DNA from: an uncultured Flavobacteriaceae bacterium
GTDB taxonomy: Bacteria > Bacteroidota > Bacteroidia > Flavobacteriales > Flavobacteriaceae
Reading direction: 5' to 3'
Length of the DNA stretch: 64,000 nucleotides
NCBI GenBank assembly: GCA_947487895.1
Contig: CANKYF010000002.1
Coordinates: 124,001 to 188,000, forward strand
The notes beneath the pieces are model-generated. The model was not told the origin of the DNA and did not search any database. It saw only the letters and a program-made list of their open reading frames with translations. Shown one piece after another: positions 1 to 64,000 of the stretch (position 1 is its first letter; each line of letters starts with the position of its first letter). The position numbers and the translations under genes are program-made.

Positions 1-2
1 TA

Positions 3-506
3 ATTAGCGTTTGTGAAGAGAAAGTATATGACAAACTATACCGTGAGCACGCAGAAAAAATATGTTACTACCTCTATTACAAATATGGAGACATGGAAAA
101 AGCCCAAGATATTGTGCAAGATAGTTTTGCGAAATTATGGATTAACTGCTCCAAGATACTTTTTGGAGCAGCAAAAAGTTTTCTTTATAAAATCGCTAAT
201 AATGCTTCTATCAACGCTATTGTTCATCAAAAAACAGTACTAAAATATCAAGAAATAGGGCAAAAAACGTATACAAATGAATCTCCAGAATTTCAGATGG
301 AAGAAAAAGAATTTATGTATCGTCTAAATAGAGCTATTTCTGCTTTAAAGGACGGGCAACGAGAAGTTTTTCTTTTGAATAGAATGGAAAATAAGACATA
401 CAAAGAGATTGCAGAAATGTTAGGAATCTCTGTAAAAGCAGTAGAAAAACGAATGCACTTGGCACTAGTTATTTTAAGAGAAAAAATAAAGTCACCTAAT
501 ATATAA
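3..506 (+). CDS. ECF-type RNA polymerase sigma factor (5' end outside window)
   Basis: Sigma-70 family factor of the extracytoplasmic-function class. The reading frame is open to the left window edge, so the N-terminus is missing. An ATG at 93 lies inside conserved region 2 and is not the true start. Region 2 is seen as a helix with YGDMEKAQDIVQDSF. Region 4 is the C-terminal helix-turn-helix (REVFLLNRMENKTYKEIAEML). FecR and a TonB receptor follow directly, the classical FecI-FecR-FecA arrangement in which a receptor at the outer membrane signals through the anti-sigma factor. The family is clear; the inducing ligand cannot be read from the sequence. Confidence 0.93.
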   Translation: MSVCEEKVYDKLYREHAEKICYYLYYKYGDMEKAQDIVQDSFAKLWINCSKILFGAAKSFLYKIANNASINAIVHQKTVLKYQEIGQKTYTNESPEFQMEEKEFMYRLNRAISALKDGQREVFLLNRMENKTYKEIAEMLGISVKAVEKRMHLALVILREKIKSPNI

Positions 507-509
507 CCG

Positions 510-1430
510 ATGAAAAAAGATTTTAATGAAAATGATTTTTTAGGAAAATGGTTATCAGGTGATATCTCTAATGAAGATCGTAAGACCTTTGAGAACTCAG
601 AAGATTATACTGCATATAAAGATATATTGAGAGGAGTAGAACGACTAGACAGACCTGTTTTTGATGTAGAAAAGGGTTTGAAAGAACAAAAAATCTATAA
701 TACTTCATATAAAAAAGCCAAAATATCAAAAGTTTTTAAAATTCGTACATGGGTATATAGTGCAGCAGCAGTGGTTTTGGCCTTAATAGCATTAAGAATA
801 GTATTTTTTCAGGATGTTACTATACGCACTAAAATGGCACAAACTCAAGTCATAACGCTGCCAGATCATTCTGTGGTAACTCTTAATGCCGATTCTTCTT
901 TAGAATATGATAAAAATTCTTTTTTAGAGCGTAGAGAGTTATTTTTAAAAGGAGAAGCCTTTTTTAATGTTCATAAAGGATCTTCATTCACAGTTACTAC
1001 CAAAAATGGTGAAATTACTGTTTTGGGGACAGCATTTGATGTATATTCTAGAGATAGAACATTAGAAGTACATTGTTTTGAAGGTAAAGTAAGTGTGAAA
1101 AATGAGATTAATGAAGTGATTCTTACTCCTGGAAAAAGAACCAAATCTAATCAAAAAGAAAGGTTGACTATATTTAATGTTTCATATTCAAAACCCGATT
1201 GGTTAGATGGTAAAAGTAGTTTTTTTGAAGTACCTCTAGAGAGACTCATAAAAGAATTAGAACGACAATACAACATTAAAATTCATACAGGAGATATAGA
1301 TGTAAAAAGAGTGTTTACAGGCTTTTTTAGGCATACAAATCTTAAAGTCGCTCTTAGCACAAGTTTTGACCCCATGAATATTAGTTATACATTTGAAGGA
1401 GATAGGATTATAGTCTTAAAAAATAAATGA
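510..1430 (+). CDS. FecR family anti-sigma factor
   Basis: 306-residue inner-membrane anti-sigma factor. The N-terminal cytosolic part (about 1-80) should bind the sigma factor. One membrane helix lies at about 81-100 (WVYSAAAVVLALIAL). The periplasmic FecR domain follows (VITLPDHSVVTLNADSSL), and the C-terminus is a DUF4974-type region (FFEVPLERLIKELERQYNI) typical of Bacteroidota FecR proteins. It starts 3 bases after the sigma stop and overlaps the receptor gene by 4 bases (ATGA), so the three genes are translationally coupled. Its role is to hold the sigma factor inactive until the receptor signals. Confidence 0.93.
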   Translation: MKKDFNENDFLGKWLSGDISNEDRKTFENSEDYTAYKDILRGVERLDRPVFDVEKGLKEQKIYNTSYKKAKISKVFKIRTWVYSAAAVVLALIALRIVFFQDVTIRTKMAQTQVITLPDHSVVTLNADSSLEYDKNSFLERRELFLKGEAFFNVHKGSSFTVTTKNGEITVLGTAFDVYSRDRTLEVHCFEGKVSVKNEINEVILTPGKRTKSNQKERLTIFNVSYSKPDWLDGKSSFFEVPLERLIKELERQYNIKIHTGDIDVKRVFTGFFRHTNLKVALSTSFDPMNISYTFEGDRIIVLKNK

Positions 1431-4060
1431 CTCATTTTCAAATTATTAGATTGATAGTATGTTGTTTGTTGGGGGTGTCTTGCTATTCGCAACAAATAAA
1501 TCATCATATCGATAGTGCTGAAAAGGTATCCTTGAAAGAGATTCTGAAAACGTTTGAAAGTCAATATCAATTTGATTTTTCTTATGATGTAGAAGCGATC
1601 AAGAATATAAAACTTATAATTGATCAAGATGCTATGACTATTAATTCTTTGGTAGAAGTACTAAAAAAACAAACTCAATTTATACTTCGGAAGATTGACG
1701 ATCATAGTTATATTTTGGTAAAAAATGATAAAACTATAACTCTTTGTGGTTTTGTGATTGATTCAGTAAGTAGTTTTGCGCTGGCTCAAGCAAATATTAT
1801 CAGAAATAAGTATATAATAGGACTTACTGATGAACAAGGATATTTTAAAGTAAAATTACCGTTAAGAGATTCAATTTCTATATCCTATTTAGGTTATGAC
1901 ACAAAGACAATCACAGCGGCTACCTTTTTAGATTCGAGTTGTGATACGATTCGATTAAAACCAGCAGTTCTAAATTTAAGTCAGGTGGTAATTAAGGAAT
2001 ACCTAACTACTGGTATCCAAAAAAATAAAGATGCATCTATTAATGTATCAACAAAAAAACTTAGAATTCTTCCAGGACTTGTAGAACCAGATGTTTTGCA
2101 AAGTTTACATTTAATATCAGGAGTAAGTAGTCCTACTGAAGATCCAGCTGGGTTATATATTCGAGGTGGGACTCCAGATCAAAACTTAGTGTTGTGGGAT
2201 GGAATAAAAATGTATAATAATGGTCATTTTTTTGACCAAATATCAACGTACAATCCTAATATTGTTAAAAACGTAAAGGTGTATCGAGGAGGAACCAGTG
2301 TACAGTATGGAGATCGAGTTTCTGGAGTAATTATTATAGAATCTGATGATGATCTAACAGATGAACTTAAAATAGGAGGTGGGGTTAATTTTACCCATGC
2401 AGATCTTTTTGTAAAAGTACCTTTGTCTGAAAAAATAGGAGTAATGGGAGCTTTCCGTAGATCTACTACAGACCTATATTCAAATATTGGATACAATAAT
2501 CTTGTTCGAAAAGTATTTCAGAATACTAGAGCCGATGTTTCTGATGATACAGTAGAAAATACTCTTGATAGTGAATTTAGAGAAGATAATTTCTCTTTTT
2601 CTGATACTAATTTTAAGGCAGTTTGGAATCCTAATTCAAATAATACCATAAAATTTAGTACCATTTTTGTAGAAAACAAATTAGATAATATTACTCTACC
2701 TAGAGAAGTAGATGACCTCAGTTCTTTTAGTACAGAGGATCTGTACAAAATTAGGAATGTAGGCACCAGTCTGAATTGGAAAAAAAAATACTCTAATAGT
2801 AGTGTACAAAAAGTTAGTTCATATTTTTTATCTTATGACACTAGGTATAGTATTTCAAGAAAGGTTCTAAATGCAAACCAAAACCTTGACTTCACTCAAA
2901 ATAACAATGTTACGGATATAGGAATAGAATATTCTTTAGATATTCCTATTACCAAAAAACGGTCTTTAACATTGGGATATCAATATGCATATAATGAAAC
3001 AAAATATAATTATAGACAAGCGTTAACGGGAGATTTTGAGGATGCTTTTATGAGTATTACAAATGGTAATAGTAATAATCATACGCTATACTCAGAGTAT
3101 ACACATAAAGGAAAAAAGACTTATGCTAGTTTTGGTCTAAGAGGTTCCTATTTAAGCAATACAGATCAGGTTTTTATAGAACCTCGTATGTTTTCATCAC
3201 TAGAAGTTTTCAAAAATTTTAGAGTAACGGCTTCTGCAGAAATCAAAAATCAACAACTTAATAATTTTAGTGATTTTACAAGTCTTAGTCCGTCAATAGG
3301 GAGTCTTCCAGTAGTTAATAATCTATGGTTACTTTCTGGGAATATTTTATATGAGGGAAACCCATTTTTCATTCCTATCATAAAAAGTAAACAATTTACT
3401 TTTGGATCCTTGTACACGTATAGAGGTTGGAATTTTGATCTAGAAGCTTATTATAAAAGGCTTACCGATATAAATTCAATTAATAATATTATTTTACAGA
3501 TAGTACCCTCTCAGAGTGATACAGGTATAGATATAGGGAAAGAAGAACGTATTGGTTTTGATTTTCTATTAAAAAAAAGAATTCGTAATTATCGGTTTTG
3601 GATTGGATATTCATACAGCAAAACATTAATTACTTTTCCTACGTTACAACAAAAGTCTTTTCCTAGTAACTTTAATCAACAACATATATTTAATATCTCA
3701 CAAACATTAAAAGTTAATCAAATTGAGTTTGCTCTAGGATGGAATTATGCTACAGGCAGTCCTTTTACAAAGCTTATACCAGACGAAAATGGTTTTTTTG
3801 GTAATATAATTGAACCCAAAGGGATTAATGTAAATAGATTTAAAGCGTATCATAGATTAGATGCTTCTGTCCTATATCGATTTACTATTAAAACTAAAAA
3901 CCCATGGGGAGGAATGTTAGGCGTCTCATTACGTAACATTTATAATCGGAAAAACACAATAGGACAGGGGTATATTGAAATTGATGAAGATAATATAGGT
4001 ACTTTTGAAAGAAAGTCATTGCAGCTCACACCAGATGTAGTTATCCGTTTTAATTTTTAA
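1427..4060 (+). CDS. TonB-dependent outer-membrane receptor with signalling N-terminal domain
   Basis: 877-residue receptor. A signal peptide (about 1-21, ending CYSQQ) is followed by an STN (secretin/TonB short N-terminal) domain at about 30-90 with LKEILKTFESQYQFDFSYD. A carboxypeptidase-regulatory-like beta sandwich (about 105-185) and the plug domain (about 195-305, GLYIRGGTPDQNLVLWDG) come next, then a beta barrel ending in an aromatic residue (VVIRFNF). The STN domain marks it as a transducer to the FecR just upstream. No SusD, siderophore or enzyme gene follows, so the substrate is unknown. A plug-gate motif LYIRGG and the FecIR pair leave little doubt about the class. Confidence 0.92.
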   Translation: MTHFQIIRLIVCCLLGVSCYSQQINHHIDSAEKVSLKEILKTFESQYQFDFSYDVEAIKNIKLIIDQDAMTINSLVEVLKKQTQFILRKIDDHSYILVKNDKTITLCGFVIDSVSSFALAQANIIRNKYIIGLTDEQGYFKVKLPLRDSISISYLGYDTKTITAATFLDSSCDTIRLKPAVLNLSQVVIKEYLTTGIQKNKDASINVSTKKLRILPGLVEPDVLQSLHLISGVSSPTEDPAGLYIRGGTPDQNLVLWDGIKMYNNGHFFDQISTYNPNIVKNVKVYRGGTSVQYGDRVSGVIIIESDDDLTDELKIGGGVNFTHADLFVKVPLSEKIGVMGAFRRSTTDLYSNIGYNNLVRKVFQNTRADVSDDTVENTLDSEFREDNFSFSDTNFKAVWNPNSNNTIKFSTIFVENKLDNITLPREVDDLSSFSTEDLYKIRNVGTSLNWKKKYSNSSVQKVSSYFLSYDTRYSISRKVLNANQNLDFTQNNNVTDIGIEYSLDIPITKKRSLTLGYQYAYNETKYNYRQALTGDFEDAFMSITNGNSNNHTLYSEYTHKGKKTYASFGLRGSYLSNTDQVFIEPRMFSSLEVFKNFRVTASAEIKNQQLNNFSDFTSLSPSIGSLPVVNNLWLLSGNILYEGNPFFIPIIKSKQFTFGSLYTYRGWNFDLEAYYKRLTDINSINNIILQIVPSQSDTGIDIGKEERIGFDFLLKKRIRNYRFWIGYSYSKTLITFPTLQQKSFPSNFNQQHIFNISQTLKVNQIEFALGWNYATGSPFTKLIPDENGFFGNIIEPKGINVNRFKAYHRLDASVLYRFTIKTKNPWGGMLGVSLRNIYNRKNTIGQGYIEIDEDNIGTFERKSLQLTPDVVIRFNF

Positions 4061-4110
4061 ACGTTTGTTTTTTTACGTATAAAATATTCAATAGATAATA
4101 CAAATATTAA

Positions 4111-4174
4111 AATGTACTATAATCTTCTCGCGTGGCGCTTGTGCCGAACTTGATTTGGTATAACTTGAGCTTTA
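4111..4174 (+). repeat. dispersed intergenic repeat, family I copy 1
   Basis: Sequence beginning AATGTACTATAATCTTCTCG and running through a GTGGCGC...GTGCCGAACTTGAT core to TATAACTTGAGCTTT. It matches 14815-14877 almost base for base and 13035-13080 more loosely. It lies between the receptor and the convergent hydrolase gene. No coding potential is seen. Confidence 0.75.
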
Positions 4175-4311
4175 GTTAAAAGTAAAAAATTATTACTACA
4201 GTTTCTTAATTTAAATTTTATCATTTTAATTTATTTTATTATCAACTTTAATAAGTGATTAAAAAAAGTAATATTATGCAACAACGTTATGCATACATAG
4301 TTCATAAAGGA

Positions 4312-5367
4312 CTATTTATGTTCACCCATAAATTGAAGGACTTCCGTAGCAAATCTATCGGGTTCACTAAATAGTGGAGCGTGACCAGATCTATCAAATA
4401 TGAGTAGCTCTTTAGATGTTGAACCTATAAATTCAAAAGCAGTTTGTGCAGACGCTGTAGGTACTATCATATCATATTGACCAGATATAAATAGTGAGGG
4501 TATTGTTATTTCTGGAAGTTGACTCGTGAAATCAAGGGTTTGAAATAGACCTTGATTATCTATTATAGTTCCTATTTGGTTAGTATTCCAAGCTCTAGTT
4601 AAAAGGTTATATGTAAAAAACGTACTTATACCTTCTGTTCCGTCATCATCAAAATCTATAAAACCATCTTCATGTAACGTTTTCTCCGCTTTGAAAGCCT
4701 TTATATTTAGTTTTCGGTCATCATCGAAATTAATTACTGGATCTACTTGAGAGACAAGTTCTAAAACAGACTCCCAGAAATCTACACTATTACCTAATGC
4801 TATTTGCATGTTTGCGGTACTTGTAAATGTTTCTATATATTGATTATACAATCTAGCTGGACTATATGCTCCATCTAAACCTATCCATCCTTTAAAGTCA
4901 CTTTGATCTTTTAGTAAAGTAGCTGTTCCCAATGTTCCTCCCCAACTGTGCCCTAGTAAAAAGAAACGTGAATCACTACCAAATTTATGTTTAATCACTT
5001 TTACCAGTGCTAATACGTCTTCTGCCATAAGGTCTATGCTTACATTGTCTTCAGAATAATGTCCTTGCGAATTACCAGATCCACGTTGATCAAAATAAAC
5101 AACACCATATTGATTTTCTATTCGGTTAAACGCCTTCCCTGAAAAACTCAATCCTATGTCACCTGGACCACCGTGTAATGTAATTAAGAAAACCTTTTCA
5201 CTAGCATTCCCCCTTATATATGCAGGCATATCTGCATTTTTATGGCGAACAAAGATGGTTTCGTTTAAGTTATTTATGTTTATATTCTCTTTGGAGCAAG
5301 AGAAAACACCGAGACTTAATAATATTATGGCAATTATTGTTGATTTACTTAAGGTTATTTTTTGCAT
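4312..5367 (-). CDS. alpha/beta hydrolase lipoprotein, prolyl-aminopeptidase-like
   Basis: 351-residue lipoprotein (lipobox LGVFSC, Cys24). Alpha/beta hydrolase of the proline-iminopeptidase type: oxyanion motif HGGPG at 65-69, DQRGSG at 93-98, nucleophile elbow GHSWGG at 139-144 (Ser141), likely acid Asp299 (QYDMIVP) and likely base His329 (SGHAP). The catalytic set is complete. The start codon overlaps the stop of the upstream envelope gene by 1 base, so the two are co-translated. A close paralogue, also downstream of a paralogue of that envelope gene, sits at 27696-28745. The true substrate, peptide or ester, is not known. Confidence 0.87.
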   Translation of the reverse strand: MQKITLSKSTIIAIILLSLGVFSCSKENININNLNETIFVRHKNADMPAYIRGNASEKVFLITLHGGPGDIGLSFSGKAFNRIENQYGVVYFDQRGSGNSQGHYSEDNVSIDLMAEDVLALVKVIKHKFGSDSRFFLLGHSWGGTLGTATLLKDQSDFKGWIGLDGAYSPARLYNQYIETFTSTANMQIALGNSVDFWESVLELVSQVDPVINFDDDRKLNIKAFKAEKTLHEDGFIDFDDDGTEGISTFFTYNLLTRAWNTNQIGTIIDNQGLFQTLDFTSQLPEITIPSLFISGQYDMIVPTASAQTAFEFIGSTSKELLIFDRSGHAPLFSEPDRFATEVLQFMGEHK

Positions 5368-5978
5368 TATTTCTTCTTTTTAAAATTAAATCTATGCCCA
5401 TATTGTATTGAAAAGTTTGCTAATACACCGGCATTATAAGGCGTTCTGAAAGCACAATTAAAATTAAGATACCAGCCCGAACGCCTTTTTTCTTTGCGAA
5501 GCCTTCCTATACCAACTGCAATTGATGGTGCATAATAACTTCTTCCTGGAAATTTAACCTTAGATACATCATCACCTTTTACCTCAAACGTTTCGGGTAA
5601 AAAGGAACGATAATATCCTAATGGATTTAACTCTACATGTAGTTGTCGTCTTTTTGGATTTGTTCTCCGCCATATAAGTCCATAGTAAGTATGTAAACCA
5701 TTGTCTGTTTGGTTAGCGAAGTTGGTTGAATATCCTAAACTACCATTGAACAAGAATTGATGTACTATGGTTTTTGGTCCTTTCTTTTTATCTTTAATAT
5801 TTTTCTTTTCTTTCCAGAGATATTCTGCACCCAAATTGAGTCCATTATCCCATAAAAGATTACCATAATAGCCTATTTTAAATTCGGTTTTATTTAAAAA
5901 AGAATGATCGTTTGTCTGGCTTTGAACATGAAAGTTTATGGCGTATATGAATAGAAAAATTGCACTATACTTCTTCAT
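5367..5978 (-). CDS. small secreted envelope protein, paired with hydrolase
   Basis: 203 residues with an N-terminal signal peptide (ending FHVQSQ). I recognise no named family. The mature part alternates aromatic and polar residues in short strands (IGYYGNLLWDNGLNLGAEYL, GLIWRRTNPKRRQL, LNPLGYYRSFLPETF) and ends in YGHRFNFKKKK, which suggests a small beta-rich or barrel-like outer-membrane protein. It is clearly homologous to the product of 27053-27712 along its whole length. In both places it is immediately upstream of a prolyl-aminopeptidase-like hydrolase, so the pair is probably a functional unit. Confidence 0.75.
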   Translation of the reverse strand: MKKYSAIFLFIYAINFHVQSQTNDHSFLNKTEFKIGYYGNLLWDNGLNLGAEYLWKEKKNIKDKKKGPKTIVHQFLFNGSLGYSTNFANQTDNGLHTYYGLIWRRTNPKRRQLHVELNPLGYYRSFLPETFEVKGDDVSKVKFPGRSYYAPSIAVGIGRLRKEKRRSGWYLNFNCAFRTPYNAGVLANFSIQYGHRFNFKKKK

Positions 5979-6003
5979 CTTTTTGAATTGTTTTTCACAG
6001 TTG

Positions 6004-6906
6004 TTATTCTATTCCAAATGCCTCACTAAAACCCTGTTCTATAAACCTTTCAAAAGGTTCATCATGCCCGCCATTACCAGAAAGTATCTTAGTGTTTTTA
6101 GACTGTAAAAAAGCTACTTCTGCATCTGTAAGACTCCCAACAGCTTCGTCAGTTTTTCCATAGATATAGGTTAGGTTAGATAAACTCTCTATAGTATTAA
6201 ATTCTTGAGTATATCTATTCTTTACAATTCCCGCAAATAATCTTGCTTCATTTCTATTAAAGGCATTATCAAAAGGTTCTGGAGCTACCACTGGCGTTAC
6301 ACCATTTTCAAACTCTGCGTTTCTACCATCAGCTAACCCTTGCCAAAAGACATCATTAATATCCAATCTGCCAGAAATAATCAGAAATTTATCAGCCACA
6401 TCTATCCCTTTTTTTGCAATCAATTCTTGTGTTATAAATGCACCAAATGAAGCGCCTACAACATAAACCGTTCTACCTTCATCTTTAAAATATTTAATGG
6501 TCTTATATAGTATTTCTACACTTTCGGCATTAAAACTAACAGCATCGTTTAATGTCATTTCATCACCAAATAATAGGTCAGCATTCTTAGTTTGCGCTTG
6601 GTGCACAGTTACAGTTAAAATACCAGTAGTATTAAAAGTTTCAATTAACCAATCTACAGTGCCTTCATCAAGTTCTGGTGCTGGACCTCCTTGAACATTT
6701 ATTAAAACAGTAGGTGCTTTTTTGTCTCCTTTATAATGTATTAGGTCTTTAATTTCTTGTGCTATTTCATTAGCAATTACGGGTTCCTTTTCACCATCAT
6801 CGTTAGAACATGAGAACGTTACAATTGAGAACATTACAGCGAGTATTGTATTGCTGTTAAAATAAAATAGTTGTGATTTGGTGATTTTTAAGATCGTTTT
6901 TTTCAT
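6004..6906 (-). CDS. divergent alpha/beta hydrolase lipoprotein
   Basis: 300 residues. A long N-terminal region runs into a lipobox (IVTFSCSNDD). The fold is alpha/beta hydrolase: QGGPAPE replaces the HGGPG oxyanion motif of the neighbouring hydrolase, the nucleophile elbow is GASFGA, and GNGGHDEPF near the C-terminus gives the candidate His. It lies 25 bases upstream of the envelope gene on the same strand, so the three minus-strand genes may form one operon read from near 6906. It is divergent from the LytS sensor gene. The substrate is unknown. Confidence 0.72.
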   Translation of the reverse strand: MKKTILKITKSQLFYFNSNTILAVMFSIVTFSCSNDDGEKEPVIANEIAQEIKDLIHYKGDKKAPTVLINVQGGPAPELDEGTVDWLIETFNTTGILTVTVHQAQTKNADLLFGDEMTLNDAVSFNAESVEILYKTIKYFKDEGRTVYVVGASFGAFITQELIAKKGIDVADKFLIISGRLDINDVFWQGLADGRNAEFENGVTPVVAPEPFDNAFNRNEARLFAGIVKNRYTQEFNTIESLSNLTYIYGKTDEAVGSLTDAEVAFLQSKNTKILSGNGGHDEPFERFIEQGFSEAFGIE

Positions 6907-7046
6907 GATATATAAATTTTAGGCAAAGAAATAGGAGAGAAGTGTCTTTAAAACAAGTAATTTGACAAGCGTTGAATACTAGTTGACGAACGTAACAATA
7001 ACTCATTTACAAGTAAATAATGTGTTTCTTTGTACAAAAACTACCC

Positions 7047-8084
7047 ATGATCAAAACCAAATCGATAAAGAAAATAGTACTGCATCTATTGTTCTGGGTA
7101 TTAAATTATTGGTTGTTTGCTTTTGTTGTCCATTCAGATTGGAACGGATTTAATAATGTTTCTCAAGCTCATAATACTTTAGCATATGCCTATACCTTTG
7201 GGATTTTAACCAATATCTTTTTGTTTTATATACAAGTCTTTTGGTTGGTGCCAAAAATGTATATGAATCATAAAAAAGCAATATTCTATGTGCTTTCGTT
7301 TTCTTTATGCCTTGTAGTTTCTCTAATTGAAACTTATTTTGATTATATGCTGTATGATATATTTGAAATCTATGATACAGATGAATTTGAGGATAACTTT
7401 AGTATTACTGTTTTTGTTAACTTATTCTATAGTATTGCTGGTTTTTATTACATCTTGAGACAAGCGCACAAAACATCTGAAAAGGAAAAACAACTCCTCA
7501 TACAAGAATCTTTTAAGGCAGAATTAAAATATCTAAAAGCACAGTTAAATCCTCACTTTTTGTTTAATGGAATTAATAATGTTTACCACTTAATAGGTAA
7601 AAACGATGCCTTGGCTAAAGATACCTTGCTTCAGTTTTCAGAACTACTACGCTATCAATTGTATGAAAGTGGTACACAAATTATATTAGAGAAGGAATTA
7701 AGCTTTGTATTACAGTATATTAAGATGGAAAAAACCCGTAAGGGTTCAGACATTCAACTCACCTACAACATAGAATTTGAGAATGCTACAAAAAAAATAG
7801 TGCCATTATTATTAATTCCGATTATAGAAAATGCGTTTAAGCATTGTAGTAATCACACCAATAATAATGATAATAGAATTGATATAAAGATTAAAGAAGT
7901 AGGAGGGAAGCTATCGCTTCATTGTACAAATACTTTTGATAACGTAACTGGTAAACATGCTGCCGGAGGCATCGGTTTAATAAATGTAAAAAGACGCTTA
8001 TCGTTAGTTTATCCAGATAAACATGAATTAACCATAAGCAAGAAAAACTCAAGGTTTATGGCCGACTTGATCATAGATTTATAG
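7047..8084 (+). CDS. LytS-type sensor histidine kinase
   Basis: 345 residues. Four N-terminal membrane helices (about 10-150) form the sensor; the His_kinase domain follows with the phospho-acceptor box LKAQLNPHFLFNGINNVYHL. A degenerate HATPase region has PLLLIPIIENAFKHC (N-box) and a Gly-rich GGIGLINVKRRL. I prefer the ATG at 7047 (MIKTKSIKKI) to the in-frame ATG at 7020, because the upstream nine residues are not membrane-like and flavobacterial relatives normally begin with a short basic stretch. It is followed 11 bases later by a LytTR response regulator, its obvious partner. Confidence 0.92.
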   Translation: MIKTKSIKKIVLHLLFWVLNYWLFAFVVHSDWNGFNNVSQAHNTLAYAYTFGILTNIFLFYIQVFWLVPKMYMNHKKAIFYVLSFSLCLVVSLIETYFDYMLYDIFEIYDTDEFEDNFSITVFVNLFYSIAGFYYILRQAHKTSEKEKQLLIQESFKAELKYLKAQLNPHFLFNGINNVYHLIGKNDALAKDTLLQFSELLRYQLYESGTQIILEKELSFVLQYIKMEKTRKGSDIQLTYNIEFENATKKIVPLLLIPIIENAFKHCSNHTNNNDNRIDIKIKEVGGKLSLHCTNTFDNVTGKHAAGGIGLINVKRRLSLVYPDKHELTISKKNSRFMADLIIDL

Positions 8085-8095
8085 AACATAAGAGA

Positions 8096-8779
8096 ATGAA
8101 ACAGCTAAATTGTTTAATCATAGATGATGAACCTATAGCAAGAGAAGGCATTCAAGGTTATTGTAAAGAGATTTCGTTTTTAAATGTGGTAGCACTATGT
8201 AAAAATGTGTTGCAAGCAAACCACTATCTTGAAAGCAATGAAATTGATTTAATTTTTTTAGATATCAATATGCCAATTCTATCAGGCATTGATTGGTTAA
8301 AAGACTTAAAAAAATCTCCTTCAATTATTATGACCACCGCATACAAAGAATACGCTTTGCAAAGCTTTACGTATAATGTTTTAGATTATTTAGTAAAGCC
8401 CATTTCTTTTAAACGGTTTTTGCAGGCAGTTAACAAAGTCAACAGTTATTATGGCCATAATGATGAAAAAAACATGCTTTTTTTAAAAAGTGAAAGACAA
8501 GTTAAAAAGATAAATATTAATGATATTCTATTTGTAGAAGCAATGCAAAATTATATCAAAGTAGTAACAGCTAAAGAGACTATAATTACACATATATCTT
8601 TAAAGAGTTTTAAAGATCAATTACCCGAAGATAATTTTATTCAAACACATAAATCTTATATAGTATCTAAATATAAAGTAGATAAAATTGTAAAAAATCA
8701 AATTATTATTGGTGATTATGAAATTCCTATAAGTGTACGCCTAAGAAAAACCGTTTTAAATAGTTACAACAAGATATAA
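8096..8779 (+). CDS. LytTR-family response regulator
   Basis: 227 residues. The N-terminal receiver has the acidic pair IIDDEP, phospho-acceptor Asp in LIFLDINMP, the Thr in MTTAYKEYAL and Lys in DYLVKPISF. The C-terminal LytTR DNA-binding domain (about 130-227) has INDILFVEAMQNYIKV and FIQTHKSYIVS. It is co-transcribed with the LytS kinase upstream. Candidate targets are the neighbouring divergent hydrolase cluster or the TonB barrel gene, but I could not identify LytTR-type direct repeats with confidence. Confidence 0.95.
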   Translation: MKQLNCLIIDDEPIAREGIQGYCKEISFLNVVALCKNVLQANHYLESNEIDLIFLDINMPILSGIDWLKDLKKSPSIIMTTAYKEYALQSFTYNVLDYLVKPISFKRFLQAVNKVNSYYGHNDEKNMLFLKSERQVKKININDILFVEAMQNYIKVVTAKETIITHISLKSFKDQLPEDNFIQTHKSYIVSKYKVDKIVKNQIIIGDYEIPISVRLRKTVLNSYNKI

Positions 8780-8789
8780 TCAAAATATG

Positions 8790-8880
8790 ATATTTGTACT
8801 ATAACGTTCTAGCGTGGAGTTTATCATGAGTCTAATCAAAGGGTTACTTTGCTTTGCCCGTGGCGACGATAGGAGTGAAT
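8790..8880 (+). repeat. dispersed intergenic repeat, family I copy 2
   Basis: Contains TTTGTACTATAACGTTCTAGCGTGGAG, then GCTTTGCCCGTGGCGACGATAGGAGTGAA. The first part matches the heads at 4111, 13035 and 14815. The second matches the tail at 15851-15887. It sits between the convergent LytTR and LysR genes. Confidence 0.7.
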
Positions 8881-9770
8881 TATAGTTCTAAAAAATCTTC
8901 TTCAAAATTAGAAATAAAGTCCTGTATATATTTTTTATTTCTCTGTTCTTTTTTAACGACTAAGTAGTGTTTTCGCTTTAAACCATTTTTCCCAATTCGC
9001 TTAAACATTAACTTGTTTGACAATTTAAAAGGAACTAATTGCCATTTTGGAGCACACATGATGCCCATATTAGCATATATCATTGATAATGTAATTTCAG
9101 TATAAGGAATTGCCGAAATCTTAATTGGATTTATTCTATGAGTTTTAAGAAATTGCTCATATACAGCTACACTTTCTAAAGGAAAAGAGTTGATTAACAA
9201 ATGTACATTTTCAAAATGACTTGCTTCCAGATATTCTAAACTATTAAGGGGGTTTTCTTTATGTATAACAGCAAAAATTTCATCTTCAAAAACTTTAATA
9301 CTCTCTAATTCCTCAGACGCAGGTTTATATGTTACAATAGCAATGTCTATGTCATCAGATAACACTTGTGAGATGGTTTGGTGTGTTGCACCAAAAGTTA
9401 CATCTATTTCAATTTCTGGATACAGAATACCCATTTTCTGTATAAATGATGGTATAGAATGAAAAAAGGATTGGCATTCTGCACTTAATTTTATAGCCCC
9501 TTTTGAGCCTTCTTTTATGTGCTTTATAGCGCTAAAACCTTTATCAATAGAACTGAACAAATCATTGGCCAATTTATATAGTTCAGAGCCTTCTTGGGTT
9601 AACTCCCATTTATTTCTGGTTCTATGGAAAACTTTAAAACCTAATCGCTCTTCTAATTCACGCAATTGATGACTTAAGGCAGACTGCGTTAAAAATAGAT
9701 GTTCAGTAGAATTTGCAATACTACCTTCTTCGGCAATCGTTTTTATTAACCTAAAATACTTGAGTTCCAT
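8880..9770 (-). CDS. LysR family transcriptional regulator
   Basis: 296 residues from the ATG at 9770 (MELKYFRLIKTIAEEGSIANS). An in-frame upstream start at 9821 would add 17 residues that no LysR protein has. The winged helix-turn-helix is at about 1-60 (LFLTQSALSHQLRELEERLGFKVFHR), followed by a LysR substrate-binding domain. A TATCTTTG promoter element ends 6 bases before this ATG, so the mRNA may be nearly leaderless, which also favours this start. It is divergent from the TonB barrel gene at 9906, a likely target. Confidence 0.93.
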   Translation of the reverse strand: MELKYFRLIKTIAEEGSIANSTEHLFLTQSALSHQLRELEERLGFKVFHRTRNKWELTQEGSELYKLANDLFSSIDKGFSAIKHIKEGSKGAIKLSAECQSFFHSIPSFIQKMGILYPEIEIDVTFGATHQTISQVLSDDIDIAIVTYKPASEELESIKVFEDEIFAVIHKENPLNSLEYLEASHFENVHLLINSFPLESVAVYEQFLKTHRINPIKISAIPYTEITLSMIYANMGIMCAPKWQLVPFKLSNKLMFKRIGKNGLKRKHYLVVKKEQRNKKYIQDFISNFEEDFLEL

Positions 9771-9775
9771 AAGCA

Positions 9776-9783
9776 CAAAGATA
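9776..9783 (-). promoter_or_regulatory. -7 promoter element of the LysR gene (TATCTTTG)
   Basis: Minus-strand TATCTTTG fits the Bacteroidota -7 consensus TAnnTTTG. It ends only 5 bases upstream of the ATG at 9770, implying a very short or absent 5' leader. No clear TTG -33 box is seen. Confidence 0.5.
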
Positions 9784-9874
9784 GTTAGCTTAACAATAAG
9801 TTGTAGTTGAAAATATTTCAATTACAATTTCATTTATATCAATTTTAAAATTATTCGCACCTAATTATCAGTCA

Positions 9875-9882
9875 TAGTTTTG
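9875..9882 (+). promoter_or_regulatory. -7 promoter element of the TonB barrel gene (TAGTTTTG)
   Basis: TAGTTTTG fits TAnnTTTG and lies 23 bases before the ATG at 9906 in the LysR/receptor divergent region. No convincing -33 TTG was found, which would fit an activator-dependent promoter. Confidence 0.5.
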
Positions 9883-9905
9883 CTAAAATTAAAATCAAAT
9901 TTAAC

Positions 9906-12308
9906 ATGCTTTCAAATTTCAAACTTATAGTTTTTCTTGTTGTGTTTATTTCTATTTCAGCAAATGCTCAAACGCTACTAAAAGGCAAAATTATTGATAA
10001 AAGCACACAGCAACCTATTGAATTTGCTGATATAATAGTAACAAGTTCTTTAATGGAATATCCAATTGGCACCATCACAGATGTTGCTGGAAATTTTGAA
10101 CTGTCATTAAAAAAAGGACCTTACCAATTAACAGTTTTATTTGTTGGAAAAGAACTAATAGTTAAAGCCATTGAAATTAAAGATATGGATATTGATTTAG
10201 GAGTAATTTTAATTGAAAATTCCCAGCAATTAGATGAAGTCATTATAACTTCAAAAAAGAAACTGATAGAGCGTAAAATTGATCGATTAGTTTTTAATGT
10301 AGAAAATTCATCTAAGGCATCACAAGGAGACGCTTTAGAAATTTTACGAGTCACACCCGGAGTTCGTGTACAAAACGATCAAATTAAAATGATTGGGAAA
10401 AGCAATCTTCAAGTCATGATTAATGATAAAATTGTGCAATTATCAGAAGAAGATTTAGCAAACTTTTTAAAATCTATAGCATCAGAAGATATTAAAAATA
10501 TAGAAGTAATTACAACCCCTCCAGCAAAATATGAAGCATCTGGTAATAGTGGTTTAATTAATATAACCTTAAAACAAGCTAAAAAAAATTCTTGGAATGC
10601 ACAATTAAAATCATCTTACTTACAACGACGTTACGCAACTGGTTCTTTTGGTGGGAACTTTAATTTTAATAAAGAAAATTTTAGTATGGCTACGTCTATA
10701 AATTATAGAGATGGTACTTATTATCAAGAGCAAGATGATTATGCCTATTTTTCTGATGGACTCTGGTATACATCATCTCCATTTAGGGGCCAATTTAAAG
10801 GATTGAATAGCAGATTAGATTTGAATTATAAAATTACCTCTAAATGGGAAATGGGTGCACAATATTTACATAACAATGCTTCTTTTAATTATACAGACAC
10901 TCCATATACACCTGTTTTTGATTATAATACAAATGAAATAATAAGATCTCTTCAATCTGAAGGAACCGCAGATTTGAGCCCGAAATTTCATTCTGTAAAC
11001 TATAATAATGAATTTAAGCTAGATAGTTTAGGCAGAGAAATAACTTTGAATCTAGATTACTTTACTTATACAAATCCAGATATTAAAAAATATAGCGGGA
11101 ATTCTACAATACAAAACCCATTATTAGAACAATTCTATAAGGGGATAAATACCAATAAACAAGATGTTACCAATAGGTCTGCTAAATTAGATGTTGTGTA
11201 TCCATTGAATTGGATTAATTTGGGTTTTGGAGGAAAAATAACGAACTCAAAATCTGTAAATACTATTTCGTTTTTTAATAGCGGATTAGTCGATAACCCC
11301 ATAGTTGATATACCATTATCAGAAAATAATTTTGAATATAAAGAAGATATTCAAGCCCTATACCTTTCAGCAAATAAAACGATTAGTAAAAAATGGCAAA
11401 CACAACTTGGGTTAAGATTAGAAGCTACTCAAACAAATTCTGTGTCTAGTAATCTAAATTTGTTTGCAAAAAATGAGTATACCAAATTGTTTCCAACGTT
11501 TTACGTTTCATATGATGCTACGGAAAATTCAAACGTTTCCTTTAATTATAGCAAACGCATTCAACGACCAAGTTTTTTTCAACTAAATCCAAATATCTAT
11601 TTCACAAATCCATTTCAAACTATTGAGGGAAATGCATTCTTACAACCCGCATTTATTGATAATTTTGAGTTAACCAATACCTATAAAAATTTTGTAACTA
11701 AGTTATATTATAGCTATGAAGATAATTTGTTTTCACAGGTGCCTTTGGCAGATGCTACCACTAATATCATTCGTTTTACTAATGAGAATTTTATAAATAC
11801 AAAGCGTTTTGGAATTTCTGAAAATTATACCTTTAATAAAATTATATGGTGGAGTAGTAATAATAGTTTTGATATTAATTATTCTAAATCAGAATTTAAT
11901 TTAGAAGAAGAACAAGACAACCAAGAAGGCATAAACGCAACGATTTCTACCTACAATGATTTTAACTTAAACGTAGATAAAACACTTATAATGGGAATTA
12001 ATTATTGGTATAGCTTTCCAGGTATAAACGGTGTTTATAAAACAAAATCAGCAAGTTCATTATCATTATCCATTCAATATGTATTACTTGACAAGAATCT
12101 GAATATTAGCCTAAGAGGAAATGATCTCTTTAAGTCTTCAGCAGAAAGAAATGAGAGTCGCGTTAATGGCGTATTGCAGACAGCAAGATATTACTATGAT
12201 AGTAGATCATTGCAATTATCTGCAAGCTATAAATTTGGTAATAAAGCCTTAAAAGCTAAAAAGCACAAAACCAGTAATAGTGAAGAAAGAAACAGAACAG
12301 GGAATTAA
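9906..12308 (+). CDS. TonB-dependent receptor-like outer-membrane beta-barrel protein
   Basis: 800 residues. Signal peptide 1-21 (ISISANAQ), then a carboxypeptidase-regulatory-like domain (about 23-110, LKGKIIDKSTQQPIEFADIIV). A TonB plug follows (about 115-225, GDALEILRVTPGVRVQNDQIKMIG), then an OMP_b-brl_3-type barrel. The C-terminus LSASYKFGNKAL is followed by a short charged tail. There is no STN domain, so it should not signal to a FecR. The racemase gene follows 12 bases downstream and is probably co-transcribed. The cargo is unknown; the link to an amino-acid racemase suggests amino acids or peptides, which is only inference. Confidence 0.88.
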   Translation: MLSNFKLIVFLVVFISISANAQTLLKGKIIDKSTQQPIEFADIIVTSSLMEYPIGTITDVAGNFELSLKKGPYQLTVLFVGKELIVKAIEIKDMDIDLGVILIENSQQLDEVIITSKKKLIERKIDRLVFNVENSSKASQGDALEILRVTPGVRVQNDQIKMIGKSNLQVMINDKIVQLSEEDLANFLKSIASEDIKNIEVITTPPAKYEASGNSGLINITLKQAKKNSWNAQLKSSYLQRRYATGSFGGNFNFNKENFSMATSINYRDGTYYQEQDDYAYFSDGLWYTSSPFRGQFKGLNSRLDLNYKITSKWEMGAQYLHNNASFNYTDTPYTPVFDYNTNEIIRSLQSEGTADLSPKFHSVNYNNEFKLDSLGREITLNLDYFTYTNPDIKKYSGNSTIQNPLLEQFYKGINTNKQDVTNRSAKLDVVYPLNWINLGFGGKITNSKSVNTISFFNSGLVDNPIVDIPLSENNFEYKEDIQALYLSANKTISKKWQTQLGLRLEATQTNSVSSNLNLFAKNEYTKLFPTFYVSYDATENSNVSFNYSKRIQRPSFFQLNPNIYFTNPFQTIEGNAFLQPAFIDNFELTNTYKNFVTKLYYSYEDNLFSQVPLADATTNIIRFTNENFINTKRFGISENYTFNKIIWWSSNNSFDINYSKSEFNLEEEQDNQEGINATISTYNDFNLNVDKTLIMGINYWYSFPGINGVYKTKSASSLSLSIQYVLLDKNLNISLRGNDLFKSSAERNESRVNGVLQTARYYYDSRSLQLSASYKFGNKALKAKKHKTSNSEERNRTGN

Positions 12309-12320
12309 TAAGATTTACAC

Positions 12321-13022
12321 ATGCATACAAAAACAATAGGACTAATAGGAGGGATGAGTTGGGAATCATCAAAACTGTATTACGAGTTTTTAAATACTAA
12401 AGCAAAAGATATATTAGGGGGCTCACATTCAGCTAAATGCATTATGGTTTCTGTAGATTTTGCAGATATAGAACGTTTAACCATTAAAGGTGATTGGAAT
12501 GCTATTGGAGAACTTATGAAACAGTCTGCTCAACAATTAGAAAGGGCAGGAGCAGATATTATTCTGCTATGTACAAATACTATACATTTAGTAAGTCATT
12601 ATATTTCTGAAAATGTGAGTATTCCATTTATGCATATTGCTACAACCACAGGAGAATCTATCAAAAATAAGGGCTTAAAAAAAGTAACGCTCTTAGGTAC
12701 AAAAGTCACCATGGAAAAAGATTTTTATACCAAAATATTAGTTAATGATTTTGAACTTGAAGTCATCATTCCTGAAACAAAAGATAGGCAAGTTGTTCAT
12801 GATATTATTTATAACGAATTGGTTAAAGGACACTTTACAAATGTTTCAAAGCAAGAAATCATTAATATTATAAAAGAATTACAAAACCAAGGCGCACAGG
12901 GTGTTATTTTGGGTTGTACAGAATTGCCCATACTAATTTCTGAATTAGATATAGAAATTCCAATCTTTGATACAGGTAAAATTCATGCTTATAAAGCTTT
13001 AGAATGGAGTATTAAGAATTAA
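12321..13022 (+). CDS. aspartate/glutamate racemase family protein
   Basis: 233 residues of the PLP-independent Asp/Glu/hydantoin racemase family, RacX/YgeA-like. The N-terminus TIGLIGGMSWESSKLYYEFLN is typical. The two catalytic cysteines are seen in LLCTNTIH and LGCTELP, so both proton donors are present. It probably interconverts L- and D-amino acids; members of this subgroup have broad specificity. It lies 12 bases after the TonB barrel gene. The sequence alone does not settle the preferred amino acid. Confidence 0.9.
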   Translation: MHTKTIGLIGGMSWESSKLYYEFLNTKAKDILGGSHSAKCIMVSVDFADIERLTIKGDWNAIGELMKQSAQQLERAGADIILLCTNTIHLVSHYISENVSIPFMHIATTTGESIKNKGLKKVTLLGTKVTMEKDFYTKILVNDFELEVIIPETKDRQVVHDIIYNELVKGHFTNVSKQEIINIIKELQNQGAQGVILGCTELPILISELDIEIPIFDTGKIHAYKALEWSIKN

Positions 13023-13032
13023 AGAAATATTA

Positions 13033-13175
13033 TAAATGTATTATAATCTTCTAGCGTGGAGCCTGTCCCGAACTTGATTCTAGATAATTGAGAAAATTTC
13101 TTCCCAAAAGTTTCTTTAAAAATGTAATGGAACCCAAAGGTTTCACGAGCACCTATTTAGTAAATAGGAAATGAG
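13033..13175 (+). repeat. dispersed intergenic repeat, family I copy 3
   Basis: Head AATGTATTATAATCTTCTAGCGTGGAGCC...CCGAACTTGATTC matches 4111 and 14815. The tail CCCAAAAGTTTCTTTAAAAATGTAATGGAA matches 15830-15855. The copy is degenerate and non-coding. Confidence 0.65.
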
Positions 13176-13242
13176 CGAGTAAATATTCTTTTTACTGAAA
13201 GGTTAGATAAGTGGGGTAAAGTATTGATAGGTTTATGTTCTA

Positions 13243-14583
13243 TTAACGTTTCATTAATCTTTTAATAGTACTGTTTCCAAATTCTGTATCAGTAATTTTA
13301 ATTAAGTAAAGGGCTTGCATTAGTCTATTTAAATTAGAAATATTTATTTTACCATTAATACTAGAATGATTTTTGTTGAAAACAATTCTTCCATTTAGGT
13401 CAAATATTTTAATATTAAATTCACTATTATCATAGCTCAAAGGTAGTTTAATAGTAATGATGTTATCAAATGGATTTGAAGCAATTAGTGTTTTTTCAAG
13501 ATTAAAACCATCTATTCCTAATGAACCATCAGGTGTTGCTGAATTACAATCATCATCTATACTATTTCCAGCAATTTCAGTGACACCTGGATTAATATTA
13601 GCATCACTATCATTACAATCTAAATTATTTACAGAATATCCTGGTGGAGCAGTTAAATCGCATAGCATAGTTGTTACTGTAGAACCATACGTATCTCTAT
13701 CAGCATCAATGTAATATATTATTGGGCTACCATAATTCTGCCAATCACAAGAGCTCGAATCAAATTGGTAGTCATCCCAACAGTTGGTAGCTTCAGGTTC
13801 TTCTGGGTATTCTCCTGTTATATCCCAATCACAAGTATCATTATTAAATGTAGCAGTTTCCCAGCATTCTAGATATGGTTCGGTAGGTTCATATCCATAA
13901 TTCTGCCAATCACAAGAACTCGAATCAAATTGGTAGTCATCCCAACAGTTGGTAGCTTCAGGTTCTTCTGGGTATTCTCCTGTTATATCCCAATCACAAA
14001 TATCATTATTGAATGTAGCGCTTTGCCAGCATTCCAGATATGGTTCGCTAGGTTCATATCCATAATTTTGCCATGAACAAGAACTCGAATCAAACTGATA
14101 GTCATCCCAACAGTTGGTAGCTTCAGGTTCTTCTGGGTATTCTCCTGTTATATCCCAATCACAAATATCATTATTGAATGTAGCGCTTTGCCAGCACTCT
14201 AGATATGGTTCGGTAGGTTCATATCCATAATTTTGCCATGAACAAGAGCTCGAATCAAATTGGTAATCATCCCAACAGTTGATAGCTTCAGGTTCTTCAG
14301 GTTGAAATACAGTAACAACCCCCACACAAGTATCTGTGTTCCCAGGATTTCCTGAGTCTGTTGCTGTTAAAGTCACATTATTTGCACCTATATTGTCACA
14401 TGTGAAACTTGAAATATCTATTGATAGCTCACCTATACTACTACCTGAATTAATATCATCTGCAGTAATTGTAAAATTTCCAGTCTCATCCAAAATAACA
14501 TTAATATTTTGGCATGATGCAGTTTGAGCATGAATACAAACTACAAATAAGTTAAATGTAAAAAAAAGTAGAATTTTTTTCAT
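13243..14583 (-). CDS. T9SS-exported protein with tandem Cys/Trp repeats and MopE-like motif
   Basis: 446 residues from the ATG at 14583, with a signal peptide ending VCIHAQ. Residues about 95-285 hold three and a half copies of a 55-residue repeat, each with two half-units of the form CW-x6-F-x4-C-x-W (CWDDYQFDSSSCSW and CWQSATFNNDICDW). A putative metal-binding motif of the MopE kind follows (DADRDTYG...DCNDSDANINPG...DDDCN). The last 80 residues are a Por secretion C-terminal sorting domain (FDLNGRIVFN, ALYLIKI). It is therefore exported by the type IX system to the surface. Function is unknown; the Cys pairs suggest disulfide-linked stalk units. Confidence 0.88.
   Translation of the reverse strand: MKKILLFFTFNLFVVCIHAQTASCQNINVILDETGNFTITADDINSGSSIGELSIDISSFTCDNIGANNVTLTATDSGNPGNTDTCVGVVTVFQPEEPEAINCWDDYQFDSSSCSWQNYGYEPTEPYLECWQSATFNNDICDWDITGEYPEEPEATNCWDDYQFDSSSCSWQNYGYEPSEPYLECWQSATFNNDICDWDITGEYPEEPEATNCWDDYQFDSSSCDWQNYGYEPTEPYLECWETATFNNDTCDWDITGEYPEEPEATNCWDDYQFDSSSCDWQNYGSPIIYYIDADRDTYGSTVTTMLCDLTAPPGYSVNNLDCNDSDANINPGVTEIAGNSIDDDCNSATPDGSLGIDGFNLEKTLIASNPFDNIITIKLPLSYDNSEFNIKIFDLNGRIVFNKNHSSINGKINISNLNRLMQALYLIKITDTEFGNSTIKRLMKR
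13729..14301 (-). repeat. 165-bp tandem repeat, about 3.5 units
   Basis: In-frame 165-bp units inside the T9SS gene, each encoding 55 residues starting PEEPEATNCW. Units differ at only a few codons (for example SSSCSW against SSSCDW, CWQSA against CWETA), so they are recent or homogenised. Copy number could vary between strains. Confidence 0.9.
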
Positions 14584-14671
14584 AATCAATTATTTTTTTC
14601 ATTTAAAACATATAATTACATTAAAAAAACCGATTAAAATCATTAATAATCGACAAAATGCATTTATCTGA

Positions 14672-14753
14672 TGTTTAATGACCCAAGTTCTACAGTTTAT
14701 TGTGTGTACAAGACTTTCTGGGATATTTTACATAATATGGAATTATAGCTATC
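14672..14753 (+). repeat. left copy of about 81-bp imperfect direct repeat
   Basis: Starts GTTTAATGACCCAAG and ends with a 38-base block (14716-14753) containing TTCTGGGATATTTTACATAA. That block recurs at 18011-18048 with a single mismatch. The two copies have the same orientation and bracket the ParDE, membrane protein and phosphoesterase genes. Confidence 0.75.
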
Positions 14754-14812
14754 ATTTTTTTATAAATAGTCTGTGTTATAAATAGCTTCATCCACTGGAT
14801 AAACCTATTTAT

Positions 14813-15015
14813 AAAATGTACTATAATGTTCTCGTGTGGCGCCTGTGCCGAGCTTGATTCGGTATAACTTGAGCTTTACTCATTGTTTGTTATTTTAATA
14901 AATAAGTATTTGTGAATCTCGTTTCTCAATTTGGAAAAATCGAACACTTTTTATGCGACGACGCGGTCACTGAGCTTGTCGAAGTGTAGGAGTGAAGTGG
15001 GAATGTTTATAGAAT
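14813..15015 (+). repeat. dispersed intergenic repeat, family I copy 4
   Basis: Head AATGTACTATAATGTTCTCG...GTATAACTTGAGCTTTA is a close match to 4111-4174. The tail GAGCTTGTCGAAGTG...AGGAGTGAAGTGGGAATG matches the tail at 15873-15900. Confidence 0.7.
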
Positions 15016-15118
15016 GGGATAATTACTAAATACATGAAAATTAGAGTTTTTTAATTTTGTAATATTCAATCGAAAAAAGTATATTGCATCAATAGTATGA
15101 TTATTTAAACAAAAAAAT

Positions 15119-15376
15119 ATGTCAACAATAAGAAAAACAATAACATTTACGGAAAAACAGGATAAGTGGATAAAGTCACGAATTACAATTGGAGAATATA
15201 CTAATGATAGTGAATATCTTCGTGATTTAGTAAGACGTGATCAAGCAAAAAATGCTAAATTTTCAGCACTTAAAGCAGCTATAACCGAGGGTATGGAAAG
15301 CGGTATTAGCACTAAATCTGTCCCTGATATTATGAAAGAAGTCGAAGAACGTATGCGAGCTGATGGGCGTTTATAA
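15119..15376 (+). CDS. parD: ParD-like antitoxin
   Basis: 85 residues. The N-terminal ribbon-helix-helix (MSTIRKTITFTEKQDKWIKSRI...YTNDSEYLRDLVRRDQ) is typical of ParD/CopG-type antitoxins. The C-terminal helix (about 50-85) would wrap the toxin. It overlaps the toxin gene by 14 bases, antitoxin first, as in most ParDE operons. It should bind its own promoter and neutralise the ParE-like product of the next gene. Confidence 0.9.
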   Translation: MSTIRKTITFTEKQDKWIKSRITIGEYTNDSEYLRDLVRRDQAKNAKFSALKAAITEGMESGISTKSVPDIMKEVEERMRADGRL

Positions 15377-15653
15377 AGTGTCAGGAAAAGCGGAAACGGA
15401 TATTACCAAAATGTACGAGTATGGTATTGAATCATTTGGATTAAAACAAGCTCAAACATATTTATTAGGAATGCACACGCTTTTTCAAATATTAGCTGAT
15501 AATGCAACTCTTGGGCGTGATGCATCAGAATTCATGATGTCATTAAAAAGGTTTTCGTATAAGTCTCATACTATTTTTTATTTAGTTTCAGACATTGATA
15601 TTTTAATTGTACGAGTATTAAATCAAAGTATGGATTATGAAAATAATTTATAG
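15363..15653 (+). CDS. parE: ParE/RelE-superfamily toxin
   Basis: 96 residues with the ParE pattern: YKVSGKAETDITKMYEYGIESFGLKQAQTYL at the N-terminus and the C-terminal strand plus RVLNQSMDYENNL. Known ParE toxins poison DNA gyrase; RelE relatives cleave mRNA. Context with ParD and the plasmid-stabilisation-type sequence favour ParE. The start ATG at 15363 lies inside the antitoxin gene. This is the first gene pair of the islet between the two direct repeats. Confidence 0.9.
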   Translation: MGVYKVSGKAETDITKMYEYGIESFGLKQAQTYLLGMHTLFQILADNATLGRDASEFMMSLKRFSYKSHTIFYLVSDIDILIVRVLNQSMDYENNL

Positions 15654-16074
15654 CTAGAGTTTTTTCTATACGAGATTACAATAAAACTATTCTTTTTAAT
15701 GTTATAAAGACATTTTATATAACGTCTAATTATAATTATTTTTTTGAATTATAATGTTCCTGCGTTATGTACACTTTGCTTTGGTAAAAGCGAAAGTTGT
15801 TACTACAGTTTCTTTAAAAAATTTATTTCCAAAAGGTTTATTTAAAAATGTAATGGAATACGCTTTGCCCGAAGCGACGATAGGAGTGAAGTGGGAATGT
15901 GTATGGAATGGATTTAGAGTTAATATTTAAAATACTGAAATACGTATTATAATTTTTATGATAACATAGTAATTGTAACTATTTTTTATAATTAAAACTT
16001 TGACTCAAGTAGAAAACTATCTTATATTTCAGCTTTAAAATTATATTATAAAAATAACTTAAAAAAGCTTCTTA
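15654..16074. other. gene-poor gap
   Basis: 421 bases without a supported gene. The left half is repeat family I copy 5 (15745-15907), preceded by ATAACGTCTAATTATAATT, a fragment also seen near 17913. The right half is very AT-rich and leads into the membrane protein gene. Confidence 0.6.
15745..15907 (+). repeat. dispersed intergenic repeat, family I copy 5
   Basis: Head GAATTATAATGTTCCTGCG is diverged. The middle GTTACTACAGTTTCTTTAAAA matches 4195-4210. The tail GCTTTGCCCGAAGCGACGATAGGAGTGAA matches 8851-8880. It is non-coding. Confidence 0.65.
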
Positions 16075-16740
16075 ATGGATAAATTGAATTTAAATCAATC
16101 GCTAAGAATTTTTATTCCTGGATTGGCCATTGGAATTTTATTATTTGTTCTTTTTGGAGAACAATTATCCTTAGATAAAGATGATAGTAGTTTTATTCTT
16201 TTACCATCTATATTTTTTGGTTTTGCTTTACACCTGATTACTATCAATACTTACAGTAAGTTCTTCAAAAGAATATTACGAGTAAATAGATTTGATCAAA
16301 AAGATTTTTATTCAAAATGGAAATATAATTTAGTTAAGAATATAGAAAACCAGGGGATTAAAAAAATTGATTTACCTGATAATAAATCAGACTTGATAAA
16401 ACTTTATAATTTCATTGATGAAATCTTTTTTTGTAAAAGGTATTCAGATAATAATTTGATTTTTTTTAGATTTTATAAATCTCTAGGTATTATGTTTTTT
16501 AATATATCATGTGCGGGAGTAATAGTTTTTATAGTAACCTTACTTTTTAAAATCCATTTAACTGCGATGATAGTTACATGTATTTTAATTTTTTTAATTT
16601 TTTTTTTCGGCTCTATTTGGTTCTCTTTTTATTCCGCTAAACGCGAACTTATATATTGGATGGCATTTTCAAAAAAAGAATTGAAAGAAGTAAAAGCCTT
16701 AATCAATTTATGGGTAAAAATTAAAGAAGATAATGATTGA
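16075..16740 (+). CDS. four-helix membrane protein of unknown function
   Basis: 221 residues, no family recognised. Two N-terminal membrane helices (about 9-28 and 38-58) are followed by a basic, charged soluble segment (about 60-135). Two more helices (about 138-158 and 162-185) lead to a charged C-terminal tail (KKELKEVKALINLWVKIKEDND). The soluble loop should be cytoplasmic. It is 59 bases upstream of a metallophosphoesterase gene on the same strand, with no terminator between, so they may act together. The very high A+T and the flanking repeats suggest acquired DNA. Confidence 0.72.
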   Translation: MDKLNLNQSLRIFIPGLAIGILLFVLFGEQLSLDKDDSSFILLPSIFFGFALHLITINTYSKFFKRILRVNRFDQKDFYSKWKYNLVKNIENQGIKKIDLPDNKSDLIKLYNFIDEIFFCKRYSDNNLIFFRFYKSLGIMFFNISCAGVIVFIVTLLFKIHLTAMIVTCILIFLIFFFGSIWFSFYSAKRELIYWMAFSKKELKEVKALINLWVKIKEDND

Positions 16741-16799
16741 TTTTAGCCAAAAATTTAGTAATTATTAAATAATTCAAATCCATAATATTTAATAATTAT

Positions 16800-17537
16800 A
16801 TGCTTAAAAAAATTGCTTATGTAACCGACCTTCATTTAGACGAGGAATTTATTATTGGTTCTGATATTACAGGTACAGGCATTGATACGCGTAAAAATTG
16901 GATTACTGTTCTTAATGATATTTCATTAAAAGGTATAAACAACATTATAATTGGCGGAGATATTGGAGAAAATTCAGCTCATAGTTGGTTTTTTGAAACA
17001 CTTAAAAATTTTAATTTCTTGTTAACTTTAGGTAATCATGATAAATACAATGAAATAAGAAAATATTTTAACCAAAAATCAGAAAAGAAAACGAAATTAT
17101 ATTATTTAAATAGAATTCATGGATATACTTGTATATTTTTAGATTCAAGCTCCGAATTAATATGTAATGATCAAATTGATTGGCTTGAAAGACAACTGTT
17201 AACTTTTGAAAAAATATTAATTTTTATTCATCATCCAATTATTGGGGTTAATATTGAAGTTGATAAAAAATATTCTCTAAACAAGAGAAGTTTAATATCA
17301 AATAAAATATTTGAATTAGAAAATGAGATAAGAGTTTTCTGTGGTCATTATCATTGTGATGATGAAAAAAAAGTTAATAATTTGTATCAATACGTAACTC
17401 CCGCAGTTTCTTATCAAGCAAAGAAAATCACTAAAAAGATAGAGCTCGATACTAATACATTTACATTTGGATATAGAATAATCAATCTCGAGAGTTCTAA
17501 AACAATAAGTACTGATTTAATATTATTTTCTAAGTAG
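16800..17537 (+). CDS. calcineurin-like metallophosphoesterase
   Basis: 245 residues. All metal-ligand motifs are present and in order: DLHLDE (D-x-H), GGDIGE (GGD), LGNHDKY (GNHD), FIHHPI, and CGHYHCD (GHxH). This is the dinuclear-metal phosphoesterase core of cyclic-nucleotide phosphodiesterases and protein or nucleotide phosphatases. There is no signal peptide, so it acts in the cytoplasm. It is probably co-transcribed with the membrane protein upstream. The substrate cannot be read from the sequence. Confidence 0.88.
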   Translation: MLKKIAYVTDLHLDEEFIIGSDITGTGIDTRKNWITVLNDISLKGINNIIIGGDIGENSAHSWFFETLKNFNFLLTLGNHDKYNEIRKYFNQKSEKKTKLYYLNRIHGYTCIFLDSSSELICNDQIDWLERQLLTFEKILIFIHHPIIGVNIEVDKKYSLNKRSLISNKIFELENEIRVFCGHYHCDDEKKVNNLYQYVTPAVSYQAKKITKKIELDTNTFTFGYRIINLESSKTISTDLILFSK

Positions 17538-18144
17538 ATATGATTTTAAAAAAATTTATATATCTTTTGATTACGGATCATATTATTTCTTGTTCTTCTT
17601 TTTGTCAAGACAAAAAGATATGCAAACCTTAAAAATGTTTAATTATAGTTCTATAGTGAACAAGTGTATAGAAATTTTAGAGCGTGGATTTGAGCTAAGG
17701 AAAATTTTATACTCTTGTGGCAAGTTTACGAGAATGTCGTAGAAAAAAACCTTGCAGGATTTTCCTCGAATACGAGAATTATAATTAATAGCAAAAGTTC
17801 TAGCTTTTTTTGGTGTGGCCAAGCGTTGGCAAATTGAGTTTAAAAATAAATGCCATAAAGCATTTAATTTTTTAAAAACAATAAAGCGGTTGGGCGCGGC
17901 AATTTTACATAACGGCTAATTATAGATACGAATGCAAACAACACTGCGAAGCAAACCGCCTAAAAAAGTTTAATGACCCCAGCAGGATATTTCTTTAGTA
18001 TTTCTGCATATTCTGGGATATTTTACATAATATGAAATTATAGCTATCCAATGTTATGAAATACATTTGTACTATAATTTATATTATGTCAAATAGAGTA
18101 TTTTAAACCTTCACCTCCATATAAAAGAAAAAACAAATATATTT
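17538..18144. other. gene-poor gap with repeat fragments
   Basis: 607 bases without a supported gene. A hairpin TCTTTTTGTC/GACAAAAAGA lies at 17597-17618 and may end the phosphoesterase transcript. Segments such as GTAGAAAAAAACCTTGCAGG (17740-17759) and ACATAACGGCTAATTATAG (17908-17926) look like fragments of dispersed flavobacterial intergenic repeats. The right copy of the islet direct repeat is at 17968-18048. Confidence 0.6.
17968..18048 (+). repeat. right copy of about 81-bp imperfect direct repeat
   Basis: Starts GTTTAATGACCCCAG; the 38-base block at 18011-18048 matches 14716-14753 with one mismatch. Internal spacing between the two conserved blocks is 43 bases here and 44 on the left. 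Confidence 0.75.
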
Positions 18145-19332
18145 ATGCAAACTATGAAACAACAACCTCAGTTTGTCTATATAGCCTTTGATGTCTTTCC
18201 TTCAAAAAAAGGTGCTGCAACACATATTAATCATTGTTTAAAGGCTTTACAGCAAACTTTTGATACTGGTTTATTAATTTGTTTAGGTAATGATGATATG
18301 CCTAAGTTTCAGTTTGATAACGAACGTAACATATATGTATACCGTTGGAAAGAAAAAATCATCAATTTTTTAGAGCGTACAGCAAAGTTTCAAAACGCTG
18401 TTTCAAAATTATTAGAATCAAGCTTGTGTGATGATGTTCAATTAATTCATTTTAGAGATATTTGGGGCGGTTTACCGGTAATACAATCAGCTAAAAACAT
18501 TAAAACAGTATTTGAAGTCAATGCCTTTAATCATATTGAATTACCAAACAGATACCCCAATATTAGTACTTCAGCAATTAATAAAATTAAAAATTTAGAG
18601 CTTTTTTGTATAAAAAACGCTGATACTATCATTACACCATCAAAAGTTACTAAACAGTTTATTACTCAGTTTGCGAGTATAGACTCAAACAAAATAAGTG
18701 TTGTTGCTAATGGTGTAACTATTTATAAATCAAAAGATATATCAGGAAATAACCTAAAGCCTCTCTCCTATATATTGTACTTTGGAGCTTTACAAAAATG
18801 GCAAGGTATAAAGACACTATTAAAAGCCTTAAAAGAGTTAGAAAACTCAAATATACGTTTAGTCCTCTGTTCTTCAGTACCAGAAAAAAGAACAGGAATC
18901 TATCAAGAATTGGCAGCATCTATTGGTGTAAGTCATAAAATTGATTGGTTGTTTGAGTTAGATAAAGAAAGTTTATCAAAAGTCATCTCAAATGCTATTC
19001 TAACCGTAGCACCGTTAGCTGCTTGTAATAGAAATATAGTTCAAGGGTGTAATCCTTTAAAAATATTAGAATCCTTAGCTTACGGAACTCCAGTTGTAGC
19101 AAGTAATTTACCTGTGGTTACAGAGATTATCACAGATAATATCACTGGTTTTTTAGTGCTTCCAGACAGGCCAGAACTTTTAGGTAGGAAAATAAAAGCC
19201 TTACTTGAGGAACCAGAAAAATTACAACGTGTAGGTCAAAACGGTAAAAATACCATAGAAAAAAATTATCTTTGGAAATACCAAGAAACTAAAATGATGA
19301 ATACCTATAAAACACTTTTAGAATATGCTTGA
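18145..19332 (+). CDS. GT4-type glycosyltransferase
   Basis: 395 residues, retaining GT-B glycosyltransferase of family 4. The N-terminal lobe has KKGAATHINHCLKAL; the nucleotide-sugar lobe has YILYFGALQKWQGIKTLLKAL. The E-x7-E acceptor signature appears in ILESLAYGTPVVASNLPVVTEII. There is no signal peptide, so it is cytosolic or membrane-associated. It is the first gene of a six-gene operon and overlaps the next gene by 8 bases. An in-frame ATG at 18154 is an alternative start. The sugar and acceptor are unknown. Confidence 0.9.
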   Translation: MQTMKQQPQFVYIAFDVFPSKKGAATHINHCLKALQQTFDTGLLICLGNDDMPKFQFDNERNIYVYRWKEKIINFLERTAKFQNAVSKLLESSLCDDVQLIHFRDIWGGLPVIQSAKNIKTVFEVNAFNHIELPNRYPNISTSAINKIKNLELFCIKNADTIITPSKVTKQFITQFASIDSNKISVVANGVTIYKSKDISGNNLKPLSYILYFGALQKWQGIKTLLKALKELENSNIRLVLCSSVPEKRTGIYQELAASIGVSHKIDWLFELDKESLSKVISNAILTVAPLAACNRNIVQGCNPLKILESLAYGTPVVASNLPVVTEIITDNITGFLVLPDRPELLGRKIKALLEEPEKLQRVGQNGKNTIEKNYLWKYQETKMMNTYKTLLEYA

Positions 19333-20212
19333 AAAAGCGCTTAAACAAGATGCACAACGTATTGGTAAAACTCAAAAGTTTAAAGCCAAACGTCCTATAG
19401 AATATTGGTTACTATTTTTAAAAATGAATGTGCTCCCCTACTCTAAATCCTCATTTAAATTTAAGCTTAAACATTTAGCATATTTAGTACCAATTATATT
19501 AATTATAGCACTTTTATTATTAGGTTATAGCTTTGATTCTATTGTTCCCATACTATTTGTGAGTGTTTTTTTTATGCTGTTTATCATCCCTATTTTAGGA
19601 TTATTTCAAAAACAAGCTTTTGTGCCCGTTGATGCATTTCAAGACTTGGCAAAATTTATAATTGCCGTTAAAGGCGATGTTCATAGAAATCTTATAAACC
19701 TAAGATTAGATTATAGCCCTATAGAAAACGAAAAGAACCTGCTAGATCCTAACAAAATTGGGATAAGGAAAAGAAAAGGCACCGTTTATAAGCCTTATAA
19801 ATTAGAGCGTTACCATACACAGTTTATTATGAAAGATGGAACAGTTTGCACTACTACTTTAAATCAAGTTTCTGTAAGAATTAAAACAACCAAAAGGCGT
19901 TCTAGTGGCAAGGTAAAAACAAAAACTAAACATAAACACAAGTTTTTTTATGCTTTAACTTTAAAACTCAATGCAACTAATTACACAGTGGTTAATGATA
20001 AAAAAGCCATTGAGTTATCTAACGACAAATACAACATTGCCATCGCCACTATAGATGCTTCTCATTTTGTTAAAATAAAGTACAAAACCAAACCAAGTGT
20101 TGTTTCATCTGTTTTAAGACCACAATTAAAACATACAAAATCTGCAGTTACAGAAATGATGAATTACTTAACCAGTAATCAAGTAATGACTTCTCAATTA
20201 ACACTTAAATAA
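19325..20212 (+). CDS. basic membrane protein of unknown function in the glycosyltransferase operon
   Basis: 295 residues, no family recognised. A very basic N-terminus (KTQKFKAKRPIEYW) precedes two adjacent membrane helices (about 49-68 and 72-92). A long soluble part rich in Lys/Arg and Thr follows (TTKRRSSGKVKTKTKHKHK at about 195-215), then a beta-rich C-terminus (KKAIELSNDKYNIAIATIDASHFVKIKYKTK). The soluble domain is probably cytoplasmic by the positive-inside rule. Coupled to the first glycosyltransferase by an 8-base overlap and 9 bases before the Cys-cluster gene, it may scaffold the pathway at the membrane. Confidence 0.75.
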   Translation: MLEKALKQDAQRIGKTQKFKAKRPIEYWLLFLKMNVLPYSKSSFKFKLKHLAYLVPIILIIALLLLGYSFDSIVPILFVSVFFMLFIIPILGLFQKQAFVPVDAFQDLAKFIIAVKGDVHRNLINLRLDYSPIENEKNLLDPNKIGIRKRKGTVYKPYKLERYHTQFIMKDGTVCTTTLNQVSVRIKTTKRRSSGKVKTKTKHKHKFFYALTLKLNATNYTVVNDKKAIELSNDKYNIAIATIDASHFVKIKYKTKPSVVSSVLRPQLKHTKSAVTEMMNYLTSNQVMTSQLTLK

Positions 20213-20221
20213 CACTTTAAT

Positions 20222-20641
20222 ATGAATTGCGAACAAAAATCTGGAGTGTTTTTAAATATAAGTTGTAATAATACAATTGAAGAAACATGCTCTAATTGCA
20301 AAAAAGAAGTATGTAAAACACATGCTTTTAAGTCTAAATTAAAAACCTATTGCGAAGATTGTTATTGGGAAAATTATTTTTATGTAATTGAAGATAAAGA
20401 CACCTATAGTAGCTATAATGATGTGTTTGTAGAAACAAGCAATTCCCCTACTGTATTTACCTCTAATGATGAAACACCTTCTCCAACAGGTTTTGAAGAT
20501 GGTTTTGGTGGCGGTAGTTTTGGAGGTGGAGGTGCAGGTGGTTCGTGGACAGAAGGCGAAATGCAGAGTTTAGCCGATGATACCAATAATGAGATTGGTG
20601 GAGGTTTATTAAGCTCAGATGATACATTTTTTTACAGCTAA
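20222..20641 (+). CDS. Cys/His-cluster protein with Gly-rich tail
   Basis: 139 residues, no named family recognised. The N-terminal 50 residues carry C3, C15, then C23-x2-C26-x4-C31-x2-H34-x9-C44-x2-C47, a B-box or treble-clef-like zinc-binding pattern. The rest is acidic and low-complexity, with a Gly-rich stretch (DGFGGGSFGGGGAGGSW at about 98-114). There is no signal peptide or membrane helix. It lies between a membrane protein and a glycosyltransferase with 7-9-base gaps, so it belongs to the same operon. A role as a small zinc-stabilised adaptor or as a modified substrate is only a guess. Confidence 0.75.
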   Translation: MNCEQKSGVFLNISCNNTIEETCSNCKKEVCKTHAFKSKLKTYCEDCYWENYFYVIEDKDTYSSYNDVFVETSNSPTVFTSNDETPSPTGFEDGFGGGSFGGGGAGGSWTEGEMQSLADDTNNEIGGGLLSSDDTFFYS

Positions 20642-20648
20642 TTATTAG

Positions 20649-21776
20649 ATGATGATTATTAGTTGGTTTACCGAAAATTACCCGCCTAATAAAGGTGGAA
20701 TGTCTAGAAGTTGCGATAGAATTATCTTTAATTTAAGAAAGCATCATACGGTTAATATTTACCATTTTACTAATAAATTTAAAGCTTTTGAAACGGTAGC
20801 ACAGCTTAATGGAAGCTATACTCCTATTCCTGTTTTTGAAGATAGCTCACATACTCTAAATACTTTATGGGCTTTTATAAATAACTGCGAAGAAGTAAAA
20901 AAAAGTGATGCTTTAGTTGCTTACGGAAGTCATTTATGCTTAAAAGGAATGCCACTTATAGCAAAATGGATAAAAAAACCTTTAATTACTTGCTTTAGAG
21001 GCAATGATTTTGATACAGCAATTTTTTCACAGAAAAAACAAGATGTTTTATATGCTATAGAGCATTCTTCAGCAATAGCAGCTGTTACAAAAGAAAAGGT
21101 GGATAGAATTAAAGCCTTACAATTAGATACGAATATTTTCTACACTCCCAACTCAATAGATTTAGAGCATTGGCAAGTTTTAAAATCTGATGTAGAACTT
21201 TCTGAAACCTATAAATCTAAAATCACCAGACCAGCTAATGCAAAAATTATAGGTTTAGTGGGATATTTAAAACAAAAAAAAGGTGTCGACTTTTTTCTTT
21301 CATGCTTAAAAAAGTCACCACTTTATAAGCAATGTCATTTACATTTTGTGGGAGATGTTGAGCCACATATAACGCTTCTTTTAGAAAAATTAAACATATC
21401 TTACTCCGTTACTAAACCAGAATCGCATACAGATTTAATGGCTAACTATTTAATGTGTGACGCTATAGCTATTCCATCAATTTATGATGGTATGCCCAAT
21501 GTTATTTTTGAAGCTGGCTCACTAAACATTCCCATTATCGCATCAAATGTTGGAGGAATTTCAGATATTTTAAATACTAATAATGCCTTTGTATTTAACG
21601 CGTTATCTGAGGCATCGTTGATAGAAAGTCTAAGAGACTTTAATGCATCTAGTTCAGATTCTATTCAGCAAAAAACAGTTAATTTAGAGTGTTTAATTAA
21701 GGAAAATTACACTCCTGAACATGAAACAGCAAACTACTTAAAAATTCTAGATAAAATCGATAACCATGAAAATTAA
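20649..21776 (+). CDS. GT4-type glycosyltransferase
   Basis: 375 residues, family 4 GT-B fold. The N-terminal loop ENYPPNKGGMSRSCDRI is typical of family 4 acceptor-side loops. The donor lobe starts IIGLVGYLKQKKGVDFFL, and [23 protein letters not shown] gives the conserved EAG...P.IAS..GG donor site. It is cytosolic, and overlaps the next (lipoprotein) gene by 11 bases. It is not a close paralogue of the first glycosyltransferase, so the two probably add different sugars. Confidence 0.88.
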   Translation: MMIISWFTENYPPNKGGMSRSCDRIIFNLRKHHTVNIYHFTNKFKAFETVAQLNGSYTPIPVFEDSSHTLNTLWAFINNCEEVKKSDALVAYGSHLCLKGMPLIAKWIKKPLITCFRGNDFDTAIFSQKKQDVLYAIEHSSAIAAVTKEKVDRIKALQLDTNIFYTPNSIDLEHWQVLKSDVELSETYKSKITRPANAKIIGLVGYLKQKKGVDFFLSCLKKSPLYKQCHLHFVGDVEPHITLLLEKLNISYSVTKPESHTDLMANYLMCDAIAIPSIYDGMPNVIFEAGSLNIPIIASNVGGISDILNTNNAFVFNALSEASLIESLRDFNASSSDSIQQKTVNLECLIKENYTPEHETANYLKILDKIDNHEN

Positions 21777-22332
21777 ATACCTTTTAAAACACACAGTAAG
21801 TGTTCTTGTTATATTAATTGTATTCTCTTGTAAAGAGAATTCTAATAAAACAAATACTGTTTCGGAAACATCAACAGTAACACCTTCAAATAGCAATAGT
21901 TCTGCGGAAGGCTACACGTCTAAAATGACAAAAGCCGATAAGAAAAAATATTATGATGCTAGTGGTAATACAGTTTTTGAAATTAAGTACAAGCCTGATG
22001 GTTTCAAACTAAGAACGGCATCATCACAATTACTTTGGAAGATAAAGTTTTATGATAATAAGTTAAAAATAAGTGATAATGAGGAAAATTTAAATCCGTT
22101 TGAGATTAAATTAACCGAAGCTAGCAAAGCTAAATTGGTGAAAAATGAGGCTATTATTGCAAGAACTTCTTATAATTTAGAAAAGAAAGAACAAGTACTA
22201 TCCTCTGAAAATGAATCTCCAGAGTTTTTTAATCAAAATTATTCACCAAGTCTTTTAGTATCAAAGATTCCTGATATTCCAAACAACCAAAAGCAAATCA
22301 TCATAAAAGAGTTAATCCTTAAAGGATATTAA
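21766..22332 (+). CDS. lipoprotein of unknown function in the glycosyltransferase operon
   Basis: 188 residues. The signal peptide ends in lipobox VIVFSCKE (Cys22), so it is lipid-anchored in the envelope. A Ser/Thr/Asn-rich linker (about 27-50) precedes a beta-rich domain (KYYDASGNTVFEIKYKPDGFKLRTASSQLLWKIKF). I recognise no family. Overlaps of 11 bases upstream and 1 base downstream (TAATG) tie it to two glycosyltransferase genes, so it may receive, export or monitor the glycan. That role is inferred from position only. Confidence 0.78.
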   Translation: MKIKYLLKHTVSVLVILIVFSCKENSNKTNTVSETSTVTPSNSNSSAEGYTSKMTKADKKKYYDASGNTVFEIKYKPDGFKLRTASSQLLWKIKFYDNKLKISDNEENLNPFEIKLTEASKAKLVKNEAIIARTSYNLEKKEQVLSSENESPEFFNQNYSPSLLVSKIPDIPNNQKQIIIKELILKGY

Positions 22333-23162
22333 TGCATGTATTTTATGCACAAGGTGGCGGATTAGGGCATTTAACACGAATTAACACGGTTGTAAACACC
22401 TATAAGATCCCTCAAAATGAGGTGGTTATAATGTCTCCATCTGTGTTTTCAAAGTATTTTGAATACCAATTCATTAAATTATCATGGAATGCTTCAGCTA
22501 ATCAATGGACAGAATCTTTACTTAACTATATAAAAAACAATAAAATAACTGCATTGTATATTGATGCCTTTCCCTTTGGTCTAAAGGGAGAACTAATTCC
22601 TGTTTATAAACAATATCCGCAACTAAACTACATTTATATTTCAAGAATTTTAAAATGGGAGTTTTATTTAAAAGCAGTATCTCCAACAATGCAGCCAGTA
22701 TTTTCAAAAACACTAATTTTAGAAAAACTGTATGATACGCATTTAAATTGGATAAAGCAGCAGTCTAAACAGTTAGAAAAAAGAGAACTAACCACTTATT
22801 CAGACCAAAAACCTGTAAGGTTTATAAAATCACCTTATATTATTATTGCGCACTCAGGAGGTAAAAGTGATGTGCAAAAACTATGTAAATTAGTCATTGA
22901 TAATGAAAATTTAGACGTTGATGTTTCCGTTATCGTTTTCACTCAAGTAGATTTAAAAATTAACCATCCCAAGTTTAAAGTATATACCAATTTATATCCT
23001 ATATCTCAATATTTTAAACATGCAGAAAAAATATATACTGGCTGTGGTTTTAATTCAATACAAGAACTAAAACAGTATAGAAACAAACATATTGTCATTC
23101 CTTTTGAGAAATTATTTGATGATCAATTTTTTAGGTCTCAGACTTTAAACTCCAAGGTTTAA
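22332..23162 (+). CDS. MurG-like GT-B glycosyltransferase, short
   Basis: 276 residues. The N-terminus MHVFYAQGGGLGHLTRIN is the Gly-rich acceptor loop of the MurG/UGT-like GT-B group (GGxGHxxR). The C-terminal lobe has YIIIAHSGGKSDVQKL and YTGCGFNSIQELKQYRNKHIVIPFE, equivalent to the donor-binding G..S..E....P. At 276 residues it is shorter than most relatives, which usually run past 300, and it ends soon after DDQFFRSQ, so the last helix may be missing. It is the last gene of the operon; a 106-base gap follows. Confidence 0.78.
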   Translation: MHVFYAQGGGLGHLTRINTVVNTYKIPQNEVVIMSPSVFSKYFEYQFIKLSWNASANQWTESLLNYIKNNKITALYIDAFPFGLKGELIPVYKQYPQLNYIYISRILKWEFYLKAVSPTMQPVFSKTLILEKLYDTHLNWIKQQSKQLEKRELTTYSDQKPVRFIKSPYIIIAHSGGKSDVQKLCKLVIDNENLDVDVSVIVFTQVDLKINHPKFKVYTNLYPISQYFKHAEKIYTGCGFNSIQELKQYRNKHIVIPFEKLFDDQFFRSQTLNSKV

Positions 23163-23268
23163 GCATTTAACAACTAGGTTTATGTTAAAAATATAATAAA
23201 CACTTCTGTTTTCTTTTTCAAATTAAAAAAAGAGAGTAACTTCGCTCGCCTTAAATTAGTTTAACGCC

Positions 23269-23889
23269 ATGAAACCTAAAACAAAACCCAAAACAGAGGG
23301 TAAATCACGTTTGCGTTTATTGCATCAGTATTACAGCTATACTGGTTTCTACGGTTTTGTTGGTAAAAGCGTGTTAAAAGCTCTACCATACATTATTATT
23401 GCTGTTATTGGTATTATTGTAGTTAACAATTTTTTTAACCTTAATGAAGCCTTAACTTCACTTACAGAAACACTTCCTATATATGGTGTGTTAATCTTCT
23501 TTTTTGTTTCTGAAACACTTTTAGGTTTAGTGCCTCCAGAATTATTTATTGCTTGGTCTGGAAAATTAGATAACCCGTGGCTATATCTAATGATTTTAGC
23601 TTTTTTATCTTATTTTGGTGGGCTTTTAAGCTATTATTTGGGTGTTGTAATCACTAGAATTCCTAAAGTACACAACTATTTGCAAAACAAAATGCAAAAG
23701 CAGCTTAAAAACTCTAAAAAATGGGGTGGCTTTTTAATTATTGTTGGTGCACTACTGCCACTACCCTTTTCAATTTCGTGTTTGGCAGCTGGTATTATTA
23801 ATTATCCATTTAAAGGGGTTGTATCTTATGGAAGCCTACGCATACTACGCTTTATTATTTATGGGTTGGTTATTTTCAATGTAGTTTAA
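23269..23889 (+). CDS. VTT-domain (DedA/YqaA-like) inner-membrane protein
   Basis: 206 residues with several membrane helices. The SNARE-associated/VTT pattern is seen in VSETLLGLVPPELFIAWSGK and the re-entrant GGLLSYYLG...GALLPLPFSISCLAAG segment. Family members move or flip lipids (DedA proteins act on undecaprenyl phosphate; YqaA-type are less known). The Lys-rich N-terminus (MKPKTKPKTEGKSRLR) is cytoplasmic. It ends directly against the convergent DUF4251 gene with no spacer. The separate position and 106-base gap suggest it is not part of the glycosyltransferase operon. Confidence 0.85.
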   Translation: MKPKTKPKTEGKSRLRLLHQYYSYTGFYGFVGKSVLKALPYIIIAVIGIIVVNNFFNLNEALTSLTETLPIYGVLIFFFVSETLLGLVPPELFIAWSGKLDNPWLYLMILAFLSYFGGLLSYYLGVVITRIPKVHNYLQNKMQKQLKNSKKWGGFLIIVGALLPLPFSISCLAAGIINYPFKGVVSYGSLRILRFIIYGLVIFNVV

Positions 23890-24420
23890 TTACTCAACAA
23901 CTACACCTCTATACGATATAAATGTTCTATGAGTACTATTAACACTTATATTGGTTTTTAAATTAGGGTATATATTAAGGTTAATTTGTAAGTTTTCTAT
24001 GTTATTATTTATTTCAAAATAATAATCATGTGTATTTCTTTTAGCGTTAAACGAATGCTTAAACTCTTTGGCTTTACCGTTAAATGATATCCCAATATCG
24101 TTAGGATTATAAGAACCACTTAATTGACGTTCACCATAATAAGGCAATTCTATTGATAAACTATCACCTATTATCCTGAAATAATTAGGAGTTCCAATCA
24201 AATTGATACTACCTGCATTACTTCCTATTGGTAGTAAATTAGTATTAGCTATCAAAGACGCATTTTGAGGATTGGCCCAATTAGCTTGAATTTTAATAGT
24301 ATCGCTTTTTACTATAGTATTTAAGTTTTCTAATTCAACTTCAGAAACTATTCTTTTTTCTGTACCACAACATATAAAAACCATGCATATTATTAGACAT
24401 ACAAAAACGTTTCTTACCAT
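23890..24420 (-). CDS. DUF4251-type lipoprotein
   Basis: 176 residues from the ATG at 24420 (a GTG one codon upstream is less likely). Signal peptide with lipobox ICMVFICCGTEK. The mature part fits DUF4251 proteins of Bacteroidota: IGDSLSIELPYYGERQL, then ISFNGKAKEFKH, and the C-terminal LNIYPNLKTNISVNSTHRTFISYRGVV. Function of the family is unknown. It is a single gene, transcribed toward the VTT gene. Confidence 0.8.
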   Translation of the reverse strand: MVRNVFVCLIICMVFICCGTEKRIVSEVELENLNTIVKSDTIKIQANWANPQNASLIANTNLLPIGSNAGSINLIGTPNYFRIIGDSLSIELPYYGERQLSGSYNPNDIGISFNGKAKEFKHSFNAKRNTHDYYFEINNNIENLQINLNIYPNLKTNISVNSTHRTFISYRGVVVE

Positions 24421-24538
24421 CACTTAATTTTTATTAGCGTAAAACATAATCTTTAATCAGTTTTATAAAATTACAACAAAATTGCCTTTATTAAAGTATT
24501 TTTGGACTATCTAGTGTATTTTTGAAAAAAATCAATGT

Positions 24539-24829
24539 ATGTTTTCCTTATTAAACATTTTTAGAATCGTGGCCTTCTTAGAAGGTGTATCTTATATATT
24601 ATTACTTTTCATTGCTACTCCAATAAAGTATTTATCAGGTGATCCGCAGTATGTAAAGCTTTTAGGCATGCCGCATGGTATACTTTTTATACTTTACATT
24701 ATTTTGGCGTTCATGATAAAACCTGAGCTTAAATGGACTAATAAGCAATTTGGAACTGTTCTTTTAGCGTCTATCATTCCTTTTGGAACGTTTTATATTG
24801 AAAGAAAGTATTTAAGAACAACAACATGA
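24539..24829 (+). CDS. DUF3817 domain membrane protein
   Basis: 96 residues, three membrane helices. The DUF3817 pattern is seen as FRIVAFLEGVSYILLLFIATPIKY...MPHGILFILYIILA and the C-terminal IPFGTFYIERKYLR. In many bacteria such proteins sit next to transporters or channels. Here it overlaps the MscS gene by 4 bases (ATGA), so the two are translationally coupled. Its function is not established. Confidence 0.85.
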   Translation: MFSLLNIFRIVAFLEGVSYILLLFIATPIKYLSGDPQYVKLLGMPHGILFILYIILAFMIKPELKWTNKQFGTVLLASIIPFGTFYIERKYLRTTT

Positions 24830-26097
24830 TCCAAGAAAGTACCGATGCTTTTGAATTAAAGTCGTTCATATTTAATAAATTAATCTTGAATGGTTTTACT
24901 GAAAACACCGCCAAATATTTAAACATGGTAGTGCTTCTACTAGCACTAATCATAGTTGTTTTTATAGTAGACTTTATCATTAGAAAGATTCTCCTGCAAA
25001 TGTTTACCAAGTTTGCACAAGTATCAAAATCTAATTTTGATGATTTATTGGTAAAAAATAAGGTACCAAGAAATGTAGCGCATATCATTCCGCTATTATT
25101 AGCTTTAGAGTTTATACCTGATGTATTTTATCACTTTGATAGTTTTGAAATAATTGTTGAAAAAGGCCTTCAAGTATTTGCTATAGTATTAACACTATGG
25201 ATTGTTAGAAGTTTACTTCATACCCTAAAAGATTTTCTTAAAACCTTACCAAGGTTAAAAGACAAACCAGTTGAAAGTTACATACAGGTATTCATGATTT
25301 TTGCTTGGGTAGCTGGTATTATGTCCGCCATTGCAGTGATTACTGGAATTCCGTTTTTAAAGTTTTTAACAGGATTAGGAGCAGCTTCCGCAGTTATTAT
25401 TTTAGTGTTTAGAGATACTATTTTAGGCTTTGTGGCTAGTATACAAGTATCTATTAATGATATGGTGCGTATTGGTGATTGGGTGACTTTTGAAAAGTTT
25501 GGTGCCGATGGAGATGTTACTGAAATCACTTTAGCCACCGTAAAAGTGCAAAATTTTGATAAAACCATTACTACGATACCAACCTATGCTCTAATTTCGG
25601 AATCTTTTAAGAATTGGCGTGGTATGACAAGCTCTGATGGACGACGTATTAAGCGTTCTGTGAGTATTAAAATGGATAGTGTTAAGTATTTAACTAACGA
25701 CGATATTGAAACCCTTAAAGGCATCCATTTAATTAAAGCCTATCTTAATAAAAGACAGTCTGATATAGAAACCTATAATTCATCTAATAATATAGATAAG
25801 TCTTTACCCTTAAACGGTAGAAATCTTACTAATATTGGAGTTTTTAGAAAGTATGTACAGGAATTTATTGAGCAGCATTCTGCCATTAATAAAGATATGA
25901 CGGTTATGGTACGACAGTTAGCTCCAACAAGTCAAGGATTACCCATAGAAATTTATGCATTTAGTAGTGATAAGCAATGGGCAAATTATGAATACATAAT
26001 AGCCGATATTTTTGATCATGTTATAGCCGCTATCCCCTACTTTAATTTAGAAATCTTTGAGTTACCTAGTAGTTCTAGTTTTACTTTACATCAGTAA
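24826..26097 (+). CDS. MscS-family mechanosensitive ion channel
   Basis: 423 residues, YbdG-like length. Five hydrophobic segments precede the pore helix and beta domain: FLTGLGAASAVIILVFRDTILGFVASIQVSINDMVRIGDWVTF is the diagnostic TM3 to beta-domain region. The C-terminal half is the cytoplasmic vestibule (TIPTYALISESFKNWRG, VMVRQLAPTSQGLPIEIYAF). It opens under membrane tension to release osmolytes. It is coupled to the DUF3817 gene. Confidence 0.93.
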   Translation: MIQESTDAFELKSFIFNKLILNGFTENTAKYLNMVVLLLALIIVVFIVDFIIRKILLQMFTKFAQVSKSNFDDLLVKNKVPRNVAHIIPLLLALEFIPDVFYHFDSFEIIVEKGLQVFAIVLTLWIVRSLLHTLKDFLKTLPRLKDKPVESYIQVFMIFAWVAGIMSAIAVITGIPFLKFLTGLGAASAVIILVFRDTILGFVASIQVSINDMVRIGDWVTFEKFGADGDVTEITLATVKVQNFDKTITTIPTYALISESFKNWRGMTSSDGRRIKRSVSIKMDSVKYLTNDDIETLKGIHLIKAYLNKRQSDIETYNSSNNIDKSLPLNGRNLTNIGVFRKYVQEFIEQHSAINKDMTVMVRQLAPTSQGLPIEIYAFSSDKQWANYEYIIADIFDHVIAAIPYFNLEIFELPSSSSFTLHQ

Positions 26098-26182
26098 AAT
26101 TGCTTTATTTGTAACCCTATAATCTATATATTTGCATTACTCCCTATAAAAATTTAACTAAAACTAGAATAAATACGTGTTT

Positions 26183-26851
26183 ATGAGATTTTTGTATTTA
26201 GGATTATTGATGTTATTCTGCTTTCAATCTAAAGCGCAAACTATCGATTTTGTTTTTACTAAAGAATTCAATGAATCAATTGTCTTAAAAGAAGGGAAAT
26301 CTCCCTATGTTTTTGAAATTTTATCTGAAGAACAAACGACAACAATTACAAAACCTGCATCTACCCGCTTGTCTCAATTCTATAAGAGAACTTTAGCATT
26401 TCAGAAAAAAGCAAAAAGTGATAGTGCTAAAATAGCTGAACTTAAAAAGGCCTCTAAGTATACTCCTGAGATCGCCAAAAAGTTAGACGAGACTGATGTT
26501 AATAACAGATTAAGCATTGCAAAACGAAGCCTTAAAAATGCCAAGAAATACGATACGGTACCAAGTACAATAATCCTTGAAAAGCATGATGTATTAAAAA
26601 TACGAAGGAGTGTTTTTAAACCTCAGAATGTTATAATAGGTGAATTTAAACGCTTAGGAGCATATTATGTTACTAAAAACATAGATGGTTATAATGAAAG
26701 AAGCTTAATTCCTGTTGCTGATGCTAAAAAAAGGAACTTAACAAAAGAGCACTTTTTGTTTGGTGATAAGTTTGAATTAATTCAAAATATTCAAACAGAA
26801 GTTATTTATATGGTATATCCTGATTTTTTAGAAAAATACCCAGCCCATTAA
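26183..26851 (+). CDS. secreted protein of unknown function
   Basis: 222 residues from the ATG at 26183; a GTG two codons upstream is not preferred. Signal peptide MRFLYLGLLMLFCFQSKAQ. The mature protein is Lys-rich and helical in the middle (about 70-125, FQKKAKSDSAKIAELKKA) and ends in a beta-rich part (VYPDFLEKYPAH). No family was recognised. It is isolated, 85 bases after MscS and 200 bases before the next gene. Confidence 0.7.
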   Translation: MRFLYLGLLMLFCFQSKAQTIDFVFTKEFNESIVLKEGKSPYVFEILSEEQTTTITKPASTRLSQFYKRTLAFQKKAKSDSAKIAELKKASKYTPEIAKKLDETDVNNRLSIAKRSLKNAKKYDTVPSTIILEKHDVLKIRRSVFKPQNVIIGEFKRLGAYYVTKNIDGYNERSLIPVADAKKRNLTKEHFLFGDKFELIQNIQTEVIYMVYPDFLEKYPAH

Positions 26852-27052
26852 TAAATAACACATTAGATACTAAATAGTTAAGAAGCAGTTAAAAATTTAA
26901 GCTCTAAACTTCAAATCAACTTTTTGCAATAACATACTTTAACATTATTCGTACTTTTTTATAACTTCTTAAAGAAATAATTACATTTCTGTTAACGGAA
27001 TTTAGTGTGGTCTAAAAGTAGTTTTACAACCTCAATTAAAAACAAACAGTAT

Positions 27053-27712
27053 ATGAAGTTAAAACTACAATTATTAATTCCTTTAATACTTTCTCTAATT
27101 AAAGGATATTCGCAAAGTATTGAGCAAACTAAAAAAGCAGTAAATTTAACAAGCCAATCTTTTTTAGAAAGAACCGAATTTAAAATTGGATATTCTGGGA
27201 ATATATTCTGGAATAATGGCCTAAATTTTGGAGCCGAATACCTTCTAAAAGAAACTATAAAAACTAAAAACAGAAGAGGCTCGCAAAGAACAAATTCTCA
27301 TCAGTTTCTTTTAAATGGCAATTTAGGGTTTACAACAAACTTTTCTACTTCTACAGATACCGGAATCTTTACAAATTATGGAGTTACCTGGAGAAGAACC
27401 AATAAAAAAGGCAAACAATTTAGTATAGAGTTTAACCCTTTAGGGTACTACCGCTCATTTTTACCTGAAACTTATAAAGTTAGTGGTGATGAAATAAAGA
27501 AAGTTTTTCTTCCTGGCAGAGGGTATTATGCACCTTCTATTTCTGTAGGTATTGGTAAACAACGAAAAGACAAAAAAATAACAGGGCGGTATTTTAACAT
27601 CAATTTTATGTTACGTACCCCTTATAATGCAGGCGCTTTACCTGCCTTTAATTTTCAATATGGTTATAGGTTTAACTTTAAAAAGAAACATAAAGATGCA
27701 AAAATTAATTAA
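27053..27712 (+). CDS. small secreted envelope protein, second copy
   Basis: 219 residues from the ATG at 27053 (MKLKLQLLIPLILSLIKGYSQ, a signal peptide); an upstream in-frame GTG at 27005 would bury that signal. Paralogue of 5367-5978 over the whole mature length: shared blocks include NPLGYYRSFLPET, GRGYYAPSISVGIG, RTPYNAGALP and the C-terminal YRFNFKKK. It is probably a small beta-rich outer-membrane or surface protein. The hydrolase gene starts inside its 3' end, repeating the order seen at the first copy. Confidence 0.76.
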   Translation: MKLKLQLLIPLILSLIKGYSQSIEQTKKAVNLTSQSFLERTEFKIGYSGNIFWNNGLNFGAEYLLKETIKTKNRRGSQRTNSHQFLLNGNLGFTTNFSTSTDTGIFTNYGVTWRRTNKKGKQFSIEFNPLGYYRSFLPETYKVSGDEIKKVFLPGRGYYAPSISVGIGKQRKDKKITGRYFNINFMLRTPYNAGALPAFNFQYGYRFNFKKKHKDAKIN

Positions 27713-28745
27713 TAAATATTCAAAAGCAGTAGTGTTGATAATTGTTTCATGGGTGTCTTTTTCATGCTCTAAAGATGATAATATCAGTAATTTAAATGAA
27801 ACACTATTTGTACGCCACAAAAATGCAGATATGCCCGCCTATATTCATGGTAATGCGTCTGAGAAAGTATTTCTTGTCATTCTTCATGGTGGACCAGGAG
27901 GTTTTGGTTTAGTTTATAGAAATTCTACCATTAAAAGTAAAATTGAAAAAGAATATGCAGTGGTCTATTTTGATCAAAGAGGTTCTGGAGCAGCTCAAGG
28001 CAACTATTCTAGAGATGGTATAAATATAGATATCATGGCAGAAGATGTTTTAGCACTTGCTAAAGTGATCAAACACAAGTATGGGGATGATTCTAGATTA
28101 TTTTTGATGGGACACAGTTGGGGAGGTACGTTGGGACCAGCCACATTATTAAAAGATCAAAGCCCCTTTTTAGGGTGGATAAATGTAGCTGGGAGTCATA
28201 ATACTAAAGGCTTGTACCAAGAATATATTGCTAATTTTAAAAGAGTGGCTAGTGAGCAAATAGATCTTGGAAATGATATTGAGTATTGGAACAACGTTGT
28301 AGATTTTGTTAATAGCATAGCTCCAGAATACAATAATATTAATGATATGTATGATTTAAACAGTGAAGCTTTTACAGCCCAAGAAAAACTAAAAGAGTCA
28401 GGAGTTGTCAATAAAGATGCTGATTTAAACGATAAAGCCATTTTTAAATACACACCTTTAACATTGATTTGGAATACTTTAAATACGCAATCTATTTTAG
28501 ATGAAAATTTGTTTGAAAATATAGACTTCACAGATAAGCTTTCTGAGATAACAATTCCTTCTTTGGTATTATGGGGAAAACATGATATGGTTGTCCCTAT
28601 ACGGTTTGCTCAAGAATCTTATGATAATTTGGGTTCTACTGAGAAAGAACTAGTGATTTTTGAAAAATCAGCACACGGTCCTATGTTTACCGAACCTGAT
28701 TTGTTTGCAGATAAAGTTATTGAGTTTATAAACGAGAATAAATAA
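27696..28745 (+). CDS. alpha/beta hydrolase lipoprotein, prolyl-aminopeptidase-like, second copy
   Basis: 349 residues from the ATG at 27696, which gives a proper lipoprotein signal (lipobox WVSFSCSKDD). A longer in-frame start inside the upstream gene would mask it. Catalytic motifs match its paralogue at 4312-5367: LHGGPGG, DQRGSGAAQG, GHSWGGT and KHDMVVP...SAHGP. The shared block VRHKNADMPAYI is identical to the paralogue. It overlaps the upstream envelope gene by 17 bases. The catalytic triad is intact, so both copies are likely active. Confidence 0.87.
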   Translation: MQKLINKYSKAVVLIIVSWVSFSCSKDDNISNLNETLFVRHKNADMPAYIHGNASEKVFLVILHGGPGGFGLVYRNSTIKSKIEKEYAVVYFDQRGSGAAQGNYSRDGINIDIMAEDVLALAKVIKHKYGDDSRLFLMGHSWGGTLGPATLLKDQSPFLGWINVAGSHNTKGLYQEYIANFKRVASEQIDLGNDIEYWNNVVDFVNSIAPEYNNINDMYDLNSEAFTAQEKLKESGVVNKDADLNDKAIFKYTPLTLIWNTLNTQSILDENLFENIDFTDKLSEITIPSLVLWGKHDMVVPIRFAQESYDNLGSTEKELVIFEKSAHGPMFTEPDLFADKVIEFINENK

Positions 28746-28756
28746 TATATATGAAA

Positions 28757-28788
28757 AAAGCCCTTTCAAAATGCATTGAAAGGGCTTT
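28757..28788. terminator. bidirectional terminator between hydrolase and leuB
   Basis: 13-bp perfect stem AAAGCCCTTTCAA / TTGAAAGGGCTTT with a 6-base loop, flanked by A-rich and T-rich runs. It lies between two convergent genes and can serve both. Confidence 0.9.
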
Positions 28789-28816
28789 AAAATGTTAGTT
28801 AGTTATATATAGAATG

Positions 28817-29872
28817 TTAAATGTTCTTAGCTAACCAGTCCCCTACTTCATTCGTTCCATAAGACGTTCCTCCTTCAGATAAATCTTCTGTAACGATGCC
28901 TTCAGCTAATGCTTTATTTACAGCATCTCTAATAGTTTTACCTTCATCTGCTAAACCAAAGTTTTCAAACATCATAGCTGCAGATAAAACTGTTGCCATT
29001 GGGTTTGCTATGTTTTTTCCAGCTGCTTGTGGGTAAGAACCATGAATTGGCTCAAATAACGCAATATCAGATCCTAAAGATGCCGATGGCATTAATCCCA
29101 TTGATCCTGAAATTACAGACGCTTCATCTGTTAAAATATCACCAAATAAGTTTTCAGTAATTAATACATCATAATCAGATGGCCATTGTACCAAACGCAT
29201 TGCTACAGCATCAACAAACTCATAAGAAACTGTTACTTCTGGGTATTCAGCTTCTAAACCTTGTACTGTTTCTCTCCATAAACGAGAGGTTTCTAATACA
29301 TTGGCTTTATCAACACAGCATAAACGCTTAGAACGTGTCATAGCTAATTCAAAGCCTTTACGTGCTAAACGTGTTACCTCTTCTTTAGTATATACACAGT
29401 TATCAAAAGCTGTATTTCTATTGTCTTTTCTACCTTTTTCACCAAAGTAAATACCTCCAGTTAATTCACGTAAAAACACTAAATCTGTTCCTTCTATACG
29501 CTCTTTTTTTAATGGCGATTTATCTAATAATGAAGGAAATACAAACGTAGGTCTTACATTAGCAAATAATCCTAAGGCTTTACGCATTTTTAATAACCCT
29601 TGCTCCGGACGTACAGTAGCCGTAGGATCATTATCAAATTTAGGATGTCCAATAGCACCAAATAACACTGCATCTGAAGATTTACAAATCTCATGTGTGT
29701 CATCTGGATAAGGTTCTCCTACAGCATCAATAGCTGCAGCACCAGTTAAAGCTGGTTTCCAAGTTATTTCGTGTCCAAATTTTTCAGCAACAGCATCACT
29801 TACTTTTACTGCTTGATCTACAACTTCAGGTCCAATTCCATCACCTGCTAAAAGAGCTATATTTAATTTCAT
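28817..29872 (-). CDS. leuB: 3-isopropylmalate dehydrogenase
   Basis: 351 residues. NAD-dependent decarboxylating dehydrogenase of leucine synthesis. Motifs: N-terminal LLAGDGIGPEVV, substrate region VFLRELTGGIYFG, DYDVLITENLFGDILTDEASVISGSMGLMPSAS, and the NAD-binding FEPIHGSYPQAAGKNIANPMA. Length is normal. It is the last gene of the leuCD-synthase-leuB operon. If the synthase upstream makes citramalate, the same enzyme also forms 2-oxobutanoate for isoleucine. Confidence 0.97.
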   Translation of the reverse strand: MKLNIALLAGDGIGPEVVDQAVKVSDAVAEKFGHEITWKPALTGAAAIDAVGEPYPDDTHEICKSSDAVLFGAIGHPKFDNDPTATVRPEQGLLKMRKALGLFANVRPTFVFPSLLDKSPLKKERIEGTDLVFLRELTGGIYFGEKGRKDNRNTAFDNCVYTKEEVTRLARKGFELAMTRSKRLCCVDKANVLETSRLWRETVQGLEAEYPEVTVSYEFVDAVAMRLVQWPSDYDVLITENLFGDILTDEASVISGSMGLMPSASLGSDIALFEPIHGSYPQAAGKNIANPMATVLSAAMMFENFGLADEGKTIRDAVNKALAEGIVTEDLSEGGTSYGTNEVGDWLAKNI

Positions 29873-29896
29873 TTGTTTATTTTATAGTTTATTATC

Positions 29897-31420
29897 TTAA
29901 TTACTAACAATATTGAGCATTTTCTCTGTGGCTTTAATAGCCGATACCGTTTGGTCTGAGTCTAATCCTCGGGTTTTAAATTCGTTGTCTTTATGTTTCC
30001 AGGTAATTATGGTCTCACATAAGGCATCAGAACGACTCCCAGGTGGAATCCTCACAGCATAGTCAAATAATTCTGGAAGGATAAAATTCTTCTTTTTGAA
30101 TATTTTTCTAATCGCATTCATAAATGCATCAAACTGACCATCACCTTGCGCATTTTCTTCAAACTTTTCATCTTCAATACTAAGAGCCACCGTAGTAGAT
30201 GGTTTTAAGCCTTTTGAATGTGTCAAAACATAAGACTCTACTTTTATTTTTTCTATATAAGAACCACTATCTAAAACATCAGAAATGATGTATGGTAAAT
30301 CTTCTTTAGTAACCACTTGTTTCTTATCACCTAACTCAATGATACGTTGTGTTACTTTCTTAAGATCCTCATCATTTAACTGAAGTCCTAATTCCTGCAA
30401 GTTCTTTTGAATATTCGCCTTACCAGACGCTTTACCTAAAGCATATTGTCTTGTTCTACCAAAACGTTCTGGCAATAATTCGCTGAAATATAAATTGTTT
30501 TTATTATCTCCATCTGCATGAATACCAGCGGTTTGCGTAAATACATTTGCACCAATTACTGGTTTGTTAGATGGTATCATTACCCCAGAGAAATTTTCTA
30601 CTAGCTTACTAACTGTGTATAGAACTTTCTCATTAACATCTATCTCAATCTCAGGCATAAAGTCATTAATGACAGCAATAGTACTTGCCATAGGCGCATT
30701 ACCCGCACGTTCTCCCATGCCATTAACCGTAAGGTGTAAACCATCTACGCCTGCCCTTAAAGCTTCCATAGCATTAGAAACTCCTAAGTCATAATCATTA
30801 TGAGAATGAAAATCAAAATGTAAGTTAGGGTACTTGTTTTTTATTTCTAAAACAAAATCATATGATTCCTTTGGCGTTAAAATACCTAAGGTATCTGGTA
30901 ACATAATGCGTTTAACAGGTTGTGCTGATAAAAACTCTAAAAATTGAAAAACATAGGCTTTAGAATTGCGCATACCATTACTCCAATCTTCCAAATATAT
31001 ATTGGTTGCAATGCCTTGTTCCGCAGCTTCATTAATCACTTCTCTAATTTCACTAAAGTGTTGATCTGGCGTTTTTTTAAGCTGATGAGTTAAATGATTA
31101 AGTGAACCTTTTGTTAATAAGTTTTGAACACGTGCTCCTGCTCTAACTATCCAGTCTATTGATACTCCTTTGTCAACAAACGATAATACTTCAACAGCAT
31201 TTAAATAACCGTGTTCTCTAGCCCACTCCGTAATCTCTTTTACAGCTTGGAATTCACCTTCAGACACACGTGCAGAAGCAATTTCAATTCTATTTACTTT
31301 TAATTCTTCAAGTAATAGTTTTGCTATAGTTAGTTTTTCTGAAGCAGAAAACGACACACTTGAGGTTTGTTCACCATCACGTAATGTCGTATCCATTATT
31401 TCTATGTGTCTCTTACTCAT
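29897..31420 (-). CDS. cimA: citramalate/2-isopropylmalate synthase family enzyme
   Basis: 507 residues. DRE-TIM metallolyase acyltransferase with N-terminal TIM barrel (MDTTLRDGEQTSS, metal-site HSHNDYD) and a C-terminal LeuA-type regulatory domain (about 390-507). Segments RIEIASARVSEGE, NLLTKGSLNHLTHQLKKTP and IYLEDWSNGMRNS look like the Leptospira-type citramalate synthase rather than classical LeuA, including Leu and Tyr residues that define a pyruvate pocket there. It would condense acetyl-CoA with pyruvate, or with 2-oxoisovalerate if it is a true LeuA. It lies within the leu operon, between leuD and leuB. The family is certain, the substrate less so. Confidence 0.85.
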   Translation of the reverse strand: MSKRHIEIMDTTLRDGEQTSSVSFSASEKLTIAKLLLEELKVNRIEIASARVSEGEFQAVKEITEWAREHGYLNAVEVLSFVDKGVSIDWIVRAGARVQNLLTKGSLNHLTHQLKKTPDQHFSEIREVINEAAEQGIATNIYLEDWSNGMRNSKAYVFQFLEFLSAQPVKRIMLPDTLGILTPKESYDFVLEIKNKYPNLHFDFHSHNDYDLGVSNAMEALRAGVDGLHLTVNGMGERAGNAPMASTIAVINDFMPEIEIDVNEKVLYTVSKLVENFSGVMIPSNKPVIGANVFTQTAGIHADGDNKNNLYFSELLPERFGRTRQYALGKASGKANIQKNLQELGLQLNDEDLKKVTQRIIELGDKKQVVTKEDLPYIISDVLDSGSYIEKIKVESYVLTHSKGLKPSTTVALSIEDEKFEENAQGDGQFDAFMNAIRKIFKKKNFILPELFDYAVRIPPGSRSDALCETIITWKHKDNEFKTRGLDSDQTVSAIKATEKMLNIVSN

Positions 31421-31449
31421 TTTGAGGTAATTTAGAGAGGAATTTTATA

Positions 31450-31550
31450 TTTTGTCATTCAGAGCGACAGCTAAGCCTCCAATTATTATAAGAGTCATCA
31501 GTCGTTCCTCATTTCGGTAAGCTCAATGCAACACCTTCTGAATGACAAAA
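31450..31550. repeat. family II palindromic intergenic element in leu operon
   Basis: Terminal inverted repeat TTTTGTCATTCAGA ... TCTGAATGACAAAA encloses about 70 bases in the 145-base gap between leuD and the synthase gene. It may fold in the leu mRNA. Related to elements in the his operon gaps. Confidence 0.7.
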
Positions 31551-31565
31551 TTATAAAGTTATTTT

Positions 31566-32165
31566 TTAAAAAGGTCTTGTTTCTCCAAAAGAAGCAATCT
31601 CTTCTTTTATGTTTTGTAGATAGTCAATATCATCAAAACCATTTAGCATGTTCTCTTTTTTGTAACCGTTAATTTGAAAAGACTCAGATTCTCCAGTAGC
31701 AACTAAAGTTACCGTTTGATTTGGTAAATCTACAGTAATTTCAGTTTTAGGATCTGCTTCTATAGCATCAAATAATTTTTGAGCAAATTCAGCTGAAACT
31801 TGTACTGGTAATACTCCAATATTTAAACAGTTGTTTCTAAATATATCAGCAAAGAAAGATGATATTACACAACGTAAACCAAAGTCATACACAGACCATG
31901 CTGCATGCTCTCTTGAAGATCCAGAACCAAAGTTCTTACCTCCTACTAATATTTTTGAACCTGCATATTTAGCGTCATTTAAAGGGAAATCTGCAATAGG
32001 ATTTCCTTCAGAATCATACCTCCAATCTCTAAAAAAATTATCTCCAAAACCTTTACGCTCAGTAGCTTTTAAGAAACGTGCAGGAATGATTTGATCTGTA
32101 TCTACGTTTTCTATTGGTAACGGATACGCTGTACTTGTTAATACTTCAAACTTATCGTAAGCCAT
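31566..32165 (-). CDS. leuD: 3-isopropylmalate dehydratase small subunit
   Basis: 199 residues, aconitase-family swivel domain. Motifs: ENVDTDQIIPARFLK, GSKILVGGKNFGSGSSREHAAWS and FADIFRNNCLNIGVLP. It pairs with LeuC to isomerise 2- to 3-isopropylmalate, and probably also citramalate to 3-methylmalate. It starts 14 bases after the leuC stop. Confidence 0.97.
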   Translation of the reverse strand: MAYDKFEVLTSTAYPLPIENVDTDQIIPARFLKATERKGFGDNFFRDWRYDSEGNPIADFPLNDAKYAGSKILVGGKNFGSGSSREHAAWSVYDFGLRCVISSFFADIFRNNCLNIGVLPVQVSAEFAQKLFDAIEADPKTEITVDLPNQTVTLVATGESESFQINGYKKENMLNGFDDIDYLQNIKEEIASFGETRPF

Positions 32166-32179
32166 TTTTGTTTCTTTTT

Positions 32180-33580
32180 TTAAGCGTTAATTAATGTTCT
32201 AGGATCTGTAACTACACCTTCTACTGCAGTAGCTGCTGCTACCAATGGAGAGGCTAATAATGTTCTAGATCCTGGTCCTTGTCTTCCTTCAAAGTTTCTA
32301 TTAGATGTAGATACTGCTAATTTTCCTGCTGGCACTTTATCATCATTCATTGCTAAACAAGCAGAGCATCCTGGTTCTCTTAATACAAACCCAGCTGCTT
32401 CTAATATTTTATCTAATCCTTCTTCTTTAATTTGATCTACTACTTTATGAGATCCTGGCACCAACCAAGCAGTAATATTATCTGCTTTTTGACGTCCTTC
32501 TATAATAGAACAAAATGCTCTAAAATCTTCTATACGTCCGTTTGTACAAGATCCAAGAAAAACATAATCAACAGTTTTCCCTATCATATCATCTCCTTCG
32601 TTAAACTTCATATAACCAAGAGACTTCTTATAAGTAGCTTCTCCTCCTTCAACATCACTTGCATTAGGAATAGCTTGCGTTACACCAATACCCATACCTG
32701 GATTTGTTCCATAAGTAATCATTGGTTCTATATCTGCAGCATCATAATTGAATTCTACATCAAATTCAGCACCTTCATCAGTTTTAAGGGTTTGCCAATA
32801 TTCCATAGCTTTATCCCAATCTGCTCCCTTAGGTGTATGCTTTCTACCTTTTATGTATTCATACGTTTTTTCATCTGGTGCAATCATACCACCACGTGCT
32901 CCCATTTCAATAGAAAGGTTACAAACAGTCATACGACCTTCCATAGTCATATCTTCAAAAACATCACCTGCATATTCTACAAAATATCCAGTAGCTCCAG
33001 ATGTAGTTTGTTTAGCAATAATATATAAAGCAACATCTTTAGGTGTTACTCCAAAACCTAATTTTCCGTTTACGTTAATACGCATTTTTTTAGGTTTTGG
33101 TTGCATGATACATTGTGTAGACAATACCATTTCTACTTCAGAAGTACCTATACCAAAAGCAATAGCACCAAAAGCTCCATGAGTAGACGTATGTGAATCA
33201 CCACAAACAATAGTTGAACCAGGTAACGTAATACCGTTTTCTGGACCTACAATATGTACAATACCATTGTTTCGATGTCCTAACCCCCAGTGAGAAATAC
33301 CATGCTCAGCTGCATTATTAGCTAACGCTTCAAGCTGGTTTGCAGATAAAGGGTCTGCCACTGGTAAATGCTGGTTCCATGTAGGTGTGTTATGGTCTGC
33401 CGTTGCAAATGTCTTTTCTGGATACATAACACCAATCCCACGACTTTTTAAACCAACAAAAGCAACAGGACTTGTAACTTCGTGAATAAAATGACGGTCT
33501 ATAAAAAATACATCTGGACCATCTTCTATTTTTCTAACAACATGAGAATCCCATACTTTGTCAAATAATGTCTTACTCAT
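32180..33580 (-). CDS. leuC: 3-isopropylmalate dehydratase large subunit
   Basis: 466 residues, aconitase family. Three 4Fe-4S cysteines are seen in [12 protein letters not shown] and [12 protein letters not shown]; the substrate and cluster region [33 protein letters not shown] is intact. It is the first gene of the leu operon, with a TAACTTTG promoter box 64 bases upstream. I searched the leader for a Leu-rich peptide and found none. Confidence 0.97.
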
Positions 33581-33643
33581 AAAAATTTATATAAATAGTT
33601 TTTAATTTCTTTTCGTTCAAGTAATGCTTACTCGATATTCTGG

Positions 33644-33651
33644 CAAAGTTA
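33644..33651 (-). promoter_or_regulatory. -7 promoter element of the leu operon (TAACTTTG)
   Basis: Minus-strand TAACTTTG fits TAnnTTTG. It lies 64 bases upstream of the leuC ATG in an otherwise AT-rich leader. No -33 TTTG at the usual distance was found. Confidence 0.55.
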
Positions 33652-33779
33652 GGTTTAATTGCAATTTTTTAAAAATTTATCCTAATTTGATATTTCATTT
33701 TTATATAAAACACAAATGATAACACTTTCTTTGATTTTTTTATAATAAAATGCAGGTATTGGTTAAAATTTTAAATCAA

Positions 33780-33816
33780 AAAAAGCATTCACTATCATTA
33801 TGAGTAAATGCTTTTT
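33780..33816 (-). terminator. terminator of the PilJ-domain gene
   Basis: 10-bp stem AAAAAGCATT / AATGCTTTTT, extended by a 3-bp ACT/AGT pairing after one mismatch, followed on the minus strand by a T-run. It lies just past the stop at 33848. Confidence 0.85.
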
Positions 33817-33847
33817 AATATAATTTCATCAATTAAACTGGGGTGTA

Positions 33848-34684
33848 TTATATCTTGTTTTTGGCCACTGTTTCATAAATCCCTGTTACTTTATTAAATC
33901 TAGTTGTTAAACTGTTAGTAGTTGTATACACATCAACCAAATCAAAGCCACCATCTATAAAGCCTGCTTTGTCCATTACATAGGTTTCCCATATGCGCAT
34001 TATTTCTCCAATTTCTTCTTCAGATTCTGTGGTGTTGTAACTATTAATTAGCAAGTAACCAATGGCATTATCAAATTCTTTAAACGTATCTTCTAATACT
34101 TTTTTGTATTCAGATTTGTTTTTTGGAAAAAGTGTACAGGCCGTGTAATACAATCCTAATCTTTGTGATAACATTCGTTGTTTACCAGATTTGTTGATTA
34201 CAATCACCAATTCTTGATCGTAATTATTGAAAAACTTATTACTGTATCCAGACATGGACTCTATTTGAAGTACAATGGCATGACAAGACTTTAAAAGATC
34301 TGTGTTTAAATTCAATACACCTTTTGCATTTGCTAAGTTTGGTTCAGATTGAATTAATCGTTTAAATTTCTCCCATATTTTTTCTGTATTTTTAATTAGG
34401 AGTTTTGTAGCAGTAGAACCTTCAGCATTGTCTTTTATAATTTGAAGTTGTTTTTCAAATATAAACTTACTTGAACTTAATTCTTTTTTAATCTCTTCAT
34501 TGTTTACTCCATATGCTAAAAGCAAATATGATTTTGACATTTTTTGGGATAACATTCTTTGTTTTCCTGAAATGTTTACGGCTTTATTATAAGATATTGA
34601 GCCGAATTTTTGAGATTGCGCGCTAATTTTAAATGTAACTAGCGTTAAGCAAATTAATAGATAGACTTTTTTTAGGGTACTCAT
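33848..34684 (-). CDS. secreted protein with two PilJ-type sensor domains
   Basis: 278 residues with a signal peptide (LVTFKISAQ). The protein has two copies of the type IV pili methyl-accepting chemotaxis N-terminal (PilJ/NarX-like) helix: ISGKQRMLSQKMSKSYLLLAYG near residue 34 and KSGKQRMLSQRLGLYYTACTLFP near 165. In NarX-type sensors this helix lines the nitrate/nitrite site. Here there is no membrane helix after the signal and no kinase or MCP domain, so it is a free periplasmic module. No partner gene is adjacent. Confidence 0.8.
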   Translation of the reverse strand: MSTLKKVYLLICLTLVTFKISAQSQKFGSISYNKAVNISGKQRMLSQKMSKSYLLLAYGVNNEEIKKELSSSKFIFEKQLQIIKDNAEGSTATKLLIKNTEKIWEKFKRLIQSEPNLANAKGVLNLNTDLLKSCHAIVLQIESMSGYSNKFFNNYDQELVIVINKSGKQRMLSQRLGLYYTACTLFPKNKSEYKKVLEDTFKEFDNAIGYLLINSYNTTESEEEIGEIMRIWETYVMDKAGFIDGGFDLVDVYTTTNSLTTRFNKVTGIYETVAKNKI

Positions 34685-35069
34685 ACATTTATTTTTAGGT
34701 TAATAATTTGGTTATGTATTTGAGAGCGGTGTAAAGTTATCTATTACAATATTTTTAATAAAATTATCTTATTTCCCACATGTAAGCATTTACTTAAAAT
34801 TGTGTGTATTTCATCGGCTATTTTAGTATTTAATCATTAAAAATCATTTATTTTAACAAAAATAAAATGGTTAGTATTAATAATTAAATACTCCATAAAA
34901 ATTAGTTATTAGTACTTTTATGGAATACTCAAAAACCCATCATTTTGTTTGAATATTCATTAAAAAACTACTATGAATTTTGTAAGATTATCAAGGTTTT
35001 TTATACATATGAATACGAATATTATTACATAATACTCTGATTATAACGTGTTTCTTCTGATTAGCAGTT
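34685..35069. other. intergenic gap
   Basis: 385 bases upstream of the PilJ-domain gene and downstream of the DUF72 gene, both on the minus strand. Very AT-rich. A minus-strand TAACTTTA at about 34733-34740, close to TAnnTTTG, may be the promoter of the PilJ-domain gene. I see no gene, repeat or RNA in it. Confidence 0.5.
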
Positions 35070-35957
35070 CTAAAGCAGCGTTTGTTGCTTATTTTCATTA
35101 GGTATTTTTAGATTATAGCCTAAACTAGTATTCAATTTTTCAATGAAATATGCTGATAATAATGGGGATTCTTTTTCAATATTTTGGTGAATGAAAAAGT
35201 CAATTTCTTTAACACCTTGTTCTTGCCATAATTTTAAGCGTTCTACCCAATCATCAAGTCTGGTATAATCTGTTGCATGATTAGCTCCAACATAACGTAC
35301 AAATGCCGTTGAATTTGTAAGTCTCATATGCATTAAATCTCTTCTACCTGCAGTATCAACTATAACATTAGATACATTATTAGTTTCTAAAAGGTTAAAA
35401 AGCTCATTAGCAACAGTAGCATCATTATACCAATTAGTATGTCTAAATTCTACAGCAAGTGCTACTTCTTTTGGCCATGTTTCAATAAAGTTAACAATCC
35501 TATTAAAATCTTTAGGCGCAAAATTGTTATGCATTTGTAAAAATATGGTACCTAACTTTTCTTTTAGGTTTGAAGCATTATATAAGTATTCTTCAACAAC
35601 AGCCTTTGTCTCATTTAATCGTTTCCAATGGCTTATTTCTTGATTTAACTTTGGAAAGAACTTAAAATTAGAAGGCGTTTTATCATACCATTTGGCAAAT
35701 TGTTCTGCTGGAAAAATTCGGTAAAAAGTAGCATTTAGTTCTATTGAATTAAACTGTCTTGAATAATATTCTAACTCATCTTTTGTACCTCTTGGGTAAA
35801 ATCCCTTTAAGTCTGCCCTATTCCATTTAGCACAACCAACATAAATTTCAGGAATAAAATCATCTTTTACTTTGTTTAAAACATCTTTGGTTTTTGGATG
35901 ATCTAAAGGCAACGTAAAATCTATATCTTGAGGGTTTTCTACACTTCCAAATTTCAT
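35070..35957 (-). CDS. DUF72 (YecE-like) family protein
   Basis: 295 residues. TIM-barrel-like DUF72 protein: YVGCAKWNRADLKGFYP, YSRQFNSIELNATFYRIFP, FFPKLNQEISHWKRL, FLQMHNNFAPKDF and MRLTNSTAFVRYVGAN are family motifs. The start at 35957 gives 45 residues before the first motif, somewhat long but normal for flavobacteria. Biochemical function is unknown. It is divergent from the TetR gene, sharing a 90-base control region. Confidence 0.9.
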   Translation of the reverse strand: MKFGSVENPQDIDFTLPLDHPKTKDVLNKVKDDFIPEIYVGCAKWNRADLKGFYPRGTKDELEYYSRQFNSIELNATFYRIFPAEQFAKWYDKTPSNFKFFPKLNQEISHWKRLNETKAVVEEYLYNASNLKEKLGTIFLQMHNNFAPKDFNRIVNFIETWPKEVALAVEFRHTNWYNDATVANELFNLLETNNVSNVIVDTAGRRDLMHMRLTNSTAFVRYVGANHATDYTRLDDWVERLKLWQEQGVKEIDFFIHQNIEKESPLLSAYFIEKLNTSLGYNLKIPNENKQQTLL

Positions 35958-36022
35958 ATGAATTATTCTTTACTTCAAAAATAACTAAATTTTAACATTG
36001 TCGTTTTAAAGAATTTTATAAT

Positions 36023-36042
36023 TTTGAAACGTTCATTTCAAA
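36023..36042. promoter_or_regulatory. TetR operator upstream of the TetR gene
   Basis: TTTGAAACGTTCATTTCAAA, arms TTTGAAA/TTTCAAA. Its first half overlaps the -7 box TAATTTTG (36019-36026), itself 18 bases after a TTG at 35998. The ATG is 4 bases further on. It matches the element at 36644-36663, so the TetR protein probably represses itself here. Confidence 0.8.
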
Positions 36043-36046
36043 TAAA

Positions 36047-36628
36047 ATGCCAAAAGTAGAAACATTTAATAGAGATTTTGTTTTAAAGCAAGCCACAAGT
36101 GTCTTTCATGAAAAAGGATACAATGCTGCTTCTATGCAAGATTTGGTGGATGCTACAGGTCTTAACAGGTCTAGTATTTACAATTCTTTTGGTGGCAAAA
36201 TGAATCTTTATATGACTTGTTTAAAATCTTACCAAGACCATTATTTTCTTCAAATAAATAATAAGTTAAGTAATGCCAAAAATGGTTTAAATGCCCTTGA
36301 GCTTTTATTAGAACTTTATTTAAAAGATATTTTAGAAGATAAAAGAGATATGGGGTGCTTAATTACAAACTGTGTGACAGAAATGGGTAATCAAGAGCCT
36401 ATAATAACTAATTTTCTTAATAATAACAGAGAAGGTTTTATTGATTTTCTATCTGATTTAATAGAGAGAGGACAAAATGAAGGATTCATCAATAAAAACA
36501 GTACACCTAAAGAGTATGGGCTTTACATGTATTCTTCTATACAAGGATTTCGAACAACAGGAATTTTATTATCAAATAAAAATGATTTAACAACTATAAT
36601 TAAAACAATAATACAAACCCTTAAATAA
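36047..36628 (+). CDS. TetR/AcrR family transcriptional repressor
   Basis: 193 residues. N-terminal helix-turn-helix (FNRDFVLKQATSVFHEKGYNAASMQDLVDATGLNRSSIYNSFGGKMNLY) is of the TetR kind; the rest is an all-helical ligand-binding domain with ITNCVTEMGNQEP. It is followed 51 bases later by a short-chain dehydrogenase gene. Both genes carry the same 20-bp operator on their promoters, so autoregulation and control of the dehydrogenase are likely. The inducer is unknown. Confidence 0.94.
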   Translation: MPKVETFNRDFVLKQATSVFHEKGYNAASMQDLVDATGLNRSSIYNSFGGKMNLYMTCLKSYQDHYFLQINNKLSNAKNGLNALELLLELYLKDILEDKRDMGCLITNCVTEMGNQEPIITNFLNNNREGFIDFLSDLIERGQNEGFINKNSTPKEYGLYMYSSIQGFRTTGILLSNKNDLTTIIKTIIQTLK

Positions 36629-36643
36629 TTTTTTTTAATCATA

Positions 36644-36663
36644 TTTGAAACGATTGTTTCAAA
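36644..36663. promoter_or_regulatory. TetR operator upstream of the SDR gene
   Basis: TTTGAAACGATTGTTTCAAA, a perfect palindrome with 8-base arms and 4-base centre. Both it and the copy at 36023 are followed by TAAA. TTTG at its left end forms a -7-like CATATTTG, so repressor binding would block RNA polymerase. Confidence 0.82.
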
Positions 36664-36679
36664 TAAAAATTCAAACAAC

Positions 36680-37429
36680 ATGAGTAAACTTAAAAACAAA
36701 GTAGCAGTTATCACAGGAGCAAATAGTGGCATTGGTTTAGCAACAGCAAAATTGTATCTAAAGGAAGGAGCTAAAGTAGTACTCTCTGGTAGAAGACAAG
36801 ACGCTTTAGATGAAGTGGCAAAAGACCTTTCTGGAGATTTTATAACTGTATTAGCAGATGTAAGTAATCCTGAGGATAATAAAAAGTTAATTCAAGCAGC
36901 TACAAATCATTATGGGAATATTGATATTCTATTCTTAAATGCAGGAATAGCACCTGTAACAGCAGCATCTGATGTTACAGAGGCACATTATAATGAAGTA
37001 TTTAATACAAACGTTAAAGCGCCTATTCTAACAGTTAAAGAAGCATTACCCTCAATTAACGATGGCGGTTCTATTCTTTTTACAAGTTCAATAGTGCATA
37101 AAAAAGGTTTTGATGGTTTAGGAGTTTACTCAGCTAGTAAAGGTGCAGTAAGAGCTTATTCAAGAGTTTTAACTTCTGAAGTGAAATCTAGAGGTATACG
37201 TGTTAACACTATAGCGCCAGGACCTATTGAAACACCTATTTACGGGAAAATGGGTTTGCCTCAAGATGTAGTAGAAGAAATGGGGAAAGGTTTTGCTGCA
37301 CAGGTGCCTTTAGGACGTTTTGGTGCTTCTGAAGAAATAGCTAGAGCAGCCTTATTTTTAGCCTCAGATGAAGGTGCTTATGTAAATGGAGCAGAATTAG
37401 AAGTTGATGGAGGATTAAGTCAGGTTTAA
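36680..37429 (+). CDS. short-chain dehydrogenase/reductase
   Basis: 249 residues, classical SDR. NAD(P)-binding TGANSGIGLATA, NAG motif (FLNAGIAPV), catalytic Ser in ILFTSSIV and YSASKGAVRAYSR (Y-x3-K), C-terminal ASDEGAYVNGAELEVDGG. The GRR in VVLSGRRQDAL favours NADP. It is controlled by the adjacent TetR repressor, which suggests a role in processing or detoxifying a carbonyl or hydroxyl compound. The substrate is not known. Confidence 0.93.
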   Translation: MSKLKNKVAVITGANSGIGLATAKLYLKEGAKVVLSGRRQDALDEVAKDLSGDFITVLADVSNPEDNKKLIQAATNHYGNIDILFLNAGIAPVTAASDVTEAHYNEVFNTNVKAPILTVKEALPSINDGGSILFTSSIVHKKGFDGLGVYSASKGAVRAYSRVLTSEVKSRGIRVNTIAPGPIETPIYGKMGLPQDVVEEMGKGFAAQVPLGRFGASEEIARAALFLASDEGAYVNGAELEVDGGLSQV

Positions 37430-37440
37430 CTATTTAAAAA

Positions 37441-37482
37441 ACTAAAAAAGCACCAAAACATATGTTTTGGTGCTTTTTTAGT
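37441..37482. terminator. 42-bp perfect palindrome, bidirectional terminator
   Basis: Left arm ACTAAAAAAGCACCAAAACAT is followed without spacer by its exact reverse complement. The A-run and T-run at its ends make it a terminator for both the SDR gene and the convergent gene at 37496. Confidence 0.92.
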
Positions 37483-37495
37483 ATATGTAGAATTC

Positions 37496-38285
37496 TTATT
37501 TAATAATAAAATCTTCCTTTTTAAATCCGTTATTGAATTTAATATCACTAAACGTATATTGACCATTAAGCTGGTATTCTCCTTTTTTGTTTGGCGCGTA
37601 TGACTTTCTTACGGTTGAAACATGCACTCCTTCAATCACTTCATATTCAAGAGTCATTTTAAGAATTGGTTTATCAATACCCCAATCTGGTAAAGAAAAA
37701 TAAAAGAAATCTATTAAATGAGTATCTGGGTTAAAGTATAATATGTACTCATCGTTCTTCTCTTTTTTTGTTATTCCAGAATTATAGGTTAAACTAGCTT
37801 TTTTATAATTAACACCATCTACTAGTTCAGTTCCTAAATACTTATAAATAGTTCCTGGATCCTGTAACTTATACATCATAGTAAACCAATAAAAATTCAC
37901 TTTTCTTAGAAATACTGTTCCTCCTAAGGCTTTTTCATCTTTAATTTGTTTTCCGTTTAAAGTTAATTGCGGTTTGCTATCTACATAAGATTGCACTGCC
38001 AGCCCTTCTTGTTTAGGCAAAACATTTCTTTGATGTATTTTATATGACCCCCAAGAGTGCTCTCCGTCAAAAATGTGCCTTTCTAAAGAGACGTCTTTTC
38101 CTTTGTCAAAATTATCATAGACGTATTTAAACTCAACGTCTTTCTTTTCTGCTATTTTTTCATAACCTCCGTTTACATTAACCAAGGCATTTAATAGTTT
38201 TTTAGAAGTTTCATCTGCAACCATTTTGGGCATTTAGGTTGTAAATAAAAAAGCATACAAGTAAAAGTGTGATTTTTTGTTTCAT
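37496..38285 (-). pseudogene. secreted protein (DUF6503-like) with -1 frameshift after signal peptide
   Basis: The mature part (37496-38233) is an open 245-codon frame without a signal peptide (MVADETSKKLLNALVNVNGG... ending FKKEDFIIK), resembling DUF6503-type outer-membrane-associated proteins. Directly upstream, in the next frame, an ATG at 38285 encodes MKQKITLLLVCFFIYNLNAQ, a perfect signal peptide, then hits a stop after NGCR. One extra A in the CCCAAAATGG run (plus-strand T-run 38224-38227) would join the two as NAQKMVADET. Either a sequencing error, a fixed frameshift, or a switchable run. As written, the protein would stay in the cytoplasm. Confidence 0.75.
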
Positions 38286-38421
38286 TTTATTAGTTTTTGA
38301 TTTTGTCGATATTTGAATTAAATCTTACAGCCTTATAATTGTTAATAAGCTCGTTGAAAACTATAACTCTTCTTCTGTTCTTAAAGTTTGGTAATTGTAT
38401 AACTTTATTAAAACCTTAATC

Positions 38422-38838
38422 ATGAACTCAAGAGAAATTAACCTAAAAAACATTCGCCCTGAAATAGCTTCATCATTAGTTATTGATAACATGGGTAATG
38501 AAGAAAAATTTCAGAATTTAGTATTAAGACCAGTAATAAAGTTACAACACGATTTGTTAGTTGCTGTATTTAGAAATTATATAGTAAAACATAAATCTGT
38601 TTTTTACGATCTTACTCTTGAAAAACGTATTTCATACATTGAAAATGCCATTCATAAAGACATGAAATTTAGAAATTCATTAAAAGGAATGATTATTGGC
38701 CTGTTTACAGTTGAAGAATATACTTTATATATTCAAAACTCATCTGCGATTAACAAAAGAATGATGAATATTGTAAAAGAAAGATACCTTAACCATATTC
38801 AATTATTTGAAAAACCAGAATTATTGACAGCTATTTAA
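38422..38838 (+). CDS. conserved flavobacterial protein of unknown function
   Basis: 138 residues from the ATG at 38422; an in-frame TTG at 38395 is unlikely. Helical throughout, no signal peptide or membrane helix. Sequence features: FQNLVLRPVIKLQHDLLVAVFRNYI, ENAIHKDMKFRNSLKGMIIGLFTVEEYTLYIQNSS and NKRMMNIVKERY. I recall such proteins as common in flavobacteria and sometimes labelled glyoxalase without visible basis; no glyoxalase metal motif is present. A terminator follows. Confidence 0.78.
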   Translation: MNSREINLKNIRPEIASSLVIDNMGNEEKFQNLVLRPVIKLQHDLLVAVFRNYIVKHKSVFYDLTLEKRISYIENAIHKDMKFRNSLKGMIIGLFTVEEYTLYIQNSSAINKRMMNIVKERYLNHIQLFEKPELLTAI

Positions 38839-38898
38839 ATTTGTAATTATATTCCTTACTAAATATCACTTAATCCTTTTTAAATGCATTTCATCTAA

Positions 38899-38934
38899 AA
38901 AAAGAAGTCATTTTATCGAGAATCACTTCTTTTT
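38899..38934 (+). terminator. terminator of the 138-residue protein gene
   Basis: 10-bp stem AAAAAGAAGT / ACTTCTTTTT with a 16-base loop, ending in a T-run, 60 bases after the stop. Confidence 0.78.
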
Positions 38935-39061
38935 AACACCTTTTATTTTTTCTTTTTTAGAAATTCATCCCACCTAAAGTTTTGTAAAGTTTATATCATG
39001 AGGTTTTAATTAACCTTAGTTAAGCTATTTTTTTCAAGTAAAACGCCCAAAAATTACTAAC

Positions 39062-40372
39062 ATGAAAACAACAATACTTTTTGCGTTCATTTTTTTCTCA
39101 ATAACTTTTAATGCCCAAACAACTTATACCTATGTTGGATCTGGAAATTGGAATACTGCTGCAAATTGGTCTCCTAGTTATCCAGGAACCAATATAGCCC
39201 ATTTAGATGAAGTAATAATTCCTCTGGGCTCTAATGTCACTGTTAATAGTTCAACCACAGTATATGGCAAACTAACTGTTAATGGTTCTGTAGAAACCCA
39301 ATCTATTTTCAATATAGTTGGAGAATTAATTGCCAATGGAAGCTTTAATAATAAATCTTTTTTCACCAATTTTGGTGATGCTACTTTTAATGCTTCAGTA
39401 ACAAGTTCTTCAATATTTAAAAATGAAGGAACTTTAATTCTAAAATCTTCTTTTGAAAATAGCTCAACATTTATCACTGATAATGGAGGTATGACAGAAA
39501 ATCAATCTACATTAGATAATAACTCTACTCTTAAAGTTGAATTTGGAGGAAGCCTAAAAAACACGGGAACTATTAACAGTATTGGAACTATAACTAACAA
39601 TGGAACTTTCACTAATGAAAACCATATTAATTGTAATACATTTATAAATAATAATAGTATCGTAAATGATATTGGTACCATTAATTTTAATGGTAGCTTC
39701 TATTATTTAATGGGGAATAATATTTCGCATACAGGAGACTATACGGTAACTAATAAGATAGCTCCAAGAACATCTGTTGATCAAGATTTTAATGTTATAT
39801 CACCTGCTAACCCTATAGGCACTTACTCTTTTAATGATAATGTGATATTTGAAAGTTCTTCTAGAATTGAAATAGACTTAAAAACAGATGCATTACATGA
39901 TTTAGTTTCTGTAGGAGGTTCAGCAACTCTAAATGGTATATTACAAGCAAATCTCATAGACGCTTATGACCCAGCTATTGGCACTAAAGTCACCATTTTA
40001 CAAGCTAACAATGGCGTTTCAGGAACGTTTAACTCTATGGTATTACCTGATTTAGGAGCAACTAAAGAATTTAAAGTAAATTACCTTGCTAATGCTATTG
40101 AATTAGAAGTCATTGCAAGTGGAACGCTTTCAACGTCAGATTTAGATACTAATGATAATAAAATTACTGTATTCCCTAATCCAGCTAAAGACCATTTTTA
40201 CATTAAAGGGTTACTTAATAACGAAAAAGTTGTTATTACCTCTTTAATGGGAAAAAGGTTGTTAGAAACTTTTATATCTCCTAACAATAATAAACTGGAT
40301 TTATTTACTTTAAAGTCAGGTGTATATATTCTTAGCGTAGGCGATATTCATATGAAGGTAGTAAAAAAATAA
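39062..40372 (+). CDS. T9SS-exported beta-helix-like protein
   Basis: 436 residues. Signal peptide ending TFNAQT. Residues about 20-330 are rich in short Asn/Thr/Gly/Ser repeats (TLKNTGTINSIGTITNNGTFTNENHIN pattern), which suggests an extended beta-solenoid. The C-terminal 80 residues are a Por secretion sorting domain (VFPNPAKDHFYIKG, KSGVYILSVGD). It should be exported by the type IX system and anchored or released at the cell surface. It may be an adhesin or polymer-binding protein, which is inference from the repeats only. Confidence 0.87.
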   Translation: MKTTILFAFIFFSITFNAQTTYTYVGSGNWNTAANWSPSYPGTNIAHLDEVIIPLGSNVTVNSSTTVYGKLTVNGSVETQSIFNIVGELIANGSFNNKSFFTNFGDATFNASVTSSSIFKNEGTLILKSSFENSSTFITDNGGMTENQSTLDNNSTLKVEFGGSLKNTGTINSIGTITNNGTFTNENHINCNTFINNNSIVNDIGTINFNGSFYYLMGNNISHTGDYTVTNKIAPRTSVDQDFNVISPANPIGTYSFNDNVIFESSSRIEIDLKTDALHDLVSVGGSATLNGILQANLIDAYDPAIGTKVTILQANNGVSGTFNSMVLPDLGATKEFKVNYLANAIELEVIASGTLSTSDLDTNDNKITVFPNPAKDHFYIKGLLNNEKVVITSLMGKRLLETFISPNNNKLDLFTLKSGVYILSVGDIHMKVVKK

Positions 40373-40388
40373 TCTAATTTAATAGCTT

Positions 40389-40426
40389 AATATATCTTCA
40401 GAACTATAATTTTCTGAAGATATATT
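40389..40426. terminator. bidirectional terminator between T9SS protein and DUF2461 gene
   Basis: 15-bp perfect stem AATATATCTTCAGAA / TTCTGAAGATATATT with an 8-base loop, between two convergent genes. Confidence 0.88.
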
Positions 40427-40437
40427 ATTTATTTAAA

Positions 40438-41124
40438 CTATTCTTCTATTAAAGACACGCCATTTAAATCTGTAGTTAAGACATCACTCATATAATCAAA
40501 AAATGGACGAATGGCTTTAAAAGAGCTATTTACTTCATCTAAAAAGTTATTTGATAACACCTCTTTATCTGTATACTTTTTAGTAAATATGAATTGTTTC
40601 TTTTTAATTAAGTCTATGGCTTTATGCTCTTTATTAAAACCTTTTGGAGCCGTTTTAACTTCATCACCTTCAAAAGTATCTCCCCAGACACTATTAAAGT
40701 CTTTATTTGCAAGAATCGCTCTTATTTCACTATCATCCATTTCAAATTCTTTTCTAATTCTTAACAAATCTTCTTTTGCAGGCTCCCAGAAACCAGTTGC
40801 TAAAAAACTTTCATTATTAGGTTGAATATGCAAGTAGTAACCACCTCTTAGTTTTGGCTTAGTTCTATGAAAAGAACCTCCAAAATGAGTTTTATACGGT
40901 GATTTGTTTTTTGAAAAACGAACATCACGATAAATTCTGAACATCTTTACTTTATCAATATCATCATGTAGATTCAATGTCTCAAATATTGAGTTATATA
41001 CCTGTTTAACTTCAGCCTCAACCGTTTTAAACTCCTTTTTTCGTTCATTAAACCAATCTCTATTATTGTTTTTTTCTAATTGCTTAAAGAAATCTAAAGC
41101 TGCTTTAGGTACAGTAACACTCAT
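40438..41124 (-). CDS. DUF2461 family protein
   Basis: 228 residues. DUF2461 pattern: ALDFFKQLEKNNNRDWFNERKKEF at the N-terminus, KMFRIYRDVRFSKNKSPYKTHFGGSF, GGYYLHIQPNNESFLATGFWEP, and IFTKKYTDKEVLSNNFLDEV. No signal peptide. The family is widespread and its biochemical role is not established. It lies 80 bases downstream of the TruA-like gene on the same strand. Confidence 0.92.
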   Translation of the reverse strand: MSVTVPKAALDFFKQLEKNNNRDWFNERKKEFKTVEAEVKQVYNSIFETLNLHDDIDKVKMFRIYRDVRFSKNKSPYKTHFGGSFHRTKPKLRGGYYLHIQPNNESFLATGFWEPAKEDLLRIRKEFEMDDSEIRAILANKDFNSVWGDTFEGDEVKTAPKGFNKEHKAIDLIKKKQFIFTKKYTDKEVLSNNFLDEVNSSFKAIRPFFDYMSDVLTTDLNGVSLIEE

Positions 41125-41204
41125 TTTAATTCGTTTTAATTGATTTTTGATAAATTAAAATCTAAGGATATAGATTCTGAATTGAAAATTACAAAAATGT
41201 TTTG

Positions 41205-41993
41205 TTATTCAAACTCAACTTTGTTAAGAATTAACCCAGATGCAGGAGCTATATAATTCATTTTTACAAAAACATCAGGTTTTAGACTATGTTCAATAGT
41301 TTCTAGAGTTAATTTTCCCTTTCCTAAATCAAATAACGTCCCCATCATTAAACGAATTTGATTTCGCATAAACCCCTTACCTCTAACTCTTAAGATATAT
41401 GATTTAGCAGGAAAGTAATTAGCTGTATATATGGTGTTTTCTATTAATTCACAAGTCTCAATTGTTCTGGTGTATATACCTTTATCGGTTGGTTTGTAAC
41501 AATAAGATTTTAAATAATGTTCGCCTTCAAATAATTTAGCGCCTTGTTTCATAATGTCAATATCTAGATCTTCTAAAATAGTCGTCATTAAGGGTGCGCA
41601 GAACGGATGGCATTTTTCACCATAAGTGAATAAATAAAGATATTCTTTAGTTTTCGGATGATTTATAATATTGAATTTTTCATCAACTTCTTTAATAGCT
41701 AGCGCTCTAATATCTTGCGGAAGATTATAATTAAACAGCTCTAAGAAAGCATCTAAATCATCTAGTTTGTGGCGCAAAAACAATTCGAAAGTAGCATTTT
41801 CAGCAGATACCATAGCATCTGTTCTTCCAGAAACCAAGGTTTTAAAATAAGCGCCTTCAAATATATAGTTTAAAGTTCTATCTACCATTAAATGTAAGGT
41901 CTTTACATTTGGCTGCTTTTGCCAGCCATGAAAGCGATAGCCTAAATATTGAAAGTTTATAAGATAATAATACTTTTTAGGTTGAAATTGCAT
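41205..41993 (-). CDS. TruA-family tRNA pseudouridine synthase (divergent)
   Basis: 262 residues. TruA family: YLINFQYLGYRFHGWQKQP, catalytic Asp in SGRTDAMVSAENATF, and the C-terminal GKGFMRNQIRLMMGTLFDLGKGKL. The usual GRTDAGVHA is GRTDAMVSA here, so it is a side branch of TruA rather than the canonical enzyme. It would convert uridine to pseudouridine in a tRNA (TruA acts at positions 38-40). The catalytic Asp is kept, so activity is likely. Confidence 0.88.
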   Translation of the reverse strand: MQFQPKKYYYLINFQYLGYRFHGWQKQPNVKTLHLMVDRTLNYIFEGAYFKTLVSGRTDAMVSAENATFELFLRHKLDDLDAFLELFNYNLPQDIRALAIKEVDEKFNIINHPKTKEYLYLFTYGEKCHPFCAPLMTTILEDLDIDIMKQGAKLFEGEHYLKSYCYKPTDKGIYTRTIETCELIENTIYTANYFPAKSYILRVRGKGFMRNQIRLMMGTLFDLGKGKLTLETIEHSLKPDVFVKMNYIAPASGLILNKVEFE

Positions 41994-42028
41994 GTCGCAA
42001 TATTAACACTTTTAATTTTAAAAGTTCC

Positions 42029-42084
42029 CCTCGGGATTTAACCCGAGGTTTCCAATAAACTTGTCATTCCCGTCAAAACGGGAA
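42029..42084. repeat. family II palindromic element, two hairpins
   Basis: CCTCGGG / CCCGAGG at 42029-42048 and TTCCCGT / ACGGGAA at 42067-42084, in a 193-base gap between two minus-strand genes. GTCATTCC links it to the elements in the his operon. Confidence 0.7.
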
Positions 42085-42186
42085 CCTGAATAACAGAATT
42101 TCGTTTTAAAAATCGAATTTGAATCAGAATAGAGAATATCCGCTTTTCTTTGACTTAAAACGAATTATTAAATAACTAGAAATTAG

Positions 42187-43596
42187 CTATTCTATCCAAC
42201 AGCCATTCCATGGTGTGTTTTGTTGTAGAGGAATGTCAAATAAAACACTATTATAAGTGTTCCCTTCTGCTGTACCAGATACTTGCCTAAAGCGATATGC
42301 CCAACATTCATTTGGATGCTCTACACTATTGCTTTCTAAAATAAGGTTATCCATTTCAGAAAATGCGAGATGTCCTTCTAGCATTGTGTTATTTTTTATA
42401 GATAAATCTGCTCCTTTATACATGTACATACCACATTTATTCAAAGTATTATTATGAATAAACGTTGTGTCTTGATTGATTTTAGCATTATCATTAGAAT
42501 ACATGATAATCCCATTCCAGTTGTTAACGGAAACAGTTCGCATAGTAATATCATTATTTCTTATAGTCCAACTAGCATTTTTCCAATATACTAATGGACC
42601 ATCTAAATACTCACTATCATTACCTTGAAGTAGAATATTATTTTCTACAAATACATTTTTACCATCTGTGTTCACCACATCTCCTCCTCTATTATTATGA
42701 AAGTAATTGGTTCTAATAACAATACTATCGTTTATTCTTCCAGCACCTTCAATATCAATTCCAAATTCTGGAGCTGTTCCATTGGTATGATGAAATTCAT
42801 TGTTTTCAATTAATATATTTTTCCCTCCAACAATTGAAACACCTTGTCTTCTATTATCTGAAAAGTTATTTCTATTTATATTAATATCTCTAAGTCTCTG
42901 CTCTTGTCCTGCACCACTTCCTACCATTAAAACACCATCTCCATTGGCTTTAGCCAACACCATATTTTCTATGGTAACAGATTCGCTATCACCTTCAATA
43001 CATATTAAATGACCTTCGTCATGAGCTGTAGCACCATCACTTGCTCTAGGTACATTATCATGATTATCTCTATCACCTATTATAGTGCCTCCAGACACAA
43101 CAACAAAGGCATTGTTTCTAATAGCAATAGCGCAGTAGTTCCATTTATCATTAGGCACCATTTCAATCACAGCATTTTGATCTAATAAAAAGGCTATATT
43201 ACTGCTTAACTCAATCCCTCCATAATAGATATCATTTTCTTCTTTCCCAATTAAATAATGACCTTCTGGTAAACAAATTTCACCATAACCTTGTCCTATA
43301 GCCCAATCTATAGCACTTTGTAAATTCTCTGTAGTTTTAGTAGGTTCTGAGCGATTACTAGGAATATCCCAACGCGCTAACTCAATACAATATCTGTTAC
43401 TTGGAATTTCTGGATATGGAATTCTTTCTATAGCACTTTGTGGACCATCAAACGGGTATGGATTATTAGGATCTGTATCACTTAAAATAATTCTATTAAA
43501 AGACGGATTGTCATCCGAATCATAAGCGCAAGACCATAACATTGCATTTAAAAATAAAAGCAAAGAAAATCTACGTAAAGTAATGTAGGTTGCCAT
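42187..43596 (-). CDS. right-handed parallel beta-helix lipoprotein
   Basis: 469 residues. The signal ends in lipobox AMLWSCAYDSD (Cys23). Residues about 75-460 hold repeated short coils typical of pectate-lyase-like beta helices (SVTIENMVLAKANGDGVLM, NILIENNEFHHTNG, NVFVENNILLQGN, LSIKNNTMLEGH). AIDWAIGQGYGEICLPEGHYLIG matches the glycosyl-hydrolase 28/pectate-lyase-3 start. It should sit on the outer membrane and bind or cut a polysaccharide. No catalytic residues could be assigned with confidence, and no carbohydrate locus is adjacent. Confidence 0.85.
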   Translation of the reverse strand: MATYITLRRFSLLLFLNAMLWSCAYDSDDNPSFNRIILSDTDPNNPYPFDGPQSAIERIPYPEIPSNRYCIELARWDIPSNRSEPTKTTENLQSAIDWAIGQGYGEICLPEGHYLIGKEENDIYYGGIELSSNIAFLLDQNAVIEMVPNDKWNYCAIAIRNNAFVVVSGGTIIGDRDNHDNVPRASDGATAHDEGHLICIEGDSESVTIENMVLAKANGDGVLMVGSGAGQEQRLRDININRNNFSDNRRQGVSIVGGKNILIENNEFHHTNGTAPEFGIDIEGAGRINDSIVIRTNYFHNNRGGDVVNTDGKNVFVENNILLQGNDSEYLDGPLVYWKNASWTIRNNDITMRTVSVNNWNGIIMYSNDNAKINQDTTFIHNNTLNKCGMYMYKGADLSIKNNTMLEGHLAFSEMDNLILESNSVEHPNECWAYRFRQVSGTAEGNTYNSVLFDIPLQQNTPWNGCWIE

Positions 43597-43656
43597 TAAT
43601 TTGGGATTTAATGTTCCACCAAATATACGACTAAATTAGAAATAAAGTTTACAGCT

Positions 43657-44250
43657 TTATTTATGTCTCCCTTTTAATTCAGCTTCAATATCTTTTAAAG
43701 TAAAGCCTTTTGCTTGTAAAAGCATTAAATAGTGAAACAATAAATCTGCCGATTCATACAGAAATAATTCATCATTATTATCCATAGCTTCAATAACCGT
43801 TTCAACTGCTTCCTCTCCTACCTTTTGAGCTACTTTATTAATACCTTTTGAAAATAAACTGGCTACATAAGATTTAGCAGTGTCTTTATTTGCAACACGT
43901 TCAGCAATGGTGTTTTCTAAAGTAGAAAAGAAGCCATAATTAGAGATATTCTCTTCTTTCCAACAAGTATCTGTTCCTGTATGACATGTTGGTCCAACTG
44001 GGTTTACTTGAATTAATAATGAATCATTATCACAATCGTTTTTAATATCAACCAAGTTTAAAAAGTTACCACTTTCTTCTCCTTTAGTCCATAAACGTTG
44101 TTTACTTCTACTAAAAAAGGTTACTTTTTTAGTTTCTAAAGTTTTTTGATAAGCTTCTTCATTCATGTATCCCAACATTAAGACGTTTTTGGTTATTGCG
44201 TCTTGAATAATTGCTGGTACTAATCCGTTTGAATCGTATTTTATTTTCAT
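43657..44250 (-). CDS. hisIE: bifunctional phosphoribosyl-AMP cyclohydrolase / phosphoribosyl-ATP pyrophosphatase
   Basis: 197 residues. The HisI half (about 1-110) has MLGYMNEEAYQKTLETKKVTFFSRSKQRLWTKGEESGN and the Cys/His metal site NPVGPTCHTGTDTCW. The HisE half has the helical pyrophosphatase pattern SLFSKGINKVAQKVGEEAVETVIEA. It performs steps 2 and 3 of histidine synthesis. It is the last gene of the his operon and starts 1 base after the cREC gene stop. Confidence 0.97.
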   Translation of the reverse strand: MKIKYDSNGLVPAIIQDAITKNVLMLGYMNEEAYQKTLETKKVTFFSRSKQRLWTKGEESGNFLNLVDIKNDCDNDSLLIQVNPVGPTCHTGTDTCWKEENISNYGFFSTLENTIAERVANKDTAKSYVASLFSKGINKVAQKVGEEAVETVIEAMDNNDELFLYESADLLFHYLMLLQAKGFTLKDIEAELKGRHK

Positions 44251-44251
44251 T

Positions 44252-44587
44252 TTATTTTTTGTTAAGGAAACTGATATAATTGTTTAAAAGTCCTTTTATT
44301 TGTTCTGCTGCGACTGGGTTAGCTGAATGTACTTTGAATTTAAAGTTTTTTAAATCTAAACCAGATTCATAAACTAACCATTTAGCAGCTGCATAGCCAT
44401 CTGGTGCAACGTTATTATTTTCGTCAAGTCCTAAGTCATTATCAAAACTTATGAAACTTGGTAAGCCATTGATTTTGATATATTCTATAAAATCATTAAA
44501 ATTTCTAACAATATCAAATTCACTTTCCATTGATTTATCATAAATCATTTCTATTTCTCTTACATCATCTAGAAATAACTTTTTCAT
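44252..44587 (-). CDS. cyclic-phosphate-processing receiver (cREC) domain protein
   Basis: 111 residues. Stand-alone receiver-like domain: MKKLFLDDVREIE at the N-terminus, SFISFDNDLG in place of the usual phospho-acceptor strand, and DGYAAAKWLVYE. This matches the cREC group (cyclic-phosphate-processing receiver), which in other bacteria sits with nucleic-acid end-processing genes. Here it is embedded in the his operon between hisF and hisIE, 1 base ahead of hisIE, with no RNA-repair partner. Its role is unknown; the location could be chance or a link to nucleotide chemistry. Confidence 0.82.
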   Translation of the reverse strand: MKKLFLDDVREIEMIYDKSMESEFDIVRNFNDFIEYIKINGLPSFISFDNDLGLDENNNVAPDGYAAAKWLVYESGLDLKNFKFKVHSANPVAAEQIKGLLNNYISFLNKK

Positions 44588-44632
44588 AATTTATTATAAA
44601 TTCTAAATCAGACATGCAGTTCAACATAACAA

Positions 44633-45388
44633 CTAGAGTCGTACTTCAATATTACTTTCTTTTAACTCTTTTTTCAATTGAGGAATAGGTATTTCACCAA
44701 AATGAAATACACTAGCTGCTAAAGCAGCATCAGATTTTCCTTCTTTAAATGTATCTATAAAATGCTCTACATTACCTGCACCTCCAGACGCAATGATTGG
44801 AATATTCAATGCTTCTGATAATTTGGCTAGTGCTTTATTTGCAAAACCTGCTTTGGTACCATCATGATCCATTGAAGTAAATAATATTTCACCTGCACCA
44901 CGTTTTTCAACTTCTTTGGCCCATTCAAATAAATCAATATCAGTTGGAATGGTTCCTCCTGCTAAATGTACTTTCCAATTACCATCTATCTGTTTTGCAT
45001 CAATAGCAACAACTACACATTGGCTTCCAAATTTATCAGCTAATTCATTTACCAATTCAGGACGCTTTACAGCTGAAGAATTAATAGACACCTTATCTGC
45101 TCCGCATTTTAAAAGCGCATCAACGTGTTCTATTGATGATATACCGCCACCAACAGTAAAAGGTATATTTACTTGTTCTGCCACCCGTGTTACCATATCT
45201 AAAGTAGTTCCTCTAGCTTCTAAAGTAGCTGCAATATCTAAAAAAACCAATTCATCGGCACCAACTTCTGCATATTGTTTTGCCAACTCCACAGGGTCAC
45301 CAGCATCACGTAAATCAACAAAATTAACACCTTTAACGGTACGTCCGTTTTTTATATCTAAGCAAGGAATGATTCTTTTTGTAAGCAT
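44633..45388 (-). CDS. hisF: imidazole glycerol phosphate synthase, cyclase subunit
   Basis: 251 residues, TIM barrel. [32 protein letters not shown] is the diagnostic N-terminus, with catalytic Asp in CLDIKNG and in [13 protein letters not shown], and phosphate sites VGGGISS and ASGGAG. It forms imidazole glycerol phosphate and AICAR with HisH. It lies 55 bases after hisA. Confidence 0.98.
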
Positions 45389-45443
45389 TTTTTAATGAGT
45401 ATTTAGCCTTTAGTATTTAGAAGTTAGTTTTGTAATGATCTAG

Positions 45444-46178
45444 TTAAACAAATTTTTCAAGTTGATTCAAGCTAATTCTATTTTCATAGATAGCTTTTCC
45501 AATAATAACACCTTCACAACCTAACTCAATTAACTTTGGTAATTCATCTATGTGCGAAATACCTCCAGAGGCTATTAGTTTTATAGACTGACCACTGCTA
45601 CTGTTTGTACACTCTGATATAATCTCATTATACAATTCAAAAGAAGGCCCTTGTAACATACCATCTTTTGATATATCTGTGCAAATAACATAATGAATGC
45701 CTTTTTTTTGATACTCTTTAATAAAAGGTATCACTTCTTCAGAACTATCTTCTTGCCATCCACTAATAGCTATTTTCCCAGCATTACTATCAGCTCCTAA
45801 AATAATTTTTTCACTTCCGTATTTAGAAATCCAACTTTCAAAGGTTTTAGGATCTTTAACCGCAATACTTCCTCCTGTAATTTGTCTAGCACCAGAATTA
45901 AATGCTATATGCAAATCTTCATCTGCTTTTAAACCGCCACCAAAATCAATTTTTAACTTTGTTTTTGCTGCAATTTGCTCAAGTACTTTATAATTGACAA
46001 TGTGTTTAGCTTTCGCTCCATCTAAATCTACTAAATGTAAATACTCTATCCCAGAAGCTTCAAACATTTTAGCAACTTCTAACGGGTTTTCGTTATATAC
46101 TTTTTTAGTATCATAGTCGCCTTTTGTAAGACGTACACATTTACCTTCAATAATATCTATAGCGGGTATAATCCTCAT
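45444..46178 (-). CDS. hisA: ProFAR isomerase
   Basis: 244 residues, TIM barrel related to HisF. Motifs: [49 protein letters not shown], and [18 protein letters not shown]. Amadori isomerase of histidine synthesis (5'-ProFAR to PRFAR). It follows a 59-codon ORF by 2 bases. Confidence 0.98.
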
Positions 46179-46180
46179 AA

Positions 46181-46360
46181 CTATTTAAGTTCTTTAACGA
46201 TCTCTCGTATTTTATTTATTAAGAAATTAGTTTCTTCTAGATGGTGCTTTTCTAAGCTTTCATAGCGCTCTTGCCAAGATAAACTATCATCATCAATATA
46301 CCTTTTTACTTTAATCCATTTATATGTTTCAAGTATTATCTTTTTTTCTAGTTCATCCAC
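46181..46360 (-). CDS. small 59-residue protein between hisH and hisA (GTG start)
   Basis: The frame opens with GTG at 46360, 12 bases after the hisH stop, and ends 2 bases before hisA. The product is charged and helical: an N-terminus like [20 protein letters not shown], then [17 protein letters not shown] and a C-terminal [12 protein letters not shown]. No ATG is available in this frame; the ATG at 46356 is out of frame and stops after two codons. Amphipathic pattern, tight fit between his genes and lack of stops favour a real gene. Function is unknown. I could not compare it with other genomes. Confidence 0.62.
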
Positions 46361-46372
46361 AACTTCAAGTTA

Positions 46373-46954
46373 TTATAATTCTAAGAAGTTTTGCAATATT
46401 TTAGCGCCCTCACTTCCGCTTTTTTCAGGGTGAAACTGCGTTCCGTAAAAATTCTTATGTTGTAATGCTGAAGCATAATTAATTTCATAATCAGTAGCAG
46501 CAATGGTTTCATTACAATGCTCAGCATAATAACTGTGTACCAAATACATATATTCATTCTCTTTGACACCTTTAAACAAATCGGATTTTAAGTTTTTAAT
46601 CACATTCCATCCCATTTGTGGCACTTTTACACTATTTGAAAAACGCTTTACATTGGTTTGAAAAATGCCTAAACCTTCAGTATCTCCTTCTTCTGTATGT
46701 AAACACATGAGTTGCATACCCAAACATATTCCTAAAACAGGTTGTTTTAGATTAGGTATTAATTCATCTAAACTACTTTCCTTCAACATTTTCATTGCTG
46801 AACTTGCTTCTCCTACACCTGGGAAAATCAATTTATCGGCAGCCTTAATTTCTTCAGGGTCCTTAGACAACATCGCTTCATACCCTAACCTATTAAAAGC
46901 AAACTGAATACTTTTTATATTTCCTGCTCCGTAATCTATAATTACTAGTTTCAT
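46373..46954 (-). CDS. hisH: imidazole glycerol phosphate synthase, glutaminase subunit
   Basis: 193 residues, class I glutamine amidotransferase. N-terminal VIIDYGAGNIKSIQFAFNRLGYE; nucleophile Cys in VLGICLGMQLM; His and Glu in GTQFHPEKSG. It supplies ammonia to HisF. A 119-base gap to hisB holds a family II repeat. Confidence 0.97.
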   Translation of the reverse strand: MKLVIIDYGAGNIKSIQFAFNRLGYEAMLSKDPEEIKAADKLIFPGVGEASSAMKMLKESSLDELIPNLKQPVLGICLGMQLMCLHTEEGDTEGLGIFQTNVKRFSNSVKVPQMGWNVIKNLKSDLFKGVKENEYMYLVHSYYAEHCNETIAATDYEINYASALQHKNFYGTQFHPEKSGSEGAKILQNFLEL

Positions 46955-46966
46955 TTCTTTATTCTA

Positions 46967-47063
46967 TTCTGTCAGTTCAAGTTGAGGCTTTAAGCCGAAG
47001 TATAGAGAACATGTCAAGTACTTCTCGATACAATTTCTCATTCTTCGAAATCACTCGAAGTGA
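46967..47063. repeat. family II intergenic element between hisH and hisB
   Basis: GTCAGTTCAAG ... CTTCGAAATCACTCGAAGTGACA; contains ACTTCTCG/CGAAGT-type complementary parts. It resembles the elements at 48221 and 50664 in core words (CTTCGA, GTGACA). Confidence 0.55.
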
Positions 47064-47073
47064 CATTAAATTA

Positions 47074-48213
47074 TTAAAGCATTCCTTTTGTACTTGGTAA
47101 AAACATTTTATTAGCATCACGTTTTACCGCCATTTTCATTGCTTTAGCAAAGGCTTTAAAAATACCTTCTATTTTATGATGTTCATTAACACCTTCAGCT
47201 TTTACATTCAAATTACATTTAGCACCATCTGTAAACGATTTAAATAAGTGGAAAAACATTTCTGTTGGCATATCCCCTATTTTTTCACGTTTAAATTCAG
47301 CATCCCATTCTAACCAATTTCTTCCACCAAAATCAACAGCTACTTGTGCTAAACAATCATCCATTGGCAAACAGAAACCATAACGTTCTATGCCTAACTT
47401 ATTTCCTAAAGCTTTATTAAATAATTCACCTAAAGCAATCATAGTATCTTCAATAGTATGGTGCTCATCAACTTCCAAATCTCCATTTACTTTAATGGTT
47501 AAATCCATGGCACCATGACGACCAATTTGATCTAACATATGATCAAAAAAAGACAACCCTGTATCTATATCATTCTTACCTGAACCATCTAGATTCAGCT
47601 TTATATATATCTGAGTTTCATTTGTATTACGAGTAATTTCTTCAACCCTATCCTTAAGCTTTAAAAACTCGTATATTTCTTTCCAATCTGTACTTGTTAA
47701 TGCAATGCAATCAAAAATTTCTTGTTTTGAAGCTTCAATTTCATCAGCACCTAAATTTGGATCTTCAGACAGATAAATACCTTTAGCTCCTAGGTTTTTA
47801 GCCAATTCCATATCGGTGATTCTATCACCCAATACAAAAGAATTTTCTAAATCATATTTATTTTTATCAAAATACTTAGTTAGCAAACCTGTTCTTGGTT
47901 TACGAGTATCAGCATTTTCATGAGGAAATGTTTTATCTATATGAATATCTGTAAATACAACACCTTCTTTTTCAAAAGCTGTGATTACTTTATTTTGAGC
48001 GGACCAAAAGGTGTCTTCCGGAAAAGAATCTGTTCCTAACCCATCTTGATTTGTCACCATTACCAACTCATAATCCAATTCAGTAGCTATTTTTGCCATG
48101 TATTGAAATACTTTAGGGTAAAATTCTAGCTTCTCTAAACTATCTAATTGATAATCTACTGGTGGCTCTAGCACCAGAGTACCGTCTCTATCTATAAATA
48201 ATACTTTTTTCAT
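47074..48213 (-). CDS. hisB: bifunctional histidinol phosphatase / imidazoleglycerol-phosphate dehydratase
   Basis: 379 residues. The N-terminal HAD phosphatase (about 1-165) has nucleophile [10 protein letters not shown] and [12 protein letters not shown]. The C-terminal dehydratase (about 190-379) has the Mn ligands in [15 protein letters not shown] and [14 protein letters not shown]. The fusion matches the E. coli type HisB. It lies between hisC and hisH, with long gaps on both sides filled by family II repeats. Confidence 0.97.
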
Positions 48214-48220
48214 CTTTTAT

Positions 48221-48322
48221 GTCATTCCTGCGAAGGCAGGAATCTATATTTTTAAGATTATTTAATTTTATGTGGATTCCGCATCACACTTCGACTCCGC
48301 TCAGTGCCCGTACGGAATGACA
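48221..48322. repeat. family II palindromic element between hisC and hisB
   Basis: ATTCCTGC-GAAG-GCAGGAAT hairpin at 48224-48243, then GGATTCCGCATCACACTTCGAC and CGGAATGACAA at the far end. It fills the 111-base intercistronic gap. Confidence 0.75.
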
Positions 48323-48324
48323 AA

Positions 48325-49362
48325 TTATATTAATTCCTTTAATACTTTAATCAATGTTCTGTTTTCAATTTGAGTTCCAACTGTAAATCGTAAACAATTT
48401 TCGCAACCTGGTTGTGTGGTTCTATTTCTAATCACAATGCCTTTTTCTATTAACTCGTCGTAACGTTTTGTTGCATCATCTACTTTTGCGAGTACAAAAT
48501 TGGCATCTGAAGGGAATATTTCTGAAACAAAAGACACTTCTTTCAACTTCTCAATTAAAGATGCTCTTTCTTCTAAAATTGATCTAATTTGTTTTTGAAC
48601 TTCAGATATATTCTTTAATTGCTCTATAGCTCGCTGTTGCGTCAATTCATTAACATTATACGGGGGTTTTATATTATTTAAAACCTGAATAATCTCTTTT
48701 GAAGCAAAACATATCCCTAAGCGAATTCCAGCCATTCCGTAAGCTTTAGATAACGTCTGCGTTACTATTAAATTAGGATATTCATTCAATCTCCCAATCC
48801 AACTTGGATTTTCAGCAAAATCAATATATGCTTCATCTATCACCACCACACCTTTAAATTCTTTTAAAAGCCTTTCTATAGATGCTTCTGAAAAACTATT
48901 ACCTGTTGGGTTATTAGGTGAACACAAAAACAATAGTTTACTGTTATTATCTGCAACTTCTAAAATTTTATCAACTTGTGGCTGAAAATCTTCTGTAAGC
49001 TGAACCGTCTTAATAGCAATTGCATTAATATTAGCCAATACACTGTACATGCCATAAGTAGGTGGCAACGTAATAATATTATCAATATTTGGCTCACAGA
49101 AAGCTCTATAGATTAAATCAAGTACTTCATCACTTCCGTTTCCCAATAAAACATTTTCAACAGGAATATTTTTTAAGCTTGAAAGCAACCCTTTAACAGT
49201 ACTTTGCTGCGGATCTGGATACCTATTAACCCCATTTTCAAACGGGTTTTCATTGGCATCTAAAAACACCATATCTTTAGGCACGCCTTTAAATTCATCT
49301 CTAGCAGATGAATAAGGTTTTAATGCTCTTATACTTGGTCTTATTAAATCTAAAACGTTCAT
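48325..49362 (-). CDS. hisC: histidinol-phosphate aminotransferase
   Basis: 345 residues, PLP aminotransferase fold I. LDANENPFENGVNRYPDPQQ, LGNGSDEVLDLIYRAFC, CSPNNPTGN, VVIDEAYIDFA, and PLP-Lys in TLSKAYGMAGIRLG; C-terminal RNRTTQPGCENCLRFTVGT. The gene overlaps hisD by one base (the hisC ATG and the hisD stop share it). Confidence 0.97.
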   Translation of the reverse strand: MNVLDLIRPSIRALKPYSSARDEFKGVPKDMVFLDANENPFENGVNRYPDPQQSTVKGLLSSLKNIPVENVLLGNGSDEVLDLIYRAFCEPNIDNIITLPPTYGMYSVLANINAIAIKTVQLTEDFQPQVDKILEVADNNSKLLFLCSPNNPTGNSFSEASIERLLKEFKGVVVIDEAYIDFAENPSWIGRLNEYPNLIVTQTLSKAYGMAGIRLGICFASKEIIQVLNNIKPPYNVNELTQQRAIEQLKNISEVQKQIRSILEERASLIEKLKEVSFVSEIFPSDANFVLAKVDDATKRYDELIEKGIVIRNRTTQPGCENCLRFTVGTQIENRTLIKVLKELI

Positions 49363-50645
49363 TACTTCAAATCCTTTAATCTAATGCTTACGGCATTTTT
49401 GTGTGCTTGCAATCCTTCGGCCTCTGCCATTAACTCAATGGTTTCTCCTATATTTAAAATACCTTCTTTTGATATTTTTTGAAACGTCATACTCTTTAAA
49501 AAGCTATCTAAATTAACTCCAGAATACGCTTTAGTAAACCCATTTGTTGGTAAGGTATGGTTTGTTCCTGATGCATAGTCTCCAGCACTTTCTGGCGTGT
49601 AATTACCAATAAATACTGAACCAGCATTTCGTATACCTTCTACATAAAAATCTTCGCTTTTCGAACAAATAATAAAGTGTTCTGGTCCATATTGATTAAT
49701 CAAATCTAGGGCTGTTTTATCATCTTCAACAAAGATAGACTTAGAATTAGCTATGGCTTTTTCAGCTATATCTCTTCTTGGTAAAACAGCTATTTGAGCA
49801 TTCACTTCTTCTGAAACATTTTTAATGAGTTCTTTTGAAGTTGACACAAAAATCACCTGACTATCTATACCGTGCTCTGCTTGACTTAACAAATCTGACG
49901 CTATGTAGCTAGCATTAGCACTTTCATCAGCAACAACTAATAATTCACTTGGTCCTGCAGGCATATCTATGGCTACACCATATTTAGTTGCTAGTTGTTT
50001 AGCAACGGTTACAAACTGGTTGCCTGGTCCGAATATTTTATATACTTTCGGAATAGTCTCTGTCCCAAATGTTAAAGCAGCAATGGCTTGTATACCACCT
50101 ACTTTGAATATTTTGGTAACACCACAAAGTTTGGCTGCATATAATATTTCTGCTGCTAATTTACCCTCTTTATTTGGAGGCGAACACAACACAATTTCGT
50201 TACAACCTGCTATTTGAGCAGGTGCTGCTAACATTAACACTGTTGAGAATAATGGTGCAGTACCTCCAGGAATATATAAACCTACACTTTCTATAGCTCG
50301 TTTTTCTTGCCAACATTGCACACCATTTACTGTCTCAATAGCTACTTTTGATGTTTTTTGGGCTGCGTGAAATACTTCTATATTTTGCTTCGCGTTTTTT
50401 ATAGCATCTTTCAAATTCTGAGGAATCTTACTAACAGCTTCTTCAATTTCTTCGGTAGAAACTAAATTATCTTCCAAAACTACCTTGTCAAAACGCTCAG
50501 TATATTCTTGAATAGCCTTATCTCCATTCTGTTGAATATCTTCAAACACTTCACTAACCACACCTTCAATATCATCTACTGTTTGTGTAGGTCGCTTTAA
50601 AATATCAGACCAACTATCTCTATTTGGGTTTTCTATGATTTGCAT
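49362..50645 (-). CDS. hisD: histidinol dehydrogenase
   Basis: 427 residues. GLYIPGGTAPLFSTVLMLAAPAQIAGC, FKVGGIQAIAALTFGT, KIFGPGNQFVTVAKQ, MPAGPSELLVVADESANA and the Zn-site HGIDSQVIF...GPEHFI, GSVFIGNYTPESAGDYASGTNHTLPT. Catalyses the last two steps of histidine synthesis. It is second in the operon after hisG, with a 126-base gap holding a family II repeat. Confidence 0.97.
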   Translation of the reverse strand: MQIIENPNRDSWSDILKRPTQTVDDIEGVVSEVFEDIQQNGDKAIQEYTERFDKVVLEDNLVSTEEIEEAVSKIPQNLKDAIKNAKQNIEVFHAAQKTSKVAIETVNGVQCWQEKRAIESVGLYIPGGTAPLFSTVLMLAAPAQIAGCNEIVLCSPPNKEGKLAAEILYAAKLCGVTKIFKVGGIQAIAALTFGTETIPKVYKIFGPGNQFVTVAKQLATKYGVAIDMPAGPSELLVVADESANASYIASDLLSQAEHGIDSQVIFVSTSKELIKNVSEEVNAQIAVLPRRDIAEKAIANSKSIFVEDDKTALDLINQYGPEHFIICSKSEDFYVEGIRNAGSVFIGNYTPESAGDYASGTNHTLPTNGFTKAYSGVNLDSFLKSMTFQKISKEGILNIGETIELMAEAEGLQAHKNAVSIRLKDLK

Positions 50646-50663
50646 CTAAAACTTATTTTCTTC

Positions 50664-50763
50664 ATTTCCACGAAAGTGGAAATCTTTTAAACTTCACTGC
50701 TTTTTATTTTAGAGATTCCTGCCTTCACTTCGACAAGCTCAGTGTGACACGCAGGAATGACAA
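50664..50763. repeat. family II palindromic element between hisG and hisD
   Basis: ATTTCCAC-GAAA-GTGGAAAT hairpin (50664-50683) and ATTCCTGCC...CTTCGACAAGCTCAGTGTG...GCAGGAAT (50714-50756). It fills the 126-base gap. Confidence 0.75.
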
Positions 50764-50771
50764 AAAATAAA

Positions 50772-51629
50772 TTACAATACCATCTTTTCAATTGGACACA
50801 CTAATATACCTTCTGCTCCTTTTTCTTTTAAAGCATCAATCACATCCCAAAATTCATTTTTACTTATTACAGAGTGTATCGAACTCCAGCCTTCCTGTGC
50901 TAATGGTAATACTGTTGGACTCTTCATACCTGGCAGCACATTTATGATATCCTGCACTTTATCATTAGGCGCATTTAGTAAAATATATTTTGATTGTCTC
51001 CCTTTTAAAACAGATTGAATTCTAAATTGTATAGTTTCCAAAATGGCTTTACGCTCATCATTTAAAATAGGTGAAACTGCTAAAACAGCTTCAGACTTCA
51101 GTAATACTTCAATTTCTTTTAGTCCATTTTTAAACAACGTGCTTCCACTAGAAACAATATCACAAATACCATCTGCTAAACCAATATTAGGTGCAATTTC
51201 TACTGAACCATTAATCTTGTGCAGTTGTGCTTCTAAACCTTGCTCCTTTAAGAACTTCTTTACTGTTACAGGGTAAGATGTTGCAATTCGTTTTTCGTTT
51301 AAATCTTTTAAAGAATTAGCGGTTGAATCTTTAGGCACTGCAATGGATACTTTACACTTAGAAAATCCTAATTTTTCAGCAATTTCAATATCTCCTCCTT
51401 TTTCAATTAAAACATTTTCTCCAATAATGGCAACATCTACTACACCATCCTTTAAATACTGTGGGATATCACCATTTCTAAGGTAAAATACTTCTACTGG
51501 AAAGTTTCTAGCTGAAGCTTTTAATTGATCCTTTCCGTTATCAATAGAAATACCAATATCTTTTAAAATTCTCATTGAGTCTTCGTTTAGACGACCCGAT
51601 TTTTGCACTGCAATTCTTAATTTACTCAT
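50772..51629 (-). CDS. hisG: ATP phosphoribosyltransferase
   Basis: 285 residues from the ATG at 51629 (MSKLRIAVQKSGRLNEDS); an in-frame TTG at 51656 lies in the leader and is not preferred. Long-form HisG: catalytic lobes with GVVDVAIIGENVLIE, KRIATSYPVTVKKF, GLADGICDIVSSGSTLFKNGL, and a C-terminal ACT-like domain (about 210-285) for histidine feedback. First enzyme of the pathway and first gene of the operon, under the hisL attenuator. Confidence 0.96.
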   Translation of the reverse strand: MSKLRIAVQKSGRLNEDSMRILKDIGISIDNGKDQLKASARNFPVEVFYLRNGDIPQYLKDGVVDVAIIGENVLIEKGGDIEIAEKLGFSKCKVSIAVPKDSTANSLKDLNEKRIATSYPVTVKKFLKEQGLEAQLHKINGSVEIAPNIGLADGICDIVSSGSTLFKNGLKEIEVLLKSEAVLAVSPILNDERKAILETIQFRIQSVLKGRQSKYILLNAPNDKVQDIINVLPGMKSPTVLPLAQEGWSSIHSVISKNEFWDVIDALKEKGAEGILVCPIEKMVL

Positions 51630-51678
51630 TTTGTTTTTGTTATGAGTTTGAAACAATCTTGTTGATTTTAGAAATGAA

Positions 51679-51707
51679 AAACCCGCTTGATTGTCTCAAA
51701 CGGGTTT
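51679..51707 (-). terminator. his attenuator (terminator hairpin in the hisG leader)
   Basis: Minus strand reads AAACCCG ... CGGGTTT, a 7-bp stem extended by 4 more pairs (TTGA/TCAA) after one mismatch, with a 5-base loop and followed by TTTTTC. It lies 29 bases after the hisL stop and 49 bases before hisG, so it can stop the transcript before the operon. Confidence 0.85.
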
Positions 51708-51735
51708 AAATATTTTGATTTTATTCAATACATTT

Positions 51736-51789
51736 TCACTTCGCTTGAGAGCAAATATGAAAATGATGATGTGTTTGAATAAAAGTCAT
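51736..51789 (-). CDS. hisL: his operon leader peptide
   Basis: 17-codon ORF, ATG at 51789, stop TGA at 51736-51738, product MTFIQTHHHFHICSQAK with three His codons in a row and a fourth one codon later. It starts 160 bases before hisG and is followed by a terminator hairpin. This is the layout of the classical enterobacterial hisL: ribosome stalling on His codons when charged tRNA-His is scarce should prevent the terminator. A promoter box lies just upstream. The peptide itself is expected to have no other role. Confidence 0.85.
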   Translation of the reverse strand: MTFIQTHHHFHICSQAK

Positions 51790-51806
51790 GTCTTTGTTTG
51801 TTTTTG

Positions 51807-51839
51807 CAAATATCTATAAAAGTTAAGTAAAATTCCAAA
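51807..51839 (-). promoter_or_regulatory. putative his operon promoter
   Basis: Minus strand: TTTG at 51836-51839 and GATATTTG at 51807-51814, a one-mismatch fit to TAnnTTTG. Spacing is 21 bases, a little longer than the usual 19. The expected start near 51800 puts hisL about 10 bases into the transcript. Confidence 0.45.
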
Positions 51840-51937
51840 TAATAACCTTGATTTTTAAAATTTTACCTTTTCTATAAATAAGAACACACTTTATTGTGCA
51901 AAATTTAAGATATCTACTTAAAAACTGAAATATTTAA

Positions 51938-52750
51938 TTATTGATTTCCTAGAATGATTGGCAAACCACTATCACCAGAGCCAATTACAATGACTTTACT
52001 GTTTGGAGATTCAGATAGTTTCATGGTTGCTTCAATACCTTTATCTTGTAAAATTTTATCTGTTAATGATGCACTTAAAATTTTATTAGATTTTGCTTTA
52101 CCTTCAGCTTCAATAATTTGTTTTTGCGCTTCTTTTTGCGCTGTAACTAATCTAAATTCATATTCTAAAGATTCTTGTTCTTGTTTTAACTTGCGCTCAA
52201 TAGCTTCTTTAATTGAAGAAGGCAAAGTAACATCTTCTACCAAAACGCGTTTTACATTTAAGAATTGACCATCAAGTTCCTTGCGAACTTCTTCTAATAT
52301 TTCTTGTTCTATTACATCACGTTTGCTTGAATACAATTGTTCTGGTGTATAACGACCTACAACACTTCTTGCTGCAGAGTTAATTGCTGGATCAAGTAAT
52401 TCAGCAATAAAATCTTTTCCTTTTGTCTTAATTAAACTACCAAGATTATTATATTCAGGTTCAAACCATATAGTACCATTAACTGATACTTGTAATCCAT
52501 CAACAGAAAGCACATTCATTTTATCAGAAATAGATTGTTGTCTTACTTTGAAAACTAACATCTCATTCCAAGGAGCAACAATGTGAAAGCCTTCTCCGTA
52601 AGTTTTCTCCGTATTTATACCATCACCAAAGCGCTCAAAGATCACACCTCCTTCACCAGGACCAATAGTCACAGCCGATTTAGTAATTAATACGATTAAA
52701 ATTATTAGTCCTATAATTATAGGTAACCCAATTTTTGGTAATTTATCCAT
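51938..52750 (-). CDS. SPFH/band 7 (prohibitin-like) protein
   Basis: 270 residues. One N-terminal membrane helix (about 5-25, KIGLPIIIGLIILIVLITK) anchors it; the band 7 domain follows (AVTIGPGEGGVIFERFGDG, GFHIVAPWNEMLVFKVRQQ, RSVVGRYTPEQLYSSKRDVIEQEI). A helical coiled-coil segment (about 185-225, AIERKLKQEQESLEYEFRLVTAQKEAQKQI) closes it. Family members form large membrane-bound rings that act with proteases or lipids. It lies 12 bases after the VWA gene and may share its transcript. Confidence 0.93.
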   Translation of the reverse strand: MDKLPKIGLPIIIGLIILIVLITKSAVTIGPGEGGVIFERFGDGINTEKTYGEGFHIVAPWNEMLVFKVRQQSISDKMNVLSVDGLQVSVNGTIWFEPEYNNLGSLIKTKGKDFIAELLDPAINSAARSVVGRYTPEQLYSSKRDVIEQEILEEVRKELDGQFLNVKRVLVEDVTLPSSIKEAIERKLKQEQESLEYEFRLVTAQKEAQKQIIEAEGKAKSNKILSASLTDKILQDKGIEATMKLSESPNSKVIVIGSGDSGLPIILGNQ

Positions 52751-52762
52751 TATGTTTTTAGT

Positions 52763-54796
52763 TTATATTAGTCCGTTATATTTTCTTAAAAACCACTCAG
52801 CAGATAATGTTAATGCAATTATTGCTAATAAGATTTTCCAATCAATCAAAGGTATGATATTTTTATTGCTTTTTTGTACAGAAACAAAGCGTTCGTCATT
52901 AATTAAATCATCTGCTAAAGTTTGTGTATTATCGATAAAATAATTCACACCACCGCTATTAGTAGCTAACTGTTGCAACTTTGTTACATTCGCATTAAGA
53001 AATTGTTCTTCTACGTTATACTCCAGAATTGTAAAATTTCCTGATTTGCTAATATTAGCAGTTTTAGTTTTTACTGAAAAATTATATTCAGATGGAGCCA
53101 AACTACTAAGATCTACTTGATAGTTGTTGCTCTTAAGCACAAACGGGAAGTTGAATTTTTCTTTTGTATTTTTATTAGTTACAGTAATCTCTATCTTTTC
53201 ACGATTGTCAAAGACATAATTTTTGTCAAAGAATTGCGCATTAACAATAACATTGCTGTTACCTATGTAGAACGACTCGTAATCAATATTAAGCCTACTT
53301 CTTTGCTTTGTTGATGATAAATATTGAACAATCTTTCCTATAAAATTATCAAAGTCACCAAACGATTTAGAGTTTATAAAACTTTGCGCTCTCCATTTCC
53401 ATATGTTTTCACCAAATAACACAGCTTCTCTCCTATTGTTTACCTCAAAAGTTGTTAATAAAGGGGCTTCTATAGATGTATTACCAACACGTTTGGTCAA
53501 TATATTTTGTGAAGGCACTTTAAAGGTTATAGTCCCATAATTTGAATTTAATGGAGGAAATGATTCGAAATCAATATTTTCAACTTGAAAAGGGGAATAA
53601 TTTATATTAAAATCCGCTTGATATTCTTCTGTTTGTCGAAGTATTTCATGTGTGTAGTCTGAAGAAACAGAATTAAGAAAATTTAGGTTTGTTTTTGTTC
53701 CTATTATAACAAACTTATTCTTTTTTAGTTTGTTTAACACTTCAATAACATTCTTAAATCTATTGTTTGGTTGATTTAATATAATTAATTGAAAATCATT
53801 TATTTTATCAATAAAATTAGTTGGTTTTAAAATTGATACTGCTCTCTGTTCATTTGTTTCTATGCTCTTTTTTAAAGCTCCTAAATCTGGATGAAGAATA
53901 TCTGATATTATAGCTATTTTAGTCTTTTGATCTATGACTTCAACAGCAAAATTTTTGACATTATTTACTTTATTTTTTTCGTTTTCTAAAGGAGATAAAA
54001 CCACTCTATAACTACTAATACCAATTGAGCTTGCCGGCAATGTGAAATTGATGATTTTAGAGTTATTTGTTTTAGTAAAAGACACATTTTGAGAATACAC
54101 AACTGAAGCCCCTTTATAGACAGTTAGCTTAGAGTTCACGTTATTATTTCCATTATACACTAAAATAGCTTCAATAGGAAACCTGTTTTTTAAATAAGCG
54201 TATTTATTAACGTTAAGCTGTTGTATTTTTAAATCTTTATAAGTTACCGTATCTCCTAGCACTACTGGAAATATTACTTGTTTTAAACTGTTGGAAGAGA
54301 ATTGATAATCGTTACCATATGTTTGATTCCCATCTGTTATCAATACTACTGGAGCAACTTCCTTATGAATTGCAGAAACTTCCTCAAGTGCTCTGCTTAT
54401 ATTAGTCTCTTTATCAGAAAATGTTAATGAATCAAGTGATTTTAAGTCTTTTCCAAAAGTGTAAAATGAAATATCAAACTTATCATTTAGCACCTTGTTT
54501 TTCTTTAGACTTTCTAATAAGTTTAAAGATTGTAAATCTCTTTTTAAATGTTTAACTGAATTAGAATTATCTATAGCAATAACTAAATCAGGCTTTTCAA
54601 CAGTATATTTTACTTGTTCAAACTTTGGATTAACAAGTAATAACAAAATTCCAAAAATGGTAATAAATCTTAAAAAAGCAAATACAGCGTTTAATTTACT
54701 ATTCTTAGATTTTACTTTATATCTATACTGAAAAAGCGCTATAAATAGCGCTATTATTCCAGATAGTATTATGTATATTAATGTTTCAGTTTGCAT
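52763..54796 (-). CDS. membrane-anchored VWA domain protein
   Basis: 677 residues. Two N-terminal membrane helices (about 4-22 and 38-58) and one near the C-terminus (IPLIDWKILLAIIALTLSAEWFLRK), typical of Bat-like proteins. The VWA domain has a full MIDAS: DxSxS in LVIAIDNSNSV, and VVLITDGNQTYG. The region to about 650 is a series of beta domains (periplasmic). It lies 12 bases upstream of the prohibitin-like gene. Family members are large Bacteroidota proteins annotated as VWA-containing; their partner is unknown. Confidence 0.88.
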   Translation of the reverse strand: MQTETLIYIILSGIIALFIALFQYRYKVKSKNSKLNAVFAFLRFITIFGILLLLVNPKFEQVKYTVEKPDLVIAIDNSNSVKHLKRDLQSLNLLESLKKNKVLNDKFDISFYTFGKDLKSLDSLTFSDKETNISRALEEVSAIHKEVAPVVLITDGNQTYGNDYQFSSNSLKQVIFPVVLGDTVTYKDLKIQQLNVNKYAYLKNRFPIEAILVYNGNNNVNSKLTVYKGASVVYSQNVSFTKTNNSKIINFTLPASSIGISSYRVVLSPLENEKNKVNNVKNFAVEVIDQKTKIAIISDILHPDLGALKKSIETNEQRAVSILKPTNFIDKINDFQLIILNQPNNRFKNVIEVLNKLKKNKFVIIGTKTNLNFLNSVSSDYTHEILRQTEEYQADFNINYSPFQVENIDFESFPPLNSNYGTITFKVPSQNILTKRVGNTSIEAPLLTTFEVNNRREAVLFGENIWKWRAQSFINSKSFGDFDNFIGKIVQYLSSTKQRSRLNIDYESFYIGNSNVIVNAQFFDKNYVFDNREKIEITVTNKNTKEKFNFPFVLKSNNYQVDLSSLAPSEYNFSVKTKTANISKSGNFTILEYNVEEQFLNANVTKLQQLATNSGGVNYFIDNTQTLADDLINDERFVSVQKSNKNIIPLIDWKILLAIIALTLSAEWFLRKYNGLI

Positions 54797-54829
54797 TTAA
54801 AGACCTTTCGACTGCGCTCAAGGTAACAG

Positions 54830-55576
54830 TTAAGTTAACATACCTCCATCAACATTTAACGTTTGTCCTGTTACATAAGCCGATAAATCACTAGCTAAGA
54901 ACACACATGCATTAGCAACATCTTCAGGAGAACCACCTCTTTTTAAAGGAATTCCTGCTCTCCAACCTTTAACTATGTCTTCATCTAATTTAGCCGTCAT
55001 CTCCGTTTCAATAAAACCAGGAGCAATCACATTACTTCTAATGTTTCTAGACCCCAACTCTAAAGCAACAGACTTAGAGAACCCAATAATACCAGCTTTT
55101 GATGCTGCGTAATTAGTCTGTCCTGCATTCCCTTTTACACCAACAACAGAACTCATATTAATAATAGAACCTTTACGCTGTTTTAGCATGGTGCGTTGTA
55201 CCGCTTTGGTCATATTAAAAACCGACTTCAAGTTTACCTCTATTACTTTATCAAAATCTTCTTCAGAAATACGCATTAACAAATTATCTTTAGTAATACC
55301 CGCGTTATTAATTAACACATCAATACTACCAAATTCTTTAGCAACATCTTCAGCTAATTTTTGTGCATCATCAAAACTAGCTGCATTACTCTGATATCCT
55401 TTAGCTTTTACACCTAAAGCATTTAATTCTTCTTCTAAAGCCTTAGCCGCATCAACAGATGAACTATAAGTAAACGCTACATTAGCTCCTTGTTGAGCAA
55501 AAATTTGAGCAATTCCTTTTCCTATACCTCTACTAGCACCGGTGATGATAGCTGTTTTTCCTTCTAATAATTTCAT
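54830..55576 (-). CDS. fabG: 3-oxoacyl-ACP reductase
   Basis: 248 residues, SDR. TGASRGIGKGIAQIFAQQGANVAFTYSSS, NNAGITKDNLLMRISEEDFD, MSSVVGVKGNAGQTNYAASKAGIIGFSKS and SDLSAYVTGQTLNVDGGM are FabG hallmarks (NADPH, Ser-Tyr-Lys, dimer helix). It reduces 3-oxoacyl-ACP in fatty-acid synthesis. It is isolated from other fab genes. The short gap to the VWA gene contains CTTTCGACTGCGCTCAAGG, a fragment like family II. Confidence 0.95.
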   Translation of the reverse strand: MKLLEGKTAIITGASRGIGKGIAQIFAQQGANVAFTYSSSVDAAKALEEELNALGVKAKGYQSNAASFDDAQKLAEDVAKEFGSIDVLINNAGITKDNLLMRISEEDFDKVIEVNLKSVFNMTKAVQRTMLKQRKGSIINMSSVVGVKGNAGQTNYAASKAGIIGFSKSVALELGSRNIRSNVIAPGFIETEMTAKLDEDIVKGWRAGIPLKRGGSPEDVANACVFLASDLSAYVTGQTLNVDGGMLT

Positions 55577-55651
55577 AAATGAATGTTCGTTATTTTATCA
55601 ATTTCATTATAATTTCAAATATAGCAAATACAAACTATTAAGAAATAAAAA

Positions 55652-55675
55652 AGTCTCACAATTACATGCGAGACT
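55652..55675 (-). terminator. terminator of the M16 peptidase gene
   Basis: Minus strand AGTCTCG ... GAGACT hairpin (6-bp stem) followed by a T-run TTTTTT, 20 bases after the peptidase stop. Confidence 0.75.
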
Positions 55676-55694
55676 AATTTCTATTTAGAATATT

Positions 55695-58661
55695 TTAAAG
55701 CTTTATATCTTCTGGTTTTTCATAGTTAAATAAATAATCAATATCCATTTCTTGCACTTTTCCTAATTTAGACAGTGCTTTCATATTAACATCTTTTTTA
55801 TTTCCTATTACTAAAACATTATAAGATTGCCCTTTTATATTTTCAGTGAAGAATGTTTTAAGATCTTCTAATGTCATGCCTTTAATGGCATTATACATTT
55901 TCTCTCTATTATCTTGATCTATTCCGCGTTTTTTAAGATTTTCATAAGACCAAAAAATATTAGACTTTGTTATTCTTTTGGCAGCTATTTGCTTTAAAGT
56001 AGCCTCTTTAGCTTGGTTAAATTGCTCCTGAGCTTCTGGCATATTAGTCATTAAGTCTAACATAGCATCAATAGCTTCAGGCATTTTGTTTGCTTGAGTT
56101 CCTAGATACGCATAAACATAATTGTGTTTCCCTTTTTCTGAAGCATTATCATAGGCTGAAAAAGCTGAATATGCTAAAGATTTTGATTCTCTTATTTCTT
56201 GAAATACTATTGAAGATAGTCCATCTCCAAAGTAAGTATTAAACAAACTAGAAGCTGCCATTTTTTGAGGGTCAAATTCTGAACCTTTTGCTAGAAAAAC
56301 TAGTTCACTTTGCACCATGTCATAATCTACAAAGTAAACATTTCCTCCCGTGTCTTTTTGGATATAATTAGTTTTAACAGGATAATCTTTTAAATTATCA
56401 TTTAGAGTATGATTCTTGCTAATAGAAGTCATTGCAGATTCTACATCATTACCATAATAAAATATTCTTTGTTTATAATTATTTAGGTCTTTGATTTTAT
56501 TTACTAAATCTTGCGGGTTTATAGCTTTTAGCTCTTCTAGGCTAAATATATTGCGTAATCTAGAGTTTTCACCGTACATTCCATAAGTAAATAATCCTTT
56601 CCAAAGAATATTTCCTTTTTCAACCTTACCATCTTCTCGTTGTTTGATAATTTTATCTACATATTTATTGTAAGCTTCTTGGTTTGGAGTAGCATTATTC
56701 CATAAATTCTCTAGTAAAACTAAGCCTTCATCTAGATTCTCTTTTAATCCAGAAATCCCTATATATGTTTTATCTGCTGATGCATTGATATAGTATTCAA
56801 TACCTAGTTTATAAAACTCTTTTTTAACATTTTCTGCTGAAAGTGAATCCGTACCTAAAAAATCAAAATAACCAGCAGCTAGGGGCAATAACTTATCATG
56901 ATCTTTCCCTAAATCGAAAATGATATTTAAGTCAAATAAGTCATTAGTTTCATTCTCTATATAAGACACCTCTAACCCATTTTCTGTTTTACCAGATTTA
57001 ATAGCTGCTTTATAATCTATATATTGTGGTTGGATATCTGGTGATTTAATTTTCTTGAACTCTTTAATAAACTCAGATTCTTTATCTCTATTTAATTCAA
57101 CAGGGGTAATTCCTGGGTTTTCAACTTTAACAATATTTTTATCTTCTCCTTTTATTTTATGAACTTCAACATAATTATTACTGTAATGTTTGTTGACAAA
57201 ATCAATGACATCTTGTTTCGTTATTTTCTTCATATCATCTAACATTGTTAATCTGTCTTTCCAATCCGCAAAATGTATAAATGCATCTAAATATTCGTAA
57301 GCTGTAGATGAAGCTTTTTCAAAATTTTTAATTCTAGATAGTTTTAAGTCATTTACTACTGCAACAATAATCCAATCATCAAACGCTCCCTTTTTAATCT
57401 TTTCTAATTCGTTAAGTAGAAGTTCTTTTACATCATCTAAAGATTGATTTATTTTAGGCATTCCATATAAAATATGCATTCCATAATCATTATTAAAACT
57501 AGTAAAGGATGCTGCATACTGAACTTCCTGTTTCTGGTTTAAATTAAGATCAATTAATCCTGCTTGAGAATTTGCTAAAATATAATCAACCAATTTTACC
57601 ATAGTAGATTCTTTTGTACCGAAACCATCAGTTCTAAAACCTACGTAAATTGACTCAGCGGTAGGGCCAAATACCTCTTTTTTTACTGGTGAAGAAATAG
57701 GAGATTCTTTTGGTAACGTTGGATACGTAACTTCTTTAGTTACATAATTACCAAATGCATCATTTACTTTTGAAATGGTATTTTCATAATCTAAATCTCC
57801 AACTAAAATTACTGCCATATTATTAGGCACGTAGTATTTATTGAAGTAAGCATGAATAGCCTCCATTGAAGGGTTTTTAAGGTGTTCTGCTTTACCAATA
57901 GTTGTCTGTGTACCGTAAGGATGTGTTGGAAAAAGACCTTCTAATAACGCATAATATTGTTTTCGTCTGTCACTATCTTGCCCCATATTAAATTCCTCAT
58001 AAACAGCTTCTAACTCCGTATGAAACAATCTTAAAACTAATTGACTAAATCGTTCACCCTCAACTTTTAACCATTTATTTAATTCGTTAGAAGGAATCTT
58101 ATTTACATATACCGTTTGTTCATTTGATGTAAAAGCATTTGTACCTTCAGAACCTAAAGAGTTTGTAAGTTTATCATATTCATTAGCAATACATAATTTT
58201 GATGCTTCGTTAGATACAGCATCAATTTTTTTATAAATTTCTTTTTTCATAGCTGAATCTTTTTCAGATTTATGTTGTTCATATAAATCTGATATTTGAC
58301 TAAGAACCTTATTTTCTTTTTCAAAATCTAAAGCTCCTATTTCATCGGTTCCTTTAAACACCATATGCTCCAAATAATGAGCTAAACCAGTATTATCAGA
58401 AGGGTCATAACTAGAGCCAGCACGTATAGCTATTAATGTTTGAATTTTAGGCTCTTCTTCGTTTTTACTTAAATACACCTTAAGACCATTTTCTAAAGTG
58501 TACAAACGTAAACCTGTTGGATCGTTAGTAACTGTTTCATACTTAAAACCATTACTATCAGCATGGTTTTCAACAGTAATTTGATTTTCATCTACAGCCT
58601 TTTTACAATGACAGAGACAAATAGATAAAGAGAAAATTAAAAGAATTTTAAATGTTTTCAT
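55695..58661 (-). CDS. M16 family metallopeptidase (lipoprotein)
   Basis: 988 residues, full-length fused M16 peptidase. The signal peptide ends in lipobox-like SICLCHCKKA. The active domain has the inverted zinc motif HYLEH at 95-99 (H-x-x-E-H) and the downstream Glu in ELEAVYEEFNMG. The second half (about 540-980) is the inactive companion domain. Insulinase/pitrilysin-like, lipid-anchored in the envelope, it should cleave peptides in the periplasm or outside. No neighbours suggest a substrate. A terminator follows. Confidence 0.93.
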   Translation of the reverse strand: MKTFKILLIFSLSICLCHCKKAVDENQITVENHADSNGFKYETVTNDPTGLRLYTLENGLKVYLSKNEEEPKIQTLIAIRAGSSYDPSDNTGLAHYLEHMVFKGTDEIGALDFEKENKVLSQISDLYEQHKSEKDSAMKKEIYKKIDAVSNEASKLCIANEYDKLTNSLGSEGTNAFTSNEQTVYVNKIPSNELNKWLKVEGERFSQLVLRLFHTELEAVYEEFNMGQDSDRRKQYYALLEGLFPTHPYGTQTTIGKAEHLKNPSMEAIHAYFNKYYVPNNMAVILVGDLDYENTISKVNDAFGNYVTKEVTYPTLPKESPISSPVKKEVFGPTAESIYVGFRTDGFGTKESTMVKLVDYILANSQAGLIDLNLNQKQEVQYAASFTSFNNDYGMHILYGMPKINQSLDDVKELLLNELEKIKKGAFDDWIIVAVVNDLKLSRIKNFEKASSTAYEYLDAFIHFADWKDRLTMLDDMKKITKQDVIDFVNKHYSNNYVEVHKIKGEDKNIVKVENPGITPVELNRDKESEFIKEFKKIKSPDIQPQYIDYKAAIKSGKTENGLEVSYIENETNDLFDLNIIFDLGKDHDKLLPLAAGYFDFLGTDSLSAENVKKEFYKLGIEYYINASADKTYIGISGLKENLDEGLVLLENLWNNATPNQEAYNKYVDKIIKQREDGKVEKGNILWKGLFTYGMYGENSRLRNIFSLEELKAINPQDLVNKIKDLNNYKQRIFYYGNDVESAMTSISKNHTLNDNLKDYPVKTNYIQKDTGGNVYFVDYDMVQSELVFLAKGSEFDPQKMAASSLFNTYFGDGLSSIVFQEIRESKSLAYSAFSAYDNASEKGKHNYVYAYLGTQANKMPEAIDAMLDLMTNMPEAQEQFNQAKEATLKQIAAKRITKSNIFWSYENLKKRGIDQDNREKMYNAIKGMTLEDLKTFFTENIKGQSYNVLVIGNKKDVNMKALSKLGKVQEMDIDYLFNYEKPEDIKL

Positions 58662-58759
58662 TGACTGATGAGTTTAAAATAAATCACGTATGAAAATACA
58701 TTAAAATAATGATTTTTATATAAACTTAAAGCTATTTTAACAAAAGCATGATACTAAAA

Positions 58760-58788
58760 AACCTCTTGATTCTATTAATCAAGAGGTT
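58760..58788 (-). terminator. terminator of the TPR-CHAT gene 1
   Basis: 12-bp perfect stem AACCTCTTGATT / AATCAAGAGGTT with a 5-base loop, followed on the minus strand by TTTTTTAG. It lies 26 bases after the CHAT gene stop. Confidence 0.88.
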
Positions 58789-58813
58789 CTCTTTTTCTAA
58801 ATTAATTAGTCTG

Positions 58814-61800
58814 TTAAATTTTTCGCTTTTTGTAAATAAAAAGCATTAATATCAAAACAGTAATTATTCCTATTCCCCAATACCACAAAGGATTAGTTCC
58901 AAAATCAATAGATGTATTATCCCCCACTAAATAAAAACCTCCCCAATAAAATGGGGCTGCTTTATAGATATCTGCTTGTTCTAAATACTGTAGCTTGGCA
59001 TGTTGTAGTGCTTTAGATTTGCTCATACCTTCTTTTAGATTGGTGTAAAAGTATTTCATTAGCTCTGGTGTTGTTTCATCTGGGACTTCCCAACTGCTTA
59101 ATAATAAACTTTTAGTCCCTGCATATTGAAAGGCATGCCCTAAGCTCATAATACCTTCTCCTTTGGCTATTTTTCCTGTTCCTGTGTTACAAGCACTTAA
59201 TACGGTTAATTCTGATGGTATATTTAATGCAAACAATTCATGACCATATAGGTAACTATCTTCAATAGTGTCTTTACTCTTAGTAAAATAGAGTTTTGAA
59301 TTTTGTGGACGTTCATTGTCAACATCGCCATGCAAGGCTAAATGTAAGATTTTGTAATTACTGGCATTCTTTTTAAAGTTTGCTTCATCAGAGTCTTCTC
59401 CAAAAAAGTATTGTCCATCAATGATATCTGCAATAGCTCTAATTTCTTTTCGTGTTCCTGGTAGATCTTCTGTAGCATCTCTTAATCTAGCTAAACTCAT
59501 GTTTTTAGTTTTGACTACATTAGTTGAATCTGAAAATGAAAATGCTAATACGCCTTCTTGTTGTTCTTTTTGTAATTTATCTTTAAAAGGATTAAAATAC
59601 AAGGTTGCTGAATTAGCATAAGTAATAGCATAGTCTTTTAATAAATAGGGCAATTCACTTGGTGTTTCTGCTTCAATTTTCTTAGTTAATAATAAATCAA
59701 AGTTAAGTTGCCATAATAAACCATCTGGGATTATTATAAGTTCATCTCCTATTAACTCTTCTTTTACAGGATTAATTAAACTATTATATAATGTATTAGC
59801 CAATTGTTTATAAGACGCAGCATCTTTAGAAATGGTGGCTTCTCTAAAATCTTTAATTTTTTCATCTAACTTAGACGTTTGCAATTCTTTAATTGTAAAC
59901 TTGTTTTTAGAAATGATAAAAGCATATGTTATACTATCTGATGTAAAAAACTCTAATACCGTTGTTTTAGTATTTAACTTTTCTTGTATTTCTGACACTG
60001 AAATTACTTTAGTATCATGTTTAAATTGGTAATATTTTGGGTATTCCTTTTCTAATAATTCAGTTAAAGAATCTTGTTTTCTAGTAACATCAAATAATTT
60101 ACTTTCATATTCTTGTATTGTTTCTACATTAATAGAATCTTTTATTTGTGATACTTTAATTCTAGATTGATAAAAAGCTTTGTCAGACTTCAAATCATTT
60201 TCTAGAGCTATTAATTTTTCTGGTAATCTAGAGAACTTTTTAGCTCTATTATCTGAAAGTAGATTCTTTAAGGTATTAGACTTACTCTTTTCTGAATAAT
60301 AGCGTGCTTTTTCTAACCAAAAATTATCATTTGTAGCTTCATTTTTTGTAAAACATGCTTTAATAGCATCCATATACATTTCCTTAGTTTTTTCCGCCAA
60401 TTTAACTTTGTCTTGATGATCTTGATAGGATAATCTAAAGTGATCAGTAAGCATATCTAAATTAGTGTATAGAGATAGGCTTTCATCGAGATTTTTTATT
60501 ATTTTATTTTTTTCATAGGCTGTCAGTAGCGTTTTGGCACTACCTAAAAAAGTATCAAATAGTCGATTCAAATCATTGTAATGATCAAGATTTATTGTTT
60601 TTTTGTAGACTTTTAAATATTCAGTTTTGGTATTGTGTTTCAACGCATTTTCGTAGGAAGATAGTGATTTTAGATACTTTTGTTGTTTATAATATATTTC
60701 TCCAATATGATTAAATACTCCAGAGAGTAAATCTAAATGTTGATTAGGTGATTTTTCTAAAATATTTAGAGCTTTTAGATAATTATCTAAGGATTTGTTG
60801 TACAAATTTTTACCTCTATAAAAATTCCCAATACTTATATAACATTTAGCTATATTTGGATGATTCTCATCAAAGATACTTTCTTGAATTTTCAAACATT
60901 TTTGAAAATAGCTAAAAGCTTTTTTATAATTTCTTTCTCTAAGATTGATATTCCCTAAATTATTATATATAGTTGCTACTTGATAATGACTTTCACCAAA
61001 AGTATTTTTATAAATTTTTAATGCTTTTTCATTATATAATAAAGAGTTTTCATTATCCCCATAATTTTCTGAATAAATTATAGCCAAGTTCACATAAATC
61101 CTTGCTACATCAGGATGATTAAATCCATATAATTTTTGCGTTAAATTTAGACTTTCTTTATAGTATCTCAATGCTTTATCTACTTCTTCTTGTTCTATAT
61201 ATATTATCCCTATATTGATATACAAATAACATAAAGCACTAATGCTATTTTCTTTTTTAAAGATTAACTCTGCTTTCTTATAATAATTTAAAGCATCATC
61301 TAACTGTTTAATAGCATAATAAGCCGTGCCCATATTTGAATAAACATAAGCCGAATACATATGGTTTTCTCCAAAATTTTCAACCCTTGTAGCCAAACTC
61401 TTTTTAAAAAAATCAAGAGCTTTATCATTTTCTCCTAGTACTACATAGCTGCTAGCAAGCTTATTATATATATTTCCTATTTTTAAATGTTTTGAATGAA
61501 ACTTCTTTAAGTATATAATTAAAGCTTTTTTACAATATTCTATAGCTCTTTGATGCTTTTCTGTATAGTAGTAGAAATCTGAAAGATTCTCATAAGATCT
61601 CGCTATATCAGGATGATTTTTGACAAGAAGTTTTTTTCTAATGTTTAATGATTTTTCGTAATAAATTCTAGATTTATCATAATCAGCTTTTTTCTCATGG
61701 TATTTACCAATATTATCATATGCATAAGCCTTTTCTAAATGTTCTTTATCAAGATAAGAATTACAAGTTATTATTGCCTTTTCTGCATAACTAATTGATT

Positions 61801-62062
61801 TTTCAGAAAAATGACTTCTCCATAAATTTTCAGAGAGTTTATTATAACAACTCACTACTTGTTCCCATTCCTTTACATTTATATATAAAGGTAATGCTTT
61901 TTCAAAAAGAGTTATAGATTCTTCATATTGTCTAGCTGTTAATAAAGAATCTGCTTTTTTATAATATTGATAAGCTACTAATGTATCTTTTTCTATTTGA
62001 CTAAAAGATATATTAACTATTAATAATAAAAGTGTTATCAATAATTTGGTTGAGAGTTTCAT
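58814..62062 (-). CDS. TPR-CHAT caspase-like protein, gene 1
   Basis: 1082 residues. Signal peptide (ITLLLLIVNISFSQ), then about 11 TPR units (about 25-480, with repeated A-x-xYY-x-Nxx-x-Y patterns such as YENLSDFYYYTEKHQRAIEYCKKAL). A helical linker leads to a CHAT caspase-like domain at about 760-1050, with catalytic His911 (LHLALHGD) and Cys958 (LSACNTGTG). A C-terminal membrane helix (about 1060-1077) and a basic KKRKI tail follow. The signal plus the C-terminal helix put TPR and CHAT domains outside the cytoplasm. The catalytic half is almost identical to that of the next gene. Confidence 0.9.
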   Translation of the reverse strand: MKLSTKLLITLLLLIVNISFSQIEKDTLVAYQYYKKADSLLTARQYEESITLFEKALPLYINVKEWEQVVSCYNKLSENLWRSHFSEKSISYAEKAIITCNSYLDKEHLEKAYAYDNIGKYHEKKADYDKSRIYYEKSLNIRKKLLVKNHPDIARSYENLSDFYYYTEKHQRAIEYCKKALIIYLKKFHSKHLKIGNIYNKLASSYVVLGENDKALDFFKKSLATRVENFGENHMYSAYVYSNMGTAYYAIKQLDDALNYYKKAELIFKKENSISALCYLYINIGIIYIEQEEVDKALRYYKESLNLTQKLYGFNHPDVARIYVNLAIIYSENYGDNENSLLYNEKALKIYKNTFGESHYQVATIYNNLGNINLRERNYKKAFSYFQKCLKIQESIFDENHPNIAKCYISIGNFYRGKNLYNKSLDNYLKALNILEKSPNQHLDLLSGVFNHIGEIYYKQQKYLKSLSSYENALKHNTKTEYLKVYKKTINLDHYNDLNRLFDTFLGSAKTLLTAYEKNKIIKNLDESLSLYTNLDMLTDHFRLSYQDHQDKVKLAEKTKEMYMDAIKACFTKNEATNDNFWLEKARYYSEKSKSNTLKNLLSDNRAKKFSRLPEKLIALENDLKSDKAFYQSRIKVSQIKDSINVETIQEYESKLFDVTRKQDSLTELLEKEYPKYYQFKHDTKVISVSEIQEKLNTKTTVLEFFTSDSITYAFIISKNKFTIKELQTSKLDEKIKDFREATISKDAASYKQLANTLYNSLINPVKEELIGDELIIIPDGLLWQLNFDLLLTKKIEAETPSELPYLLKDYAITYANSATLYFNPFKDKLQKEQQEGVLAFSFSDSTNVVKTKNMSLARLRDATEDLPGTRKEIRAIADIIDGQYFFGEDSDEANFKKNASNYKILHLALHGDVDNERPQNSKLYFTKSKDTIEDSYLYGHELFALNIPSELTVLSACNTGTGKIAKGEGIMSLGHAFQYAGTKSLLLSSWEVPDETTPELMKYFYTNLKEGMSKSKALQHAKLQYLEQADIYKAAPFYWGGFYLVGDNTSIDFGTNPLWYWGIGIITVLILMLFIYKKRKI

Positions 62063-62115
62063 ATATTAAAGAGATTAAAAGAATTTAATAATTTTCATAC
62101 TTATTAAATGATATT

Positions 62116-64000
62116 TTAAGAAATCTGCTTGTTTTTTCTATATAATGAAAAGATAGTTATAAAAACTAATCCAACTAATAACCCAATGCCCCAATACCAT
62201 AGCGAATTCATTCCAAAATCAATAGGTGTATTATCCCCGACTAAATAAAAACCTCCCCAATAAAATGGGGCTGCTTTATAAATATCAGCTTGTTCTAAAT
62301 ATTGCAATTTGGCTTGTTGCAATGCTTTAGATTTGCTCATACCACCTTTTAGATTGGTATAAAAGTATTTCATAAGCTCTGGTGTGGTTTCATCTGGCAC
62401 TTCCCAACTGCTTAATAACAAACTTTTGGTTCCTGCATATTGAAACGCATGCCCTAAACTCATAATGCCTTCTCCCTTAGCTATTTTACCTGTTCCTGTG
62501 TTACAAGCGCTTAACACGGTTAGTTCAGATGGTATATTCAAGGCAAATAACTCATGACCATACAAGTAACTATCTTCAATAGTGTCTTTACTTTTGGTAA
62601 AATAGAGTTTTGAATTTTGTGGTCTTTCGTTATCCACATCGCCGTGTAAAGCTAAATGTAATATCTTATAGTTACTGGCATGCTTCTTAAAGTTTGCTTC
62701 ATCGGAGTCTTCACCAAAATAATACTGTCCATCAATTATATCTGCAATGACTCTAATTTCTTTTCTTGTACCTGGCAGGTCTTCTGCAACATCTCTCAAC
62801 CTAGACAAACTTATATTTTTAGTCTTCACTACATTGGTAGAATCTGAAAATGAAAATGCTAAGACGCCTTCTTGTCGCTCTTTTTGTTGTTGTTCTTTAA
62901 ACGGGTTGAAGTATAAAGTTGCTGAATTAGCATATGTAATGGCATAGTCTTTTAGTAAATATGGTAATTCACTTAGTGTTTGTGTAGTATCTTCTTTTGT
63001 TAATAATAAATCAAAATTGAGATGCCATAATGAACCGTCAGGAACAATGATAAGTTCATCACCTACTAAATCTTCTTTTATAGGTTTGATTAAGGTATTG
63101 TATATAGAGTTCCCTAATTGCTTATAAGATGTAATGTCTTTGGAAGTAATTGCTTCTCTTAAGTTTTCTATTTGTTTATCTAGTTTAAGAGTTTGCAATT
63201 CTTTGACTATAAACTTATTTTTTGAAATAGTAAATGCATAAGTGGTACTATCTGTCGTAAAAAATTCTAGTAGTGTCGTATTTATATTTAGTTTTTCCTG
63301 AATTTCTGAGACAGAAATCACCTTGTTGTTATGCTTTAATTCGTAGTAGTTTGGATACTCTTTTTCTAGAACTTCCGCTAAAGAATCTTGTGTTCTATTT
63401 ACGTCAAACAATTTACCTTCATAGTCTTGAATAGTTGTGTTATCAATGGAATCTTTTGTTTGCTCAGCAGTTATTCTAGATTCATAATAGGTTTTTTTAG
63501 ATTTTAAATCACTTTCTAGAGTAATTATTTTGCTTGATAATTTAGAGAAACGCTTCGCAATATTATTTGAAAGTAAGTTTTTTAAAGTATTAGATTTACT
63601 CTTTTCCGAATAATAACGTGCTTTTTCTAAATCTGAATCATAATTAGCGATTTTATATTTTAACAAATGAGCAGAAATAGCATCAAAATACATTTCTTTG
63701 GTTTGATAAGCCAAAATTACTTTATCTTCATAATTCTGTTTAGTATCCCTAAGATACTCTACTAATTCATCTAAATTTTCATATAATACAATAGCTTCAT
63801 CAAAACTTTTATTCGTTTTATTCTTTAAGTAGTTTTCTTGTAAGGTTTTGGCTTTCTCAAAAAAAGTGTTAAATAAAAAATTTGAAAAGTAATAATTTTT
63901 AGTAGTAAATTTACTTTTAGAAGTGTAAACACTATTTATCTTTTTATTAAATTTAATAGCTCTATCAAATGCATTTAAAGCAGCTTTATAATTCTTTTGT
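62116..64000 (-). CDS. TPR-CHAT caspase-like protein, gene 2 (5' end outside window)
   Basis: The frame is open to the right window edge (codon start at 63999); a TTG at 63714 is only an internal codon. The product in view is about 627 residues. The N-terminal TPR part is cut; the visible part has a helical segment (NYKAALNAFDRAI, SFDEAIVLYENLDELVEYL), the linker, and the CHAT domain with LHLALHGD and LSACNTGTG intact. A C-terminal membrane helix (WYWGIGLLVGLVFITIF) and basic tail follow. It is transcribed with gene 1, 53 bases upstream of it. Confidence 0.9.
   Translation of the reverse strand, partial: QKNYKAALNAFDRAIKFNKKINSVYTSKSKFTTKNYYFSNFLFNTFFEKAKTLQENYLKNKTNKSFDEAIVLYENLDELVEYLRDTKQNYEDKVILAYQTKEMYFDAISAHLLKYKIANYDSDLEKARYYSEKSKSNTLKNLLSNNIAKRFSKLSSKIITLESDLKSKKTYYESRITAEQTKDSIDNTTIQDYEGKLFDVNRTQDSLAEVLEKEYPNYYELKHNNKVISVSEIQEKLNINTTLLEFFTTDSTTYAFTISKNKFIVKELQTLKLDKQIENLREAITSKDITSYKQLGNSIYNTLIKPIKEDLVGDELIIVPDGSLWHLNFDLLLTKEDTTQTLSELPYLLKDYAITYANSATLYFNPFKEQQQKERQEGVLAFSFSDSTNVVKTKNISLSRLRDVAEDLPGTRKEIRVIADIIDGQYYFGEDSDEANFKKHASNYKILHLALHGDVDNERPQNSKLYFTKSKDTIEDSYLYGHELFALNIPSELTVLSACNTGTGKIAKGEGIMSLGHAFQYAGTKSLLLSSWEVPDETTPELMKYFYTNLKGGMSKSKALQQAKLQYLEQADIYKAAPFYWGGFYLVGDNTPIDFGMNSLWYWGIGLLVGLVFITIFSLYRKNKQIS

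Follow-up and report, generated by a model that had tools for sequence, protein, structure and literature searches.

A predicted attenuator with a histidine-rich leader peptide before hisG, strongly conserved in the Flavobacteriaceae

In the genome of an uncultured Flavobacteriaceae bacterium the his operon is very likely to be controlled by a ribosome-mediated transcription attenuator lying directly upstream of hisG. This reading is drawn from sequence and prediction, namely a short ORF, a conserved run of His codons, a terminator, mutually exclusive pairings together with their conservation, and an antiterminator strand (C') that would emerge just beyond a stalled ribosome; a promoter, translation of the leader, termination and a dependence on histidine are predicted to accompany these parts.

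The his cluster and its leader region

The window, that is the whole stretch of 64,000 nt that was analysed, carries a his gene cluster on its minus strand in the order hisG, hisD, hisC, bifunctional hisB, hisH, hisA, hisF, a gene for a cREC_REC protein and hisIE, and the gene order and shared strand suggest a single operon with hisG as its first gene. The hisB gene (47074-48213) is of the bifunctional phosphatase/dehydratase type (NF003937), a type that is also enterobacterial, and the cREC_REC (cyclic-phosphate processing receiver) protein of 111 aa is encoded at 44252-44587, between hisF and hisIE. The gap 5' of hisG is 308 nt long and is bounded by a same-strand Band_7/SPFH gene. On the minus strand this gap contains, in order, a possible Bacteroidota-type promoter, a short ORF with clustered His codons whose translation is predicted, and a terminator, after which hisG begins. 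The features, all on the minus strand, are as follows.

51807..51839, minus strand: candidate Bacteroidota-type promoter, with TTTGG at 51839-51835, a 20-nt spacer and GATATTTG at 51814-51807
51736..51789, minus strand: leader ORF MTFIQTHHHFHICSQAK plus TGA, with ATG at 51789, TGA at 51738-51736 and 17 sense codons
51775..51784, minus strand: strand A, codons 2-5, partner of D (A:D, 63.9% of cells paired)
51750..51765, minus strand: strand B, from the third His codon to codon 14, partner of C (B:C, 77.2% paired)
51742..51750, minus strand: C' (UCUCAAGCG), putative antiterminator strand, codons 14-16, partner of E at 51702-51694 (89.3% paired)
51731..51745, minus strand: strand C, 3' half of the B:C hairpin, placed by the B:C pairing
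51719..51728, minus strand: strand D, partner of A, or folded locally inside the antiterminator loop (alignment and folding)
51696..51707, minus strand: strand E, 5' arm of the terminator, AAACCCGUUUGA (E:F, 98.2% paired)
51679..51690, minus strand: strand F, 3' arm of the terminator, UCAAGCGGGUUU, followed by UUCAUUU (pattern and conservation)
51646..51658, minus strand: strand G, GAUUGUUUCAAAC, complementary to E and the loop (51701-51689), 80.8% paired in the alignment
50772..51629, minus strand: hisG, ATP phosphoribosyltransferase, with ATG at 51629 (TIGR00070, 1.6e-55)
43657..50645, minus strand: remaining his genes, hisD to hisIE (profile matches and order)

Histidine occupies leader codons 7, 8, 9 and 11 (HHHFH), and reading of the minus strand bears out the preliminary description, which had given a 17-codon ORF with four His in five positions, 160 bases between the leader and hisG (ATG at 51789 to ATG at 51629) and a hairpin 29 bases past the leader, the last being 28 nt as measured here. 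The RNA from 51815 to 51630 folds at -41.6 kcal/mol with a z score of -6.37, a value equalled by none of 200 shuffles.

Conservation of the leader peptide

A leader was scored where hisG is preceded by an ORF that starts with ATG and has three or more His within seven residues, and three sets of hisG loci were scanned. The near set was taken from the best 80 of 524 relatives and includes Algibacter, Polaribacter, Tenacibaculum, Winogradskyella and Tamlana (Flavobacteriaceae/Flavobacteriales), the best HisG identities to the window being 87-88%; L075, which begins at hisG and has no upstream DNA, was excluded, so that the count of 80 is made up of 79 loci and the window. For the family set, 99 of 120 family genomes had a Pfam HisG match and 97 loci were taken besides the window (G112 was left out, lying 402 nt from a contig end), to which 8 of 15 further matched family genomes were added to give 105, reduced to 104 when L195 was dropped for having too little upstream DNA; some species may occur in both the near and the family set. 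From beyond the family, 75 of 152 matched genomes were examined: every one of the 24 that belong to the class but not to the order, the two that belong to the order but not to the family, and a further 49 in the phylum, partly the best-scoring and partly hand-picked for breadth. The removal of L233, which gave no alignment to the window HisG, left 74.

The leader was found in 80/80 near loci, window included, in 100/104 of the other family loci and in 51/74 loci beyond the family (23/24 of the class outside the order, 2/2 of the order outside the family and 26/48 elsewhere in the phylum). Three of the four family misses have leaders with two His (L084, L143 and L202) and the fourth has a GTG-started HHHHFH (L105). 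As a control the same scan for His was run on the antisense strand, where it gave 0/80, 1/104 and 1/74. When four in seven residues were required and the 19 other residues served as control, His on the sense strand was found in 71/80 near loci (next Lys, 4), 73/104 family loci (next Lys, 4) and 47/74 beyond the family (next Ile, 5). On the antisense strand at this threshold His gave 0 and Met gave 47, 32 and 21, since a run of CAT becomes a run of ATG on the opposite strand.

It could be supposed that a small ORF containing some His codons lies near an unrelated terminator by chance, short ORFs being common in AT-rich DNA; with His far above every other residue in the sense scan and at zero on the antisense strand in the four-in-seven scan, this has next to no probability. 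The preliminary description had judged that chance could hardly account for a His run followed by a hairpin, a judgement sustained by the leader counts set against 0, 1 and 1 in antisense, and the chance reading is refuted by the leader survey, by the co-occurrence of the hairpin and by covariance-model matches before hisG, both given below.

The terminator hairpin

The terminator hairpin (51707-51679, minus strand) starts 28 nt past the leader stop and has 12 pairs, 5 of them GC, with a predicted energy of -16.5 kcal/mol in the window. It is the sole terminator-like site in 51600-51940, where 50 shuffles average 0.0. By its pattern and its conservation it is an intrinsic terminator between the leader and the first gene. 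A hairpin of -6 kcal/mol or lower with a T run, counted only in loci having a leader, stands between the leader stop and hisG in 80/80 near, 100/100 family and 38/51 more distant loci, and starts a median 30 nt past the leader stop in both family sets. The co-occurrence of His run and hairpin, which had been proposed as a check in related flavobacteria, is thus complete in the near loci and in the leader-bearing loci of the family.

Thirteen of the 51 leaders outside the family have no detected hairpin with a T run (L119, L120, L121, L124, L128, L129, L136, L224-L228 and L232, each a His-rich leader before hisG), which means that His leaders can exist without an intrinsic terminator, and these may work by another mechanism. 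By eye, the His clusters in L120, L121 and L124 flank a GAUGUCC/GGACAUC-like hairpin within the ORF, and in L129 the stop codon lies inside a small palindrome, TTCCTC..GAGGAA, as it also does in L132, which has a scored hairpin. These arrangements may belong to another mode of control.

Competing helices and the position of the ribosome

Helices were counted in 50 aligned loci, hand-chosen from the 95 that remain of the 180 leader loci once near-identical and long-spacer loci are taken away, with 500 shuffles and slid registers as controls. E:F has 10 double-change cells against 1.0 shuffled, and all five of its covariation measures lie above all 500 shuffles. B:C has 48 against 18.8 (slid-register pairing 34-50%) and A:D, the weakest helix, has 68 against 46.4, with one slid register giving 69 and slid pairing of 36-50%; by the number of pairs showing double changes, neither B:C nor A:D exceeds the shuffles.

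The preliminary description had suggested folding the leader for an alternative antiterminator, and one is found in the pairing of C' with E, as seen in pairing counts, duplex energy and nascent folds. The paired fraction of C:E compares with 22-46% in slid registers. It hardly covaries within the family: most pairs barely vary, there are 15 double-change cells against 9.6 shuffled, two of the five covariation measures are not above shuffles (2 pairs against 2.1 and 9 types against 9.4) and the remaining three are reached by 19-21 of 500 shuffles. The predicted C':E duplex is -12.8 kcal/mol in the window, and over all loci the C:E means are -12.3 (near), -13.1 (family) and -13.5 kcal/mol (distant). 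Native C:E is better than cross-locus partners by 0.4 near, 1.2 in the family and 4.1 kcal/mol in the distant loci, and this advantage implies that C and E change together where the sequences have diverged enough.

The geometry was computed with the first His codon in the A site and an assumed ribosome reach of 12 nt beyond. The C strand then starts beyond the leading edge of the His-stalled ribosome, by a median of 4 nt in the near set and of 6 nt in the family, and lies no more than 3 nt inside it in 80/80 near, 98/100 family and 31/38 distant loci, the two family exceptions having C' deeper inside than that. Once the stop codon occupies the A site, the C strand is covered in all loci (80/80, 100/100, and the distant set too). 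When nascent RNA up to the end of E is folded with the ribosome stalled at the first His, C:E is in the best fold in 80/80, 100/100 and 34/38 loci; with the ribosome at the stop codon it is in none, by construction since C' is covered, and with no ribosome it is in 31/80 near, 43/100 family and 21/38 distant loci. This nascent-fold count is weak by itself, because shuffled leader segments reach the same 5-pair C:E mark in 60-64% of draws (510/800, 605/1000 and 234/380). In the window the stalled state is predicted at -17.3 to -19.0 kcal/mol, and in the predicted fold of the no-ribosome state B:C and A:D are present and C:E is absent; a default-off state is therefore clear in the predictions for the window, not for all relatives. 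In equilibrium folding E:F remains more stable than C:E even when the ribosome is stalled; the switch therefore has to work kinetically, as attenuators usually do. By prediction and conservation, then, there is an antiterminator that would exclude the terminator, would be freed by a stall at His and would be blocked by a ribosome at the stop codon.

Transcription would start perhaps 10-15 nt 5' of the leader ATG, and a ribosome would begin the 17-codon leader while RNA polymerase proceeds. Were charged tRNA-His scarce, the ribosome would stall on codons 7-9, covering most of B and leaving C' (codons 14-16) free to pair with the emerging E, so that E:F would be blocked and polymerase would read into hisG. 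Were histidine plentiful, the ribosome would reach the stop codon and cover C', E:F would form and transcription would end before hisG. If no ribosome were translating, B:C, with A:D, would sequester C' in the window RNA and the terminator would form by default.

The His-rich ORF might be real and yet act through translation or Rho, on access to hisG or on Rho loading, with the hairpin incidental. The 13 distant leaders that have no detected hairpin and the closeness of strand G to the hisG start speak for such control, but the terminator is there in 180/180 family leaders, is intrinsic by its pattern and is 98.2% paired in the 50 aligned loci, and C:E competes directly with it, which makes this reading improbable beside ribosome-mediated attenuation of transcription.

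Strand G, a further partner of the terminator arm

The terminator arm E has, besides C and F, a third conserved partner in strand G, thirteen bases lying 3' of the terminator and 16 nt 5' of the hisG ATG. The predicted E:G duplex is -16.6 kcal/mol in the window. E:G has 44 double-change cells against 18.6 shuffled, with none of 500 shuffles as high and slid pairing of 24-51%. Its count of pairs is reached by 28 of the 500 shuffles and its count of pair types by 13; the pair formed by columns 109 and 157, for example, is CG in 14 loci, UA in 11 and AU in 10. The distance from the end of G to hisG has a median of 15 nt and quartiles of 14 to 17.5 (133 loci).

Strand G is not universal: at least one in four of the 180 family loci lack it or have it in weak form. 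The E:G duplex is -9 kcal/mol or lower in 135/180, among which at least six match unrelated inserts (L012, L013, L035, L068, L069 and L181, judged by eye within the 20 long-spacer loci), and it is weaker than -7 in 34/180. Native E:G is better than cross pairs by 2.2 near and 2.5 kcal/mol in the family, but roughly one cross pair in three matches its strength. In 38 loci from outside the family the native duplex has hardly any advantage (-6.8, with cross pairs at about -5.8), the exceptions, picked by eye, being L208, L209 and L254 at -12.2 to -15.8.

The idea that G is a gate that hides the hisG start finds no support in folding. Among the 160 of 180 loci with a short spacer, hisG from -12 to +6 has a predicted openness of 0.599 when E is free and of 0.597 when E is kept away, being more open in 32 loci and less open in 44. 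The best fold of the read-through RNA from terminator to hisG mostly leaves E with F (151/160) and puts it with G in 9/160. The fold of the window RNA 51815-51630 does contain E:G. That the three partners of E amount to a second, post-terminator control point in many Flavobacteriales his operons is a tentative suggestion and on balance doubtful. If it held, read-through RNA would refold as E:G beside the hisG start, or alternatively the released, terminated leader would act in trans on G by way of its exposed loop; a parallel for such trans-action is the Sinorhizobium trp attenuator RNA, reported to act on trpDC. To our knowledge, textbook attenuators have no equivalent of strand G.

The candidate promoter

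The promoter consensus of the Bacteroidota has TTTG near -33 and TAnnTTTG near -7, and the candidate promoter fits it with one mismatch. A scan of 51600-51940 for sigma-70 sites gave none on the minus strand and a single one on the plus strand, where 2.4 were expected, and a sigma-70 promoter for the leader was dropped. A relaxed -7 box, [TG]Ann[TC]TTG, counted up to 45 nt from the leader ATG with mononucleotide shuffles as control, occurs in 53/80 near, 57/100 family and 28/51 more distant loci against 2.5, 4.6 and 3.2 in shuffles. The strict TAnnTTTG is absent from the leader region of the window and occurs in 4/80 near loci (1.6 shuffled), 41/100 other family loci (2.8 shuffled) and 26/51 beyond. 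The promoter-like pair reported upstream of the leader in the preliminary description thus stands as a Bacteroidota-type box whose relaxed form is enriched in relatives, and not as one of sigma-70 type. The assignment of the promoter is less sure than that of the leader and terminator, and the start site is a predicted one.

Covariance model and RNA family searches

A covariance model built from the 50-locus alignment was run on 41 family genomes and has a match directly before hisG in 33/33 genomes with a Pfam HisG match, 32 of these at E values of 1.5e-9 or better and G003 at 2.1e-5; 12 of the 33 supplied a row to the model and so match by construction. Among the 8 genomes that have no Pfam HisG match, G027 has a strong model match (1.1e-12), in which the leader is followed, by eye, by an apparent hisG start that does not continue as a 60-codon ATG-started ORF (L339, G027:C11); this is probably a decayed his operon that has retained its leader. 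Further matches below 50 bits are many among the matches listed, and often on both strands. Other copies of the leader were considered, and five weak matches that were inspected are plain terminators with no His run.

No Rfam family reaches its gathering score in the window. Up to E = 10 there are 15 Rfam matches in 51560-51900, none of them to His_leader (the enterobacterial family), T-box or RF01692, and the best, rnk_leader, has E 0.071 and scores 23.6 bits where its gathering score is 50; Trp_leader RF00513 (E. coli-type) has 17.2 bits and E 0.56, far under its gathering score of 41. With Rfam matches only of this weak kind, assignment of the leader to a known RNA family was dropped: it is not a member of His_leader, nor of the T-box riboswitches, which give no model match, nor of Bacteroid-trp RF01692, which likewise gives none, the next gene here being hisG.

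Riboswitches, too, look like conserved, structured 5' elements ahead of biosynthetic operons, and histidine, uncharged tRNA or a protein might be sensed directly by the RNA, as a riboswitch, a T-box or a protein-bound leader, with the ORF as a by-product; a DnaA-dependent riboswitch has been claimed for E. coli his attenuation (PMC10989985). Against this stand the Rfam results for the window and for T-box, and the fact that the His run, the frame and the stop codon are kept whereas the remaining codons of the leader vary, which translation explains best, and direct sensing is accordingly given very little chance, less even than control through translation or Rho.

Leaders before other amino acid operons

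Leaders of other amino acids occur in the source genome. A Phe-rich leader, MKTTVLYTYFSFFYFFFSRRNEAMYI, with a terminator hairpin lies directly before pheA (L281, G000:C10), and Phe-rich ORFs lie before pheA at 10/11 loci of 12 relatives. An Ile/Val-rich leader, MKKQVLNIISIIVLEVSLLQ, ends 300 nt before ilvD and is followed by a strong terminator (L334, G000:C10), with Ile/Val-rich ORFs at 7/11 ilvD loci. Before thrA there is a Thr-rich leader, MNHLDQNNRFTSSLLTKSTVSFVGTTTNTTTLWGC (L345, G000:C2), with a similar one in L346 of the same genus, and by eye no intrinsic terminator was seen at these two inspected loci. The presence of Phe, Ile/Val and Thr leaders in the same genome was counted in favour of reading the his leader as an attenuator. 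A WWW leader is found at 8/11 trpE loci (of 22 matches) and is lacking at trpE of the source genome (L287) and at L288 and L293; directly before trpE in both L287 and L288 another ORF ends, which looks GIY-YIG-like by eye.

Relation to known systems

The ribosome-controlled switch of the enterobacterial his leader is established. The present leader resembles that leader (hisL) in being a short His-rich peptide directly before hisG with a strong terminator and T run between them, the space between hisL and hisG in E. coli K-12 being 145 nt. It differs in having four His among 17 codons, broken by Phe, where E. coli has seven His in a row, and in giving no match to Rfam His_leader; past its terminator it also has strand G, which covaries with E. 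The layout had been called classically enterobacterial in the preliminary description; this holds for the logic of the switch but not for its sequence, given the lack of a His_leader match up to E = 10 and the conserved strand G.

The Bacteroid-trp motif is found upstream of trp genes and contains Trp codons, and it belongs to another operon than the element before hisG. It is a Bacteroidetes motif listed as probably cis-regulatory in the available text of its description (PMC2864571). Proteobacterial his attenuators have been described and new ones predicted in Firmicutes, the latter with three to five consecutive His codons and alternative hairpins, and so in other phyla than here; the word Bacteroidetes does not occur in the available text of that paper (PMC9413887). 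Predicted RNA triplexes with histidyl-tRNA-dependent regulation have been placed ahead of hisG in gamma-proteobacteria and, in some Firmicutes, ahead of hisZ (PMC4833913, available text), and short leader-peptide-like ORFs are known in Bacteroides thetaiotaomicron, his not being among those given in the available text (PMC7366714).

Closest to the present element is a 2021 paper on Flavobacterium psychrophilum, whose available text speaks of "strong clues" for leader-peptide attenuation before amino-acid operons and describes 5' elements before pheA and hisG, also in other Flavobacteriaceae genera, that had no Rfam hits (PMC9723704). The hisG element there concerns the same gene and the same family, and the main text of the paper gives no peptide, helices or hisG survey for it (PMC9723704). 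It is very probably the same element as here, and the discovery of the element as such is therefore not new (PMC9723704, as far as its available text goes). In a literature search confined largely to freely available papers, none was found to describe the parts of a Bacteroidota his element. A survey by Lopatovskaya et al. in 2010 may include Bacteroidetes.

Conclusions

On present sequence evidence the element before hisG is a genuine, strongly conserved his attenuator, of a known kind and outside the Rfam family. With it, his attenuation in the Bacteroidota would move from a hint in a transcriptome paper to an element with defined parts, a conservation and a distribution, the leader being present at 180/184 family loci by the strict criterion. 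Ribosomes of the Bacteroidota mostly start without Shine-Dalgarno pairing, and a working leader of this type would for that reason show that this phylum exploits a tight coupling of translation to transcription to control its genes.
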